From contig PKCI01000011.1 in assembly GCA_002862135.1 (NCBI GenBank), positions 74,195 to 138,194 of the forward strand: a DNA stretch of 64,000 bases, given 5' to 3'. Source of the stretch: Verrucomicrobiota bacterium. GTDB taxonomy: Bacteria > Verrucomicrobiota > Verrucomicrobiia > Verrucomicrobiales > DEV007. The position numbers were made by a program, and so were the translations under genes. Each line of letters begins with the position of its first letter. The first letter of the stretch is position 1. The notes under the pieces are model-generated. The model searched no databases. It saw only the letters and a list, made by a program, of their open reading frames with translations, and had not been told where the DNA came from. This document shows, piece by piece, positions 1 through 64,000 of the stretch.

Positions 1-221
1 TCGCCGGCATCGAGTCCCCGTTTGAGGCAACCCGCTACCACTCTCTCATCGTGAAGCGTGACACTCTCCCTGACAGCCTCGAAGTCACGGCCAAAACCGA
101 AGACGGCACCATCATGGGGCTGCAACACAAGGAATTCCCCATCCACGGTGTGCAATTCCACCCCGAGTCGATTCTCACTGCCTCAGGAAAAAAGATCCTG
201 AAGAACTTTCTCGAGCTCTAA
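1..221 (+). CDS. trpG: Glutamine amidotransferase, anthranilate synthase component II / PabA (C-terminal part, start outside window)
   Basis: Open frame from the window edge ends ...[19 protein letters not shown]...[31 protein letters not shown], with the class I amidotransferase HPES motif. Confidence 0.85.
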
Positions 222-456
222 GGCAATTCACCGCAGGTGATTTAGTGATCTGAAGTCCAGAACAAACTCAGTCCAGTGGCAGGCCGAGAAAGGTTCCGGC
301 AGGCCAAAACAGTGTGCCCGTGATAGAACACCAAGGCTGTCGTCGAGAGCCACTTTATGACACAGCTGCGCTTCGGCCAAACCATCGAGGCAGTCCACAA
401 TCCCATGGCCACCCAGATCGTCGTCCGCGTCAGTCACTCACCTATCGGAGCCTCAA

Positions 457-1593
457 TCACCTCAACGGGTTCTCATACCAGACCACATTTCCGGTCGCCC
501 GCCCGGCATTGAGCAAATCAAGATCGCCGTCGCCATCCATATCAACGGAGCGGAGATCGTAGGACTCCTGAGCATCATCGAGCAAGTGCTTGGTAAATCG
601 CCCTTTACCGTCGTTCTCATACCAGGCAACCTCCCGACTTTCGAAGCCACAACTGGCCCCGTCGAGATCACCGTCGCCATCGAGATCCGCGAGGGTAAGG
701 CTGTGGGGACTCTTGATAGTTTGATCAATGGTGTGCAGCGTCCAGTTAGGGCCCTCAAACCAGATCACTCCCTGGCTATGCCCACGCGAGGCAAGGAAGT
801 CCATTACCCCGTCACCGTTAAGGTCACCTGGAAGAATGTTAGTAGCTGCGAGTTGATTCCCGGCGATCAAAGTTTTCTCCCACGCTTCTTTGACGTCGGC
901 CTTTCCCGGATTCTTCCAGTAGGCGAACCAGTTTCCGTCTTCAAAAGGCGCTCCTTTGGCACCAATCGCGATCTCTCCCCAGCCGTCCCCGTCGAGGTCG
1001 CCGAAGCCGAAGTAGTGACTGCCTCCCCTCGCCGTCCGGTCGGCGAACACGTAGCGCTCCCATCGTTCAGCCATGGCGGGATTCTTTGGCACCTTGAACC
1101 AGGCCACAGAATCCGCCAGCATACCATCGGGGAAAAAGTTATTGATGATGAGGTCCTGATTTCCGTCGTTATCGACGTCCGCTTTCAGAAGACAGTGAAT
1201 ACCTCGAATGTCATGATCAATGATCCGGGCCGCCCACGCACCAGAACCGTCCCCGGGATTCTCCAGCCAGAAAGGCATCCCCGGGGCCTGCGAACCGGCC
1301 CAGTCCATGTCTCCGTCACCATCCACATCGAGCACTTCGCTGTGGATCAAGTTTCCCTTCGGCTTGGCAAAACGATGCAATACCAACTCTTCCCAATCAG
1401 GAGCAAGAAAGAGACTTACCGTTCCGGGATAACCGGAAATGACATCCACATCACCGTCCCCATCAAAATCCGCGGCCACCGCGGTACTGGTTCGCCCACT
1501 CTGGGTGACGACATGTTTTTTCCACTCTCCGGCTTTCAACGCAAAGCCGCTGGATGTGGTGACCACAATAAGGATTCCAAAAAAGTGCTTCAT
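457..1593 (-). CDS. Secreted FG-GAP/VCBS repeat protein
   Basis: Signal peptide-like MKHFFGILIVVTTSSGFAL; repeated DxDGDGDxD motifs; start trimmed from ORF start 1731. Confidence 0.85.
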   Translation of the reverse strand: MKHFFGILIVVTTSSGFALKAGEWKKHVVTQSGRTSTAVAADFDGDGDVDVISGYPGTVSLFLAPDWEELVLHRFAKPKGNLIHSEVLDVDGDGDMDWAGSQAPGMPFWLENPGDGSGAWAARIIDHDIRGIHCLLKADVDNDGNQDLIINNFFPDGMLADSVAWFKVPKNPAMAERWERYVFADRTARGGSHYFGFGDLDGDGWGEIAIGAKGAPFEDGNWFAYWKNPGKADVKEAWEKTLIAGNQLAATNILPGDLNGDGVMDFLASRGHSQGVIWFEGPNWTLHTIDQTIKSPHSLTLADLDGDGDLDGASCGFESREVAWYENDGKGRFTKHLLDDAQESYDLRSVDMDGDGDLDLLNAGRATGNVVWYENPLR

Positions 1594-1693
1594 TTGTAAC
1601 TGGCAGAGACTCTCTGCATCCTGTTGAATCAAATCACGCTGGCCGACATGTGTCACCTTAGAATCTCTCGTCTGTCCGCCATTTAGACTCCCC

Positions 1694-2575
1694 ATGAAAT
1701 CCAGCCTCATTGTCTCTCTGCTCGCCGCCAACCTCGCCGTTGCCCCGGCAGTTCATGCTGGCACGGCCGCGATCTGGAAGCTTTCTGACGACAACTCAAC
1801 CGTTTACCTCGCTGGCTCAGTTCACCTCCTCCGTGAAAGGGATATGCCCTATCCCAAAACCTACGACACCGTCTACGAAGACTCCGAAGAACTGGTCTTC
1901 GAAATTGATATGAAGGAGATGAACGCCCCAGGTGCAGCCATAAAGATGCGCCAACTGGGCACTCTCCCAACAGGAAAAACGCTCGGCGATCATCTCAGCC
2001 AGGAAACGCTCGCCGCCCTCGACGGCTATCTGAAAGCCAACAACCTGCCGGCCGGCATGTTTAACCAGTTCACTCCGGGGATGGTTTATCTCACCCTCGG
2101 CTCGATGGAGGCCCTGCGGCAGGGCGCTCGCCCCGATCTCGGCATAGAGATGCAGTTCCACAAGAAAGCGGAGAAAGACGGCAAACCCGGAAGCGGACTC
2201 GAAACGACCGCTTACCAGATGTCGCGGTTCAACGAACTCGATGTTGAAACTCTTAATGAACTGATCAAGGAAACCATCGAAGCCAGTGATCAAAACGAGG
2301 ATACCCTCAACTCCATCATCGAAGCCTGGAAATCGGGTGATGCGGAGAGACTCCAAAAACTCGTCCATGACGAAATGGCAGAGAGACCTGCGGTTCTAGA
2401 AATCCTCCTCGTTGAACGCAATCAAAACTGGATCCCGGTGATTGAAGAAAAGCTCGCCGGAGATAAAAACGTCATGTTCATTGTCGGCGCTGCCCACCTC
2501 GTGGGTGAAGGAAGTGTGGTTCAACTTCTCGAAGACAAGGGTCACAAACCGGTGCAGCTTGGCACTGATAAATAA
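1694..2575 (+). CDS. TraB/GumN family protein
   Basis: Signal peptide; AIWKLSDDNSTVYLAGSVHLL and NVMFIVGAAHLVGEGSVVQLLEDKGHKP typical of the TraB/GumN family. Confidence 0.85.
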   Translation: MKSSLIVSLLAANLAVAPAVHAGTAAIWKLSDDNSTVYLAGSVHLLRERDMPYPKTYDTVYEDSEELVFEIDMKEMNAPGAAIKMRQLGTLPTGKTLGDHLSQETLAALDGYLKANNLPAGMFNQFTPGMVYLTLGSMEALRQGARPDLGIEMQFHKKAEKDGKPGSGLETTAYQMSRFNELDVETLNELIKETIEASDQNEDTLNSIIEAWKSGDAERLQKLVHDEMAERPAVLEILLVERNQNWIPVIEEKLAGDKNVMFIVGAAHLVGEGSVVQLLEDKGHKPVQLGTDK

Positions 2576-2584
2576 TCTCTCCTT

Positions 2585-2857
2585 ATGAGTTCTGAAACCA
2601 ATCTAGTTGTTTACATCAAGCCCGGCTGCCCGTGGTGCGTCGATGCTGTCGCCTATCTCAAGCGCGAAGGCTTTCCCTTCGAAGAAGTCGATGTGATCGC
2701 CGATCCGGCCCAGTTCCTCCACATGCAGAAAATCTCCGGACAATCCTGCGCTCCGACATTGACCTATGGTGAACTGATGTTGCCCGACTTTGACGTCGAC
2801 GAAATGGTCGCGTTCTTTGAAGAGCACGGGATTACTGCTCCGAGTAGCTCCCTGTAG
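2585..2857 (+). CDS. Glutaredoxin family protein
   Basis: VVYIKPGCPWCVDAVAYLKREGFPFEEVDV, CPWC redox motif. Confidence 0.85.
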   Translation: MSSETNLVVYIKPGCPWCVDAVAYLKREGFPFEEVDVIADPAQFLHMQKISGQSCAPTLTYGELMLPDFDVDEMVAFFEEHGITAPSSSL

Positions 2858-2900
2858 CTAGAGATTCAGGCTGACGAGCCAGCAGCCGGGCGCTGCGCAA

Positions 2901-5186
2901 TCAGCGCATCCCGAGACGGCCACCGCTGGCCTCAAACTCCTTGAGGAAGCCCTCGATTGCGGAATCACGCGGCACACCAAGGTGCAGTGCTTTGAAGTAG
3001 TGCTCCTCGGCTGCCTTGGGATCGGGCTGTTCCTTGGTCGCGTGCAGCACGGCGAGGTTGAAGTGGGCGTCGCCGTATTCCGGATCGATCGAAACGGCGT
3101 TGGTGAAGGCAAGCTCGGCACGGCTCACCCATCCTTTGCGAGTTGAGATCACGCCAACACAGTTGTGAGCCTTGGCATTTCCCGGGTCGTGTGTCAGGCC
3201 CTGTTCGAGCGCTGCAAGAGCATCGTCGAGCTTCTTCTGGAGAAAGTAAGCGCGGCCCAGAAGGTAGTGCGCCAGACCAGAGGACTCATCGATCGCGAGT
3301 GCTTTCTCAAGGTAATACTCCGCTTCGGAGTAATTATTCATCGAGATCTTGAGAACGCCCAGATTGCAGAGGCAGGGTACGCTCTTGGGCCGGTAGTGAA
3401 GATATTTGATGAAACCGGCTTCCGCTTCACTGAGGCGCCCTTCGGAGAAATCAAGGCGGGCCGCCTTCTCAATCTGGGAAAGTTCGATTGCGATTTTCTG
3501 ATTCTTCACGACGTCGCCAGTTCCGTTTCCAACACCAGAGGCCACGAAAGTTCCTGACATGCTACCTACCGCCTCACCGAGACCTTCAGAGGTAACGGTA
3601 AACTCACCTTCGTCTGCCGCTGCTTCGACGATTTCTTGAAATTGCGGGGCCTTAAAGAGTTCCTTCTCCTCGTCGGTCAACTGTGAGCCACGCGCCATGT
3701 CGTCGATCAGGCCAAGCAGCGTGTCGGAACGGGCGCCCACCTTGTCGAGCTGGCTAATGAGCAGCTCCTTCGCCTGCTTCATCTGGGCCTGACGGCGAAG
3801 CTGCTTTAGGATCATGGAACGAAGCAGTTCATTCTCCTGCCGTTCCATTGGTGAGGCGCTGGCAAGGGCGTTTTTCTCCTCGGCAGTGAGACCGTCGGAA
3901 AGCACTTCAAGTTTACGCTGCAGGTCGTCGATACTCTGCTGGTGGCGCTGATTGTTAGCGAGCAACTTGTCACGCTCGAGTCGAATCTTGGAGATCTCGG
4001 ACTTGAGCATCGCTATATCTTTGTCCTTTTCCTTGTTCAGCTCAGAAAGACTGGCAGCAAGTTGTTCGGCGCGGTCGAGCTGCTCGGTGAGCTTGCGGTT
4101 CCGCTCCATCAGTTCCTTAAGCGCCGTGCCGCTGTTACCCTGTCCCTGGACAACTTCAGCGAGGTTATCGCGCTCGCGCTCGAGAGAAGCGACACGCTCT
4201 CTGAGTTTGTTGATCTCAACCTGTGAATGGGTCAGCTCGGCAACGAGCTTGGCATTCCGTTCGGTAGTAGCTTCGAGTTGCTTGGTGGCTTCGCGCAGCA
4301 GGCTTTTGAATTGATCAATCTTCCGCTGAGCCTCAACACCACCCGGGCCGTTTTCGGCAGCGTCGATCTGGCGCTGAAGTTCCGAGCGGCTGGCTTGGGC
4401 ACGCTCTAGTTCGGAATTCATGTTCCTGATCTCACTCTCACGCTCAGCAATGAGGCGGCGCTGCTTCAAATTCTCGTTGTTGAGCCAGTCGATGAGACGG
4501 TCCTTTTCGGCGAGCCGATCGTAAATGGAGGAAGCCACTTCGCCGGCTGAGGGACGGACGCCAGGCGCTTGCGCCTGCGGCATCCCATTGGTGGCAGGAC
4601 CGACGCGAGGAAGCCACTGATTCCCTGATCCCTCGTCCCACTGAGGAAGGGCAAACTCACCGCTGTCGGATTCGATGTCGAAGCTACGCTCTGTGGCGCG
4701 GCTACCGGCAGGCAACGCAGGAGGGGCTATCTCAACAGAAGGAATACCGGGGTTTCCGGGAGCTCTTGTTGGACTTGGCGTTTGAGGCCACTGGCCGGTC
4801 GACGGAGTCACCGCCGGAGGCGTGATGGGTGGCGCATTGGTGCGGGATCGCTCGAGTTGCTTTAATTCATCACGCTTCTCGGCGATGAGTCCACGCCGCC
4901 CTCTCACCATCTCGGGTTGAAATTCAGGGAAGGCTTGCGCGAGGTGATCAAAGAGCGGCTTAGCCTCGTTGAGCTTCGCCAATGCATCGAGATAGCTCCC
5001 CTGCTTTTCAGACTCATCAGCCGCCTGAATCAGCAGGTAAGCGCGATACCAAATATCAGACGGATCAAGATAATACGCCTGATCCTGCTGCGCTTGCGCT
5101 GGTTGGGCCGCACCAACAAAGATTCCCACCGCCAGGACTAAAGCCATCGCGGTCGGTCTTTTGACAAGGCCGATCAAGAATCTCAT
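2901..5186 (-). CDS. Secreted coiled-coil protein with C-terminal TPR repeats
   Basis: Signal peptide at MRFLIGLVKRPTAMALVLAVGIF; long heptad region; TPR motifs near the C-terminus; start trimmed from 5288. Confidence 0.8.
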   Translation of the reverse strand: MRFLIGLVKRPTAMALVLAVGIFVGAAQPAQAQQDQAYYLDPSDIWYRAYLLIQAADESEKQGSYLDALAKLNEAKPLFDHLAQAFPEFQPEMVRGRRGLIAEKRDELKQLERSRTNAPPITPPAVTPSTGQWPQTPSPTRAPGNPGIPSVEIAPPALPAGSRATERSFDIESDSGEFALPQWDEGSGNQWLPRVGPATNGMPQAQAPGVRPSAGEVASSIYDRLAEKDRLIDWLNNENLKQRRLIAERESEIRNMNSELERAQASRSELQRQIDAAENGPGGVEAQRKIDQFKSLLREATKQLEATTERNAKLVAELTHSQVEINKLRERVASLERERDNLAEVVQGQGNSGTALKELMERNRKLTEQLDRAEQLAASLSELNKEKDKDIAMLKSEISKIRLERDKLLANNQRHQQSIDDLQRKLEVLSDGLTAEEKNALASASPMERQENELLRSMILKQLRRQAQMKQAKELLISQLDKVGARSDTLLGLIDDMARGSQLTDEEKELFKAPQFQEIVEAAADEGEFTVTSEGLGEAVGSMSGTFVASGVGNGTGDVVKNQKIAIELSQIEKAARLDFSEGRLSEAEAGFIKYLHYRPKSVPCLCNLGVLKISMNNYSEAEYYLEKALAIDESSGLAHYLLGRAYFLQKKLDDALAALEQGLTHDPGNAKAHNCVGVISTRKGWVSRAELAFTNAVSIDPEYGDAHFNLAVLHATKEQPDPKAAEEHYFKALHLGVPRDSAIEGFLKEFEASGGRLGMR

Positions 5187-5424
5187 GGTGACTGTAAGGG
5201 TTGCGCGGGTCGCAGAAACTACCCGAGGGGACAATGCAACGGTTTCGGCATGTAGCCAAGTGGAAATTCCGTCTTCCAATGGCTCCAAAACACAAAAATC
5301 AACGCCTCATCCAACTATCGAAAACGATCCTCCACCCCCGATGACACCGAGTTTTTACCAGAATTCCGGAGCAAATGCACCTCTTTTTATAGAGGATCAT
5401 GCCCGAATCCCTGCAATTGCGATC

Positions 5425-6078
5425 TCAAGATTCCGGTTTCGCCATCGGTTTCCGGTTGTAGAGGAGGCGAAAAGCCCCCCAGATCAGGGGCGGCAGCCCC
5501 GAACTCAATATCAGCGCCATCATCGGCTTTTCCTGTCCGGTGTGCCCGATCCATGCAAAAACAAAGCCCATGGGGACACTTCCTGCGCAAAGTGCGGCCA
5601 TAAACCGTCCAAATGGCATTTTTGCGATCCCAGCGAGGCAGGCGACAACTTCAGGCAATACCGGCATCCATCGGGAAAGCACTACCAACCACCCTCCCAA
5701 CTCCCTGCGAAACAACCGCTCTCCTTCCTCAAAGCCTTTCTCACCGGTCACCAAGTGCGCTGCCTTTCGTCCCAACTTACGTGCGAGGCCATAAGCGAGC
5801 AATCCGGCGCCAATGGATCCCATCGCCGAGAGAATCCCGCCGAAAAACCATCCGTAAACCAATCCGAGCGCCGACATCACCACTGTTCCCAGGATCGGTA
5901 GAAATAAATCAATGATAAGCAGCCCGATCCCGGCAACCCAAGCCCACGCCCCCGCCGAGCGCAGCCATTTGACCGTGTTCTCCAACGACATGGCCTCCCC
6001 GAATGAATCGCCCCAGATCAAAAACGGGACGAGCACAAGCATTGCCAGAATCAGAAAAATAACGAAGAGCCGTTTCAT
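5425..6078 (-). CDS. TVP38/TMEM64 (VTT domain) membrane protein
   Basis: Multiple TM segments, DLFLPILGTVVMSALGLVYGWFFGGILSAMGSIGAGLLAYGLAR...LSRWMPVLPEVVACLAGIAKMPFGRF. Confidence 0.75.
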   Translation of the reverse strand: MKRLFVIFLILAMLVLVPFLIWGDSFGEAMSLENTVKWLRSAGAWAWVAGIGLLIIDLFLPILGTVVMSALGLVYGWFFGGILSAMGSIGAGLLAYGLARKLGRKAAHLVTGEKGFEEGERLFRRELGGWLVVLSRWMPVLPEVVACLAGIAKMPFGRFMAALCAGSVPMGFVFAWIGHTGQEKPMMALILSSGLPPLIWGAFRLLYNRKPMAKPES

Positions 6079-6132
6079 ATCCGCGTGGAATCGTGTTTAC
6101 TACAATCCGCCCACCAGTGCGCGAGCTTTTTC

Positions 6133-6588
6133 ATGAAACCCCGTCCGAAAATCGTTGACCCCGCCCAACTTCACGAACTTGCTCACAACGTCATTCGGAA
6201 GGCAAAATTCCCGATGCTCGGCACGGTTGACGAAACAAATCGACCACGCGTCCGCCCCGTTTCTCCGGTTCGGGTCGATGATGACTTCACTGTCTTCGTC
6301 GCCAACCTCGCTTCCTACCACAAAACCGCAGAGATCTTGGCAAATCCAAAAGTCGAGCTCGCCTATCTCGAACCCGATCACGACCAGCTGCGTATCACAG
6401 GCACTGCTGTCGCCGTGACTAACAGAGAAACAATCGAAGCGATCTGGTCTTCCAACCCGTTGCTCAAGCAATACCTCGGCTCCCCCGAAAATCCGGAGTT
6501 TATCCTATATCGCATCGACCCTGAACAAGTCCGCTTCATGCGCGAATGGGCACTCGATTACCACGATGTGCCTCGACAGCAATCTTAG
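6133..6588 (+). CDS. Pyridoxamine 5'-phosphate oxidase-like FMN-binding protein
   Basis: KAKFPMLGTVDETNRPRVRPVSPVRVDDDFTVFVANLASYHKTAEILANPKVELAYLEPDHDQLRITGTA; start trimmed from 6085. Confidence 0.75.
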   Translation: MKPRPKIVDPAQLHELAHNVIRKAKFPMLGTVDETNRPRVRPVSPVRVDDDFTVFVANLASYHKTAEILANPKVELAYLEPDHDQLRITGTAVAVTNRETIEAIWSSNPLLKQYLGSPENPEFILYRIDPEQVRFMREWALDYHDVPRQQS

Positions 6589-6699
6589 AAGAATTGTTCG
6601 AAATGAAAACGGTCGTGCAGGAGTGTGCTCCGTCGTGCCTTCGGCATTATTTGAAGCACCGAGGGTAACGATTCTCCACGACTCCTGAAATTCCTTGCC

Positions 6700-8046
6700 A
6701 TGGACAACGAAACCTCCTCACCGCGAGCCAAGGTCGGCCTCCTCACGGCAATTGCGATCGTCGTTGCGAGCATGGTGGGAACCGGGGTCTTCGGCAGCCT
6801 TGGTTTCCAGGTCGCCGGTATTCCGTCAGGATTCCCAATTATTCTCCTCTGGCTCATCGGAGGCATCATCTCCTTTTGTGGCGCTGTCTGTTACGCAGAA
6901 ATTGCGTCCATTTTTCCGAAATCCGGTGGTGAATACCACCTACTTACCAAAACGTGGAACCCTTTCATCGGCTTCCTTGCCGGGTGGCTTTCGGTCTGCG
7001 TAGGATTCGCCGCCCCCATCGCTTTAAATGCGACCCTGATGGGCACCTACCTGGGTTCCATCTTTAATGCAAATCCCCTCGTGTTCTCCCTGCCGACTGT
7101 CATCCTCGTGACAGTGATTCATCTCGGCAGCCTGACTTTCATCTCTGGCTTTCAGCAATTCTTCACCTACTCCAAGTTCGCTCTGATTCTTGTCTTGGGT
7201 GCTCTTGGTTTTGCGGTCGGACAAGCGCAGGATGTGTCATTCCTTCCCGCGGACGGTGATATGGAATTGATTACCTCCGGTGCGTTTGCCATCTCACTCG
7301 TTTACGTGCTCTATGCCTACGCCGGTTGGAACGCTGCCACCTACATGATGGACGACGTTGAGCGGCCGCAGCGCAATGTCCCTCTAGCCCTGCTCATCGG
7401 CACCAGCCTGGTGACCATTCTCTATATTTTCATCAACGCGGCCTTCCTTCACTCAACTCCAATTGATGACATAAAAGGTGAACCCGAAGTCGGGCTTATC
7501 GCCGCTCAAGCCATCCTCGGGCCGAGGGGCGGCATGATCATGGGCATCCTCATCAGCTTCGGATTGATCTCCTCAATTTCGTCCATGGTCTGGGCCGGCC
7601 CGAGGGTCAGTGCCGCGATCGGCCGGGACTACTCGGTCCTCCGTTTTCTCGAACGAACCAATTTGAACGGAGTTCCTGCCGTTGCCATCCTCATCCAGAG
7701 TCTCATCGTCATCGTTCTGATTCTGTCGGCCACTTTCGAACAGCTCATCAATTATGTGCAGGCCCTGCTCACCATCTCCTCTCTCATGGTGGTCATCGGA
7801 GTCTTCCACCTCCGCATCAAACGGCCGGATATCAAACGCCCCTACCAGGCCTGGGGGTATCCGGTGACACCGGCAGCTTTTGCCTTGGTTAGTTTCTACG
7901 TGCTCTGGTTTCAGCTCAAAGACAAGACTGCCGAATTTGCATGGGGGATAGCGACCCTCGCTCTCGGGGGGGCTATTTATGTGATCATGACCCATCGGCA
8001 AAAAATGGTCGCTCTTCGCGATAAGAAACCGGATTCCGGGGACTAA
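6700..8046 (+). CDS. APC-family amino acid permease
   Basis: About 12 TM segments; GLLTAIAIVVASMVGTGVFGSLGFQVAG...YAYAGWNAATYMMDDVERPQRNVPLAL. Confidence 0.85.
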   Translation: MDNETSSPRAKVGLLTAIAIVVASMVGTGVFGSLGFQVAGIPSGFPIILLWLIGGIISFCGAVCYAEIASIFPKSGGEYHLLTKTWNPFIGFLAGWLSVCVGFAAPIALNATLMGTYLGSIFNANPLVFSLPTVILVTVIHLGSLTFISGFQQFFTYSKFALILVLGALGFAVGQAQDVSFLPADGDMELITSGAFAISLVYVLYAYAGWNAATYMMDDVERPQRNVPLALLIGTSLVTILYIFINAAFLHSTPIDDIKGEPEVGLIAAQAILGPRGGMIMGILISFGLISSISSMVWAGPRVSAAIGRDYSVLRFLERTNLNGVPAVAILIQSLIVIVLILSATFEQLINYVQALLTISSLMVVIGVFHLRIKRPDIKRPYQAWGYPVTPAAFALVSFYVLWFQLKDKTAEFAWGIATLALGGAIYVIMTHRQKMVALRDKKPDSGD

Positions 8047-8173
8047 CATGGCCAAATCAGACGAAAACCCCATCGAATTGCACGAAAAGGCGCTACCGCG
8101 GGCACAAATCGCTTGCAGGAGTTGTTTAAGTTTCCTTAAATAAATTCCGTTTAATTCAGTTTGCTGCACTTTT

Positions 8174-10387
8174 TTGGCTGAACAAAACCCAACTGGCAAC
8201 GTGCCCGGCCATGGAAGCCGTGATTCGTCCAATCACGCCTCCAATGTGTTCAACATGCCCGGACCTCTCGGTTCGAAAGACGCCAACGCTGCCCACCATC
8301 TCGCGCCGCCTTTTCATATTGAAGCCAACCCGGGGCCGCCCGGAAAGCCAGCCGTGGACTGGGCATCCATTCTCGACCAGTTGCCCTACGGTCTCATCGT
8401 GCTGGGACCGGGGCAGGATCTCCTGCACGAAAACGCTGTATGCAGCGAACTACTGGGATGCAGCGTAAAAGAGACGGGGAGCATCGAAGCATGGCTCGCC
8501 TCGGCCTGTCCTGACGATGAGCATCGTGACCGGGTCATTAATTCCTGGCGTGACCACATCTGGCGCAATCAGCTGACGCGGACTTTCACTCTGAGAGGAG
8601 CGGATCAGAAACTGAGGGAAATCGAATTTCGCTCGTCACTCCAGACGAATGGTGTCTTCACCGTGACCCTGCAGGACGTCACTGACCTGCGCCGAGCCGA
8701 GGAAACCCAGCACCACAACAAGCTCAAGTTCCGGGTCATGTTTACCCATGCAGGGAACGGTGCCGTGCTCGTCGACCGCACCGGTCGGATTATTGACGCG
8801 AACCCGGCCTTCCTCCGCTTCGCCGAACTCACGCTCAAGGAGATCCGGCTCTCGACGCTGGCGAGCTTACTCTATCCGGAAGATGCGACTGCTCTCGCTC
8901 AAGCCGAGCAGGAGTGGCGCAACAAAAAGGAAGCCACTGCCCCTGATATCGTCAGTCGGGAAATCTGGCTTCGTGCCCGGACCAAGGAAAAGCGGACCCA
9001 GATCACTTATTGCCCGGTGGGAGATTCCAGTAAGAATCCATCCATGGGGATCTACCTCTTCAAAGCGGGCGAAACCCCTGAGTCTCGCGAGCAACTGATT
9101 AACAAACTGCGCACCGTTGCGGCGAAAGCCCAAGCGCTTCTTAACGCGGTTCCCGATCTTGTCCTGCTCATCAATGACGACCTCACTGTCGCCGATTTCG
9201 CCCCGCCTCCGACTCCCTGGAAAGAGCTCCAGCCCGACGATTCCTGGCACGGCCAATCACTGAAAGAAATCTGGCCCGTTCTTTCCGAAGTCGTCGAACG
9301 GTCCCAACTCCAGGTGACAGCCAAAGGCAAGACCGTTCACGCTGATGTCGAAGGATGCGGTTCTGTTCCCTTCGATTTCAATCTCACCCTGTGCTCCTGC
9401 GGCGACGGGCAAATGCTCGCAGTGATCCGAAACAAGACCGAGGAGGAAACCGCGCGATTTAACGGATGGTCCTCGCCAGTGTTCAACCGAAGCTCGCAGG
9501 CCATCATAGTCACAGATGCAGACGGACGCATTCGTGAAGCTAATCCCGCTTTTGCCAAACTCGTCGAAATAGCTCCAGCCGATCTGTTAGGACGTCCGAT
9601 ATCAGAGCTTTACCACCTCGACCAGGGCTTGGAAGAACACATCGCCGGCCTCCTCGCCAGCAAGGAGGCATGGATCTGTCCCTTTCCGCTTCTTCAGAAA
9701 TCGGGACGCGAAATCAAAGTGATCACTGAGTTTGTTCCCGTCTCCGAAAAGGGCTCCCCTCCCTGCGTCGTCGGCATGATTCAGGATGCCCCCTCTTCTG
9801 ACGAAGCCACACCCCTGAGCCCGGACAAAATCCAGCATGGCTTTCGCAATCAGCTCCAGCTCGTGACCAGCTTGTTCAGCCTTGAGCCCCAGGGAACTGC
9901 GGCTCGCGACGCCTTTCTCAAGTGGCAGATTCGCCTTCGTTCCGTCGCCCAGACGATGAACGGCAGCTCCGACACCGGCGTCCAGGTGATTCCGATGCTT
10001 CGTGCCATCGCCGACGAAATCTGCTCACTGACCGGCCACGGCCACAGCAGTCGCGAGATTGAGATCACTGGTGATGAAACCCTGCGCATCGAAAATACGA
10101 GTTCGAGCTCCCTCGCTCTGATGATGGGTGAGATCATGCGCCTTATCCTCGGGCATCGTCAATTCGGCCTCGGCCCCCAATTGTCGCTCAGCCTCCACCG
10201 GGATAGTGGCAACAACCTTTGCCTCCGTGTGAAGCCCGGCGAAAGCCGCCGATTTATATTCACCGACGAGGACAGCGAAATCGAGATACTTGAAATTCTC
10301 ACCACTCAAATAGGCGGTGAACTGGCTCCTCTCGCCTCAGAATCAGCTCTTGCATGGGAACTGAAGATCCCCGCAGAACAAATTTAA
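8174..10387 (+). CDS. Multi-PAS protein with degenerate HisKA_2/HATPase-like C-terminus
   Basis: Probable TTG start (alternative ATG 8255); PAS-like repeats; C-terminal QHGFRNQLQLVTSLFSLEP resembles HisKA_2. Confidence 0.75.
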   Translation: MAEQNPTGNVPGHGSRDSSNHASNVFNMPGPLGSKDANAAHHLAPPFHIEANPGPPGKPAVDWASILDQLPYGLIVLGPGQDLLHENAVCSELLGCSVKETGSIEAWLASACPDDEHRDRVINSWRDHIWRNQLTRTFTLRGADQKLREIEFRSSLQTNGVFTVTLQDVTDLRRAEETQHHNKLKFRVMFTHAGNGAVLVDRTGRIIDANPAFLRFAELTLKEIRLSTLASLLYPEDATALAQAEQEWRNKKEATAPDIVSREIWLRARTKEKRTQITYCPVGDSSKNPSMGIYLFKAGETPESREQLINKLRTVAAKAQALLNAVPDLVLLINDDLTVADFAPPPTPWKELQPDDSWHGQSLKEIWPVLSEVVERSQLQVTAKGKTVHADVEGCGSVPFDFNLTLCSCGDGQMLAVIRNKTEEETARFNGWSSPVFNRSSQAIIVTDADGRIREANPAFAKLVEIAPADLLGRPISELYHLDQGLEEHIAGLLASKEAWICPFPLLQKSGREIKVITEFVPVSEKGSPPCVVGMIQDAPSSDEATPLSPDKIQHGFRNQLQLVTSLFSLEPQGTAARDAFLKWQIRLRSVAQTMNGSSDTGVQVIPMLRAIADEICSLTGHGHSSREIEITGDETLRIENTSSSSLALMMGEIMRLILGHRQFGLGPQLSLSLHRDSGNNLCLRVKPGESRRFIFTDEDSEIEILEILTTQIGGELAPLASESALAWELKIPAEQI

Positions 10388-10504
10388 TTACCTTTTCTGC
10401 CATCGGAGCAGTGAAAGGTTGTGAATATGGGTATTTAATCTGTAAATCATAGTAATTCCAAGCTATCGTTTTGTAGCGCCCTCTCTCCTCTCGGCCAATT
10501 TTGA

Positions 10505-13033
10505 ATGGACGACCTGCCCGCCAGTCGACTGCGTGTTCTGATCGTTGAAGATGATCGGATCACCGCACGAGATCTCGAAGAAACCCTGAAACGTCGGGGT
10601 TTCATCGTGGCCGGTATTGCACACACCGCGGATGCAGTTCCCGCTCTCGTGAGCAGCAAGAATCCACAGATTGCTCTTCTAAATATTGACCTCGGCAACA
10701 ACTCATCCGGCATCGATCTGGCGCGGGAACTTCGCGAGGAGCACAATATCCCCGTCATATTCATCACGGGATACTCCGAATCATCGCTCTACGAACAAGC
10801 TCACGAAGCGAAGCCGGCCGGGTTCATTCGTAAACCCTTCAGCGATTCTGAAATGGCCGCTTGCCTTGAATCTGTCGTCGAGCGCAGCGTTGCCGGCGAA
10901 AGACTTCGCGATCGTCTTCACGGGCTCGAGACTGCTTCAGCCAATCTTTCCGAGGGCGTTGTGGCTACCGACCTCGACGGCAGAGTGGTCTATCTCAATG
11001 CTGCCGCGGAGAACATCACTGGTTGGAGCCGCGAAGAATCCAAAGGCGCCGAGATTGCCAGCGTTCTGGTCATTGACCGGTCTTCTTCAGGAAGCCCGGT
11101 TTTATCCAGCCGCAACGGCAGCCGCCACGCCATCGCGGAGCGGTCCGAACCCATCAAGGCCACCGATGGCGAGGCCCTCGGTATGGTTACCATCATCGAA
11201 ATCCTGCCAGAACAACCGCAGGCTGAAGTTTCCACCCCCGCCACTCCTGAAGAAGAACCAGCGGAGGAAGAAAAGGCTGCACCGTCTCCGCCGGCACGTT
11301 CCGCCGCCGTTCAGAAGATTGCCGAACTCTCACGCGATCCGGCGTTCCGAAGCCTGATCAAAAACCGGGAAACTCCCAAGCCAAAAGAAACACCGCTAGA
11401 GTCAGCGCCCAAACCCGAAGTCCCAGCGGAACCCACTCCGCCTCCACCCCTCTCAAAATCGGCTGAAAACGTGTTCAATGCCGCAGGCGTGTCGCTGATC
11501 GACGACTTTGGTGATCCTCTCATCAAGATCGACGATGACGGCACTGTCAGCTACGCCAACGCTGAAGCTCGAGCCGTGTTCAACGACGACAAGCCCCTCG
11601 TAGACCAACCCTTCTGGAACCTCTTTTCCACGCAGGAACGCGAGAACTACGAAAGACAGATCAACCGGCCGCATGCTGACGGACGACGCCATCGCTTTGA
11701 TTTCCATGATTCAACCCGTGGCCGCTGGTTCGAAATCCGAAACTACAAAACCACCGGTGGCATCCTTGCCCTTTTCTCCGACATCACTTCGTCGAAACTT
11801 GAAGCTGCCGAATCCGTTCGCCAACAACGTCTCGAAGGCCTCGGCCTGCTTGCGCGAGGATTTGCCCACGACTTTAACAATTATCTGACAGCAATTACCG
11901 GCAACATCAGCCTGGCCCGCGAGCGAAATCAGGAGGACGCAGAACTCCAGCAGACCCTCGCAGAGGCCCAGTCGGCCGCCACCGGAGCTACCGGCCTCGT
12001 CCAACAACTGATGACCTTTGCACGCGGCGGCCGTCCCATTCGCAAACACACTCGTATCTCAGAACTTATTCGGCGAATCTTGACTGAAGAACGACTTCAG
12101 CACCCTGATATTCGCTATCAATATCAGGCAACCACTTCCGATATCGTCGCAAATGTCGACCCCGCTCAAATCGGTCGCCTCATTGAAAACCTCGTCTCCA
12201 ATTCAGCTATCGCCATGCCCAACGGCGGTGTCCTCGTGGTGCGATGCGATCGCATCAAGCCCGAGCAGATCATTCGCATCCGCGGTTCCCACACCCCGGC
12301 CGACGAGGACCACTTGCTCATCGAAGTGATCGATACAGGTCATGGTATGAGTGAAAGCGCTCTCGGCCGGGTTTTTGAACCCTATTTCACCATGCGCAAG
12401 GAAGACAACGCCAGCGGTATCGGCCTCACGGTCTGTGAATCGATCGCCAAAGCTCACGGCGGATTTGTCCAACTGCAATCGAAAGAAGGCAAGGGTACCA
12501 TCGCCACTTTCTGCGCACCGCTGGGTCAGCATCTAGGCGCCGCCGAAGAAAAACCGGTTGAAACCAGCTACCCGAATTTCAGTATCCCAGATCTCGCCCA
12601 GACTCCGGCCACTCCCGCAGCAAGCGAACCGATTCTTGTCGGCACCCGAATCCTTATCCTTGAAGACGATGCCCCCATCCGCCGCCTCATGGCAGCAACC
12701 TTGCGACGGGCCGGGCATGAAGTGGTCGAAACCAAGGATGGCCGCGAAACCATCGCGATCTACCGTGACTCGATGGAAAAAGGCGAAAAGTTTCACCTGC
12801 TCATTTGCGACCTCACCATCGAAAACGGTGTTGGTGGCGTCGAAACCATGCGCCAGCTGGTAGAAATGGACCCGGAGGTGCTTGCGATCGTCTCGAGCGG
12901 ATACTCAGACGCACCGGCTATGTCGAGCCCCGCCAGCTTCGGGTTCAAGGGAGTCTTGCCGAAGCCATATGCACCCAGCGAACTTCGCGCCGCAGTACAC
13001 CGTATGCTGGCGGCACACCACATAATCTCCTGA
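10505..13033 (+). CDS. Hybrid sensor kinase: REC-PAS-PAS-HisKA-HATPase-REC
   Basis: N-terminal receiver LRVLIVEDDRITARDLEETLKRR; GLGLLARGFAHDFNNYLTAITGNISLA H-box; EVIDTGHGMSESALGRVFEPYFT; C-terminal receiver with LLICDLTI. Confidence 0.9.
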   Translation: MDDLPASRLRVLIVEDDRITARDLEETLKRRGFIVAGIAHTADAVPALVSSKNPQIALLNIDLGNNSSGIDLARELREEHNIPVIFITGYSESSLYEQAHEAKPAGFIRKPFSDSEMAACLESVVERSVAGERLRDRLHGLETASANLSEGVVATDLDGRVVYLNAAAENITGWSREESKGAEIASVLVIDRSSSGSPVLSSRNGSRHAIAERSEPIKATDGEALGMVTIIEILPEQPQAEVSTPATPEEEPAEEEKAAPSPPARSAAVQKIAELSRDPAFRSLIKNRETPKPKETPLESAPKPEVPAEPTPPPPLSKSAENVFNAAGVSLIDDFGDPLIKIDDDGTVSYANAEARAVFNDDKPLVDQPFWNLFSTQERENYERQINRPHADGRRHRFDFHDSTRGRWFEIRNYKTTGGILALFSDITSSKLEAAESVRQQRLEGLGLLARGFAHDFNNYLTAITGNISLARERNQEDAELQQTLAEAQSAATGATGLVQQLMTFARGGRPIRKHTRISELIRRILTEERLQHPDIRYQYQATTSDIVANVDPAQIGRLIENLVSNSAIAMPNGGVLVVRCDRIKPEQIIRIRGSHTPADEDHLLIEVIDTGHGMSESALGRVFEPYFTMRKEDNASGIGLTVCESIAKAHGGFVQLQSKEGKGTIATFCAPLGQHLGAAEEKPVETSYPNFSIPDLAQTPATPAASEPILVGTRILILEDDAPIRRLMAATLRRAGHEVVETKDGRETIAIYRDSMEKGEKFHLLICDLTIENGVGGVETMRQLVEMDPEVLAIVSSGYSDAPAMSSPASFGFKGVLPKPYAPSELRAAVHRMLAAHHIIS

Positions 13034-13040
13034 GGCGACC

Positions 13041-15113
13041 TTAGGTTTCTACTTCCTCTTCTTCCTCCTGAGAATCTTTCACTTCCGCTTCAGCAGGCGC
13101 TTCTTCGGGAGGCTTCTTATCTGCCGCGGGCTCTTCCGCTTTGCCCTCTTTCGGGGCGGCCTCTTCAGCCGGCGATTCTTCGGCTTCAGCCGATTCTTCA
13201 GCTTTTTCCTCCCCAGTGAACGGAAGCTGTTCAGCCTGTGCTTGAGGCACTTCCCCGGCGTCAGGAGTCTGTGTAGACTTTTCCTTTTCACCTTCGGTTT
13301 CAGGAGATTTCTCCTCCGCCTTCTCCGGAGCATCTGCTTTCTTCTCCTCCGTAACCTTTTTCCCGGCCGAAGCGGATTCCTGGGGACGCGGTTGTTTACC
13401 GATCACCAAGCAGGTGTCGGGAAATTCTATGACGTAGCCCTCGGCCGCAAGCCACCGCAGGTCTGTGAGGATAGTTTTAGCCTCATCGGTCAGCTCAAGT
13501 TCTTCGGTAGTCGCTCCCTCCTTCATTTCGGGCTTTGAAAAATCTACAGCGAGGGCATCAAGCAAGTCGACAACCTTGGACCGAGGATTGGCAACCAAGT
13601 AATCCACAATTGACTGAACCTGCTCGGTGAGTGAAGCGGACTCATCAATGCCCCTGGGTCGAACGACGGATACGTGCAAAGCTTTCTTGCCACGCTTAAA
13701 GAATTTAAGGCCCTGCTTTTCAAACTCTTTGCACAGCGCCTGGATCATTGGCAGAGGAAAACCACGACGAAGCTTTTCACTTTCCTGCTTCAAGTGCAGC
13801 AGCAATCCCCTCGAAAGGTTTTTCCCAGAGACATTTCCTGGCACAACCGCATTTCTCGTTTCGACGACGGCGGACTCGGCAAAATTCTGGCGGAAATGAG
13901 CGGCCAGTTCCTGCGCTGTCTTTAGCACAAGCGCCTCAACTTCCGGTGCCGCTTCAGACTTCGGCGCTGGTTCCGTATCAGCCTCAGGCTCAGCAGTTTC
14001 TTCGCCCTCCAAATCGCCGGAAGCCTCCTCGGCAGTGACCTCCACCTCGGGCTGCTCCGCTTCGCCTTCTCCCGATCCCTCGTCTTCAAGGTTTGCGGCA
14101 ACTTCTTCCACCGTCTCTTCCGCAGCAGGAGTTTCATCGGCTGACTCTGAAATTGACTCTTCGGCGGGCGCTTTGACAGAAGGTTCTTCGACCGGTTGAA
14201 CCACAGCCTCTGCCGCTTCCTCTTCGACGACGGCTTCTTCTGCCTCATCAGGTCCCTCCGATTTAATGCGGAATTGCTTTACCCGGCTCACCTGTTCCTT
14301 CCACTTCTCGATCGCTTCTTCACCGCTCTCCATGGTAATGCGGGATTTGAAACGCTCGATGGACATGTGGGAAAACCGCTCAGCATGAAGGCGGGTCACA
14401 CTGGCCCGGTATTCGTGGTGATTCGGAGGACCGAGAATTTTCCCGCTCATGCCGCAGACAGCAACCACGCTGAAGTTACCGGCGGGAGCGTCCACTTCTA
14501 CAATCTCGACATCGTAGAAAGAGTCGATCGCCTTACTGTTGAGCAAGTGATTCACCGCCTCGTCGTGGGAAACCCAAAGCGAACCATCAGCCTCACAAAA
14601 ATACAAAGCGGGACCACCTTCTTCACTGCGAAAACGAACCTGGTAACGTTCCCGACCTTTCAATATCATCTTGGCCAGATCTGCGAGAGGATAAGCACGC
14701 AACGTTTTCCGGATCAGCTGAGCCAACCCGGCCACAGCGGCCGCAGTCGGTTCGAGTGAAGCATTGACCCCTTCAAGCGGCTTCTCTTCCGATGGACGAT
14801 TGCCATGGTCTGCACCCCCCCGGCGATCACCTCTGCCGCGCGGGCCTCCGCGTCGGTCATCCCGTCCGCCACGCGGGCCACCGCCTCCGCGGCGATCGTC
14901 GCGACCCCCGTAGCCACCACCCCGACGATCACGTCCTCCTCCATGGCCACCTGGCCTACCCCGCTGGCGACCTCCACGGCCTTTTCCACCTCGATCTACC
15001 CGATCCTCACTTGGAGGTTGGCGACGTTCTTTCGGCGACGAAGAACTCTCCTGCGCCCACTCAGGCATCAGGTCTTTGGCAGAAAATTGCAGCGGCTTAT
15101 CTCCGTCACTCAT
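13041..15113 (-). CDS. RGG-rich, acidic low-complexity protein of unknown function
   Basis: Single 690-aa ORF; N-terminal RGG/RG tract, then non-repetitive core domains and Glu/Ala-rich tracts. Confidence 0.75.
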   Translation of the reverse strand: MSDGDKPLQFSAKDLMPEWAQESSSSPKERRQPPSEDRVDRGGKGRGGRQRGRPGGHGGGRDRRGGGYGGRDDRRGGGGPRGGRDDRRGGPRGRGDRRGGADHGNRPSEEKPLEGVNASLEPTAAAVAGLAQLIRKTLRAYPLADLAKMILKGRERYQVRFRSEEGGPALYFCEADGSLWVSHDEAVNHLLNSKAIDSFYDVEIVEVDAPAGNFSVVAVCGMSGKILGPPNHHEYRASVTRLHAERFSHMSIERFKSRITMESGEEAIEKWKEQVSRVKQFRIKSEGPDEAEEAVVEEEAAEAVVQPVEEPSVKAPAEESISESADETPAAEETVEEVAANLEDEGSGEGEAEQPEVEVTAEEASGDLEGEETAEPEADTEPAPKSEAAPEVEALVLKTAQELAAHFRQNFAESAVVETRNAVVPGNVSGKNLSRGLLLHLKQESEKLRRGFPLPMIQALCKEFEKQGLKFFKRGKKALHVSVVRPRGIDESASLTEQVQSIVDYLVANPRSKVVDLLDALAVDFSKPEMKEGATTEELELTDEAKTILTDLRWLAAEGYVIEFPDTCLVIGKQPRPQESASAGKKVTEEKKADAPEKAEEKSPETEGEKEKSTQTPDAGEVPQAQAEQLPFTGEEKAEESAEAEESPAEEAAPKEGKAEEPAADKKPPEEAPAEAEVKDSQEEEEEVET

Positions 15114-15243
15114 GATTTATCTCGCCCCACTTCGTCGGTGTCCGCGTCGGTATCCGTTTGGGGTTATATGAATTCACCGTAGCTTTGATTGCTTGACTAG
15201 CAGTTGGCAATTTCGTCACCAACCAGGCAACAATCCCTGCCCC

Positions 15244-16536
15244 TTAGCAATATATCTCTTTCAAGGCATCTCGTGTCACCTCGGCCGTTTTATCGATATC
15301 TTCGGAGGCGTGGGCCAGCGAAATAAACCCGGCCTCATACTGTGACGGAGCAAAATAGACCCCTTTGTTCAAGGTAGACCAGAAGAATTTTCTGAACGCG
15401 TCGAAGTCAGAATGTTTCACATCATCCACGTTCTCGACTTTTCCTTCCATAAAGAAAAGGCAGAACATCGAACCGACGCGGTGGAAAGTCAGATCGCGCC
15501 CGATCTCGTTAAGCGCGGCGCGAACAGCATCTTCAAACTGCTGGCCGATTTCATCAAGGCGCTGCCAACCATTGAGGCGCTCGAGTTCCTTGAGCTGGAC
15601 TATGCCGGCTGCCATTGCGAGCGGATTCCCTGACAGAGTCCCGGCCTGGTAAACCGGACCGTCAGGAGCGAGGTAATCCATAATCTCCGCCTTGCCGCCG
15701 AAAGCACCTACTGGAAGGCCGCCGCCAATCACCTTGCCCATCGCTGTCAGATCGGGAGTAATTCCCACCAACTCCTGAACACCACCCTTGGCAACGCGGA
15801 AGCCGGTCATGACCTCGTCAAAGATCAGGAGCGCACCGTACTTTTCGGTGATCTCACGGAGAAACTCCAGGTAACCCTCGTTAGGAAAAACCAGTCCGGC
15901 ATTGGCAGGATACGGCTCGAGAATGATTGCGGCGATATTCTCGCCCTCTTTCGCAAAAGCTTCTTCGACCGCCTCCGGGCGATTGTAAGGGAGCGTTATG
16001 GTAAGGCTAGCAAGGTCGTCGGGCACACCTGCGCTGTCGGGCTTACCGAGGGTAAGCGCTCCGCTGCCTGCCGCTACTAACAGCGAATCAACATGCCCAT
16101 GGTAGCAACCTTCAAACTTGATGATCTTGTCGCGCCCCGTGTAGCCACGAGCGAGGCGGATTGCAGTCATGGTCGCCTCGGTTCCGCTGTTGACCATCCG
16201 AACTTTCTCCACGGAAGGAACAAAGTCACGGATCATGCGGGCGATTTCCACCTCGTGACGATTTGGAATACCGAAGCTGACGCCTTCCTTGGCAGCATGG
16301 CTGACAGCGTCAATCACCACGCTGGGCGCATGCCCCAGGATCGCCGGCCCCCAAGTGCCGATGTAATCAATCATTTGGTTGCCGTCGACATCCCAGATCC
16401 GGCAGCCCCGGGCGCGCTGAATGAAAAAAGGATCGCCATCGACACTGCGAAAGGCGCGCACAGGAGAATTCACACCGCCCGGAATAACTTCACGGGCAGC
16501 AGCGAAGAGCTTGGAGGAAAGATCGCGTTCTGCCAT
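15244..16536 (-). CDS. hemL: Glutamate-1-semialdehyde 2,1-aminomutase
   Basis: [72 protein letters not shown]; start trimmed from 16593. Confidence 0.95.
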
Positions 16537-16698
16537 AGGTCCTCCAATGAATCGCGATTGCAGTCCCGCGTCAACCGGCGTTCCTGCCGACAAAAACTGT
16601 GCTAAAATGATGGAGCCGCCATTTTAAGATTTACGTGAAGAGAGCGCTCCGCTTCACTCAAACTGCGCCCTCATTCCCGAACTGTTTCCCCACTCGGT

Positions 16699-17598
16699 AT
16701 GAACGTTCATCATCTCGAGCTCTTTTACTACGTCGCCAAATTTGAAGGCATCACTGAAGCCGTGCGCAGAATGCCATACGGCATCCAGCAGCCTGCAGTC
16801 AGCGGGCAGATTCTCCAGCTCGAGAAATTCCTTGAAGTGAGGCTGTTCCATCGTCGCCCTTTCGCCCTGACTCCAGCAGGTGAAGAGCTCTACGATTTCA
16901 TCTATCCCTTCTTCTCCCGCCTCGAACAGATCACCGATCAACTCCGGGGAGAAGAGAATCAGCATCTGCGCCTCGCCGCCTCCGCCGCGGCCCTGACTCA
17001 TCACTTTCCCGAACTCCTTCACAAGCTGCGATCTGAAATCCCAACGCTGCGCCTGACTCTGCGGGAGTTGACTCACGGGGAAATCGAAACCGCCTTGAGA
17101 AAGCAGGAAGCTGATATCGCCATTGCCATTCTCAACCGCAAGTTTTCCCCAGGCATCAAATCGGTGAAACTAATCGACATTCCACTGGCGATCACCGTCC
17201 CCGAAGACTCGCCCGTCAAAACCTTCCGCGATATCTCTGCCAAGGCATCCGGGGGCGAGATCCTTCACCCCCTGATATCCCTGCCCAAGATCGAGCCCGT
17301 CGCCCAATTGATTCAACAAGGTCTGACCTCGAAAAACCTGAGATGGGAACCGTCAATGGAAATCACTGAGCTGAACCTGATCCAGCGATATGTCGCCAAG
17401 GGCTTCGGATTCGGCGTTGCGGTGGATATTCCCGGCGCGCCTGTCGAGGAAGGAATCCGCCGGATCAAACTACCCTCAGACTTCCCTCCCCTTTCCATCG
17501 GTGCCCTCCATACGGGGAACCCCAAGCGGATTGCTCAGCGCCTTCTCGATCTTGCCGCCGATCAAGCTACTATTTTGAAAAAGAAGAAAGGGAAATGA
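16699..17598 (+). CDS. LysR-family transcriptional regulator
   Basis: N-terminal HTH MNVHHLELFYYVAKFEGITEAVRRMPYGIQQPAVSGQILQLEKFLEVRLFHRRPFALTPAGEEL. Confidence 0.9.
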   Translation: MNVHHLELFYYVAKFEGITEAVRRMPYGIQQPAVSGQILQLEKFLEVRLFHRRPFALTPAGEELYDFIYPFFSRLEQITDQLRGEENQHLRLAASAAALTHHFPELLHKLRSEIPTLRLTLRELTHGEIETALRKQEADIAIAILNRKFSPGIKSVKLIDIPLAITVPEDSPVKTFRDISAKASGGEILHPLISLPKIEPVAQLIQQGLTSKNLRWEPSMEITELNLIQRYVAKGFGFGVAVDIPGAPVEEGIRRIKLPSDFPPLSIGALHTGNPKRIAQRLLDLAADQATILKKKKGK

Positions 17599-17607
17599 AG
17601 ATACCGC

Positions 17608-18264
17608 ATGCCTGAAGCGCTCATCTTTGACTTCGACGGTCTCATCCTAGACACCGAAGTCCCTATCTACGAGGCCTGGCGGGAAAACTTTCTGGCACAT
17701 GGTCACGATCTTGATCTTGAAACCTACGCGCAGTGCGTGGGATCCAACTTCGGCCGATTTGACCCTAAGCAGCACCTCGAATTCCTGGTCGGCAGAACGA
17801 TCGAGTGGAGCGAACTAGACCAAAAACGGGAACGCGACGCTCTCAATCACACTCGCAAGCTTGCGCCGTTTCCAGGTGTCGTTCCCCTGCTCCAAGAAGC
17901 CAACGCCGCGGACGTTCCCTGCATTGTTGCCTCCAGCTCGCCGCGCGGCTGGGTCGAAGGACATCTCAACCGACTCGGACTGATGCACCACTTTGTCGGC
18001 ACGCGCTGTATCGATGATGTCGAGAATCCGAAACCGTCTCCCGATCTCTTCCTTGCCGCCTCTGAATTCGTTTCCGTCGAGCCGGGTCGCGCTGTCGTCC
18101 TCGAAGATTCCTTGAACGGACTCAAAGCTTCTCTGGCAGCGGGCGTTCCATGCGTGGTCATTCCGAACCGGATCACGTCTCACCATAAGTTCGAGGGTGC
18201 CGCAAAAGTGCTGCCGACCCTTAACGGTTTCAGTCTCGCTCATTTGAGAGAACTACTGGAATAA
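17608..18264 (+). CDS. HAD-superfamily hydrolase (beta-phosphoglucomutase-like)
   Basis: EALIFDFDGLILDTEVPIYEAW ... VASSSPRGWVEGHL ... PKPSPDLFLAA ... VVLEDSLNGLKAS. Confidence 0.9.
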   Translation: MPEALIFDFDGLILDTEVPIYEAWRENFLAHGHDLDLETYAQCVGSNFGRFDPKQHLEFLVGRTIEWSELDQKRERDALNHTRKLAPFPGVVPLLQEANAADVPCIVASSSPRGWVEGHLNRLGLMHHFVGTRCIDDVENPKPSPDLFLAASEFVSVEPGRAVVLEDSLNGLKASLAAGVPCVVIPNRITSHHKFEGAAKVLPTLNGFSLAHLRELLE

Positions 18265-18890
18265 TCCGCCCAGAGTTCTTCAACGGTCTGGCCAGTTGCA
18301 TCGACGAATATCTCGGGAGAGTATTCCCCTTTACGCATTACCGTGTTGAGCCTCCTCACGATACCGGGAGCTCGGCTGGTTTCGAGCCAAAGGAAAAATC
18401 CTGCGGCCGGTTGGTAACCCCTTTTGAAACCCTTCGGGTCCTGTGGTTTCGGAAACTTCTCCACCGGCTTGCCTTCGAAAATCGCCCAGCGCATGTAGTC
18501 CGCAATGCCCTCAGTCACCCATACCGGGCCTGCGCCAACGGGATAATTTTGAATGACATGGACCAGTTCATGGATCAACAGACCCACATCGTCGGGATGT
18601 TTCTCAATCCAGCTCGAAGAAATGACGATCTTCGCTCCCGAGGTCGACCCCACACCCTTGTCAGACTTCCGGATCCGCAAAATCACTTTTGCCGGAGGTT
18701 CAAATTCCGGTGAAGCGAGTAGATTACTGAAACGCGGATACCATTCCTTCATCAGAACAGCACCGTCCTCAACCCACCGAGACAGCTCTGGCGCTTCGGA
18801 AGCATCGACGGTGATCTGAACTTCGCCGGGATGAGCCAACCCGGAAAATCCGAGGCAGGCAGAAACCAGATAGAGGCCGGGGCGAATCAT
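18240..18890 (-). CDS. Basic secretory protein (BSP)-family putative metallopeptidase
   Basis: Signal peptide; HELVHVIQNYPVGAGPVWVTEGIADYMRW. Confidence 0.75.
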   Translation of the reverse strand: MIRPGLYLVSACLGFSGLAHPGEVQITVDASEAPELSRWVEDGAVLMKEWYPRFSNLLASPEFEPPAKVILRIRKSDKGVGSTSGAKIVISSSWIEKHPDDVGLLIHELVHVIQNYPVGAGPVWVTEGIADYMRWAIFEGKPVEKFPKPQDPKGFKRGYQPAAGFFLWLETSRAPGIVRRLNTVMRKGEYSPEIFVDATGQTVEELWADYSSSSLK

Positions 18891-19205
18891 TGTTTGGAAG
18901 CATTCCCTAATTCAGGCCCCGTGTTGGGCTGAGGCTTCACCCCTTCTTCCTCAAAACGGGCATAGTTGGGATCGTCTTCAAACATCGCGAGTTTATCGCG
19001 GCTTTCGAACTCAGCCGAAATGAAGAAAGCGCAGGGGCTCTGGGGCTCTGGGGATCGATGGATCGATGGATCGATGGATCGACCAGAGCGGAAATTGTGC
19101 ACCTCGTTAAATCGTCGAAAACAGACCGATCGACGCGGATCATCTCTTCGAGATCCTCATCTGTTTTGCCATTCTTAATCTTGTAGAGGGCAGATAGTGA
19201 ACCAT
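18887..19205 (-). pseudogene. Dabb-like (stress-responsive alpha/beta barrel) pseudogene with two frameshifts
   Basis: MVHY (ATG at 19205) -> ALYKIKNGKTDEDLEEMIRVDRSVFDDLT (second frame) -> EVHNFRSGRSID...FFISAEFESRDKLAMFEDDPNYARFEEEGVKPQPNTGPELGNASKQ* (third frame). Confidence 0.55.
19034..19084. repeat. Two adjacent 8-bp-period tandem repeats: GGGGCTCT x2 and ATCGATGG x3 plus partial
   Basis: Read directly: ggggctctggggctctggggatcgatggatcgatggatcgatggatcgacc. Confidence 0.95.
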
Positions 19206-19251
19206 GTTGGAGAAGGAAGCAGGAGGAAAGTCTGTCGCTTTCAGTTCGCCC

Positions 19252-19626
19252 TCAGTTACGCCACTCAAGGGCGCCTTTCTTCAGCGCGTAGAGATAGGCA
19301 ACAAAGAGAATCAGCACAAAGCTGAGCATGGACCAGAAAAAGACCAAAACGCCGGCTTCGACCTGCTCGCGGAAGACGACCGCCCAAGGATAAAGGAAAA
19401 CGACCTCGATATCGAAAAGGACGAAAAGCATTGCCACGAGATAAAACTTCACGCTGAAACGGGCCTGACCATCACCCACGGGCTTCATGCCGCACTCGTA
19501 AGCTGAGTCTTTCACCTTATTACGAAGCGCGCGTTTTCCAAGCAAGGCACTGGCAATGAGAGTGGCCGCTGCGAACCCAGTGGCGATCACTATCTGGACG
19601 ACGACAGGAATGAAGTCAGGTAACAT
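19252..19626 (-). CDS. nuoA: NADH-quinone oxidoreductase subunit A
   Basis: YECGMKPVGDGQARFSVKFYLVAMLFVLFDIEVVFLYPWAVVF, diagnostic of NuoA. Confidence 0.95.
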   Translation of the reverse strand: MLPDFIPVVVQIVIATGFAAATLIASALLGKRALRNKVKDSAYECGMKPVGDGQARFSVKFYLVAMLFVLFDIEVVFLYPWAVVFREQVEAGVLVFFWSMLSFVLILFVAYLYALKKGALEWRN

Positions 19627-19725
19627 AGCATTGAGATTAACGTCTCCGGGCGGCCCGGTTAGGGGAATGTAGTGAAATTAACTCACCCGTCCAGACGATT
19701 TCTCAGGGAGATCCGTCGAGGATGA

Positions 19726-19759
19726 AAAAAGGCCGGCTCCTCTTGGAACCGGCCTTTTG
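19726..19759. terminator. Probable intrinsic terminator hairpin
   Basis: aaaaaggccggctcctcttggaaccggcctttt: GGCCGG/CCGGCC stem flanked by A- and T-tracts. Confidence 0.75.
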
Positions 19760-19808
19760 TTAAAGTGTTTTGGAACGTTTAGAAACGCAAGCGATGCTTT
19801 GATGAAAA

Positions 19809-20108
19809 TCAGCTATTCGCTGCAGCGTGAGCGCTGGAAGCTTCGTGAATGTTGTCCAAACCGCGGTATTCCTTGCCGTTTTTCTCGACAAGACCGCGTG
19901 TAACGAGGTTTTGAAGCTTCTCGTAGGCCCGGAGACGAAGCATTTCTTCGCCACCGCTGACGGCATTTCGAGCTTTTAAATTTTCATAAACAACCTCAAA
20001 AAGGTCATTGAATCCAAAGGTCTGCTTATCGGACAGTACTGTTACCAATTCGTCGGTAACATGATCTGGCACCCGGCGTGAGAATCGTGTTCTACGTGTG
20101 GTTGACAT
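19809..20108 (-). CDS. Conserved-looking hypothetical protein (99 aa)
   Basis: Isolated ORF with plausible composition (MSTTRRTRFSRRVPDHVTDELVTVL...). Confidence 0.55.
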   Translation of the reverse strand: MSTTRRTRFSRRVPDHVTDELVTVLSDKQTFGFNDLFEVVYENLKARNAVSGGEEMLRLRAYEKLQNLVTRGLVEKNGKEYRGLDNIHEASSAHAAANS

Positions 20109-20181
20109 AGGTTGTAGTCTACCACAAGAGCTTATAAATGCCTACCGATTTCTGTCGTGATTTCGCAAATTCTGGATATTC

Positions 20182-20541
20182 TCATAATTGAGGATCAGAC
20201 ACGGCATCAAAACCAAATTCCTTAAGTGATTGAATTACAATGACTCTTAAGTTTGGCGAGCGAATAGTTTGGGGCGCCGCAATGGTGCAGCAGTGGATGT
20301 AGCCGACCATTTCTGAGAAAGGGCGCGATTTCACCTTTTCGACCTCGAGCCAGGCGTCAAACCCAACGATCGCTTCGACCCAATCACCGAGGGAATAGTC
20401 ACTCTGGTCGACCTCTTCGAACAGTCGATCGAAGTCGACGGCCTGAGCTGATTTTACAAATTTATCGAATTTTTCAAAAGTTTCAGCTTCGGAAACCGAC
20501 TTCCGGATCAAGTCGAGTGGGTCTGGGGAATCCTGAGTCAT
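20182..20541 (-). CDS. Hypothetical protein (119 aa)
   Basis: ORF in an otherwise empty interval, acidic soluble protein. Confidence 0.5.
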   Translation of the reverse strand: MTQDSPDPLDLIRKSVSEAETFEKFDKFVKSAQAVDFDRLFEEVDQSDYSLGDWVEAIVGFDAWLEVEKVKSRPFSEMVGYIHCCTIAAPQTIRSPNLRVIVIQSLKEFGFDAVSDPQL

Positions 20542-20579
20542 AACTCAACTTGCCTGGCCGCTTCCTGTTCGCAAGCCCC

Positions 20580-21320
20580 TCACTTGAGAGCCTCTTCGAT
20601 GACGCGAACCACATCTTTGGCCAGTTTCTTCGATCCCTCGGAAGAATAGTGAACATTGGCCGGGAGTTGGATCTCGTCCGCCCGATCCAGGGCGAAGCTG
20701 TAGAGGTCATGAGTCGCCACATCCGATCCCTCGAAGACCTGCGCGGCAAGCTCATTGTATTTTGCGGAATCCCCCACGACACGACCTTCGGCCCCTTCCG
20801 GAACCGGTGTCGTGGTTCTCCAAATCAGCTTTGCGCCCGTTCCCATAAGCACCTCATGGAGTTTCGACAGATTGTCCACATAGTCTTCCATCGAAACCTG
20901 TTGATGAGCGCCTTCTGAGCCCGGTTCAGCCAGGTTCTCCCCGTTGGACCCCATGTATTTGAGATCGTGGAGCCCCCAGTTGAAGTGAATCACATCCCAC
21001 TTCTTGCCTGCACCACCAGTCTTGAGCCATTCATCGATACCTTCGAGCCCCCTAGTTGTCGGCCCGCAATTGGTCAGCGGGCGATGAACGTTGGCTTTAC
21101 CCTTCAGCAAATCCCGAACCGCCACAGTGTATCCGATCGAAATCGAATCACCAATCAGCAGCACTCGAGGCAACCCCTCGATATCTTGCACCGGGATCAT
21201 GGCGGGATTGACCTTCTTTTTTTTCGGCATTGCCTTGGCCTTTCCGGTTTCGGCTATTGCCGAACTCATCAGGCCAGTGGCGAGAGCCGTCACTACCAGT
21301 TGCGTAATCAGTTTTCTCAT
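20580..21320 (-). CDS. SGNH/GDSL-family hydrolase
   Basis: Signal peptide MRKLITQLVVTALATGLMSSAIA; LLIGDSISIGYTVAVRDLL (block I GDS), GLHDLKYMG; start trimmed from 21710. Confidence 0.8.
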   Translation of the reverse strand: MRKLITQLVVTALATGLMSSAIAETGKAKAMPKKKKVNPAMIPVQDIEGLPRVLLIGDSISIGYTVAVRDLLKGKANVHRPLTNCGPTTRGLEGIDEWLKTGGAGKKWDVIHFNWGLHDLKYMGSNGENLAEPGSEGAHQQVSMEDYVDNLSKLHEVLMGTGAKLIWRTTTPVPEGAEGRVVGDSAKYNELAAQVFEGSDVATHDLYSFALDRADEIQLPANVHYSSEGSKKLAKDVVRVIEEALK

Positions 21321-21408
21321 GGGAATAGAACCAAGTTTCCTGATAGAAAATCCCTCCGTCATTGAAAAGCCCAACTCACCACCTGATCGCGTAGCTAAAC
21401 CAGACAAC

Positions 21409-22059
21409 ATGAGCGCACTTATTCCTGATTCCGGTCCTGGTAAGGACCTCATCGACACCCGCCTCCTTGCCGTCCTGGTTATCGATGATCTTGAATCCGC
21501 CGTTCCACTGGCTGAATCTCTTCTCGCCGGCGGCATCCAAGCAATGGAACTGACACTGCGAACCCCAGTCGCGATCGAGGCGGCCTGCCGCATTCGCGAA
21601 GCTGTCCCTGACATGATGCTCGGTATCGGCACCGTTCTAGACACCGACCAGGTCGATGAAGTGGTCAAAGCCGGTGCTGCGTTCGCAGTCTCTCCGGGAG
21701 TGAATCCCACTGTGATTCGCTATGCCTCTGCTGCCGGGCTGCCCTTCGGCCCCGGAGTCATGACCCCTACCGAAATTGACGCCTCGGTTCAAGAAGGCTG
21801 CCGCCTGCTCAAGTTCTTCCCCGCCGAATCCTCCGGCGGTCTCGCCCATCTCATGAATATCTCGGCTCCCTACAACCACCTCGGCCTCAGGTTCATCCCA
21901 CTTGGAGGCGTCAACCTCGGCAATCTCGAGACCTACCTGGGAAATGATCTCATCGGTGCAGTCGGCGGAAGCTGGATCGCTCCTCGCGATCTCATCTTGG
22001 AGGGAAACTGGAAGAAGATCGAGTCCAACGCCCGGGAAGCCCGCTCGATCGCAGGCTGA
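21409..22059 (+). CDS. eda: KDPG/KHG (2-keto-3-deoxy-6-phosphogluconate) aldolase
   Basis: GGIQAMELTLRTPVAIEA, LGIGTVLDTDQV, GCRLLKFFPAESSGG, RFIPLGGVNLGNL; start trimmed from 21091. Confidence 0.9.
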   Translation: MSALIPDSGPGKDLIDTRLLAVLVIDDLESAVPLAESLLAGGIQAMELTLRTPVAIEAACRIREAVPDMMLGIGTVLDTDQVDEVVKAGAAFAVSPGVNPTVIRYASAAGLPFGPGVMTPTEIDASVQEGCRLLKFFPAESSGGLAHLMNISAPYNHLGLRFIPLGGVNLGNLETYLGNDLIGAVGGSWIAPRDLILEGNWKKIESNAREARSIAG

Positions 22060-22195
22060 CGCCCCTTTAGGCCTTGTTTTGGCCATATGGCGCAGAAAAC
22101 ATGCGACTTGCGCTAAGACTCGCCGCCAAGGAATCGTATTGTTTGTGTAGTGTATTAGGGCCAAACTGTAATTAGCTGATAACACCTTCAATCCA

Positions 22196-23239
22196 ATGTC
22201 CCGACAACATCTTCTCCCCGCCCTGCTCGCAATGGCTGCACTGGCCACCGTGTTCGGTCCCCCGTCGAATCTGGGAGCGCAGCAGGGAGCTATGTCCGCC
22301 CGCCAGGCCATTGATGCTATTGGAGCACAGTTCGGACCCGGCGCCGTTCAATGGCTTGCAGAAATTCGAGGACGGTCGGGAATCCCTCAGCCGAACAGCT
22401 GGGAAGTTCTTGCTTACAATGATCGTTCACCCGGCCTGCTACACAAATTCTGGGCCGGCGGCGGTCGCGTCGGTGACGCCGGAGCCGACGACACCCGTTA
22501 CCCGGTCAATATTCCGGTTGGTTACTTCGGTGCCAACCAGATTCCTGTCGACAGCGTCGCCGCCTTTACCATCGCTGAAGGCGAAGCCCGCAAAGCCCGG
22601 ATGGCTTTTGACAGCTGCGACTACTTCCTTCGAGTTCGCGAATATTCTACCGAACCCATCTGGCGCCTCGAGCTGCTCGACCCCAGACGCCAACTGGTCG
22701 GTAAGATTTATCTCTCCGCCCGCAACGGTGAAGTCCTCCGAACCGTCTGGATTTACTACAACAATACCGGTCGCCCCCAGATCGTGGACTCCTTTGCACC
22801 AACCCGTCCGGCCTCAATGACATCCACCACTTCCACGACCCAGTTCCCTCCCACCACTCAGAACCCGATCCGGGATTCAGGACTTTCGGACAGCACCGGC
22901 ATCATGGCTCCTCCCGTATCCCCAACTTTACCGGGCGCACCACTGCCGCCTGCGGCCCCCCCGGCTTCGAGCACTGGCATTGCCGGAAACAGCATTCCGT
23001 CTCCGACCTTCCCTCCGAACAACGGTCGCAGCGCCGGCACCATTCCATCCTACAATCCCGGATCCAATAACATGCCGGCCCCGATTCCGCCCACCAACCA
23101 AAATCTTTACGACGATACCGGCATTCCTGAGCCCCCTGCCATAGAAAGCACGACCGAGGAACCCAAGCCGCCGGTGGTAGTGCCGGAGTCAGAAGGCTCT
23201 TCCGACCGCATTCCGCCACCGCCGATTCCGAATTCCTGA
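22196..23239 (+). CDS. Secreted protein of unknown function with Pro-rich C-terminus
   Basis: Signal peptide; globular N-terminal half then Pro/Ser/Thr-rich tail. Confidence 0.65.
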   Translation: MSRQHLLPALLAMAALATVFGPPSNLGAQQGAMSARQAIDAIGAQFGPGAVQWLAEIRGRSGIPQPNSWEVLAYNDRSPGLLHKFWAGGGRVGDAGADDTRYPVNIPVGYFGANQIPVDSVAAFTIAEGEARKARMAFDSCDYFLRVREYSTEPIWRLELLDPRRQLVGKIYLSARNGEVLRTVWIYYNNTGRPQIVDSFAPTRPASMTSTTSTTQFPPTTQNPIRDSGLSDSTGIMAPPVSPTLPGAPLPPAAPPASSTGIAGNSIPSPTFPPNNGRSAGTIPSYNPGSNNMPAPIPPTNQNLYDDTGIPEPPAIESTTEEPKPPVVVPESEGSSDRIPPPPIPNS

Positions 23240-25021
23240 TCAGGCGTTCGCCAACACCGCTTCCGATCGTGTGAGCGCTTCCACGGTCCACACGATCGGG
23301 TAGGCTCTCTCAAAATACCAAAGTCGGGCAAAGTAAAACCCGATCGGAGAGGCCTCGAATTTTGTTCCTGAGTGAGTCGCTGCGATCAGCCAGTTTCGCC
23401 CCCGGGCAGTTGCTTCGATGGCTTCCGTCCGCCAGGCCAGCGCACTCACTGCCAACGCCGTCTCTTCAATGGTCGAAGGCGTTTCGTTCTTCAGTGAACC
23501 CCAGCCGCCATCTTTATTCTGGTGATCCATAAGCCATCGCGCGCCCCGGTCAGCTTGAGGAAACTCTCCCAGCTCATCCAGCGCTCTCAAAACCATCGCC
23601 GTTCCATAGGTCGGATTCTCCTCATCCTTGAGACGGTGCTGATTGCCAAACCAAAGCGGAATCCAAGAACCATCTGATCGTTGTTCGCGAAAGAGGTAGC
23701 GGAGACCATTTTCCCGAACCTCGCTGATCGCCTCCTGAATATCAGAACGCATTTCAGGATGCCAGACGTGCATCGCCCGCAGGGTGTGCGCTGTCAGGTC
23801 CGGTGACGAGCGGTCAAAAGGCAACGCTCCCCAACCTTTACAGAAAGTTGGGATTCCACCGTCGCGATTCTGCAACCCTGCCAACCAAACAATTCCTTTT
23901 CCTGCCGCCTCACGAATAGACTCCGAACTCTTTTTGTCACGAAGCAAATGCAGCGCCAGCAAAGCCCCTGGAGTATCATCGGCATCTGGCACCCCGCCGG
24001 TGAGATCTGTCCACGCCCAACCACCCGGAGGCGTGTCAGTAAACGGATGGACTTCGCGATACTGCTGCCCGAGCAACCACTCCAGCAATTCCCCCCTCTG
24101 ATCCAAGAGGGTCAAGTCAGGGGCCCAACGCTGTTGAGTCGGGTCCGGCTTTCCTAAAAGAGACTTGATCGAGAGCGTCGTCGCCCAGGTCGCGAGATTC
24201 GTGTCGATCGGCCAGCTGCCGTCGGGTCGAACCGTCTTGAGCAGAAACTCGACCGCCTTCTTCGCGACAGGATGATCTTTCTCTCCCGCCGCAACGAGAG
24301 CCATCGTGACAAAACTGGTCAGCGGCGCCGCCTCGAGAAATCCTCCCGACGCCGGCTGGATCGAAGTCAGCAACTTTGACACCTTCGGCCAAACCCATGA
24401 CTGGCGTCGATACCCCCTCCAGCCCTGACGGAAGCGGGCATAGCCAATAGCGATCAGAGCGGGCAACGCATAACTGACCACCGGTAAACGCATCATTCCA
24501 AACCACTTGCGGGGAAAAACTGCCAGTTGAAAAGGCAACTGCAGAACATGCCCCCACCCTTTCGGTCCGAGTGTTCCGCAGATAGCGCAGAGCATTAGGA
24601 TAGGAACAGAAAAGGTCCGGTCCTTGCCATAGCGGGCCTTCACTGTTTCCGCGATCAGAGAGGGGTCGAGAGAGCCTACATAGTTCTGGATCCAGTTTGC
24701 CGACCCGGCAATAGCACCTCCGGAATCGCTTCCGCCGAACTTCGTTAAGGCCGACCAGCAGAGCAATGTGGTAGAAATGTTAGAATAGCTTTTCACGGTA
24801 TCGCCCCAACCTCCATCCTCATTCTGGTTGTCCACGAGCCACTTCGCCGCCTTCACAACTTCCTCAGAATACCTCTCAGGATCGACACTCCCAAGCGCCA
24901 CCAACGCCGTTGCGGTCGAAAGAGCGGAAGTCGACAGCTCGCCGGTCCAGTGCGCGGCCGGGTTTCGCTCAGACAGCAATGCCGCCCGCGCATTTCTTAA
25001 GCTCTCACTCACCTCATTCAT
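23240..25021 (-). CDS. Squalene-hopene cyclase-like terpene cyclase
   Basis: Several QW-like repeats (WLVDNQNEDGGWGD, WLMDHQNKDGGWGS) and DxDD motif VPDADDTPGALLALH. Confidence 0.8.
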   Translation of the reverse strand: MNEVSESLRNARAALLSERNPAAHWTGELSTSALSTATALVALGSVDPERYSEEVVKAAKWLVDNQNEDGGWGDTVKSYSNISTTLLCWSALTKFGGSDSGGAIAGSANWIQNYVGSLDPSLIAETVKARYGKDRTFSVPILMLCAICGTLGPKGWGHVLQLPFQLAVFPRKWFGMMRLPVVSYALPALIAIGYARFRQGWRGYRRQSWVWPKVSKLLTSIQPASGGFLEAAPLTSFVTMALVAAGEKDHPVAKKAVEFLLKTVRPDGSWPIDTNLATWATTLSIKSLLGKPDPTQQRWAPDLTLLDQRGELLEWLLGQQYREVHPFTDTPPGGWAWTDLTGGVPDADDTPGALLALHLLRDKKSSESIREAAGKGIVWLAGLQNRDGGIPTFCKGWGALPFDRSSPDLTAHTLRAMHVWHPEMRSDIQEAISEVRENGLRYLFREQRSDGSWIPLWFGNQHRLKDEENPTYGTAMVLRALDELGEFPQADRGARWLMDHQNKDGGWGSLKNETPSTIEETALAVSALAWRTEAIEATARGRNWLIAATHSGTKFEASPIGFYFARLWYFERAYPIVWTVEALTRSEAVLANA

Positions 25022-25022
25022 C

Positions 25023-25910
25023 TCACAACGCCAGATGACCGAGGGCTAGCAACCCGTAGTAGGTGTATTCAATGTCGAGATCGTCGTCTTCCCAGCTCCC
25101 GTGAAAACCGCCGGCCGCCGTCCACAGGCTGTCGACGAAGTCGAGCATACGCTCTTTCTTCTCTTCGAACGAGACCTGCAATCCATCCAGCGCATGCAAT
25201 GCCACTGCGGTCGAAAGCAGGTCGGGCATCGGCGCCATTGGAAACGGAAGAAATCCACCTCCGGAATGAAAAGACTCCAGGATCCACTCCGGCGTTTCAC
25301 GTGGGATCGCGATCTTCAGGTTGCGATAAATGGTAATTGCCGCAGCAGTCGAGGGAATGTTCGGAACCGGCAGGGTGACGTCATTAGCCCACGCTCCGCC
25401 ATCCACTTTGAGAGATTCGAGACAAGCTGCGACGCCCGGCTCGTTGGAAACCGATTTTCCGTGATCAGCATAGGCACCATAGGCAAGGAAACAGGCGTAG
25501 GCGGAACCGGTTTCCATTCCTTCAGCCTGGTTATAACCGCCGTCTTCGGTTCGATATTTCTCAATGGCTTCGAATACCGGGCTCAAGTTACCAACGGCCT
25601 CACGATCGGATAAAGCCGAAGCACAACGCGCCAAGCAGCAGAGATGGACAAAGTCGAGTTCCTTGATCTCACAGCGCTTTCTCCGAAGGAAGTTGGTCAG
25701 GCCCTCCTCCGGCAGCGGCACCTGGAGGGCGGTCAAAGCATCAATTGCGAAACTCGTATAATAGAGATCCGCATCACCGTCCCGGTCGCAGAAACCGCCA
25801 TCGGCATGTGCCTGGCTCATCACGAAATCACGGATCAACCCGGAAGCTTCCTCTCCCAAAACCGACGGGGCCAAGCGGGCGACCTGAAGCATTTCCAATC
25901 TTAATGACAT
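25023..25910 (-). CDS. Prenyltransferase beta-subunit / squalene-cyclase-repeat protein
   Basis: Repeated alpha-alpha barrel motifs (SQAHADGGFCDRDGDADLYYTSFAIDAL, EKYRTEDGGYNQAEG, DLDIEYTYYGLLALGHL); start trimmed from 26060. Confidence 0.7.
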   Translation of the reverse strand: MSLRLEMLQVARLAPSVLGEEASGLIRDFVMSQAHADGGFCDRDGDADLYYTSFAIDALTALQVPLPEEGLTNFLRRKRCEIKELDFVHLCCLARCASALSDREAVGNLSPVFEAIEKYRTEDGGYNQAEGMETGSAYACFLAYGAYADHGKSVSNEPGVAACLESLKVDGGAWANDVTLPVPNIPSTAAAITIYRNLKIAIPRETPEWILESFHSGGGFLPFPMAPMPDLLSTAVALHALDGLQVSFEEKKERMLDFVDSLWTAAGGFHGSWEDDDLDIEYTYYGLLALGHLAL

Positions 25911-26062
25911 AATTCTACCGGGCACGTTTAACGGTATCCTTTCTCGCACCCTGCTAATTAGTGATGTAAAAACGGATTCGTCATAGACCGCAGTGGCCTT
26001 CGCCGGCAACAGCGACATAAATCCGGCAAACCGGCCAAGTCCAGAATTAGAACACCGCATAT

Positions 26063-27487
26063 ATGAGCAATTCCTACGATTTTATCGTCCTTGGAGGCGG
26101 CAGCGGAGGCTACGCCGCCGCCCGGACCGCTCACGAACATGGCCTGAAAACCGCTGTGATTGATGGAGCCGAAACCCTCGGCGGTCTTTGCATCCTGCGC
26201 GGCTGCATGCCCTCAAAATCACTCATCGCCTCCTCAAATCTTTATCGCTCCATGCGGCGGGCGGGTGAGTTTGGACTTCGCTCTGGTGAGACCGAAGTCC
26301 ACCCCGCAGAAATCGTCGCGCGAAAGCGCAAGCTCATCGGGGAGTTCGCCGACTACCGGCAGGAACAACTCAAAGACGGGCGTTTTGACCTCATTCGCGG
26401 CACTGCTGCTTTCACCGGCTCCAACTCACTCCAAGTCACACCGATTGACGGCAGCGAACCTTTTGAAGTCGAGTTTCGCGCCGCGACAGTTGCCACAGGA
26501 TCGGTGATCACCCGCCTTCCCATCGAGGGACTCGAGGAAGCCGGCTACTGGACCAGCGACGACATTCTTGAAGCTGAGGAGATCCCGGATTCCATGATCG
26601 TTCTCGGCGGGGGCGCGATTGCCCTGGAGATGGCCTGCTATCTCGAAGGCCTTGGCAAAGAGGTCGCCGTGATTCAGCGCAGCCCACAACTCATCCGTGG
26701 ATCGGACCTCGACATCGCGAAGGCACTCGAGAGCGCGATCTCCGAGAGAGACAACATGACGGTTTTCACGGGGACTGCACTCAAGCGGGTCGAAACCGAT
26801 TCTTCGAGCGGTCTCAAGACGGTTTACTTCGACCAGAACGGCGAAGAAAAATCCGCCTCCGCCCACCAGATTCTCCAGGCGCTTGGACGAAAGCCCAACT
26901 CCGCCGGTCTCAATAGTGAAGCTGCCGGGCTCGCTATCGAAGAAAGGAGCGGTCGAGTCATCTGCAGTTCGGATCAACGTGCCGGCGTCCAACACATTTT
27001 CGCTGCGGGAGACATTTGCGGTCCTCACGAGATCGTCCATATCGCGATCGAGCAGGGTGAAATCGCAGCTCATAATGCTGCCGCCATGCTCGGATTCATC
27101 GACGAAGCCGAAAAGGAAATCGACTACCGCCTCAAACTCTATGGAATCTTCACCAATCCTGAAGTCGCTATGGTGGGCATGAGCGAAAACGAAGCCCGCG
27201 AAAGCGGTCGAAACATCAACGTCGCCACCTATCCTTTCGACGACCACGGCAAATCCATGGTCATGGGCGAAACTCACGGTTTCGTAAAAATGATCGGCGA
27301 TGCCGAAACCGAGGAAATCCTCGGAGCATCAGTCATTGGCCCGCACGCGACAGAATTGATTCACGAACTCGTCGTCGCCCTTTATTTTTGCGCAACGGCC
27401 TCAGAATTTATGAAAATTCCACACTATCATCCGACTCTTAGCGAAATATGGACTTATCCGGCAGAAGATCTTTTAATTTCCGGCTGA
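26063..27487 (+). CDS. FAD-dependent pyridine nucleotide-disulfide oxidoreductase (dihydrolipoyl dehydrogenase-like)
   Basis: DFIVLGGGSGGYAAARTAHEHG, GGLCILRGCMPSKSLI (CxxxxC redox motif), FAAGDICGPHEIVHIAIEQGEIAAHNA. Confidence 0.85.
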   Translation: MSNSYDFIVLGGGSGGYAAARTAHEHGLKTAVIDGAETLGGLCILRGCMPSKSLIASSNLYRSMRRAGEFGLRSGETEVHPAEIVARKRKLIGEFADYRQEQLKDGRFDLIRGTAAFTGSNSLQVTPIDGSEPFEVEFRAATVATGSVITRLPIEGLEEAGYWTSDDILEAEEIPDSMIVLGGGAIALEMACYLEGLGKEVAVIQRSPQLIRGSDLDIAKALESAISERDNMTVFTGTALKRVETDSSSGLKTVYFDQNGEEKSASAHQILQALGRKPNSAGLNSEAAGLAIEERSGRVICSSDQRAGVQHIFAAGDICGPHEIVHIAIEQGEIAAHNAAAMLGFIDEAEKEIDYRLKLYGIFTNPEVAMVGMSENEARESGRNINVATYPFDDHGKSMVMGETHGFVKMIGDAETEEILGASVIGPHATELIHELVVALYFCATASEFMKIPHYHPTLSEIWTYPAEDLLISG

Positions 27488-27563
27488 TTGAAGTATAGTG
27501 CGCCGCGAGAGGTGGATTCCGCCCGCGGAATCCACCTCTTCCTTAATTTTACTCCGAGATACC

Positions 27564-28490
27564 ATGCTTAAGCAGATCATCAATCAAGAACAAGAAGCAG
27601 AAGCTACCGAAAATGCCGATGCTTCTGACAAAAAGGGCGGAGAAGGCAAGAACGAGTCGAAATCCAAAGGCTCCTCTGCCTCCCTCACAGGCAACAAGAA
27701 TATCCTCTCCAACGATGTGGAGATCAAAGGCAAGCTCCGCTTCTCCCGCGATCTGTTCATCGATGGCCGAATCGAGGGCGAAGTCAATTCCGAGGGCGAT
27801 CTTACGGGCGGTGAAAACGCCCACATTATTGGTGATATCAAGACTCGATCCGTCGTCGTCTTTGGAAAAGTTCAGGGCAATATTACCGTAACTGATCGTT
27901 GCGAACTGAAACAAAAGGCTGAGTTAAACGGAGACGTCACTGCGAGCAAGCTTGCCATCGAAGAAGGGGCTGTGTTCATGGGATCTTCTACCGTAGGAGG
28001 TGGAGAAGGCAAGAACGAGTCGAAATCCAAAGGCTCGTCAGGCTCCCTCACAGGCAGCAAGAATAGCCTGTCCAATGACGTAGAGATTAAAGGCAAGCTC
28101 CGCTTCTCCCGCGATCTGTTCATCGATGGCCGAATCGAGGGCGAAGTCAATTCCGAGGGTGACCTTACGGTCGGTGAAAACGCCCAGATTATCGGTGATA
28201 TCAAGACTCGATCCGTCGTCGTCTTTGGAAAGGTTCATGGCAATATCACCGTAACTGATCGTTGCGAGCTGAAACAAAAGGCTGAGTTAAATGGAGACGT
28301 CACCGCGAGCAAGCTTGCTATCGAAGAAGGGGCTGTGTTCCTGGGATCTTCCACCGTTAGGGGCGGAGAAGGCAAGAACAGGCCGAAATCCAAAGGTTCG
28401 CCAAGCTCCTCTGCCTCCATCACAGGCAACAAGAATATCCTCCCCAACGATGGAGGTGATTCGTCCCCCGGGGAGGACCACCAATCCTGA
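27564..28490 (+). CDS. Tandem-duplicated bactofilin (polymer-forming cytoskeletal protein)
   Basis: Two near-identical bactofilin domains (NDVEIKGKLRFSRDLFIDGRIEGEVNSEGDLT...); start trimmed from 27498. Confidence 0.85.
   Translation: MLKQIINQEQEAEATENADASDKKGGEGKNESKSKGSSASLTGNKNILSNDVEIKGKLRFSRDLFIDGRIEGEVNSEGDLTGGENAHIIGDIKTRSVVVFGKVQGNITVTDRCELKQKAELNGDVTASKLAIEEGAVFMGSSTVGGGEGKNESKSKGSSGSLTGSKNSLSNDVEIKGKLRFSRDLFIDGRIEGEVNSEGDLTVGENAQIIGDIKTRSVVVFGKVHGNITVTDRCELKQKAELNGDVTASKLAIEEGAVFLGSSTVRGGEGKNRPKSKGSPSSSASITGNKNILPNDGGDSSPGEDHQS
27636..28451 (+). repeat. Intragenic direct repeat, period 363 bp: 27636-27998, 27999-28361, partial third copy from 28362
   Basis: ggcggagaaggcaagaac / ggtggagaaggcaagaac / ggcggagaaggcaagaac occur at exact 363-bp spacing with near-identical sequence between. 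Confidence 0.95.
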
Positions 28491-28542
28491 AGTTCCCCTC
28501 TGAACAGGAGTGCAGGAGCCGGGAGTCCGGCCCTGCAATGAA

Positions 28543-28572
28543 AGCGCGCCGGATCCCATCAGGCGCGTTTTT
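28543..28572 (+). terminator. Probable intrinsic terminator
   Basis: cgcgcc ggatcccatca ggcgcg ttttt. Confidence 0.75.
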
Positions 28573-28596
28573 GCTATCACCCAGAATCAGAACAAG

Positions 28597-29766
28597 TTGT
28601 TTCGAAAATTCCAGAAAAGGAAAAAGGGCAACCTGAGCTGCCCCAACTGCTGGCATCACCAGCAAGAACCAGCCCGTGCCGTTTCATCGTTCTGTCGCAA
28701 CTGCGGCGAGCATTTTCGGATCGAAAATGGACCCGCGATGGCCAGTCCGGGGTTGCGGGTTTCCGGGATAGCTGAATTCAATCCTCACGACCAAATCGGG
28801 CCCCGGGTCCCGTTTGAGTGGGGCGATCGCGACAAGGGCGAAGATGAGGGCGAAATTCGAGGTGATGGTATCCTCGGAGAATCCTGGATTGCCACTCAGA
28901 AAGACGATGGTCAGCCCCGTCCGCTGCCCGAATCCGGCGAGGGTGACGCAGAAGAACCGATTGGAATTTCGATCGGCGCGTTCATCGACCTCGTCGACGA
29001 GGAGGAGAACCTGGATGATGCAGGCGGTGAAGTCCCATCCATAGGGGCGGAGGCTCAGGGCGCCGAAATTCTCGCAGAGGGCTCGATGGAAGCCCTCCTC
29101 GGAGAAAACACCCCAGTGGAGACTCCCGAGAAGGAGAAGATGCCCCCCAACTACGTGTCACCAGAAAATCGAAAGCGCGCCTCTGAAGGCGGCAGCACTT
29201 TCGACGTACGTTGCTTTCACTGCTACCACATCCAAGTGGTGTCGCGCTTTGCAAAGTCAATGCAGTGTGAGAAATGCAGCGTCTACATCAGTCTCGCCAA
29301 CTGCGAAGTTAGGGTGCAAAAGAGCTACACCCTCAGGACTCGCGGAGACATTTCCGTCAGCCGAAAAGGCGGGCTCAAGAGTTGCGAGGGCGCCTGCCAT
29401 CACTGCACCGTGAACGGAACCATAGATGCGCTGGTGGACTGCTCTAGAGACGCCACCTTCCGAAAATCCGGGATTGTCCGAGGTCATCTTTACTGCCGTA
29501 AAATTCATTTAGACAAAAACTGCGAAGTCGAATACCCCGATGGCGTCATGGCCCAACGCGCCGATATCAATGGGTCCCCCAAAGGCGACCCGACTTGTTC
29601 CAGAAAACTCAGAATCGGTCGCAGCGGCACATTCGAAGGTGACGTCAAAGCTGTAGAAATTGCCCTTAAAGAGGGCAGTATGGTCACTGGAGAAGTCGTC
29701 ACTGATCCTGAAATCTCCACCGAATTACCCGTCAACAAGGGCACCAACCCCTCTATCATAGGCTGA
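28597..29766 (+). CDS. Zinc-ribbon / bactofilin-like fusion protein
   Basis: CPNCWHHQQEPARAVSSFCRNCG and CFHCYHIQVVSRFAKSMQCEKC ribbons; C-terminal bactofilin-like repeats (TLRTRGDISVSRKGGLKSCEGACHHCTVNGTIDA). TTG start proposed because the ORF-track GTG (28510) lies upstream of the terminator. Confidence 0.65.
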   Translation: MFRKFQKRKKGNLSCPNCWHHQQEPARAVSSFCRNCGEHFRIENGPAMASPGLRVSGIAEFNPHDQIGPRVPFEWGDRDKGEDEGEIRGDGILGESWIATQKDDGQPRPLPESGEGDAEEPIGISIGAFIDLVDEEENLDDAGGEVPSIGAEAQGAEILAEGSMEALLGENTPVETPEKEKMPPNYVSPENRKRASEGGSTFDVRCFHCYHIQVVSRFAKSMQCEKCSVYISLANCEVRVQKSYTLRTRGDISVSRKGGLKSCEGACHHCTVNGTIDALVDCSRDATFRKSGIVRGHLYCRKIHLDKNCEVEYPDGVMAQRADINGSPKGDPTCSRKLRIGRSGTFEGDVKAVEIALKEGSMVTGEVVTDPEISTELPVNKGTNPSIIG

Positions 29767-29814
29767 ATCAATCTGCGGCATTAGCCCTCCAACCCTTGAC
29801 CCTCACTGCCTGAA

Positions 29815-30759
29815 ATGACAGCTACTGCAACCTCAACCGGCATTCGGGAGGACATCCTTCGTCTCAAAAAGGAACGCAACGCCGTGATCCTCGCCCACAA
29901 CTATCAGATTCCTGAAATTCAGGACATCGCTGACTATGTCGGTGACTCTCTTGGCCTCGCCTTCCGGGCCCAGGAAACAGATGCCAATGTCATTGCTTTC
30001 TGCGGCGTCCATTTTATGGCGGAGACAGCGAAGATCGTAAACCCGGAAAAGACAGTGATTCTTCCTGATGCCGATGCCGGTTGCTCTCTCGAGCAGTCCT
30101 GCTCGGCCGAAGATCTCAAGGCCTTTCTCGACGAAAACAAAGAGAAGAACTACTACGTCATCACCTACATCAATTCTTCGGCTGCGGTCAAAGCTCTATC
30201 CGATGTGATTTGTACGAGCGGAAACGCCGTCAAAATCGTTGAAGCAGCCCCCAAGGATCGACCGATTCTTTTCGCACCCGATCAGAATCTCGGAGCCTGG
30301 GTTTCCCAGCAAACGGGCCGCGACATGGACTTCTGGAACGGGAGCTGCTACATCCACGTGGAGTTCACCCGCGAGAGCATCCAGAGAATCAAGGACGAGT
30401 ACCCTGACGCCGCTGTCGTCGCCCATCCCGAGTGCACCACTGCGGTGCGCCTTCTCGCCGACGAAGTCTGCTCTACCGAAAAGATGGTCGACTTCTGCCG
30501 CAACACCGACGCTCAGAATATTATCGTTGTAACCGAAGCTGGGATGCTTCACCGCATCCAGAAAGAGGTTCCCGAGAAAAATCTCATCGCCGGCCCCACT
30601 GATAGATGTGCCTGCGCCGAGTGCCGCTTCATGAAAATGAACACGCTTGAAAAACTCTATAACTGCCTTCGCGACCTGAGCCCCTCCGTCACCCTCGACC
30701 AAGAGTTTCGCGAAGCTGCCAAGAAACCGATTATGCGAATGCTTGAGCTCAGTAAATAA
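29815..30759 (+). CDS. nadA: Quinolinate synthase A
   Basis: AVILAHNYQIPEIQDIADYVGDSL, NPEKTVILPDADAGCSLEQSC, VAHPECTTAVRLLADEVCST, CACAECRFMKMNTLEKLYNCL. Confidence 0.95.
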   Translation: MTATATSTGIREDILRLKKERNAVILAHNYQIPEIQDIADYVGDSLGLAFRAQETDANVIAFCGVHFMAETAKIVNPEKTVILPDADAGCSLEQSCSAEDLKAFLDENKEKNYYVITYINSSAAVKALSDVICTSGNAVKIVEAAPKDRPILFAPDQNLGAWVSQQTGRDMDFWNGSCYIHVEFTRESIQRIKDEYPDAAVVAHPECTTAVRLLADEVCSTEKMVDFCRNTDAQNIIVVTEAGMLHRIQKEVPEKNLIAGPTDRCACAECRFMKMNTLEKLYNCLRDLSPSVTLDQEFREAAKKPIMRMLELSK

Positions 30760-30793
30760 ACCGAGTTAATTCCCGTAAATCCCCTTTACCTAA

Positions 30794-31318
30794 ATGAGCG
30801 CCTATCAATGGGACTCCGCCTTCACGGAACTCTTCAATCGCTGCCTCGAGCAATACAAAATCGGCAACGAAGACTTCAACAGCTACTACTCCAAGGCCGA
30901 CCTCGCATTCCTGAAGTCCATCGGCTGTAAGCCTCGCGAATTGTTCGACTTCGTCGAAGATCTCGGTGACGGAGGTGAGCCAACCATGACCACCGCAGTC
31001 ATGATCGCCAGCGTACGCCGTGACTACCTCGAGCACGTCATGGAAGGGCAACTCAGCGAACACGAAATCAAACCGGAAGAACTGCCGGATAGGGGAGAGG
31101 AACTCGAGGGTTTCGTCTGGCTTCCCCGCATCATCATGAAAGCGAGAGGAAAGCTTCGCGGCGAACTTGATCCTGACATCATGTTCGGCTGCGGTGGTGA
31201 CCGCCATTTTTTCCGCACCCACGATATCGCGCCTTCTGATTTTCTCCGCGCCGTCTGGGCAGCCGGAGATGACGACAGCAAGATCGTCGACTTCGTCAAC
31301 CAATACTCAAAGGCATGA
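30794..31318 (+). CDS. DUF5069 family protein
   Basis: LPRIIMKARGKLRGELDPDIMFGCGGDRHFFRTHDIAPSDFLRAVWAAGDDDSKIVDFV. Confidence 0.65.
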   Translation: MSAYQWDSAFTELFNRCLEQYKIGNEDFNSYYSKADLAFLKSIGCKPRELFDFVEDLGDGGEPTMTTAVMIASVRRDYLEHVMEGQLSEHEIKPEELPDRGEELEGFVWLPRIIMKARGKLRGELDPDIMFGCGGDRHFFRTHDIAPSDFLRAVWAAGDDDSKIVDFVNQYSKA

Positions 31319-33669
31319 TATTGAGGTTCCCGGCTGCGTTCCTCGCAATCATTGGCACAGGGGTTTGGCTCAGCCATTCCCCCGTCAAAGCTGAAGGTAG
31401 TCTTGCCGACCTCGAATCCTACCGGGCAGGATGCCAGTCTCTGAGCGACGGCCGCTACGAGACTGCCACCACCCAGTTCCTCGAAACCTGGGACCTTCTC
31501 AGCGAAGGTGCCGGCGGAGATCTCGAGCGCGACTTTGTCGCCTCGCGTCTCCTTGAATCACTGGTCCGCAACGGCGAAACCGCCCGTGCTGCTGAGTGGC
31601 TCAAGCAGCTTCCCCTGATTTCACCTTCAGCTAATACCCTGGAATGGGCCGGCATTGCTTTCTACGAGGAGGAACGTTACACCGAAGCCGCCGATACCTT
31701 CAGCGCGTTGATCGGAAATTTTGAGACTAAGGATCGCAAACTTATCCGCCGATACCTCCGCAGCCTTGCCCTCAGCAGATCCGCCGATGACGCCATCAGC
31801 ACAGCACAGGCCATATTCACTCCAGAGAACTACGAGGAAAGTGTCGACATTGCCCGGATTGCTGTTCTCGCAAATCGCCCCGATCAGGCGCTAGAAACCC
31901 TGGACGCCGCAACCCCTCCCGACCCGCTTTCATTTGATGATGATCTCACAGCCACACGCATCTCGGTTGCAGCGTTGATCCAGGCCAACCGCGCCGACGA
32001 GGCTGTCGCAATAGTCTGCGAATTCATTGACCGGACCAAAACCGGCAAGCAAGCTGCGATTGGCTTCCTGCTTCTCGAGGAGGCAATTATTGAATCCGAC
32101 AAAGAACTGATACAATCACGGATCAGCACATGGACGGAAAACGAGAACCACCCTGCTGCTGAAGCCGCCACATTCTTCGAAAACATCCTCTTCCCTGAAG
32201 GAATCGATCTGGCGACATTCCTCGCAAAGACTGCCAACAATTCAGACAACCCGTTCCAGGAGGAAGCTCGGCTGCGCCTGGCGCTTCATGAATCTGGCAA
32301 GATCAGCGTATCCCGGTTGGAGGATGGCGAACTTTCACCCGACCCGTCACGCTCTCATTTTGCGGCGGCTTCTGTTGCCTACCGACAGGAGCAATTCAGG
32401 GAAGCCGCTCAACTCTTCCTCAAGGTAGCCGAGTCACAAATCGGGGCTTCCCGCAGCCACGCCGCCTACAACGCGGCAATTTCTTCACTACAGGCCGACG
32501 ACCTGGTAGCCTTCGATGAGGCAGTCAACGAACTCAAAGATCACAACCCCCGCTCCCCCCTTATCGCCGACCTCAGTTACCTGGGCGGGCTCTACGAGGC
32601 GTCACAGGGGGCTCCCAATGCTTTCGTCAATCTTCAGAACTTTATTCGTGACTACCCGCAACACCCTGCAACCGTTGAAGCGCGCCTGGCACTCTCGGAG
32701 ATCCACCTCAACCAGGTTCCGGCGCGCCCTCAAGCTGCCCGTGACATCTTTGAGGAACTCAAGACACAGCCACTAACACTGACACAGAACGAACGCCTCG
32801 ATTACACTTCAATCTGGGTCGAACGCATCGATAACAATTTCAGCGACCTGACACTGCAGGCGGAAGATTTTCTCACTAACTGGCCTAACTCGGCCTACCT
32901 CCCCGAGATTGCCATGTTGTTGGGCACGCAATGTCTCAAGGACAATAACCTTGAAGCGGCTCGGGAGAAATTCGACTTAATCGTCCAGCGTTTTCCTGAG
33001 TCTATCTATGCCGACGCGGCCAAATTCTTTGCAGCCAAGGCAGGCTCCGACGGTGACGAGTCCCTGGTCGGCTGGCAGGAGATCGCCGCGAGCGAAAGCC
33101 AGTTTGCCGACCAAGCCCGCCATGAAATCGCCCTGCTTCTGCTCTCGCAAGATCAATACGAAGAGGCCCGATTTGAAATGGAAGCCTTGATGAAATCGCT
33201 GCCGGAAAACTCAGCGCTTCGGTATGCTGTCCTTGCCGACCTTGGTTATTCCTACTACCTCGAGTCCCTCAATACTGATGACAATCGTGTGCCATTGGAG
33301 AAAGCAGCCGAAACGTTTGCCCGCCTCTCAAACATTGAAGCGCTTCCGGTCGCTGCGCGCTACAACGGTGCGGTTCGCCGGGCCAAGTGCCTTGAAGCCC
33401 TCGGACGACCTAAGATTGCGCTGGAGATTTATCGCTCCATGATCTCAGAAGAATCCGGTGGCCGCATTCTCGGAAGCGAAGTCTCCCTTGAGGAAAACGA
33501 GTGGATTTTCAGAGCAGGCTTTTCCGCAATCGATATTCTGAAGGAAAACAAAGACTGGGAAGCTGCCATCAAGATTGCAGACACGCTCTCACTAAAGGAA
33601 GGCCCCCGCGCGATCGAAGCCGGCAACCTGGCCGAGCAACTCCGCCTCAAACACTGGGTTTGGGACTGA
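31315..33669 (+). CDS. Secreted TPR repeat protein
   Basis: ATGA overlap with preceding stop; signal peptide; many TPR-like helices. Confidence 0.8.
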   Translation: MILRFPAAFLAIIGTGVWLSHSPVKAEGSLADLESYRAGCQSLSDGRYETATTQFLETWDLLSEGAGGDLERDFVASRLLESLVRNGETARAAEWLKQLPLISPSANTLEWAGIAFYEEERYTEAADTFSALIGNFETKDRKLIRRYLRSLALSRSADDAISTAQAIFTPENYEESVDIARIAVLANRPDQALETLDAATPPDPLSFDDDLTATRISVAALIQANRADEAVAIVCEFIDRTKTGKQAAIGFLLLEEAIIESDKELIQSRISTWTENENHPAAEAATFFENILFPEGIDLATFLAKTANNSDNPFQEEARLRLALHESGKISVSRLEDGELSPDPSRSHFAAASVAYRQEQFREAAQLFLKVAESQIGASRSHAAYNAAISSLQADDLVAFDEAVNELKDHNPRSPLIADLSYLGGLYEASQGAPNAFVNLQNFIRDYPQHPATVEARLALSEIHLNQVPARPQAARDIFEELKTQPLTLTQNERLDYTSIWVERIDNNFSDLTLQAEDFLTNWPNSAYLPEIAMLLGTQCLKDNNLEAAREKFDLIVQRFPESIYADAAKFFAAKAGSDGDESLVGWQEIAASESQFADQARHEIALLLLSQDQYEEARFEMEALMKSLPENSALRYAVLADLGYSYYLESLNTDDNRVPLEKAAETFARLSNIEALPVAARYNGAVRRAKCLEALGRPKIALEIYRSMISEESGGRILGSEVSLEENEWIFRAGFSAIDILKENKDWEAAIKIADTLSLKEGPRAIEAGNLAEQLRLKHWVWD

Positions 33670-33684
33670 TTCTTAGAAGTCTTG

Positions 33685-34338
33685 TCAGGACGCTGCAAAC
33701 TCACGCGCCACGCGAATCAGTTCGGCAGGCTCATCGATACAGTAAGCTGGCCCCTCGGTTTCCATCGCCTCGCGCTCGTTGGCTCCCCAGCAAACTGCCA
33801 GCCCGCTGACCTTGCTCTTTCGGGCAGCTTCCATGTCTCTGGTCTCATCACCAACGTAGATGACCCGGTTTGGATCCGCCTTTTCCTTTTTCATCACATT
33901 AAGGATGCGTTGCGGCTTGCCAAAGAGACTGACCCCAGCCTCAATGAATGAGAAACAACTGAGCAATTCGCACCGGCTGAGAAACGTCCTCACATTGTCG
34001 GCGGAGTTCGAACTTAGGATTCCCATCTGGAAACCGTCTTCGTGAAGTTTCATGACTGCTTCGCGGATCCCGGCAAACAACTCCACATCCTCCATGCGTT
34101 CGTGGAGCACCTTGCGGATATGAGCCGCCAGTTTCACCGCCATCAATCGTGAAATTCCCAACTGATCCAGCAAAGCTCGCGTGTTCAGTTTTCTCAATTC
34201 GCGGGCCTCGTCCGCTGTCACCTCCTTGAGGTTATAACTCTCGGCGAGCTCGTTGAATATCTCGATTCCGGTCTCCAGCGTGTTCGCCAGAGTTCCGTCG
34301 AAATCAAAGATCAATAAAGGCTTGGAAGAAACAGGCAT
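33685..34338 (-). CDS. HAD-superfamily hydrolase (phosphoglycolate phosphatase-like)
   Basis: KPLLIFDFDGTLANTLETGIEIFNELAE ... ILSSNSADNVRTFL ... VIYVGDETRDMEAARKS. Confidence 0.9.
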   Translation of the reverse strand: MPVSSKPLLIFDFDGTLANTLETGIEIFNELAESYNLKEVTADEARELRKLNTRALLDQLGISRLMAVKLAAHIRKVLHERMEDVELFAGIREAVMKLHEDGFQMGILSSNSADNVRTFLSRCELLSCFSFIEAGVSLFGKPQRILNVMKKEKADPNRVIYVGDETRDMEAARKSKVSGLAVCWGANEREAMETEGPAYCIDEPAELIRVAREFAAS

Positions 34339-34490
34339 TCACCTCAAATTTTCCCGTCCTGAAAGAGAATGGCAAGCATTCAATGAGATTCGATGAGAGT
34401 TACATCTGTAACAGACGCAATCCTGCCAACCCGCTACCTTGATCGAATTCACAAACGCCTCACCTTAGGGCCCCTCCAATTCCTGGAATT

Positions 34491-37196
34491 ATGAAACCCA
34501 TCAGCCACCTATTCTCTGCCGTTGTCGCTATAGCAATGGCCCCCATTCTCTTGACCGGTCAGGATACTCCAGTCTTTCCCAACGCCGATGCAGAAGCTGT
34601 CCCAACTGATCTTTTTGTCGTCCCCGACGGGCTGGAAGTCACTCTCTGGGCCACTTCTCCCAAGCTTTACAACCCCACCAACATGGACATCGACAAGGAT
34701 GGCCGAGCCTGGGTGGCAGAGGGCGTTCGCTATCGCAAACACTTCGATCGTCAGCCCGAGGGTGACCGAATTGTTGTGATTGAAGATACTGACAAAGACG
34801 GAAAGGCCGATTCCAGTCACACCTTCGTCCAGGAGGAACTGCTCATCGCACCCCTTGGCGTATCCGTGATCGACAACAAGATTGTCGTAGCCCAACCGCC
34901 CCACCTCCTCGTTTACACCGATGTGGATCGCGACCTGAAATTCAACCCCAACGTGGACAAGCGCGAGATTCTCCTGACCGGTTTCCAGGGACAGAATCAT
35001 GACCATTCCCTCCACGCCACCACGGTAGGTCCCGACGGGAAGTGGTATTTCAACTTCGGAAACTGCGGTGCCAAGTTTACCGACAAATCCGACCAGACCT
35101 TCACCGTTTTCGGTTCGTATCGCCCCAAGGTGATCGGGCCGTTTAAATTTCCTCACAATGCTGCCGAGCTCGCCGGAAAACCCAGTCATGATGGTCATGT
35201 TTATGTCGGTGGCGCTACCGTCCGCATGAATCCTGACGGCACCGACGCTGAGATCATCGGCCACAATTATCGCAACTCTTACGAGCAAGCCGTCACCTCT
35301 TTCGGTGATGTTTTCCAGAACGACAACGATGACCCGCCCGCCTGCCGCGTCAGCTGGGTCATGGAATACGCCAACTTCGGGTTTTCTTCCAATGACGGTC
35401 AACGCACTTGGAAAGCCGACAAGCGCCCGGGCCAAACCACCCAGGTGGCCGAGTGGCGCCAGGACGACCCCGGCATGACACCTGCCGGTGATGTCTATGG
35501 CGGAGGTTCTCCTACTGGCGTTGTTTACTACGAAAACGGGGCTCTCGGAGACATGTGGATTGGCACCTTCCTCGCCTGCGAAGCCGGACGAAACGTGATC
35601 TTCAGCTACCAGCCCGAACTGGAAGGAGCTGGCTTCAAGCTGGACCGCTCGGATTTCATGACGAGCAATACCTCCGGTCAGTTTGCCGGGTCCGACTTCA
35701 TTGGCGGAAGCAAATCGGTCAATAAAGAAGCACATACCCTCTTCCGCCCGTCTGACGTCGCCATCGGCCCGGACGGAGCGATCTACGTGACTGACTGGTA
35801 TGATCCCCGCGTCGGTGGCCACCAGGATCTCGACGAAACCTGTTCCGGTGCGATCTACCGCATCGCCCCCATAGGATTCAAATCTGTCGTTCCGGAGATC
35901 GATCCGGAAACCATCGAGGGACTCATCACAGCCCTCAAATCCCCTGCACCCAACGTGCGTGCCATCGGATTCGAAGGTCTCAAGGCCAAGGGGCGCCCTG
36001 CCATGGATGCCGTCGCGGCTCTCCTCGACCACCCAAACCCTTACATCCAGTCACGCGCCATTTACCTTCTTTACCAGATGGGTATCAGTGGCCCGCGCAT
36101 GGCTGGCTACCCGGCTGACCAGCCGACCACTCAGCGAAAGATCGCTGCCTACCGCGCCATGCGTCGTGCGGGCCTCGATTTCTCCGCCAGTGCCCTGCGT
36201 CTCGCTGCGGATGAGGATCCTGCCGTCCGACGTGAAGTCGCGCTCTCGATGCGCAACGAAACCATCGAGACTTCAAAGGAGATCCTAGTCGCGATCGCTT
36301 CCGGATACGACGGCCAGGACCGGAGCTATCTCGAAGCTTTCGGAACCGGAGCCACAGGTAAGGAGGAGGAAATTTTCCGCGCGGTCAAAGGTATTATCGG
36401 CAGCGAGGACTTCCGCACCTGGACCGAAGCCTTCTCCGGAATCGCCTGGCGCCTGCACCCTGCCAGCTCCATTGATGATTTCCTCGCTCGAGCAAAGCTC
36501 GCAGGTCTCCCCATGAATCAGCGCCGCATGGCCATGGATGCGATCGCCTTCATTCCGACCCGGGCCGCCTCGCAGGCGATGCAGACGCTCGCTCAACTCG
36601 ATACCCCCCTTAAGGCTGACGCCACCTGGTGGGCGATAAATCGCGCCAATAATCACTGGAGGGATTATAATCTCCGAACCGAGCTGAAAGAACGCGGCGT
36701 CTACGATCCCGACAAAGTCGTCATTCAGGAAGTGACCACACCCGAGCCTGACCCGGCCATGGAAACCCTTAAAATCGAGGACGCCCTTGTACTCAAAGGA
36801 GATGCCGAGCGCGGGAAAATCACCGTTTCCCGTTGTGTCATGTGTCACGAAGCCGGCGGAGTTGGCGTGCAGTTCGGACCAGCCCTCGACGGTTGGGGTA
36901 AGACCCAGACTACAGAGGTCATCGCCCGCTCTATCATCGAGCCGAGCGCCGACATCGCTCATGGATTTGACGGTATGGAAATCAAGCTGAAGGACGGCAA
37001 GATGCTCAACGGCCTGGTCATCCAGGATGGGGACCCAACCATCATCGTTAGCATGGGCGGCATCACCCAGATGATTCCAAAAGACCAGATCAAAGGTCGC
37101 TCTAAAATGAAACGATCCCTTATGCTGAGCGCAGCACAACTCGGCTTGACCGCACAGGACGTCGCCGACCTGATCGCCTATTTAAAGGCCAATTAA
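34491..37196 (+). CDS. PVC-type heme-binding CxxCH protein (beta-propeller, HEAT-like region, cytochrome c domain)
   Basis: Signal peptide; FVVPDGLEVTLWATSPKLYNPTNMDIDKDGRAWVAEGVRYRKHF; C-terminal RCVMCHEAGGVGVQFGPALDGWG. Confidence 0.85.
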   Translation: MKPISHLFSAVVAIAMAPILLTGQDTPVFPNADAEAVPTDLFVVPDGLEVTLWATSPKLYNPTNMDIDKDGRAWVAEGVRYRKHFDRQPEGDRIVVIEDTDKDGKADSSHTFVQEELLIAPLGVSVIDNKIVVAQPPHLLVYTDVDRDLKFNPNVDKREILLTGFQGQNHDHSLHATTVGPDGKWYFNFGNCGAKFTDKSDQTFTVFGSYRPKVIGPFKFPHNAAELAGKPSHDGHVYVGGATVRMNPDGTDAEIIGHNYRNSYEQAVTSFGDVFQNDNDDPPACRVSWVMEYANFGFSSNDGQRTWKADKRPGQTTQVAEWRQDDPGMTPAGDVYGGGSPTGVVYYENGALGDMWIGTFLACEAGRNVIFSYQPELEGAGFKLDRSDFMTSNTSGQFAGSDFIGGSKSVNKEAHTLFRPSDVAIGPDGAIYVTDWYDPRVGGHQDLDETCSGAIYRIAPIGFKSVVPEIDPETIEGLITALKSPAPNVRAIGFEGLKAKGRPAMDAVAALLDHPNPYIQSRAIYLLYQMGISGPRMAGYPADQPTTQRKIAAYRAMRRAGLDFSASALRLAADEDPAVRREVALSMRNETIETSKEILVAIASGYDGQDRSYLEAFGTGATGKEEEIFRAVKGIIGSEDFRTWTEAFSGIAWRLHPASSIDDFLARAKLAGLPMNQRRMAMDAIAFIPTRAASQAMQTLAQLDTPLKADATWWAINRANNHWRDYNLRTELKERGVYDPDKVVIQEVTTPEPDPAMETLKIEDALVLKGDAERGKITVSRCVMCHEAGGVGVQFGPALDGWGKTQTTEVIARSIIEPSADIAHGFDGMEIKLKDGKMLNGLVIQDGDPTIIVSMGGITQMIPKDQIKGRSKMKRSLMLSAAQLGLTAQDVADLIAYLKAN

Positions 37197-37314
37197 GAGT
37201 CGGAGAATACCCCCTTTTCCCACTCATCAGTGTCAGATGCGGCGCCTGGCACTTTTTGCTTTTCAAAGGCACTCAATTCGCTCGCTCCCATCCCCACAAA
37301 AACCATCCTTTTTG

Positions 37315-37348
37315 ACCCGATTTTGGACCCGAAATCGGGTATTTTTTT
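37315..37348 (+). terminator. Strong intrinsic terminator
   Basis: acccgattt tggacccg aaatcgggt a ttttttt. Confidence 0.85.
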
Positions 37349-37399
37349 CTAATTCCCGGACCTTTTTAAAGATCCTTTAAAAAAGGTCACAAAAAATGA

Positions 37400-40114
<2,715 letters not shown>

Positions 40115-40203
40115 TACCACAAGTCGGGCACCGGCCCAGCAAGACTACTTTCCCACCTTTTACTTTCACACATTTCCACTGACCGCGAAGCGGTCACCCC
40201 GTT

Positions 40204-42846
40204 ATGGCAGACGAACCTGAAGCTCCGCCCCCATCTCACAGCGACATCGAGCCCATCAGCGTGGCCGATGAAATGTCGAATTCGTTCCTCGACTATTCGA
40301 TGTCGGTCATTATCTCGCGGGCCCTGCCCGATGCTCGTGACGGCCTTAAGCCTTCGCAGCGACGCATCCTGCTCGCAATGAATGACCTCGGTCTCGCTCC
40401 AGGCCGAAACTATCGCAAATGCGCCAAGATCTGTGGTGATACCTCCGGTAACTACCACCCCCACGGTGAAGCCACCATTTACCCGACGTTAGTGAACATG
40501 GCTCAGCCTTGGACGATGCGGGACATCCTCGTCGACGGCCAGGGTAACTTCGGATCCGTTGAAGGTGACCCGCCGGCTGCGATGCGATACACCGAGGCTC
40601 GTCTTACCCACCTTGGTCATGTGCTCATGGCCGACATGGAGAAGGAGACGGTCGACTTCGTCAAAAACTATGACGAAACCCGCCAGGAGCCCGTCGTTTT
40701 CCCCGCTGCCTTCCCTAATCTCCTCATCAACGGCGGTACCGGTATCGCCGTGGGTATGGCGACCAACATCCCGCCACACAACCTCGGCGAGGTCGTTGAC
40801 GGTATCTGCGCTACGGTCGACAACCCGCAGATCACCGTCCAGGAACTGCTCGAATACATCAAGGGCCCCGACTTCCCCACTGGATGTACGATCCTCGGAA
40901 ACCGTGGCGTTTACGACTACGCCACGACCGGACGCGGCAGCATCAAGGTTCGCGGCCGTGCCACCATCGAAGAGGACAAGAAGGGCCGTGAGCAGATTAT
41001 CATCACGGAGATCCCCTACGCGGTAAACCGCGCCAAGCTCGTCGAGCGCATCGCCGAACTGGCCAACGCCAAGATCCTTCCCGAGATCAGCGCCGTTCGC
41101 GACGAGTCCGACGAAAACACCCGCGTTGTCGTCGACCTCAAGCGCGACTCACGTTCCCAGGTCGTTCTAAACAACCTTTACAAGCACACCGCGCTGCAGT
41201 CGTCTTTCTCCGCCAACATGCTGGCGATCGACAACCGCCGCCCGCGCCTGCTCAATATCAAAGACGCCATCGTTTGCTACATCGAGCACCGCCGCGAGGT
41301 CATCCTGCGACGGACCCGCTACCTTCTCGGTAAAGCGGAAGAGCAGGCCGAGAAGCTCGAAGCCTACCTGCTTGCCCTCGGCAATCTCGATGACTTCATC
41401 AAGATGATTCGGGATTCCAAGACCCGGGATGAAGCCCGCGACAAGATCAAGGCTTACGACTTCAAACCCGAAGAAGCTGAAGCTCTTGGCATTCTACTGC
41501 GTGACCAGCTCAGCCTTCAGCTGAAGCCGGGCCGCTACACCTTCACCGACAAGCAGGTCGATCATATTCTAGAGCTCCGCCTCTACCAACTAGTTGGCCT
41601 TGAGCAAGAGAAAGTGAAGAACGAGTACGACGAATTGCTCGAACGCATCAAGGACCTGCTCGACATCCTCGCGCGAGAAGAAAGAGTACTCCAAATCATC
41701 AAGGATGAGCTGCTCGAAGTGAAAGAGAAGTATGCGACCCCTCGTAAGACGGATTTCGGCATCGACGACGGTGAGATTAATGTGGTCGACCTCATTGCGA
41801 ATGAGTCCAACCTTATTACCATTTCCCACCGTGGCTACATTAAACGGACGCTCGCCAGCGAATACCGCACCCAGGCTCGCGGCGGCAAAGGACTCAAGGG
41901 CATGGAAACCCGCGAAGCGGCCGACAAAGACGACGGAGACGACTTTGTCGAACACCTCTTCGCCGCGACCGCGCATGACTACCTGATGTTCTTCACCGAC
42001 ACCGGTCGTGTTTACGTCGAACGCGTCTTCCAGATTCCGGAAGGCAGCCGCATTGCCAAGGGCCGTTCCATCAAGAACCTGCTCAACCTGCAGCCGGAAG
42101 AGAAGATCGCTTCCGTTCTCCGAATCGAAGCGGTCGGCAATGAAGACAAGGATGCGACCTTCGTGGAAGATCGCTTCGTCCTGTTCGCCACCCGCTCCGG
42201 CAAGGTCAAAAAGACCAAGCTCTCCGACTTCCGGAATTACCGTAAGGACGGCATCATCGCGATCAAAATCGAGGAAGGTAACTCTCTCATCGACGTGAAG
42301 CTCACTGACGGTAACGACGAGATTTCACTCGTCACCAGCCAGGGCTACTCCGTTCGCACCAGCGAAGAGAACATCCGTCCGATGGGTCGACCGTCTGCTG
42401 GTGTTGCCGGCATTCGCCCCGGAGAAGGTGACTACCTCGTTGCTCTCGCCGTAGTGGACAACTCAGAGCAACTTCTTGTGGTCAGCGCAAAAGGTCTCGG
42501 TAAGCGGACGCCTTTCGAAGACTACCCCACCAAGGGTCGAGGCGGTAAGGGTGTCATCACCATGAAAGTCACTGAAAAAACCGGTCGCGTCGTTAAGGCA
42601 CTCCGCGTGGCTGCCGAAGATGACATCATGCTGATGACCGATACCGGTCAGTCTGTCAGAATCAAAGCTGAGAGTGCCCGTCTCACCGGACGTAACGCTC
42701 AGGGTGTGATCCTGATGAAGACCAAGGATGGTGAAACGATCCAGGATATCGCTCGAGTCGTAAACGAAGACGACGAAGAAGGAGAAGGCGAAAGCATTGA
42801 TGCTGAAGGAACGAGTCCTCCGGTCGAAGAGCAGGATCAGGATTAA
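40204..42846 (+). CDS. gyrA: DNA gyrase subunit A
   Basis: SNSFLDYSMSVIISRALPDARDGLKPSQRRILLAM, YHPHGEATIYPTLVNMAQPW, C-terminal beta-pinwheel. Confidence 0.97.
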   Translation: MADEPEAPPPSHSDIEPISVADEMSNSFLDYSMSVIISRALPDARDGLKPSQRRILLAMNDLGLAPGRNYRKCAKICGDTSGNYHPHGEATIYPTLVNMAQPWTMRDILVDGQGNFGSVEGDPPAAMRYTEARLTHLGHVLMADMEKETVDFVKNYDETRQEPVVFPAAFPNLLINGGTGIAVGMATNIPPHNLGEVVDGICATVDNPQITVQELLEYIKGPDFPTGCTILGNRGVYDYATTGRGSIKVRGRATIEEDKKGREQIIITEIPYAVNRAKLVERIAELANAKILPEISAVRDESDENTRVVVDLKRDSRSQVVLNNLYKHTALQSSFSANMLAIDNRRPRLLNIKDAIVCYIEHRREVILRRTRYLLGKAEEQAEKLEAYLLALGNLDDFIKMIRDSKTRDEARDKIKAYDFKPEEAEALGILLRDQLSLQLKPGRYTFTDKQVDHILELRLYQLVGLEQEKVKNEYDELLERIKDLLDILAREERVLQIIKDELLEVKEKYATPRKTDFGIDDGEINVVDLIANESNLITISHRGYIKRTLASEYRTQARGGKGLKGMETREAADKDDGDDFVEHLFAATAHDYLMFFTDTGRVYVERVFQIPEGSRIAKGRSIKNLLNLQPEEKIASVLRIEAVGNEDKDATFVEDRFVLFATRSGKVKKTKLSDFRNYRKDGIIAIKIEEGNSLIDVKLTDGNDEISLVTSQGYSVRTSEENIRPMGRPSAGVAGIRPGEGDYLVALAVVDNSEQLLVVSAKGLGKRTPFEDYPTKGRGGKGVITMKVTEKTGRVVKALRVAAEDDIMLMTDTGQSVRIKAESARLTGRNAQGVILMKTKDGETIQDIARVVNEDDEEGEGESIDAEGTSPPVEEQDQD

Positions 42847-42866
42847 GAGCAAGATCAGGAGTTGTC

Positions 42867-43937
42867 ATGGATAAGGATACCGAAGATTTCCTCTACAGAT
42901 TACTGAACACTCCGAGCCCGACCGGTTTTGAGGTTAAGGGTCAGCGTGTCTGGGCCAATCGATGCCGCGAGTTTGCGGACTCTGTCGACAGCGATTCCTA
43001 CGGCAATGCCTGGGCCACTATCAACGGGGCCGAAGGCGCACCGACAGTGATGATCGAAGCCCACGCCGATGAAATTGGCTTCATGGTCAAATACATCAGC
43101 GATGACGGCTACCTACGTGTCGATCGCATCGGTGGATCAGACTGGGCCACGGCACGTGGCCGCCGTCTGTGTTTGTATGGTGACAAAGGGGAAGTCCTCG
43201 GCATCATTGGTAACACTGCTATCCATATCCGGGACCGCAAAGACGGGGAAAAAGCGCCCGAGGTCCACGAACTCTATGTCGATATCGGGGCGAAAGACGC
43301 CAACGATGTCGAAGAGATGGGTATCCGGGTGGGACATCCCGGAGTCTACGCAGACAGCGCGGTTCCTTTCGGCAAGAACGGCATTGTTGGCCGTGCTCTC
43401 GATAACCGCATTGGCGGCTTTATCATTTCCGAAGTAGCCCGTCGCCTTTCCTCAGAAAAACCGACGGCTACCTGTATCGCACTCAATGCCGTCCAGGAAG
43501 AGATCGGAGGCTACGGAGCGACCATGGCTTCCTACGCGCTCAAGCCTGACATCTGCCTCGTTCTCGATGTGACGCATGCAACAGACAGTCCTGACATCAA
43601 ACATGCCCAGCATGGTAAAGTCACCCTCGGCGGTGGACCGTCGGTGACTCACGGGACTGCCAATCACCCACTAATCGTTGATCGAATTATCGAACTCGCG
43701 AAAACGAACGATATCCCGCTCCAACATGAAGCCTCTTCTCGTTTCACCGGAACAGATACGGACTCGATTTATCACCAGCGAGGTGGCATCCCCAGTGCTT
43801 TGGTTTCTCTGCCGCTACGTTACATGCACTCCATCGTCGAGATGGCGGATTTTGACGATGTGAACCACGTCATCGACCTAATGACTGCGTTTGTCAGATC
43901 GGTTGCCTCCGACGAGTCCTTCAAGGTGGAGATCTGA
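42867..43937 (+). CDS. M42 family metallopeptidase
   Basis: TVMIEAHADEIGFMVKYI, GRALDNRIGGFIISEVAR, NAVQEEIGGYGATMASYALKPDICLVLDVTHATD. Confidence 0.9.
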   Translation: MDKDTEDFLYRLLNTPSPTGFEVKGQRVWANRCREFADSVDSDSYGNAWATINGAEGAPTVMIEAHADEIGFMVKYISDDGYLRVDRIGGSDWATARGRRLCLYGDKGEVLGIIGNTAIHIRDRKDGEKAPEVHELYVDIGAKDANDVEEMGIRVGHPGVYADSAVPFGKNGIVGRALDNRIGGFIISEVARRLSSEKPTATCIALNAVQEEIGGYGATMASYALKPDICLVLDVTHATDSPDIKHAQHGKVTLGGGPSVTHGTANHPLIVDRIIELAKTNDIPLQHEASSRFTGTDTDSIYHQRGGIPSALVSLPLRYMHSIVEMADFDDVNHVIDLMTAFVRSVASDESFKVEI

Positions 43938-44050
43938 GTGATCTGACCTTTACCAGACCGGCGTCAATGCCAAAAGCTGTTCCACCATGGGCGGGGTCAG
44001 CTCACGAAGATTATCAGGCAATCCCGACTCCTCACGAAGAGGAGGAATAG

Positions 44051-44125
44051 CTCGTTTCAAACGGCGAAATCTCCCTGGAAGAGCAAATGGAGACTTTTGA
44101 AGAAGCTCTCAAGAACTCAGCCTCG
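44051..44125 (+). pseudogene. Possible remnant of exonuclease VII small subunit (xseB)
   Basis: LVSNGEISLEEQMETFEEALKNSA directly after an in-frame TAG; the adjacent frame reads GIARFK just upstream. Confidence 0.3.
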
Positions 44126-45337
44126 CTGGTGACCTTTTTCAATAAGTTCGATAAACCGACTCATTAGCTTCTCTTTGGAAGTGTAAGATGAGGCCTTCGC
44201 ATATTTCTCGGACACTCCACGCCCACCCTCATCCGCAATCGCCTTAATGTGATCGGCAATGGTATCCACCTCCCCCTGCGCGGATCGACGACAAAGAAAC
44301 GCGTCGGGGTGTTTAGCAATCAAGTCCCCCACGTGACTGGCCTCGGGCCCGATGAATAGAAACGGAGCTGAGATACTGAGAATGTTGTAGATCTTGCAGG
44401 GATGGATCATCCCGACAAACGGTTCCCCCATCACCACGACGTGGAGATCCGCTGCTGAAAGGGACCCTGCCAACTTCTCCATTGGCTGATAGGGCAGACA
44501 ACGCACATTTCGGAGCCCTCCGTCCTCGATACGTCGAGCAATCTTTTTGTGTTCACTTCCGCCACCGACGAAGAAAAAGACAAACCGTGTGTCTTCTTTC
44601 AACTTCACAGCCGCATCAACGACTGAGTCAAGCGGGTGACAGGGGCTGTGATTCCCGGAATACATGATGACATACTTATCAGTGAGACCGTGCTTCTCTC
44701 TGAAAAGGTCTCTCCCCTCGGGATCAAAGGAGACTTCGTCATCGAGTGACCAAGGGGGAATCACTTCGATTCTATCCTCCGGGATTTCTTTTGCCCGGAT
44801 GCGATCACGCATAAATCGATCGAGCGCGAAGATCTTTTCGGAGTTACTGAAGCTGAACCGCGACAAGGCTTCCAAAACTCTCGCCGGAAAGGACTTTGCT
44901 CGAAGCCAGCCCGCCGCAATCGCTTCGTCCGGATTCAAATCCATGACCCAGTAATAGAACTTCGCTCCACGAAGCTTTGCTGCTGCTGCCCCGAAAACCG
45001 AAATTAACGGAGGAGAGGTCAGGGAAACCACTGCGTCGAACCGCGGGATCGTCAGCAATTTGAAACCGCACATTACCATGAAGCTGGCAAAGTCGATGGC
45101 CCGACGCCACTTGGCGCCCTTTCCAAATCCAGTTGATGGTATTCGATAGATTTCAATACCGTTCCAGTTCTCTCGAGCCGGAAATCGTTTTTCTAAGTTA
45201 TCGTAGGCCCGGCTCCCTGCGATGACGGCAACTTCGTGCCCCTTCTCCCGCAGCCCCTGAGCCAGATCAGAGAGATACAATGCCGTAGCAACGACATCGG
45301 GATGGAAAGTCTGATTGAGAAGAAGGATTTTCATCAA
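44117..45337 (-). CDS. Glycosyltransferase family 4 (WbuB-like)
   Basis: MKILLLNQTFHPDVVATALYLSDLAQGLREKGHEVAVIAGSRAYDN ... VIMYSGNHSPCHPLDSVVDAA. Confidence 0.85.
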   Translation of the reverse strand: MMKILLLNQTFHPDVVATALYLSDLAQGLREKGHEVAVIAGSRAYDNLEKRFPARENWNGIEIYRIPSTGFGKGAKWRRAIDFASFMVMCGFKLLTIPRFDAVVSLTSPPLISVFGAAAAKLRGAKFYYWVMDLNPDEAIAAGWLRAKSFPARVLEALSRFSFSNSEKIFALDRFMRDRIRAKEIPEDRIEVIPPWSLDDEVSFDPEGRDLFREKHGLTDKYVIMYSGNHSPCHPLDSVVDAAVKLKEDTRFVFFFVGGGSEHKKIARRIEDGGLRNVRCLPYQPMEKLAGSLSAADLHVVVMGEPFVGMIHPCKIYNILSISAPFLFIGPEASHVGDLIAKHPDAFLCRRSAQGEVDTIADHIKAIADEGGRGVSEKYAKASSYTSKEKLMSRFIELIEKGHQRG

Positions 45338-45364
45338 GCGGTTCTGAACGGGAACAGACCAGTG

Positions 45365-46432
45365 CTAGAGGGCAGCCAGCAATTCAGCGACGACTTCCGG
45401 GTAGGCCCGATGCTCCGCATCATTGATCCTCGCCTGAAGCACCTCCGGAGTGTCCCCGCTTTCAACGGGAACCTCTTCCTGCCGCAGTATCTCCCCGGTA
45501 TCCATCCCGCTATCGATGAGGTGAACCGAGCATCCCGCGACAGAGTCCCCCGCTTCTATCGCCCTCTCGACGGCCCTGAGTCCGGGATACTTCGGCAAGA
45601 GGGAAGGATGCACGTTGAGAATCCGACCTTCGAAAGCACTCAGCAACGGTTCGCGAACGATGCGCATAAACCCGGCCAGGACGACGATGTCAATCGAAGC
45701 CGCCTGGAGCCGATCGAGTATCTCCTTGATTGCAGCATCCGTTAAACGCCCCTTTTTTGTGGTGCCGGGATCAATCACGATGCCAGGCACTCCAAAAGCT
45801 TCGGCATGATCGAGGATGCCTGCGTCGGGAACATCAGTGAGAATCAAGGCCACCTCGCCACCGAGTCTTCCCTCTGCAGAAGCCCGCATCATCGCCTCTG
45901 CGTTCGATCCTTTCCCGGAACCAAGGACGGCCACCTTCTTGACTGCATCTTTACCCACTGACATCTGCTTCAGTGTCTCGCTGGTCGACTTACCGGGTAC
46001 CAGTGAGAGAATTTCGATTTGGATTCCGAGGCGATCAAGCAACGCTTTTTCTTCATCGATGAGCGAGTCAGCTGTGTAATCCCCCCCTTTCGTGTAAATG
46101 TGAGGTTGAATTGCCTCGATCACACCCGTCGCACGCCGGTCTTCGAAAACCACAACCCGGTCGACAAACTCGAGCGCACAAAGCATTTCGGCACGATCTT
46201 CGACACCGTTTACCGGCCGCCCCTCCCCTTTTAATTCGCGCACCGAATCGTCCCCGTTGATGGCCACGACAAGACAGTCGCCCAGGGCAGCTGCCTCACG
46301 CAGGTAGCGCACATGCCCAACATGAAGCAAGTCGAAAGCCCCGTTCGTAAGAACAAGCTTTCGCCCCTCGCGGCCAAGATCTTCGCGCGCGGCAGCGACT
46401 TCTTCGATGGATGAGAGGTATCCTTGAGGCAT
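45365..46432 (-). CDS. Fusion of RfaE2-type (heptose-1-phosphate) nucleotidyltransferase and phosphoribosylglycinamide formyltransferase (PurN)
   Basis: N-term KLVLTNGAFDLLHVGHVRYLREAAALGD...IYTKGGDYTADSL; C-term VAVLGSGKGSNAEAMM...LNVHPSLLPKYPGLRAVERAIEAGDSVAGCSVHLIDSGMDTGEIL. Confidence 0.9.
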   Translation of the reverse strand: MPQGYLSSIEEVAAAREDLGREGRKLVLTNGAFDLLHVGHVRYLREAAALGDCLVVAINGDDSVRELKGEGRPVNGVEDRAEMLCALEFVDRVVVFEDRRATGVIEAIQPHIYTKGGDYTADSLIDEEKALLDRLGIQIEILSLVPGKSTSETLKQMSVGKDAVKKVAVLGSGKGSNAEAMMRASAEGRLGGEVALILTDVPDAGILDHAEAFGVPGIVIDPGTTKKGRLTDAAIKEILDRLQAASIDIVVLAGFMRIVREPLLSAFEGRILNVHPSLLPKYPGLRAVERAIEAGDSVAGCSVHLIDSGMDTGEILRQEEVPVESGDTPEVLQARINDAEHRAYPEVVAELLAAL

Positions 46433-46547
46433 TTGGAAAAGCTATCGCAAAATCTTCAGTCCGTCGTAAAAAAATTATGACCCGGTCCCCCCCTCTGCGC
46501 CGCACTTTCCGCTTTTCAGCACGCCTTTTTCCACGGACACTACCGCC

Positions 46548-47645
46548 ATGCATGATCCGCGCATTGACCAATTAGCCCGGCAACTAGTTCGCTACTCTAC
46601 CGCAACCAAGCGCGGTGAGAATGTCCTCATTGAGCTGTTTGATGTGCCGGAGACAGTTGGCATCGCATTGATCCGCGAAGTTCGAGCCGTTCGAGCGACT
46701 CCTTTTATCAACATTCATAACGCCAAGATCAGCCGGGAGATGGCCCGGGGTGCCACCGAAGATCAATATGCTTCCATCGCCAAAACCGCGATGCACCAAA
46801 TGAAAGCGATGGATTGCTATCTTGCGATCCGGGGCAGCCACAACGTCAACGAACTTTCCGACGTTCCTGCCAAGAAGATGCAGCTACTTTCCGGAAAAAT
46901 GCGCCCGGTCCTCAACGAGCGAGTCAACAAGACCCGCTGGTGTGTTCTCCGATGGCCCAATCCTTCCATGGCCCAGAGTGCCGGTATGTCGACTGAAGCT
47001 TTCGAAGACTTCTACTTTGATGTCTGTCTGCTTGAATACTCTAAGCTGAAGCGTGGCATGAATGCCCTTGCCAAGCTCATGACCGAGACCAATGACGTCC
47101 ACATCAAGGGGCCTGGAACGGATTTATGGTTCAACATTGCCGGCCTTCCCGGCATCGCCTGCGGAGGCACCCACAACATTCCCGACGGTGAATGTTTCAC
47201 CGCTCCGGTGAAGAATTCAGTCCAGGGTGTCATCAGTTACAACGCCCCGTCCATTTACCAGGGCATCGCTTTTGACAATGTGAAACTTGAGTTCAACGAC
47301 GGTAAAATCGTCAAAGCCACAGCCAACAATACCAAGGCTATCAACAAGATTTTTAACACTGACCCCGGCGCCCGCTACATCGGTGAGTTCGCGATCGGCT
47401 TCAATCCTAAGATCAAAGAGCCCATGCGCGATATCCTCTTCGACGAGAAAATCGCCGGGAGTTTCCACTTCACGCCCGGTCAAGCCTACGAAGTGGCAGA
47501 TAACGGCAACCGCAGTTCAGTACACTGGGATCTCGTAAATATCCAGCGCCTCGACTATGGCGGTGGTGAGATCTACTTCGACGGAAAATTGATTCGGAAG
47601 AACGGTCAATTTATTCCCAAGTCGCTGCATTCTCTGAACTACTAA
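46548..47645 (+). CDS. M29 family aminopeptidase
   Basis: MHDPRIDQLARQLVRYSTATKRGENVLIE; GTHNIPDGECFTAPVKNSVQGVISYNAPSIYQG. Confidence 0.85.
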   Translation: MHDPRIDQLARQLVRYSTATKRGENVLIELFDVPETVGIALIREVRAVRATPFINIHNAKISREMARGATEDQYASIAKTAMHQMKAMDCYLAIRGSHNVNELSDVPAKKMQLLSGKMRPVLNERVNKTRWCVLRWPNPSMAQSAGMSTEAFEDFYFDVCLLEYSKLKRGMNALAKLMTETNDVHIKGPGTDLWFNIAGLPGIACGGTHNIPDGECFTAPVKNSVQGVISYNAPSIYQGIAFDNVKLEFNDGKIVKATANNTKAINKIFNTDPGARYIGEFAIGFNPKIKEPMRDILFDEKIAGSFHFTPGQAYEVADNGNRSSVHWDLVNIQRLDYGGGEIYFDGKLIRKNGQFIPKSLHSLNY

Positions 47646-47656
47646 AATCGGGAGTC

Positions 47657-48034
47657 ATGCTGAAGACGCTTACGGCTCTCATACTAGGAGGTGCCCTTGG
47701 GGCAGTTTCCCGCTGGGGCCTTCACGTCTTAATCGATTCGCGTTGGGGAGGTGGCCATCTCTTTCCTTGGGGCATCTTCGTGGTGAATGTGGCAGGATGC
47801 TTCCTCTTCGGTTGGTTCTTTTCGATGTTCGAAGGCCGCCCCTGGTTCTCCAACACCATACAATTGGGGATCTTCACCGGATTCCTCGGAAGCTTCACCA
47901 CCTTCTCCACTTTTGGCTGGAACACCCTTGAACTGTTAAAAAGTGGTCACGCCGCGATGGCGATCGGAAATGTCGGAGCAAGCGTTGTCCTCGGTCTCCT
48001 CGCCGTCTGGGCCGGCTATGCCCTGGGTCGCTGA
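47657..48034 (+). CDS. crcB: Fluoride channel CrcB/FluC
   Basis: GGALGAVSRWGLHVLI ... PWGIFVVNVAGCFLFGWF ... GIFTGFLGSFTTFSTFGWNTLEL. Confidence 0.93.
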   Translation: MLKTLTALILGGALGAVSRWGLHVLIDSRWGGGHLFPWGIFVVNVAGCFLFGWFFSMFEGRPWFSNTIQLGIFTGFLGSFTTFSTFGWNTLELLKSGHAAMAIGNVGASVVLGLLAVWAGYALGR

Positions 48035-48426
48035 TCCAACTCCAGGAGAAACGTCCTCGGATTGACCATCAGGAAGGTCACCAGCGACACAGCGAAAAGA
48101 GGTAGGTAATCGGACATTGGGGCTCCTTGAAATCCCAATACCAGTCCAAAGATCGCAGAAGATTCTGCCAAGGCGAGGGCGACGATAAAAGCCTGATCAG
48201 CGAATGGCACCACCCTGCCCTCCTTTACAGAACGGGATCTGACAAAATGCTTTGCCCCGAGACTGGCGATCGCCGAAAGTAGGCCCGCCACATAGAGGGG
48301 GTTTTTCAGTTCACCAGAATTCGCTTCACCGGAATCGACCACTTGGAGGACGGCAAAATAAGTCACTACCGCCGACATCAGGGCGAACCAGATCAACCAC
48401 TTTACCATGGCAGGCAATTGGGCCAT
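48016..48426 (-). CDS. Hypothetical membrane protein
   Basis: MAQLPAMVKWLIWFALMSAVVTYFAVLQ...; several TM segments; start trimmed from 48516. Confidence 0.65.
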   Translation of the reverse strand: MAQLPAMVKWLIWFALMSAVVTYFAVLQVVDSGEANSGELKNPLYVAGLLSAIASLGAKHFVRSRSVKEGRVVPFADQAFIVALALAESSAIFGLVLGFQGAPMSDYLPLFAVSLVTFLMVNPRTFLLELDQRPRA

Positions 48427-48458
48427 TTTCTCCTTTGCGTCTCCGAATTTTGTTGGGG

Positions 48459-48821
48459 TTACTTCGCGCGGCGGAAGATGTAAAAGTTGTCGGAGGTAAC
48501 AGCGACAAATTCCCAACCACCATCTTTTTCCACTTCGACGATGGTGCGTGGAAGCATGTTGGATTTTGCGATCTTATCGACCATTTCCTTGGGAAAATTG
48601 ATCTCACCGTTCTCCGAGATCTCGATTCCCTCCTCTCCCGCAATTGCCCGAAATCCAATGGAATCCATCTGCTGAGAACTGAGCGTCTGGTATTCAAAAT
48701 CCGCGGCACCGCCAGGCATAGCTCCTCTGCCGCCCGAACCTAATAATCCAAAGTTGGTAAGCAAATTCAAGATACCGATAAGAATGATAAAACCGAGCAG
48801 AGAGAAGATCGCATTTTTCAT
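48459..48821 (-). CDS. Hypothetical membrane-anchored protein
   Basis: MKNAIFSLLGFIILIGILNLLTNFGLLG; start trimmed from 49028. Confidence 0.65.
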   Translation of the reverse strand: MKNAIFSLLGFIILIGILNLLTNFGLLGSGGRGAMPGGAADFEYQTLSSQQMDSIGFRAIAGEEGIEISENGEINFPKEMVDKIAKSNMLPRTIVEVEKDGGWEFVAVTSDNFYIFRRAK

Positions 48822-48903
48822 AGGAGATAATTCAAAAGTATGACGGGTTGAAGGCCAAAACCTCAACAGAATTCGACCGTCGTGTAAAGTGCATCCCCGG
48901 GGC

Positions 48904-49623
48904 TTAGGACGAGAACAGCAAATCAATTGCAGATGCCATCTCGTCGGTTTTAGCGAGATCAGCGAGCAAAATATCCGGCTCTCCGGATTCCAGTTGTTCA
49001 TAGCTGGCACCTCCAGTTGCCACCGCAATCACATGGGCCCCGAAAGCGCGGGCGCAGGCAATGTCTTTGAGCGTGTCACCGATGATCACGGTCTGCTGAG
49101 GTGCAAACCTCTGTCCGCTCATGCCTTCCGCCCGATCGATCGCAATTGGGCCCAGTTCGTTGCGCAAGGAATGATCATTCCCGTAGGCACCGAAACAAAA
49201 GTGATGATCGATCCCGAAATACCTCAGTTTAAGCCGGGCTCCGGCTTCGATATTCCCGGTCAACAGTCCCATGAGGCAATCTTCGCGCCGCTCAAACTCG
49301 CCAAGTAATTCAGGAACACCGGGCAAAACCCTTCCCTTTCCCCGATTCCGAAAATTATTCATACACCCGTCGAGCGCAATAATGTACTGGCTAAAAAAGA
49401 GCTCACGGTGACCGTCATGATCATCGATTTCAAAATGCTCAAAGAGGAACGCGACGACGCTGCTGTCTGTCGCTCCCCCAAGATCGAGAGCTGGAAAATC
49501 CTTCCCACGACAATGCGGAAACGCCTTGAAGAAACCCTCCTCTAACGATCTCAGGCCAGCCCCTTCTGTATCCACCAGAGTGCCGTCGATATCGAAGAGA
49601 AGTAGCTTGTCAGCCTGGCTCAC
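48904..49623 (-). CDS. HAD-superfamily hydrolase
   Basis: KLLLFDIDGTLVDTEGAGLRSLEEGF ... LLTGNIEAGARLKL ... VIIGDTLKDIACARAFG. Confidence 0.88.
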   Translation of the reverse strand: MSQADKLLLFDIDGTLVDTEGAGLRSLEEGFFKAFPHCRGKDFPALDLGGATDSSVVAFLFEHFEIDDHDGHRELFFSQYIIALDGCMNNFRNRGKGRVLPGVPELLGEFERREDCLMGLLTGNIEAGARLKLRYFGIDHHFCFGAYGNDHSLRNELGPIAIDRAEGMSGQRFAPQQTVIIGDTLKDIACARAFGAHVIAVATGGASYEQLESGEPDILLADLAKTDEMASAIDLLFSS

Positions 49624-49675
49624 CGGAATTCAGGAGTTCAGGACATCGCCCGGTCGGAACCGAGCGATACTGGGA

Positions 49676-50365
49676 TCAGGAATCTTTCTCCTCCTCCTCA
49701 ACTTCGGATGCTCTATCGCTCACCTCATCGTCAGCGTGCTCATCGTCAGCATCATCCTCTTCGTGAGCTGCGTGTGCGGCTTCCACCTCCTCGAGATCGA
49801 CGTCTTCATCGTCGGGACGGAATTTACGCACCTGTTTCTCTTTGGGAAGGGGCGATAGCATCATGAGGATGTTCCGGTTATTGAGCTTAGGCTCGAGGTC
49901 TACGTGAGCCATGCTCTCCAGATCCTCTTTGACACGATCCATCAATTTAAAACCAAGATCTTTGTGAGCCATCTGGCGGCCACGGAACTGAAGTTGAATC
50001 CGAACTTTAAACCCGTGCGCGAGGAAGTCTTCAGCATGGGTCATTTTAATGTTGTAATCGTGATCCCCGATATTTACCCGGAACTTAACCTCCTTTTCGC
50101 GCTTCTTCGGCTTTTCCGTCTTCTTCTGCTTGGACTGCTCGTATTTATACTTTCCGTAGTCAACAATGCGGCAAACCGGGGGCTTTGCGTGAGGAGCAAT
50201 TTCCACAAGATCGAGACCGAGTTCTTTTGCCTTGTTTAAGGCTTTGTGAGTTGGCAGCACGACGTTGTGCTCACCGTAGATGACTCGGATTTCGGAAGCT
50301 CGAATCCGGTCGTTCACCCGCGTCCTCGGCTGACGCGGCCTTCGTTTCATGGGTCTCTTAGCGAT
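49676..50365 (-). CDS. infC: Translation initiation factor IF-3 with acidic C-terminal extension (AUC start proposed; conservative ATG at 50350)
   Basis: RTRVNDRIRASEIRVIYGEHNVVLPTHKALNKAKELGLDLVEIAPHAKPPVCRIVDYGKYKYE ... IQLQFRGRQMAHKDLG. Confidence 0.93.
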   Translation of the reverse strand: MAKRPMKRRPRQPRTRVNDRIRASEIRVIYGEHNVVLPTHKALNKAKELGLDLVEIAPHAKPPVCRIVDYGKYKYEQSKQKKTEKPKKREKEVKFRVNIGDHDYNIKMTHAEDFLAHGFKVRIQLQFRGRQMAHKDLGFKLMDRVKEDLESMAHVDLEPKLNNRNILMMLSPLPKEKQVRKFRPDDEDVDLEEVEAAHAAHEEDDADDEHADDEVSDRASEVEEEEKDS

Positions 50366-50557
50366 AGCGAATTACCTCCAATAGGTGGGTGATAGTTTGT
50401 CGACAAATAGTCCTCCCATCGAAAGGACAGACTCTCCGTGAGTGAGGACCAAAAAGGTTAATTTCAAAGTTAATACCCTGGGAAGGGGTAAACGTTTCAT
50501 CTCCAGCGGCGAAATCAAGATCACCAAGCGCTGAACAGTAATGGTCACGCCAACCGA

Positions 50558-52444
50558 TCATAGACTACGGGAGCGAATCTCGGCGACGACCTGGTTCTTA
50601 AATTCGTCCACGCCGATAGCTCCGACATCACCACGATCACGGTGACGGACGGACACTTGATTCGATTCCTGTTCTTTCGCTCCGATGATTAACATATAAG
50701 GAATCCGCTCGAGCTGAGCAAGTCGAATTTTGGCACCGACTTTCTCGTTTGTATCATCCACCTTGACTCGAACACCCTCCTTGCGAAGCGCCTTGTGCAC
50801 CTCATCCGCGGCCTCGATGAACTTCTCAGAGATTGGCAGAATTCTGACTTGCTCAGGGGATAACCAGGTCGGGAATTTTCCTGCGAAATGTTCGATCAGC
50901 ACGCCAACAAAGCGTTCCAAGGAACCAAAAGGAGCGCGGTGGATCATGACCGGTCGGTGGGATGAGTTGTCCTTTCCGACGTACTCGAGACCGAAGCGCT
51001 CGGGCAGGTTGTAGTCTACCTGAACAGTACCAAGTTGCCACTCACGCCCAATCGCATCCTTGACAACGAAATCAATCTTGGGCCCATAGAAGGCGGCCTC
51101 CCCCGGTTCTTCTGCAAAGTCTTTACCCAGTGACGACGCGGCTTCGCGCAAGGCATCCTCCGCCTTGTCCCACTGCTCCGGCTCACCGACGTATTTGGTC
51201 GAATCCGGATCACGCAGACCCACCCTAACACGGTAGTCTTCCATGCCGAGGGTTTCGAGAACGATCTTCACGAGCTCAAGGCACCCCATGATTTCATCCT
51301 TCAATTGATCCTCCGTACAGAAAATGTGAGCATCGTCCTGAGTAAAACCACGCACGCGCGTCATACCGCCCAATTCACCCGACTGCTCCCAACGATAAAC
51401 CGTGCCGAACTCCGCGAGACGAACCGGAAGATCGCGGTAGCTTTGGTGATCACTCTGGTAAATCCTGATATGGTGCGGACAGTTCATCGGCCTGAGCAGG
51501 AACCCGGTGGTTTCCCCTGATTCAAGTTGCTCCATCAGATCCCCACAAGAGCGCCCCTCTTCCGCTAGCCCCTTAAGCACTTCTCTCTCTGCGAGCGGGG
51601 GAAACTGGGAATCTGCATAGTAGGGATAATGCCCCGAGGTTCGAAAAAGATCGAGCTTGCCAATATGTGGCGTAACCACTTGGCTGTATCCTTGGCGGTT
51701 GAGGTGCTCGAGGATGAAGTCCAGCAATTGCTGGCGGAGGATTGCTCCTTTCGGCTTCCAGAGAACCAGTCCCTGGCCGACAGCTTCGTCGATAAGGAAG
51801 AGATTGAGCTCCTTTCCGATCTTCCGGTGATCACGCAGTTTCGCCTCCTCAAGTTGTTCGAGATGCTCACCAAGCTCGGTCTTATTCTTAAAGGATGTAC
51901 CGTAAACTCGCTGCAGTTGCGGATTCTTCGCATCACCCTTGTAAAAGGCACTCGCCACGCTCATGACCTTGAACGCTTTGCAGTTCCCCGTGCGGGGAAC
52001 ATGCGGCCCCGCGCAAAGGTCCCAGAAATCACCGTTCTTATAAATAGAGATCTCTTCGTCTTCCGGAATCTCTTCGAGCAGATCAATCTTGAAGGTGCTC
52101 TCGACGTCGCGATCAGCAAGCGCCGCCAAACGCCCTTTCTTTGCTAAGCCTAAAGCTTCGTCGCGGGAAACCACTATTTTTTCAAAAGGCTGGTTTTCTT
52201 TCACCACCTTCTTCATTTCGGCCTCAATCTTCTCGAAATCATCCGGAGTGATTCGGTGCTCCATGTCGACGTCATAATAGAATCCCTGCTCAATCGGAGG
52301 GCCATATGCGAATTGGGCATCAGGCCACAATTTCGAAATCGCTGTCGCCATGACGTGAGCCGTCGAATGCCGGAGACGTTCCAGGTCCGACATCTGATTG
52401 CGCTCTTCGAGCGTCTTCCTCTGTTTTTCGTCCGTTTCAGCCAT
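50558..52444 (-). CDS. thrS: Threonyl-tRNA synthetase
   Basis: RLRHSTAHVMATAISKLWPDAQFAYGPPIEQGFYYDV, FLLRPMNCPHHIRIY, GGMTRVRGFTQDDAHIFCTEDQ. Confidence 0.95.
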   Translation of the reverse strand: MAETDEKQRKTLEERNQMSDLERLRHSTAHVMATAISKLWPDAQFAYGPPIEQGFYYDVDMEHRITPDDFEKIEAEMKKVVKENQPFEKIVVSRDEALGLAKKGRLAALADRDVESTFKIDLLEEIPEDEEISIYKNGDFWDLCAGPHVPRTGNCKAFKVMSVASAFYKGDAKNPQLQRVYGTSFKNKTELGEHLEQLEEAKLRDHRKIGKELNLFLIDEAVGQGLVLWKPKGAILRQQLLDFILEHLNRQGYSQVVTPHIGKLDLFRTSGHYPYYADSQFPPLAEREVLKGLAEEGRSCGDLMEQLESGETTGFLLRPMNCPHHIRIYQSDHQSYRDLPVRLAEFGTVYRWEQSGELGGMTRVRGFTQDDAHIFCTEDQLKDEIMGCLELVKIVLETLGMEDYRVRVGLRDPDSTKYVGEPEQWDKAEDALREAASSLGKDFAEEPGEAAFYGPKIDFVVKDAIGREWQLGTVQVDYNLPERFGLEYVGKDNSSHRPVMIHRAPFGSLERFVGVLIEHFAGKFPTWLSPEQVRILPISEKFIEAADEVHKALRKEGVRVKVDDTNEKVGAKIRLAQLERIPYMLIIGAKEQESNQVSVRHRDRGDVGAIGVDEFKNQVVAEIRSRSL

Positions 52445-52620
52445 TTTGCTAAATTAAAATTGGCGGGTGATCAAACTACCCATTTTAGAGCAATTACAAA
52501 CAGGAATGCTCATAGAAATGCGCTCTTTCGTGCCGCCCGATGATCCCCTCTTCCTATGTAATTCGCCCTTGAAAGTCATCACTTTCCGTCGAGAGTAGCC
52601 CTCGATCTTACGAGAAAACG

Positions 52621-52694
52621 CGGGATGTAGCACAGCTTGGTAGTGCGCCTGGTTTGGGACCAGGAGGTCGCTGGTTCGAATCCAGTCATCCCGA
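52621..52694 (+). tRNA. tRNA-Pro (anticodon TGG)
   Basis: CGGGATG acceptor pairs with CATCCCG; CCTGG-TTTGGGA-CCAGG anticodon arm; CTGG-TTCGAAT-CCAG T arm. Confidence 0.92.
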
Positions 52695-52795
52695 TTCCTT
52701 CATTCGTATCGCGAATGAACAAGGGGAAAATCACTGGATGAGACGCGGATGGCCGCCCTCCCTGTTTGAGCCGTAGCGGGCACGCGAGCGAAGTC

Positions 52796-52809
52796 AATCC
52801 AGTCATCCC
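52796..52809 (+). repeat. 14-bp direct repeat of the tRNA-Pro 3' end (aatccagtcatccc, first copy 52679-52692)
   Basis: Exact string match 117 bp downstream; second copy followed by acca. Confidence 0.9.
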
Positions 52810-52898
52810 ACCAATTTTTCTTGATCCGCCCGCGGAACGCATTCCTCATTCCTGCGTAGGAAAAAGCGATCAGGCGGCTTTCCTTATCCAGAATTCAC

Positions 52899-53846
52899 TC
52901 ACCTACTGATTTGACGCTCGAACTCATCCCGAAGCTTTTTGGGTGAGAGATTTGGACCAATGCAAAGCAGAGAAGCAGGCGTCCTGGTAAGCCCCTCTAC
53001 CTGTTCCGGATCCTCGACCGGATGCCGCCCCGTTCGATTAAAAAGCCACCTGGAGTCCGGAGTCCCTTCGAGTTCAACAAGTGCCTTGGCACGCACCACT
53101 TCGTCAGGAAGTGCCTCGAGAAGGCGAATAATTTGCTCACTTTGATATCGACCTGGCATCGGAATCTGGTGACCGGTAAATAGATGGGATAGGACATGCC
53201 CGCCACGCGCCTTCCGCTTCTGACGAATTTCGCTCGGATCCAATTCGACTGAGGATTGGTCACTGGATTCACAAGCCTGCACAAGTTCTTCAGCAAGCTG
53301 CTTTGCGCTTATTTTGTTTGCGTAAGGGTTGAGCTCCCCCACTGACCCAGCAACCTCTTCCCTTTCGATCTCACCGAGATCATCCGAATGAGTCAGCTGC
53401 CAGTGCGTCGCAGTCTCTACCTGGCGCTGTTCCAGGGAGGTAAACCGCTCACGCTTTCCCCAGTGACGGCCGTCGACAATCCCGGCCTGCCACCTTGGAA
53501 AAAAGGCCATCTTTTTCTCGAGCAAAGTGAACGTCTCAAGGAGAGGCAAAGGGTCGGCCGTTCCATTCAACTCGATAAGCAAAACGTCACCCTCACTGTT
53601 TTGCGCAGCGAGACAGAGTTTTACAAGGTCTTCAAGACTGTCACAGCAGGCACAACTGGCGGCGATTGGAAAAATAGAAGCTGCCCGGCCATGCAAAGTC
53701 GAAGCATCTATTTCCGCGTTTTCGTAATCGTTCAAGATTACATCGGCTCGGCAATCCAGCTGTTTCAATTCTTCGAGAAGAGAACGAAGCAAAGTCGTTT
53801 TTCCGGCCCCAAGAAACCCGGTAATAAAGAGGAGTGGCTTAGACAT
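52899..53846 (-). CDS. CobW/P47K (COG0523) GTP-dependent metallochaperone-like protein
   Basis: LLFITGFLGAGKTTLLRSLLEEL P-loop; CxCC motif in ASCACCDSLEDL; ELNGTADP. Confidence 0.88.
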   Translation of the reverse strand: MSKPLLFITGFLGAGKTTLLRSLLEELKQLDCRADVILNDYENAEIDASTLHGRAASIFPIAASCACCDSLEDLVKLCLAAQNSEGDVLLIELNGTADPLPLLETFTLLEKKMAFFPRWQAGIVDGRHWGKRERFTSLEQRQVETATHWQLTHSDDLGEIEREEVAGSVGELNPYANKISAKQLAEELVQACESSDQSSVELDPSEIRQKRKARGGHVLSHLFTGHQIPMPGRYQSEQIIRLLEALPDEVVRAKALVELEGTPDSRWLFNRTGRHPVEDPEQVEGLTRTPASLLCIGPNLSPKKLRDEFERQISR

Positions 53847-53864
53847 TTTCGATGATACGAGTGA

Positions 53865-54083
53865 TCAACTCTCTGCTAAAGCGCGCTCGAGCCAGCCGAC
53901 AACTTTGTCGCGATAGGAAGATCCGAAAAGATCGATAAACATCGCGGTTGAGGGATCTTTGGCATCCTCCAATGCTCGAATTCGCTCGCTGCAATACTCC
54001 TTCGTCAACGCGATATTGCATCGACTGTTCATGGCTTCACGCCATTCCTCATAACTGACAAAAAAGTCGCCCACTTGTGCCAT
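53865..54083 (-). CDS. Hypothetical small protein (72 aa), coupled to hisI
   Basis: Start and hisI stop overlap (TAATG); codirectional operon. Confidence 0.55.
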   Translation of the reverse strand: MAQVGDFFVSYEEWREAMNSRCNIALTKEYCSERIRALEDAKDPSTAMFIDLFGSSYRDKVVGWLERALAES

Positions 54084-54580
54084 TACAACTGAGTCGGGTT
54101 CGGAGTGTCACCGTAAACGGCGTCGGGATCGAAAGCCTTCTCAGACTCAATAAACCGCAGTTCGGGCTGATCGCTTCCACTGCCAGATACTTCGCGGTAG
54201 AAACAACTGCGATAACCGACGTGGCAGGACGCCTCCTCGCCACCGGCATCGGGAGTGGTCAGGGTGACCTCGATGATGACACAGTCCTGATCGTCATCGA
54301 TGAGCATGCGCTTAACCTGCTGAGTCATTCCGGACGTTTCACCCTTTTTCCAAAGCTTTTGCCGGGAACGCGACCAGTAGTGCGCCAGCCGGGTTTCAAT
54401 AGTAAGCCGAAGCGCCTCTTCATTCATAAAGGCGAACATCAGAATTTCCCGACTCTTTGCATGCTGAGTGATACAGGGAATAACCCCATTCTGATCAAAC
54501 TTCGGAGCAAGCTCACTACCCTCTTCTACCTGCTCAACGCTGGTTCGGTCCGCAAAATTTAATGTTGTGTTAGTGTTCAT
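54083..54580 (-). CDS. hisI: Phosphoribosyl-AMP cyclohydrolase (D-D-D-Q-D variant)
   Basis: LMFAFMNEEALRLTIETRLAHYWSRSRQKLWKKGETSG...IDDDQDCVIIEV...ASCHVGYRSCFYREV; start trimmed from 54640. Confidence 0.92.
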   Translation of the reverse strand: MNTNTTLNFADRTSVEQVEEGSELAPKFDQNGVIPCITQHAKSREILMFAFMNEEALRLTIETRLAHYWSRSRQKLWKKGETSGMTQQVKRMLIDDDQDCVIIEVTLTTPDAGGEEASCHVGYRSCFYREVSGSGSDQPELRFIESEKAFDPDAVYGDTPNPTQL

Positions 54581-55068
54581 CTTTCCAATAAAATCTCTTC
54601 CGCTGTAGAACGAGAAATGTATTCGGAGCACTCCTGCCAATGATCAGGAGCCACTCGCCCCACTTCTTTGTCATCGTGCGAGCGGAGACTTTTCAGCTGG
54701 CTCTCCCGAATATCGTTAAAGAGAGATTCCGCGAGGAACCTCTCGGTTGCTGACACGTTCGGAATATCAAAGAAGAGCTGATGCTTCCTGGATTCGTGCC
54801 TCAGTGCACTGAGCACCTCCAGGATAAGACTTTCCCCCAGCTCCACCCCAACCTGGACTGCCGTCGTTCTATATTCGATGATGAGCCCTTTGATTTGCTC
54901 AAGGATCTCTTCAAGCACGCGATCGTTTTCGATTCCGGAGGAGAACTCTTCAGCCTCTGCTGCGCTCCGGCTGCTGTAGGCGCGGAAAAAGGTGATATAA
55001 CCTTCCCGACAAGAACCGAAGGGAAGGCCCTCCCGTTGGCTCGGATCGTAAAAGCGTTCATTGTTCAT
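54577..55068 (-). CDS. Hypothetical protein (163 aa), first gene of the hisI/COG0523 operon
   Basis: ATGA overlap with hisI start; MNNERFYDPSQREGLPFGSCREG... Confidence 0.6.
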   Translation of the reverse strand: MNNERFYDPSQREGLPFGSCREGYITFFRAYSSRSAAEAEEFSSGIENDRVLEEILEQIKGLIIEYRTTAVQVGVELGESLILEVLSALRHESRKHQLFFDIPNVSATERFLAESLFNDIRESQLKSLRSHDDKEVGRVAPDHWQECSEYISRSTAEEILLER

Positions 55069-55211
55069 AAGGGGAACCAAAAGGACTGTGCAAAGAGACC
55101 CGCCTACACGACGGAAAACAATCGTGTCTGTCCTGAGCAACAGAGGGCAACACCAGACGGGGAGTTCAGACGAACTGAACCCCACAATTGCAAAGTACTT
55201 GCATTAAAAAT

Positions 55212-55232
55212 AAACGCAAATAATTTGCATTT
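55212..55232. promoter_or_regulatory. 21-bp near-perfect palindrome, candidate Fur/Zur-family operator
   Basis: AAACGCAAAT-A-ATTTGCATTT (one mismatched pair) in the divergent intergenic region. Confidence 0.6.
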
Positions 55233-56438
55233 ATGCCTCTGAAAATCAAACCAAAGCCAGCATCTCCTGTATACGATGTCGTCATTGTCGGCGCAGGTCC
55301 GGCCGGGCTGGGTTGCGCGGCTGCCCTCAAGGAATGCGGGATCGAGAACCTCGCGATTGTCGACCGCCGAGAGGTGGGAGCCTCTTTCGACGCATGGCCC
55401 GCACAGATGCGGATGATTTCGCCGTCGTTTCATTCAAACCCGTTCTCGCAGCCCGATCTCAACGCCATCACTCCGCACACATCACCGGCAGACTACGTCC
55501 ACTCCGAGCATCCCACCGGTCCCGAATATGCCCACTACCTCAGGGCAATCGCTGAGTATTACCAGGTCGAGGTAAAGACAGGGATCGAAATCACGGGTGT
55601 GAAACAATCGAAGGGCGCCCTTGTAGTTGAGGGGGCATCAAAGCCACTTCGGGCCCGACATGTCATCTGGACCGGAGGCGAGTTCTTCTTTCCCCGCCAG
55701 GAGATCAAGGGAGTTGAGCACTGCATTCACAACAGTTCTATATCCGACTGGAGCAAACTGGAAGGAGTCGAGCACGCCATCATCGGAGGATTCGAAAGCG
55801 GAATCGACGCCGCTGTCCATCTAGCTCGACAGGGAAAGTCTGTTCATGTCCTCTCCCGTGGTGAGCCTTGGCACCAGAACAGCCCGGATCCAAGCCGCGC
55901 ACTCAGCCCCTTCACCATTGACCGGCTCAAAGACGTTCTCCTCAACGCCCCCGGAACAATTCGATTCTATAAAAATGCTGACATCGTCGAAGTCACGAAA
56001 ACCGGAGACAGCTACATTCTGGTGGACGAAGAAAGCGAGCCTTTTGAAGTCTCAACCCCGCCAATTCTCGCCACAGGATTTCTCGGAGGAATGGGCCCCG
56101 TCTCTTCCTGGTTTGAGGACAAAAACGGACGCATCGCCTTCACTGAGGAAGCCGACGAGTCACCTTCGCTTCCAAACCTTTTCTACAGCGGGCCACTGCT
56201 TCAGCACCGCCAGTCACTTTTTTGCTTCATCTACAAATTCCGCGCCCGTTTCGGAATCATCGCCCGGACCATTGCGGAACGCCTCGGACATGAGTGGGAA
56301 GAGCCGCTCAAGCAATGGCGGGAGCGGGGCTTCATGATTGATGACCTTGCGTGCTGCCAAGATTGCACCTGCGCCGTCGAAACTGAAGACGAGATCGCTC
56401 CGGCCGAGGTCGAAGAATACGCGACTGCCACTCAATAA
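55233..56438 (+). CDS. CzcO-like FAD-dependent oxidoreductase with Cys-rich C-terminus
   Basis: YDVVIVGAGPAGLGCAAAL; HAIIGGFESGIDAAVHLARQGKSVHVLSR; C-term DDLACCQDCTCAVE. Confidence 0.8.
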   Translation: MPLKIKPKPASPVYDVVIVGAGPAGLGCAAALKECGIENLAIVDRREVGASFDAWPAQMRMISPSFHSNPFSQPDLNAITPHTSPADYVHSEHPTGPEYAHYLRAIAEYYQVEVKTGIEITGVKQSKGALVVEGASKPLRARHVIWTGGEFFFPRQEIKGVEHCIHNSSISDWSKLEGVEHAIIGGFESGIDAAVHLARQGKSVHVLSRGEPWHQNSPDPSRALSPFTIDRLKDVLLNAPGTIRFYKNADIVEVTKTGDSYILVDEESEPFEVSTPPILATGFLGGMGPVSSWFEDKNGRIAFTEEADESPSLPNLFYSGPLLQHRQSLFCFIYKFRARFGIIARTIAERLGHEWEEPLKQWRERGFMIDDLACCQDCTCAVETEDEIAPAEVEEYATATQ

Positions 56439-56519
56439 ATCTGATTCGAGGATCCATTCCTCAATTTGATCCGGATTCGAGACCATCTGTGGAACCCGAA
56501 TGCGCTGTACCCCCAAGTG

Positions 56520-58217
56520 ATGAAAACCATTTATCCCTCATCACCACGATCAAAAGCGGAAGCAGAGCAGGCCCGCCAGATCGTTACCCTGGGACTCGAG
56601 AGCGTGGGAAAAACACAACTGCTCGCCCGCCTCAGCGGACGTTTCGCGACACCGGAAAACTATCGTGGCTCAACTCTGGCTTGCGACTCATACACCGATT
56701 CCGGTTTCATCTGGATTGACACTCCCGGGATCTTCCGTGGCTCGGAGACTCAAACCTCCAGTGAAACCCGCAAGGCGGTAGCCCAGGCAGATCAGGTTCT
56801 GCTCGTCGTGCGAGCAGATCACGCCGCTGATCAATTGGAGACTCTGCTTCCTCTCGTTGAGGGCAAAGCGGGTGTCCTCGTGCTCACCTTTGCGGATCGC
56901 CTGCCGGAGTCAAAAGACAGGGCTCAATTGCAGAACGATTTCCGCCTCGCGTTGGGAGTTCCTGTCTTCCTCCTCGACACCCGCGCAGTTGTTGAAAAAA
57001 ACAGGGCCTCTATTCGCGAGGCCGTGGCAGCTCAAAAAAATCATCGCTTCCGCACGAGCGATATCTCCGCACTCATCAGCAAATACCCGTCCCGAAAAAC
57101 GAGCACAACAGTGAGCGAAAAGATCGTGAGCCAACCACTCGTTGCTCTGGGTCTCCTTCTACTTCCCACCGTCGTGGCCGTAACACAGGCGAACCGTTTT
57201 GCTGACTGGCTCTCCACTCCCCTGACAAACATCATCAGTCCGCTGCAATCGTGGATCGAGAGTGGGCCTGCCTTTCTCGCAGCCATCCTTGCGGGTAACT
57301 ACGGACTCGTTTCGATGTTCCCCTTTCTGCTGCTGTATGCTCTTCCAACGATCCTCATCTTTTCAACGATTCTCGCGGTCTATAAGTCCACCGGCTTGAT
57401 CGATCGTCTTTCCGTGGCGCTTCATCCGTTTCTGAGACCTTTTGGGATCGGAGGGCGCGACCTGGTACGAGTTGTCATGGGATTCGGATGCAATGTCCCT
57501 GCCGTGGTCGCCACTCGCTCCTGTGCTTCCTGTTCGCGGGGCGCCTGCGTATCCGCTATCTCATTCGGCTCAGCCTGCTCCTACCAACTCCCGGCAACAC
57601 TGGCAGTTTTCGCCGCTGCCGGAATGACAGGTCTCGGGGTGGTTTATATTGGAGTGCTGGCAGTTACCACCCTGATCTACCTTCGCTTCAACACTCCTAA
57701 AGTGCTCCGACTCGCTAACAATCAATTGCTCCTTCCCGAGTCTGACCCCATTCACGTGCCCTCTCTGCGTGGCGTGACGCGCGAAGTCGTCGACAACATT
57801 CGCCAGTTCGTGATCATGGCCTTCCCGGTTTTTGCCGCGATCTGCTTTGTGGCAGCTTCGCTCGCCTACTTCGGCATCCTTGATGCCTTTGCCGGTTTCC
57901 TCGCTCCCCTGATGGCGGTGTTCCGCCTGCCCGGGGAAGCGGCGACTTCGATCGCCTTGGGTTCCATCCGCAAGGACGGTATTGCGATCGGATTGCTCGA
58001 CGATGACTGGGGAACTCTCAAGGTCGCTCTGGGAGATCCCGCGCAAGTGCTTACGGCAGTTTATCTGGCAGGTGTCCTCCTCCCCTGCCTCGTCACTCTC
58101 TACACCATCGGGCGGGAGATGCGTTGGGGATTCGCGGCTAGGCTTTGCCTGAGGCAAATGGCCTGGGCCAGCGGGTTCGCCATTGCGATCGCCTGGCTCG
58201 GAGCGCTGATTTTCTGA
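56520..58217 (+). CDS. FeoB-like GTPase/permease (divergent G domain plus nucleoside-recognition gate domains)
   Basis: GLESVGKTQLLARLSG and WIDTPGI; VMGFGCNVPAVVATRSCASCSRGACVSAISFGSACSYQLPATLAVFAAAG; start trimmed from 56466. Confidence 0.75.
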   Translation: MKTIYPSSPRSKAEAEQARQIVTLGLESVGKTQLLARLSGRFATPENYRGSTLACDSYTDSGFIWIDTPGIFRGSETQTSSETRKAVAQADQVLLVVRADHAADQLETLLPLVEGKAGVLVLTFADRLPESKDRAQLQNDFRLALGVPVFLLDTRAVVEKNRASIREAVAAQKNHRFRTSDISALISKYPSRKTSTTVSEKIVSQPLVALGLLLLPTVVAVTQANRFADWLSTPLTNIISPLQSWIESGPAFLAAILAGNYGLVSMFPFLLLYALPTILIFSTILAVYKSTGLIDRLSVALHPFLRPFGIGGRDLVRVVMGFGCNVPAVVATRSCASCSRGACVSAISFGSACSYQLPATLAVFAAAGMTGLGVVYIGVLAVTTLIYLRFNTPKVLRLANNQLLLPESDPIHVPSLRGVTREVVDNIRQFVIMAFPVFAAICFVAASLAYFGILDAFAGFLAPLMAVFRLPGEAATSIALGSIRKDGIAIGLLDDDWGTLKVALGDPAQVLTAVYLAGVLLPCLVTLYTIGREMRWGFAARLCLRQMAWASGFAIAIAWLGALIF

Positions 58218-58300
58218 AGGCCCGAACACGAAAGAGGCCGCCGATGTCACTCAGCAGCCCCTCGACGTTTCTCTCCACAGGAGTGTAAGAGAAAATAAAT

Positions 58301-58468
58301 TTAACCGTGGCAGTCGCACACTCCGTTGCAGCAACCATCGCCTGAGGCATGGCCGCTGGCGCAGGCTTCGCTGCAGTAGTCTTTTCCGTCTTTGACGACA
58401 TGATGGCCCTCAGAAACGCTGCATTTGCAGTCAGGGCAGGCGCATTTGATATCACTTGAAGCATTCAT
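58301..58468 (-). CDS. smtA: SmtA/BmtA-type bacterial metallothionein (55 aa)
   Basis: MNASSDIKCACPDCKCSVSEGHHVVKDGKDYCSEACASGHASGDGCCNGVCDCHG; 10 Cys in SmtA-like spacing; start trimmed from 58570. Confidence 0.9.
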   Translation of the reverse strand: MNASSDIKCACPDCKCSVSEGHHVVKDGKDYCSEACASGHASGDGCCNGVCDCHG

Positions 58469-58474
58469 ACGGTC

Positions 58475-58500
58475 AATACCTGAACATACGCTCAGGTATT
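58475..58500. promoter_or_regulatory. Candidate ArsR/SmtB operator, perfect 9-bp arms
   Basis: AATACCTGA-ACATACGC-TCAGGTATT between smtA and the SmtB-like gene. Confidence 0.75.
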
Positions 58501-58541
58501 TGTCAATTGTTTCTCCGATGATTTTGAGCGAAACTGACCCA

Positions 58542-58919
58542 ATGCCGAAAAAGCCATCCAAGGAAAACAACGACAGCGATCCCCCCGTCTGTGACGAGCA
58601 TCACCATTCGACCGCGGCTGGCACCTCATTTCCCCTAGAGATTGAGGACTCGCAGCGGATGGCCGAGTTCTTCGGCGTGCTGGCTGACCCAACCCGCCTG
58701 CGCCTGATTTCACTGCTTTCCACTTCCGAGAGTTGCGTGTGCGACCTGGCAGAGAATCTATCAGTGTCTGAGTCAGCCGTTTCCCATCAACTTCGAGCCC
58801 TCCGAAACGCCCGCCTTGTTCGATACAGAAAGAGTGGTCGCCAGGTGTTCTACCGGCTCCATGATCATCACGTCTTCGACCTCTACGAAACGGTTCGGGA
58901 ACATCTCGCAGAAACATGA
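58542..58919 (+). CDS. smtB: ArsR/SmtB-family metalloregulator, very SmtB-like
   Basis: FGVLADPTRLRLISLLSTSESCVCDLAENLSVSESAVSHQLRALRNARLVRYRKSGRQVFYRLHDHHVFDLYETVREHLAE; start trimmed from 58425. Confidence 0.9.
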   Translation: MPKKPSKENNDSDPPVCDEHHHSTAAGTSFPLEIEDSQRMAEFFGVLADPTRLRLISLLSTSESCVCDLAENLSVSESAVSHQLRALRNARLVRYRKSGRQVFYRLHDHHVFDLYETVREHLAET

Positions 58920-59106
58920 TTCTGAGCAGTCACCCTGCCGGGCACTCCGGACAAACCAAAAACACTCATAAACAAAATCTTTCACTAGCCGGACTCTGAT
59001 TGCCCCAAAACTGCGTATTTCTACTTGTCGTATTGTTTGCCAGATAGGAAAATGAAGTGGGAACCTCTGGGTAAAGAATTAAACGAATGAAAATTCGGGG
59101 CGCATC

Positions 59107-59391
59107 ATGAAGATTATCCTGTATTCGCTGATATTATTCTCGGTCATTTCCTGTGGGAAGTCCCCCTCAGAACCGGAAATACCATACCCGAAAAAAGCGA
59201 CGGTGTTGTCTGTTGAAGGAATGCACTGCAACGCATGCAAGGCAAAAATAATGAGAGCTCTTTCAACTATTGAGGGCGTCGAGTGGGCTCAAATTGAAGT
59301 CGGATTAGCGGAGGTTGCCTACATGGGACCGGCCGAGCGGTCCGCGGTAGCAGGGGCAATCCACGGAGTTGGTTACGAAGTGCTCGAATAG
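59107..59391 (+). CDS. Lipoprotein with heavy-metal-associated (HMA) domain
   Basis: Lipobox LFSVISC; VLSVEGMHCNACKAKIMRALSTIEGVEWAQIEVGLAEVAYMG. Confidence 0.85.
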   Translation: MKIILYSLILFSVISCGKSPSEPEIPYPKKATVLSVEGMHCNACKAKIMRALSTIEGVEWAQIEVGLAEVAYMGPAERSAVAGAIHGVGYEVLE

Positions 59392-59500
59392 TCTTGTTGC
59401 CAGCTCCGGTGCATTCATCCGACCGCTTCAGGATATCTACAGCCAACACATTTTCTGAGTGGCAAGCGCGCAAAATCCACTTACTTATCTAACCAGTTTC

Positions 59501-60304
59501 ATGAAAATATCGCAGTTCCTTCTATTCCCGGCCGCCCTTATCACTCTCACCTTGGTGACAGGATTTGTTGTCTCAGACGACAGTGACTCCGACAAAAAAT
59601 GGGTGCCACTCTTCAACGGCGAGGATCTCTCGGGTTGGACTCCGAAAATTCGTTACGAGAAATACGGCGAGGACTCTCGCAACACGTTTCGAGTCAAAGA
59701 CGGCCTGCTCCGGGTGGGCTACGAGAACTACGACGAGTTTAACGAAACTTTCGGACACCTTTTCTACGAGACGCCCTATTCCGACTATCGGATTCGCCTG
59801 GAGTATCGCTTCATCGGTGAACAACTGAAGGGTGGACCCAGTTGGGCCTACCGAAACAGTGGGATCATGGTTCATGGACAGGATCCCGAGACGATGGCGC
59901 TGGATCAGGACTTTCCCGTTTCGATCGAAGTCCAACTTCTCGGAGGTGACGGCACCGGCGAAAGAACCACCGGCAACCTTTGCACGCCCGGCACCCACGT
60001 GTTCATTGGCGAAGAATTGTTCAAGCCGCATTGCACCAAGTCAAACTCCAAAACCTACCACGGTGAACAATGGGTCACTGCTGAAGTTGAAGTGCGAGGA
60101 CACGAAGTGATCCGACATATCATCAACGGCGAAACGGTCCTCGAATATCAGAAGCCCATTCTGGACGGAGCACACGCTGGAGCGAGTAAGCTGATTGAAA
60201 AAGCAGAGGGCAAAATTGAACTTTCCGGTGGAACTATCTCTCTCCAGTCAGAGAGCCATCCAGTCGAGTTCCGGAAAGTGGAGATTTTTGACCTCAGCAA
60301 ATAG
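59501..60304 (+). CDS. DUF1080 (3-keto-disaccharide hydrolase-like) secreted protein
   Basis: Signal peptide; WVPLFNGEDLSGWTPKI ... YRIRLEYRFIGEQLKGGPSWAYRNSGIMVHGQ. Confidence 0.85.
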   Translation: MKISQFLLFPAALITLTLVTGFVVSDDSDSDKKWVPLFNGEDLSGWTPKIRYEKYGEDSRNTFRVKDGLLRVGYENYDEFNETFGHLFYETPYSDYRIRLEYRFIGEQLKGGPSWAYRNSGIMVHGQDPETMALDQDFPVSIEVQLLGGDGTGERTTGNLCTPGTHVFIGEELFKPHCTKSNSKTYHGEQWVTAEVEVRGHEVIRHIINGETVLEYQKPILDGAHAGASKLIEKAEGKIELSGGTISLQSESHPVEFRKVEIFDLSK

Positions 60305-60517
60305 CCTGACCACATAAGTGGGAGGAACCTCCTCCCCCATCATTGATGACATATGGAGGGCGTAGTCCAAGATCGAGGGCAGATCCTCTAAATTCTTCCG
60401 GGTGAACTGGACTCCGCCGCTCGTCGTTCCACAGGGTAGAAATACCAAGAAGGGATCTTGAGGAATTGCCTTTCGAAAGCTCTCTGCTGATTCCTCAGCC
60501 TGCCAACGAACCTTCAA
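60248..60517 (-). CDS. Hypothetical protein (89 aa), 57-bp convergent overlap with DUF1080 gene
   Basis: Plausible composition; fills the gap between two genes. Confidence 0.45.
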   Translation of the reverse strand: MKVRWQAEESAESFRKAIPQDPFLVFLPCGTTSGGVQFTRKNLEDLPSILDYALHMSSMMGEEVPPTYVVRLFAEVKNLHFPELDWMAL

Positions 60518-60537
60518 CAGCGAGGAAGAATTTCCCT

Positions 60538-61044
60538 CTAATCAACGGAGTTGCGGGAAACTCCGGACGCTTTGATTAACTCTTCGACCACGGGATAAAG
60601 GCCCGCGGCCAAAGCAAAGAGTCGTTCATCAGACATGTCGCTCCGGGCCATGCCGTTCACCAAGCGGGACAAATCTCCGATCAGTTTATGAACGTGATCC
60701 TGGTTGGTGGCGTTCTCCGGCATCGTCTTCGGTGATACCGCCCACCCCATTTCAAGGATCGCCGTGCGTTGATGCAGCAATCCCTCCCGATCCTTGTTTT
60801 CTGCAAGAACCCCCGCCATGAAAGCGACTTTCTCGAGGGCATCCAATTCCGGCCAAGTGATTCCTCCTACGCCTCCATTTCCAGGGACGGCCGAAGCGCT
60901 AGGGCTCACTAATCCGGAACGACCGTCTTCGTCCGATCCCTCTTCCGTCCATTCGCTCTTTTCTCCACAAGATGAGGACAACAACGCGACCAAACCTACC
61001 GAGAAAAGACGATTGAGATACCAATAGCGGGTCCTCATCATCAC
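60538..61044 (-). CDS. Hypothetical lipoprotein
   Basis: Signal with lipobox LLSSSCGEKSEW. Confidence 0.65.
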   Translation of the reverse strand: MMMRTRYWYLNRLFSVGLVALLSSSCGEKSEWTEEGSDEDGRSGLVSPSASAVPGNGGVGGITWPELDALEKVAFMAGVLAENKDREGLLHQRTAILEMGWAVSPKTMPENATNQDHVHKLIGDLSRLVNGMARSDMSDERLFALAAGLYPVVEELIKASGVSRNSVD

Positions 61045-61165
61045 TACCGTCTCACCGCAGAAATCTATTGCAAGAAACTTGCGATTAATAATCTACGTGG
61101 GTGTCCAAAGCGTGTTTTTGCTCCACCCCATGGCGCTCGCCACTGGCGCGAAGAGATTTCTATCC

Positions 61166-61753
61166 TTACCCGGAGTAAGGGACTGAAGAATGGTGAAGGA
61201 AAATCTTCAGGTCACCCTCGTCATTGAGAAGATAGCCAAAGGAATACTCGACTTTGACCTCATCACCGTCCGTTGTGGTGAAGAAGTAATTACCCATCGC
61301 GATGGCTGTTCTACCCTGAATACTGGTGCCGTGATTTTCGAATCTCACGTTTGTCCAAGGTTGAAGGGCGAAGCCCTTGTCTTCGGCGATCTCTCCCCCC
61401 ACAAAGTAAGACAGGGCCTTGCTCTTCGTGTCCCGAAACTGTTCTTCCGCTGCCTTAGTCGGCTTGAAGAGCACCATACCCTGGTCGTAGGCATAGAGGG
61501 TGTCCAAGTGATCGCTGGCGGCTTTTTCAGCGGCCTCAGCGTCACCCTTCAGCGCCCCAATCTTGACAATGCCTTCGCCCCAGATCTGCTGAGCCGCGGC
61601 GACTTGTTCTTCGGTAATTTCTCCTGCCATGGGCGTCAGTTTAGGTAGCCAATTATAATGCGCAACTGTTCGTTGCAGATAGCCGGGATCCGTTTCCCAA
61701 CTTGATTCGTTCAGCACTTTGGGCCGGGCCTTTTCCCGCTCCTCTTTGGTCAC
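61166..61753 (-). CDS. NTF2/SnoaL-like domain protein
   Basis: ITEEQVAAAQQIWGEGIVKIG ... LFKPTKAAEEQFRDTKSKALSYFVGG ... TAIAMGNYFFTTTDGDEVKVEYSFGYLLNDEGDLKIFLHHSSVPY. Confidence 0.7.
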   Translation of the reverse strand: MTKEEREKARPKVLNESSWETDPGYLQRTVAHYNWLPKLTPMAGEITEEQVAAAQQIWGEGIVKIGALKGDAEAAEKAASDHLDTLYAYDQGMVLFKPTKAAEEQFRDTKSKALSYFVGGEIAEDKGFALQPWTNVRFENHGTSIQGRTAIAMGNYFFTTTDGDEVKVEYSFGYLLNDEGDLKIFLHHSSVPYSG

Positions 61754-61759
61754 TTCCTT

Positions 61760-63622
61760 TTACACGTGCTTATCGAGGATCGTTTCAATCTGATCCATGA
61801 TCGATTCCATTCGACGGATCAGAGCTCGATAAGGAGCTTCCTTCGACATGTCCAACCCGGCTTCATCCAATAGAATATTGTGCGGGTAGTCAGCCCCTCC
61901 TGCTTTCAGGACATTCAAATATTTCTCCAATTCAGGCTCACCCTTAGTCTTGATCCCCTCCGTGAAGTAGGCGGCAGCAGAGATTGAGGTGGCATACTGA
62001 AAAACGTAAAAGTCGTAGTAGAAGTGCGGAATGTAGGCCCATTCAACGCAGTATTCGTCATCGATTGTCAGCACCCCTTCGTCATGGCCATGGTAGCGTC
62101 TCAACAGATCGCCATAAAGCTGCGTGAGGCGGTCACCAGTGAGGGGAGCGCCCTTCTCCACTTCTTCATGAATCGCCAATTCAAACTCAGCAAACATGGT
62201 CTGGCGAAAATAAGTTCCACGCAATTGCTCGAGAGCCGTGCCCAGATAGAAAAGACGCTCTTGATCATTCCTCGCATTTTCCAGCACGTAGTCTTGAATC
62301 ATCAGCTCATTCACGATCGCAGCAGTTTCGGCGATAAAGGTTGAATAGCCAGACTTCTCGAAGGGCTGGTTTGCCTTGGTTAAGATGGTATGGAGCGCAT
62401 GCCCCACTTCATGAGCGTAGGTGCTCATGGAGTTGTAATTGTCATTGTGATTCAATAACATATAGGGAGCCGTGTCGTAGGCTGACCCTGACATGTAGGC
62501 ACCCGAACGCTTTCCCTTTCGGGGATAGACGTGGGTGTGGTCGACCTGCACGTAGGATTTCAGGAGTTCACCATACTCATCCCCTAGCGGAGCCACGCCA
62601 ACGATCGTTGTCTCGATCGACCGCTCATAACTGAAGACTTCGTCGCTCTGCACGAGGTCAGGATAGACGTCGTAATAGCGAAGATTATCGATGCCCAACA
62701 GGCGCCCTCGCAGTTTGAAATAACGGTGCAGGGTTGGAAGACTTTCATTCGTCACCTTGACCAGAGAGCGGTAAACCTCTTCCGGAAGATTATCTCCGGC
62801 CAAGGCCCAATCCAGAATGTGGTCATATTTCCGCATGCGCGACTGAAAGACATTGGCCTCGACCTCAGAAAGAAGCACCTGACCCATGGTGCTCTTGTAT
62901 TCCCCAAGCTTCCCCCAGAAGGCGTCAAAGACTGTCTTGCGGTCATCACGATTGTCGACCGCACGGTATTTCGAGTAACCGGCCTGATTCAGGTAGACTT
63001 CCTCGCCATCGGACAGAGTGATGCTGGGCCAGGGAAGATCAGCATTCGCAAGGATACTGTAAATTTGTGAGGGCTGACGCCTCAGTTTTCCTGCCGCTGC
63101 CATGACCCGCTCCGCTTCCGGGCTCAAGGTGTGCGGAGCCCGAAGCAGGGTGCTGCGGAGACTGTGATCGAACGGGGCCAGACCGGAGGTCTCTGCTATG
63201 AAAGCCTCAATGTTATCGGCACCGAGAGAAATAATCTCAGGAGCCATCCACGAAGTGTTTTGTCGGAGAGTGGAACCGACGGAAGAAACGCGCTGCTTAA
63301 GCGCCCGGGGCTCAGATTCAGCAAGGTTTTCGTCAGACTTCAGGGACGCGTAGACAGAAACGTTGGCTAACTTGCGGTAGAGAGAGGATCGGATTGTTAG
63401 GGCTTCTTCAAGTGTTGCGGCACTTTCACCCAGCCTGCCTTGGAAGCTTTCCAACTTCGGTATTCCTTGAGACACCTCATCCAATGCCTCCTCCCAGGAT
63501 TCTACCGAGGGAAAAAGATCAGTCAGGTCCCAGACGGTTGCGACTTCAGATTCCGATTTTTCGGTTCCTTGGGCAAAGGCAACCAGCGGGGTAAAAAGAA
63601 TGAGGAGGGCAAGGCGGGACAT
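61760..63622 (-). CDS. pepF: Secreted oligoendopeptidase F (M3 family)
   Basis: Signal peptide MSRLALLILFTPLVAFAQG; TYAHEVGHALHTILTKANQP zinc motif; ETAAIVNELMIQDYVL; start trimmed from 63655. Confidence 0.9.
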   Translation of the reverse strand: MSRLALLILFTPLVAFAQGTEKSESEVATVWDLTDLFPSVESWEEALDEVSQGIPKLESFQGRLGESAATLEEALTIRSSLYRKLANVSVYASLKSDENLAESEPRALKQRVSSVGSTLRQNTSWMAPEIISLGADNIEAFIAETSGLAPFDHSLRSTLLRAPHTLSPEAERVMAAAGKLRRQPSQIYSILANADLPWPSITLSDGEEVYLNQAGYSKYRAVDNRDDRKTVFDAFWGKLGEYKSTMGQVLLSEVEANVFQSRMRKYDHILDWALAGDNLPEEVYRSLVKVTNESLPTLHRYFKLRGRLLGIDNLRYYDVYPDLVQSDEVFSYERSIETTIVGVAPLGDEYGELLKSYVQVDHTHVYPRKGKRSGAYMSGSAYDTAPYMLLNHNDNYNSMSTYAHEVGHALHTILTKANQPFEKSGYSTFIAETAAIVNELMIQDYVLENARNDQERLFYLGTALEQLRGTYFRQTMFAEFELAIHEEVEKGAPLTGDRLTQLYGDLLRRYHGHDEGVLTIDDEYCVEWAYIPHFYYDFYVFQYATSISAAAYFTEGIKTKGEPELEKYLNVLKAGGADYPHNILLDEAGLDMSKEAPYRALIRRMESIMDQIETILDKHV

Positions 63623-63670
63623 GGCAATATATTCTGAAGCAACTCTGATAAACAACGAGGTAAGATCCGC

Positions 63671-64000
63671 TCACTGCTGCAGGAAAGCGATGAGGTCAGT
63701 CACCTCATTCTCGTTCATCGTCTGGAGAAGGCCTTCCGGCATGGTCGACTGTTCCAACTGTTCCTGCTTCACCACTTCCGAAAGCGGGATCACTTCGACC
63801 GTGGCGAGTCCAGCCAAGGTAATGGCGTGTCGGGTTTGCTCCGTAATGTTGCCACTAAGAACGCGTCCATCGTTAAGGGTTATCAACGTCATCCGATAAT
63901 CCTGCGGAACTACGGCGCTGGGATCGATCAGGTTTTCGAGAAGGTAAAAGAGGTTCTTGCGATCACTACCGTCGAGGTGCGGTCCAAGCGCTCCCCCCTC
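63671..64000 (-). CDS. C-terminal part of a PVC-type heme-binding / cytochrome-like protein (continues beyond window)
   Basis: Open frame from window edge: GALGPHLDGSDRKNLFYLLENLIDPSAVVPQDYRMTLITLNDGRVLSGNITEQT...DLIAFLQQ*. Confidence 0.7.
   Translation of the reverse strand, partial: EGGALGPHLDGSDRKNLFYLLENLIDPSAVVPQDYRMTLITLNDGRVLSGNITEQTRHAITLAGLATVEVIPLSEVVKQEQLEQSTMPEGLLQTMNENEVTDLIAFLQQ

Follow-up and report, generated by a model that had tools for sequence, protein, structure and literature searches.

An RfaE2-PurN fusion protein is widespread in one order of Verrucomicrobia

Results

An RfaE2-type nucleotidyltransferase and a complete PurN share one reading frame

The window, a 64,000-nucleotide stretch of a contig from a verrucomicrobial draft genome (GCA_002862135.1, contig PKCI01000011.1), contains on its minus strand a single uninterrupted, ATG-started open reading frame of 355 codons plus stop (45365..46432) that encodes two enzyme domains. 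The N-terminal half (residues 1-156; 45965..46432, minus strand) is a nucleotidyltransferase of the RfaE2/HldC type, the C-terminal half (residues 165-352; 45377..45940, minus strand) is PurN, the GAR transformylase, and the two are joined by a linker of about 7 amino acids (residues 158-164; 45941..45961, minus strand) of which neither the sequence nor the length is conserved among relatives. The Pfam matches are CTP_transf_like (residues 28-139, E 5e-15) and Formyl_trans_N (residues 165-348, E 4.6e-49), and the RfaE2-type domain as a whole spans residues ~18-157. Among NCBIfam models, the PurN half matches TIGR00639 with 184.4 bits, above the curated cut-off of 150.1, and the best model for the N-terminal half is rfaE_dom_II (TIGR02199) with 157.4 bits, which is below the curated cut-off of 181.5; the same model returns 168.0 and 176.7 bits for two fused relatives and 184.8 bits, over the cut-off, for the split orthologue of the Spartobacteria locus L020. 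The HxGH nucleotidyl-transfer motif (H37-V-G-H40; 46313..46324, minus strand) is kept in the fusions that we tabulated, the extended motif TNG.FD.LH.GH..YL and the PurN motif N.HPS.LP each occurring in 77/77 single-ORF fusions. The catalytic residues of the PurN half, N273, H275 and D311 (45500..45616, minus strand), lie in the motifs NVHPSLLP and MDTG and presumably correspond to N106, H108 and D144 of E. coli PurN. A preliminary description made from the sequence alone, which proposed an HxGH nucleotidyltransferase of the RfaE2 type followed by a complete PurN with the catalytic motifs of both halves retained, is thus confirmed by Pfam, NCBIfam and the motifs.

The AlphaFold2 model of the fusion (mean pLDDT 89) consists of two well-formed domains, whose relative placement is uncertain because pTM is only 0.62. 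A Foldseek search with this model returned PurN structures for one domain and HldC for the other. PDB entry 3p9x is the top match of the C-terminal half both by sequence and by fold, and this half corresponds to a full PurN. Of the solved structures, HldC is most closely related to the N-terminal half (5x9q and 5xf2, 43-45% identity in structural alignment; 5x9q is closest by sequence, and the title of 5xf2 names B. pseudomallei HldC). Met157 as an internal start site for making PurN separately was considered and rejected as a general feature, this methionine being absent from L005, L006, L009 and other fusions; in the gene of the window alone, such a start may operate.

The fusion gene lies between an M42 peptidase gene downstream (42867..43937, plus strand; PF05343) and a divergent M29 peptidase gene (46548..47645, plus strand; PF02073), both conserved neighbours, the latter marking the slot also in Spartobacteria with split genes. 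Over positions 37415-52444 of the window, the order gyrB-gyrA-M42 peptidase-[fusion]-M29 peptidase-crcB-HAD-infC-thrS is conserved across the family. A WcaI-like glycosyltransferase gene (44117..45337, minus strand; NF007640), inserted next to the fusion, stands outside this conserved unit.

Purifying selection acts on both halves of a fusion that recurs in dozens of genomes

Scanning the GTDB species genomes recovered the full-length fusion protein at loci L004-L015, mostly from Verrucomicrobiales MAGs, many of which are the same genomes as some of those numbered G in the family counts. The preliminary description had called for a search for this domain order across genomes: in the family of the window (f1), 56/76 genomes encode the fusion in a single ORF, which in G396 is truncated where the contig ends, and in the sister family f3 of the same order, 50/68 genomes match over the full length within one ORF. 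Five further f3 genomes, four of whose sequences were read individually, carry both domains in one long ORF, bringing the fusion to at least 55/68 genomes of this family. The RfaE2-PurN fusion is therefore real and widespread in one order of Verrucomicrobia.

The window and its nearest relative, L004, are 90.5% identical over 6,966 aligned columns that include the fusion junction. In five pairs of relatives, Ka/Ks values of 0.03-0.09 (RfaE2 half) and 0.05-0.17 (PurN half) revealed purifying selection on both; in most of these pairs the value for the linker, which has only seven codons, was well above that of both domains. These results bear on the concern, raised in the preliminary description, that the reading frame might be an assembly chimera, to which one may add a pseudogene fusion without function. 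Although the draft genome of the window comprises 239 contigs (completeness 91.8%), the same architecture occurs in dozens of independent genomes, the ~90% identical locus of L004 spans the junction, and selection acts on both halves, leaving either artefact with a negligible probability and the worry about a chimera refuted.

rfaE2 and purN are mostly separate neighbours outside the order

Outside the order of the window, both domains, where they are found together, are mostly encoded by separate genes. Genomes of the Opitutae type (f6, f13, L025 and L028) and of family f5 carry rfaE2 followed by purN as separate neighbours, the purN match beginning 3-54 nt after the end of the rfaE2 coding sequence. 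In the Spartobacteria loci L020, L021 and L024 the two genes overlap at their ends (in L020, the purN ATG lies within the last rfaE2 codons, aATGgaaaagcTGA), and these split pairs adjoin a divergent M29 peptidase gene, that is, they occupy the same slot as the fusion of the window. In the sister family f2, PurN is standalone and RfaE2 was found in only 9/59 genomes. Split genes are also found within the mostly fused families, namely in G419 of f1, the other two examined members of its genus being fused, and in G237, G469 and G471 of f3.

To reconstruct the history of the pair we relied on a tree of the concatenated domains from fusions and neighbouring pairs, because a tree of RfaE2 alone with distant outgroups was suspect: foreign sequences were nested within the family, which is probably a long-branch artefact caused by the shortness of the domain. 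On the concatenated tree the split groups lie outside the f1+f3 clade, and the fusion of L015, from Spartobacteria, is placed among split pairs. Grouping all fusions as one clade was rejected (AU p 3e-59), the minimum being four changes, and with it the view that they all stem from one joining event and changed no further. The position of L015 among split pairs and the scattered splits indicate that the join occurred more than once, or early with several re-splits. Most likely, the fusion originated when the members of an old operon pair were joined in frame, either on two or more occasions or with subsequent re-splitting, and a small frame change at an overlapping rfaE2/purN junction would suffice to fuse the genes.

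RfaE2 co-occurs with the RfaE1 kinase

The genome of the window encodes a standalone RfaE1 kinase (G000:C1:46511-47479; 328.8 bits, below the cut-off of 345) adjoined by GmhA (178 bits, below the cut-off of 209), the pair lying on the same contig ~27 kb outside the window, and a WaaF-like heptosyltransferase (175.9 bits, over the cut-off). An HldD epimerase above the cut-off was not found in this genome (best match 93.8 versus 274.6 bits), nor did a protein search of it return a further RfaE2. Of the f1 genomes with a completeness of 90% or more, 39 have RfaE2 together with RfaE1, 4 have neither, and none has only one of the two (Fisher p 8e-6, a value that counts genomes as independent and ignores their shared ancestry). 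G434 fits this pattern: it has lost the fused RfaE2 half, kept RfaE1, and possesses an unlinked RfaE2 with 46% identity.

Most likely, then, the N-terminal half adenylylates D-glycero-beta-D-manno-heptose 1-phosphate to give ADP-heptose. A nucleotidyltransferase of another specificity, for example a glycerol-phosphate-type enzyme or one acting on another sugar phosphate, would accommodate both the score below the TIGR02199 cut-off and the lack of an HldD above its cut-off in this genome. We regard this alternative as very unlikely, however, since TIGR02199 is by far the best of the NCBIfam nucleotidyltransferase models (157 bits, compared with 40 for the glycerol-3-phosphate cytidylyltransferase model), the top solved relative is HldC, RfaE2 co-occurs with RfaE1, and GmhA and a WaaF-like enzyme are encoded in the same genome.

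The PurN half is retained where PurT is missing

From its motifs and model matches, the C-terminal half is predicted to formylate GAR in purine synthesis, with 10-formyl-THF as the formyl donor. The preliminary description had asked whether the genome holds separate copies of these functions: PurT is indeed present (593 bits), so the PurN half may be redundant or dispensable there, and a protein search disclosed no further PurN, as was the case for RfaE2. Two weak matches considered as a second PurN turned out to be PurU and Fmt, the other formyl transferases of this genome. Six genomes at least 90% complete are without PurT and all six have kept the fusion, and none of the genomes at least 80% complete is missing both. 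The fusion is absent from one genus (g212), which has neither RfaE2 nor PurN; nearly all its members possess PurT and are without RfaE1, and one of them (G404) has two PurT copies over the cut-off. This genus apparently relies on PurT.

The two halves have separate fates

In G432, G434, G448 and G452, the slot between the M42 and M29 peptidase genes holds a PurN without RfaE2. On the PurN tree, these PurN-only genes are nested at no fewer than three places within the fused clade, indicating that the RfaE2 half was lost repeatedly. The converse is seen in the fusion of G505 (L201:1679-2893), in which the RfaE2 half is kept and the PurN half is degenerate, with no NxHP motif and a Formyl_trans_N score of 22.7 bits, below the cut-off of 26.1. 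The linker ranges from about 2 to 33 residues across fusions and reaches 118-134 residues in G521 (L192) and G520 (L193), two large genomes in few contigs, where it is Pro/Ala-rich and replaces the more usual ~8 residues. Because the linker is so variable, a constant interdomain geometry is seemingly not under selection, and the two halves appear to behave independently.

Discussion

The fusion is very probably a pair of tethered, complete and independently folding enzymes that arose when an old operon pair was joined in frame, with no evident coupling between them. According to this model, rfaE2 and purN would have been long-standing operon neighbours, in this order, the stop codon of the first abutting on or overlapping the start codon of the second, and their union in one frame would have created a single bifunctional chain. 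The N-terminal half would act downstream of RfaE1, which the genome encodes as a kinase of its own, the C-terminal half would formylate GAR with 10-formyl-THF, and the gain from the join would be co-expression and a fixed 1:1 ratio, with no evident catalytic coupling.

The preliminary description went further and had the fusion functionally joining LPS heptose activation to purine synthesis. Such a coupling might be regulatory, linking the supply of ADP-heptose for the cell envelope to de novo purine synthesis, either because occupancy of one active site (by ATP/ADP-heptose or by 10-formyl-THF/GAR) regulates the other or because the fusion senses or passes on the state of a pathway. In favour of this idea, rfaE2 and purN have stayed adjacent in different orders of the class, and most f1 and f3 genomes have them fused. 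Against it, the linker varies from ~2 to 134 residues without sequence conservation, no fewer than three lineages have lost one half and another has a degenerate one, the genes are split in four genomes of mostly fused families (G419, G237, G469 and G471), and the two reactions share no substrate except purine nucleotide pools. We therefore consider regulatory coupling very unlikely, and the claim of a functional junction is not sustained by halves that are lost or degraded independently, a variable linker and a glycosyltransferase that is a local feature.

RfaE2 is normally a standalone protein (HldC) or fused to RfaE1 (HldE). The fusion's RfaE2 domain aligns to the C-terminal domain of HldE (positions 325-472 of 475), but HldE unites RfaE2 with its pathway partner, whereas here RfaE1 is separate on the contig and RfaE2 is joined to PurN; the fusion reaches only 141.5 bits with the full-length HldE model (cut-off 521) and has no RfaE1 kinase domain on the chain. 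It differs from HldC, a single-domain protein, in having two domains. PurN is likewise a domain of a multifunctional chain in the eukaryotic trifunctional GART, where it is fused with other purine enzymes, but GART joins steps of one pathway, whereas the partner of PurN described here belongs to an unrelated one. NCBIfam returned no model for the RfaE2-PurN combination, and we found no description of this architecture in the open-access papers searched; domain databases may list it. The fusion is apparently undescribed; the preliminary description, too, did not place it among the standard architectures.

Read side by side, these loci lead step by step from separate neighbours to overlapping genes, from there to a fusion and on to the loss of one half, for two enzymes without a shared pathway, and they caution against the 'Rosetta stone' inference: a gene fusion is not proof of a functional link. 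They also locate, for this order, the RfaE2 that the heptose pathway needs, in a gene that could easily be annotated as PurN alone.

A final observation concerns the glycosyltransferase, whose position beside the fusion had been highlighted in the preliminary description. The gene is where that description put it, but it is peculiar to the genome of the window: none of the relatives examined has it in this slot, and a functional link between it and the fusion is rejected on this ground. Being local to this genome, it does not speak for the fusion having a role at the cell surface. The M42 peptidase gene of L004 comes directly after the fusion. At the 3' end of the fusion ORF (about 45365-45470), within the PurN half, identity to L004 falls sharply over the final ~100-280 nt, which suggests that insertion of the glycosyltransferase gene replaced the 3' end of the fusion gene.
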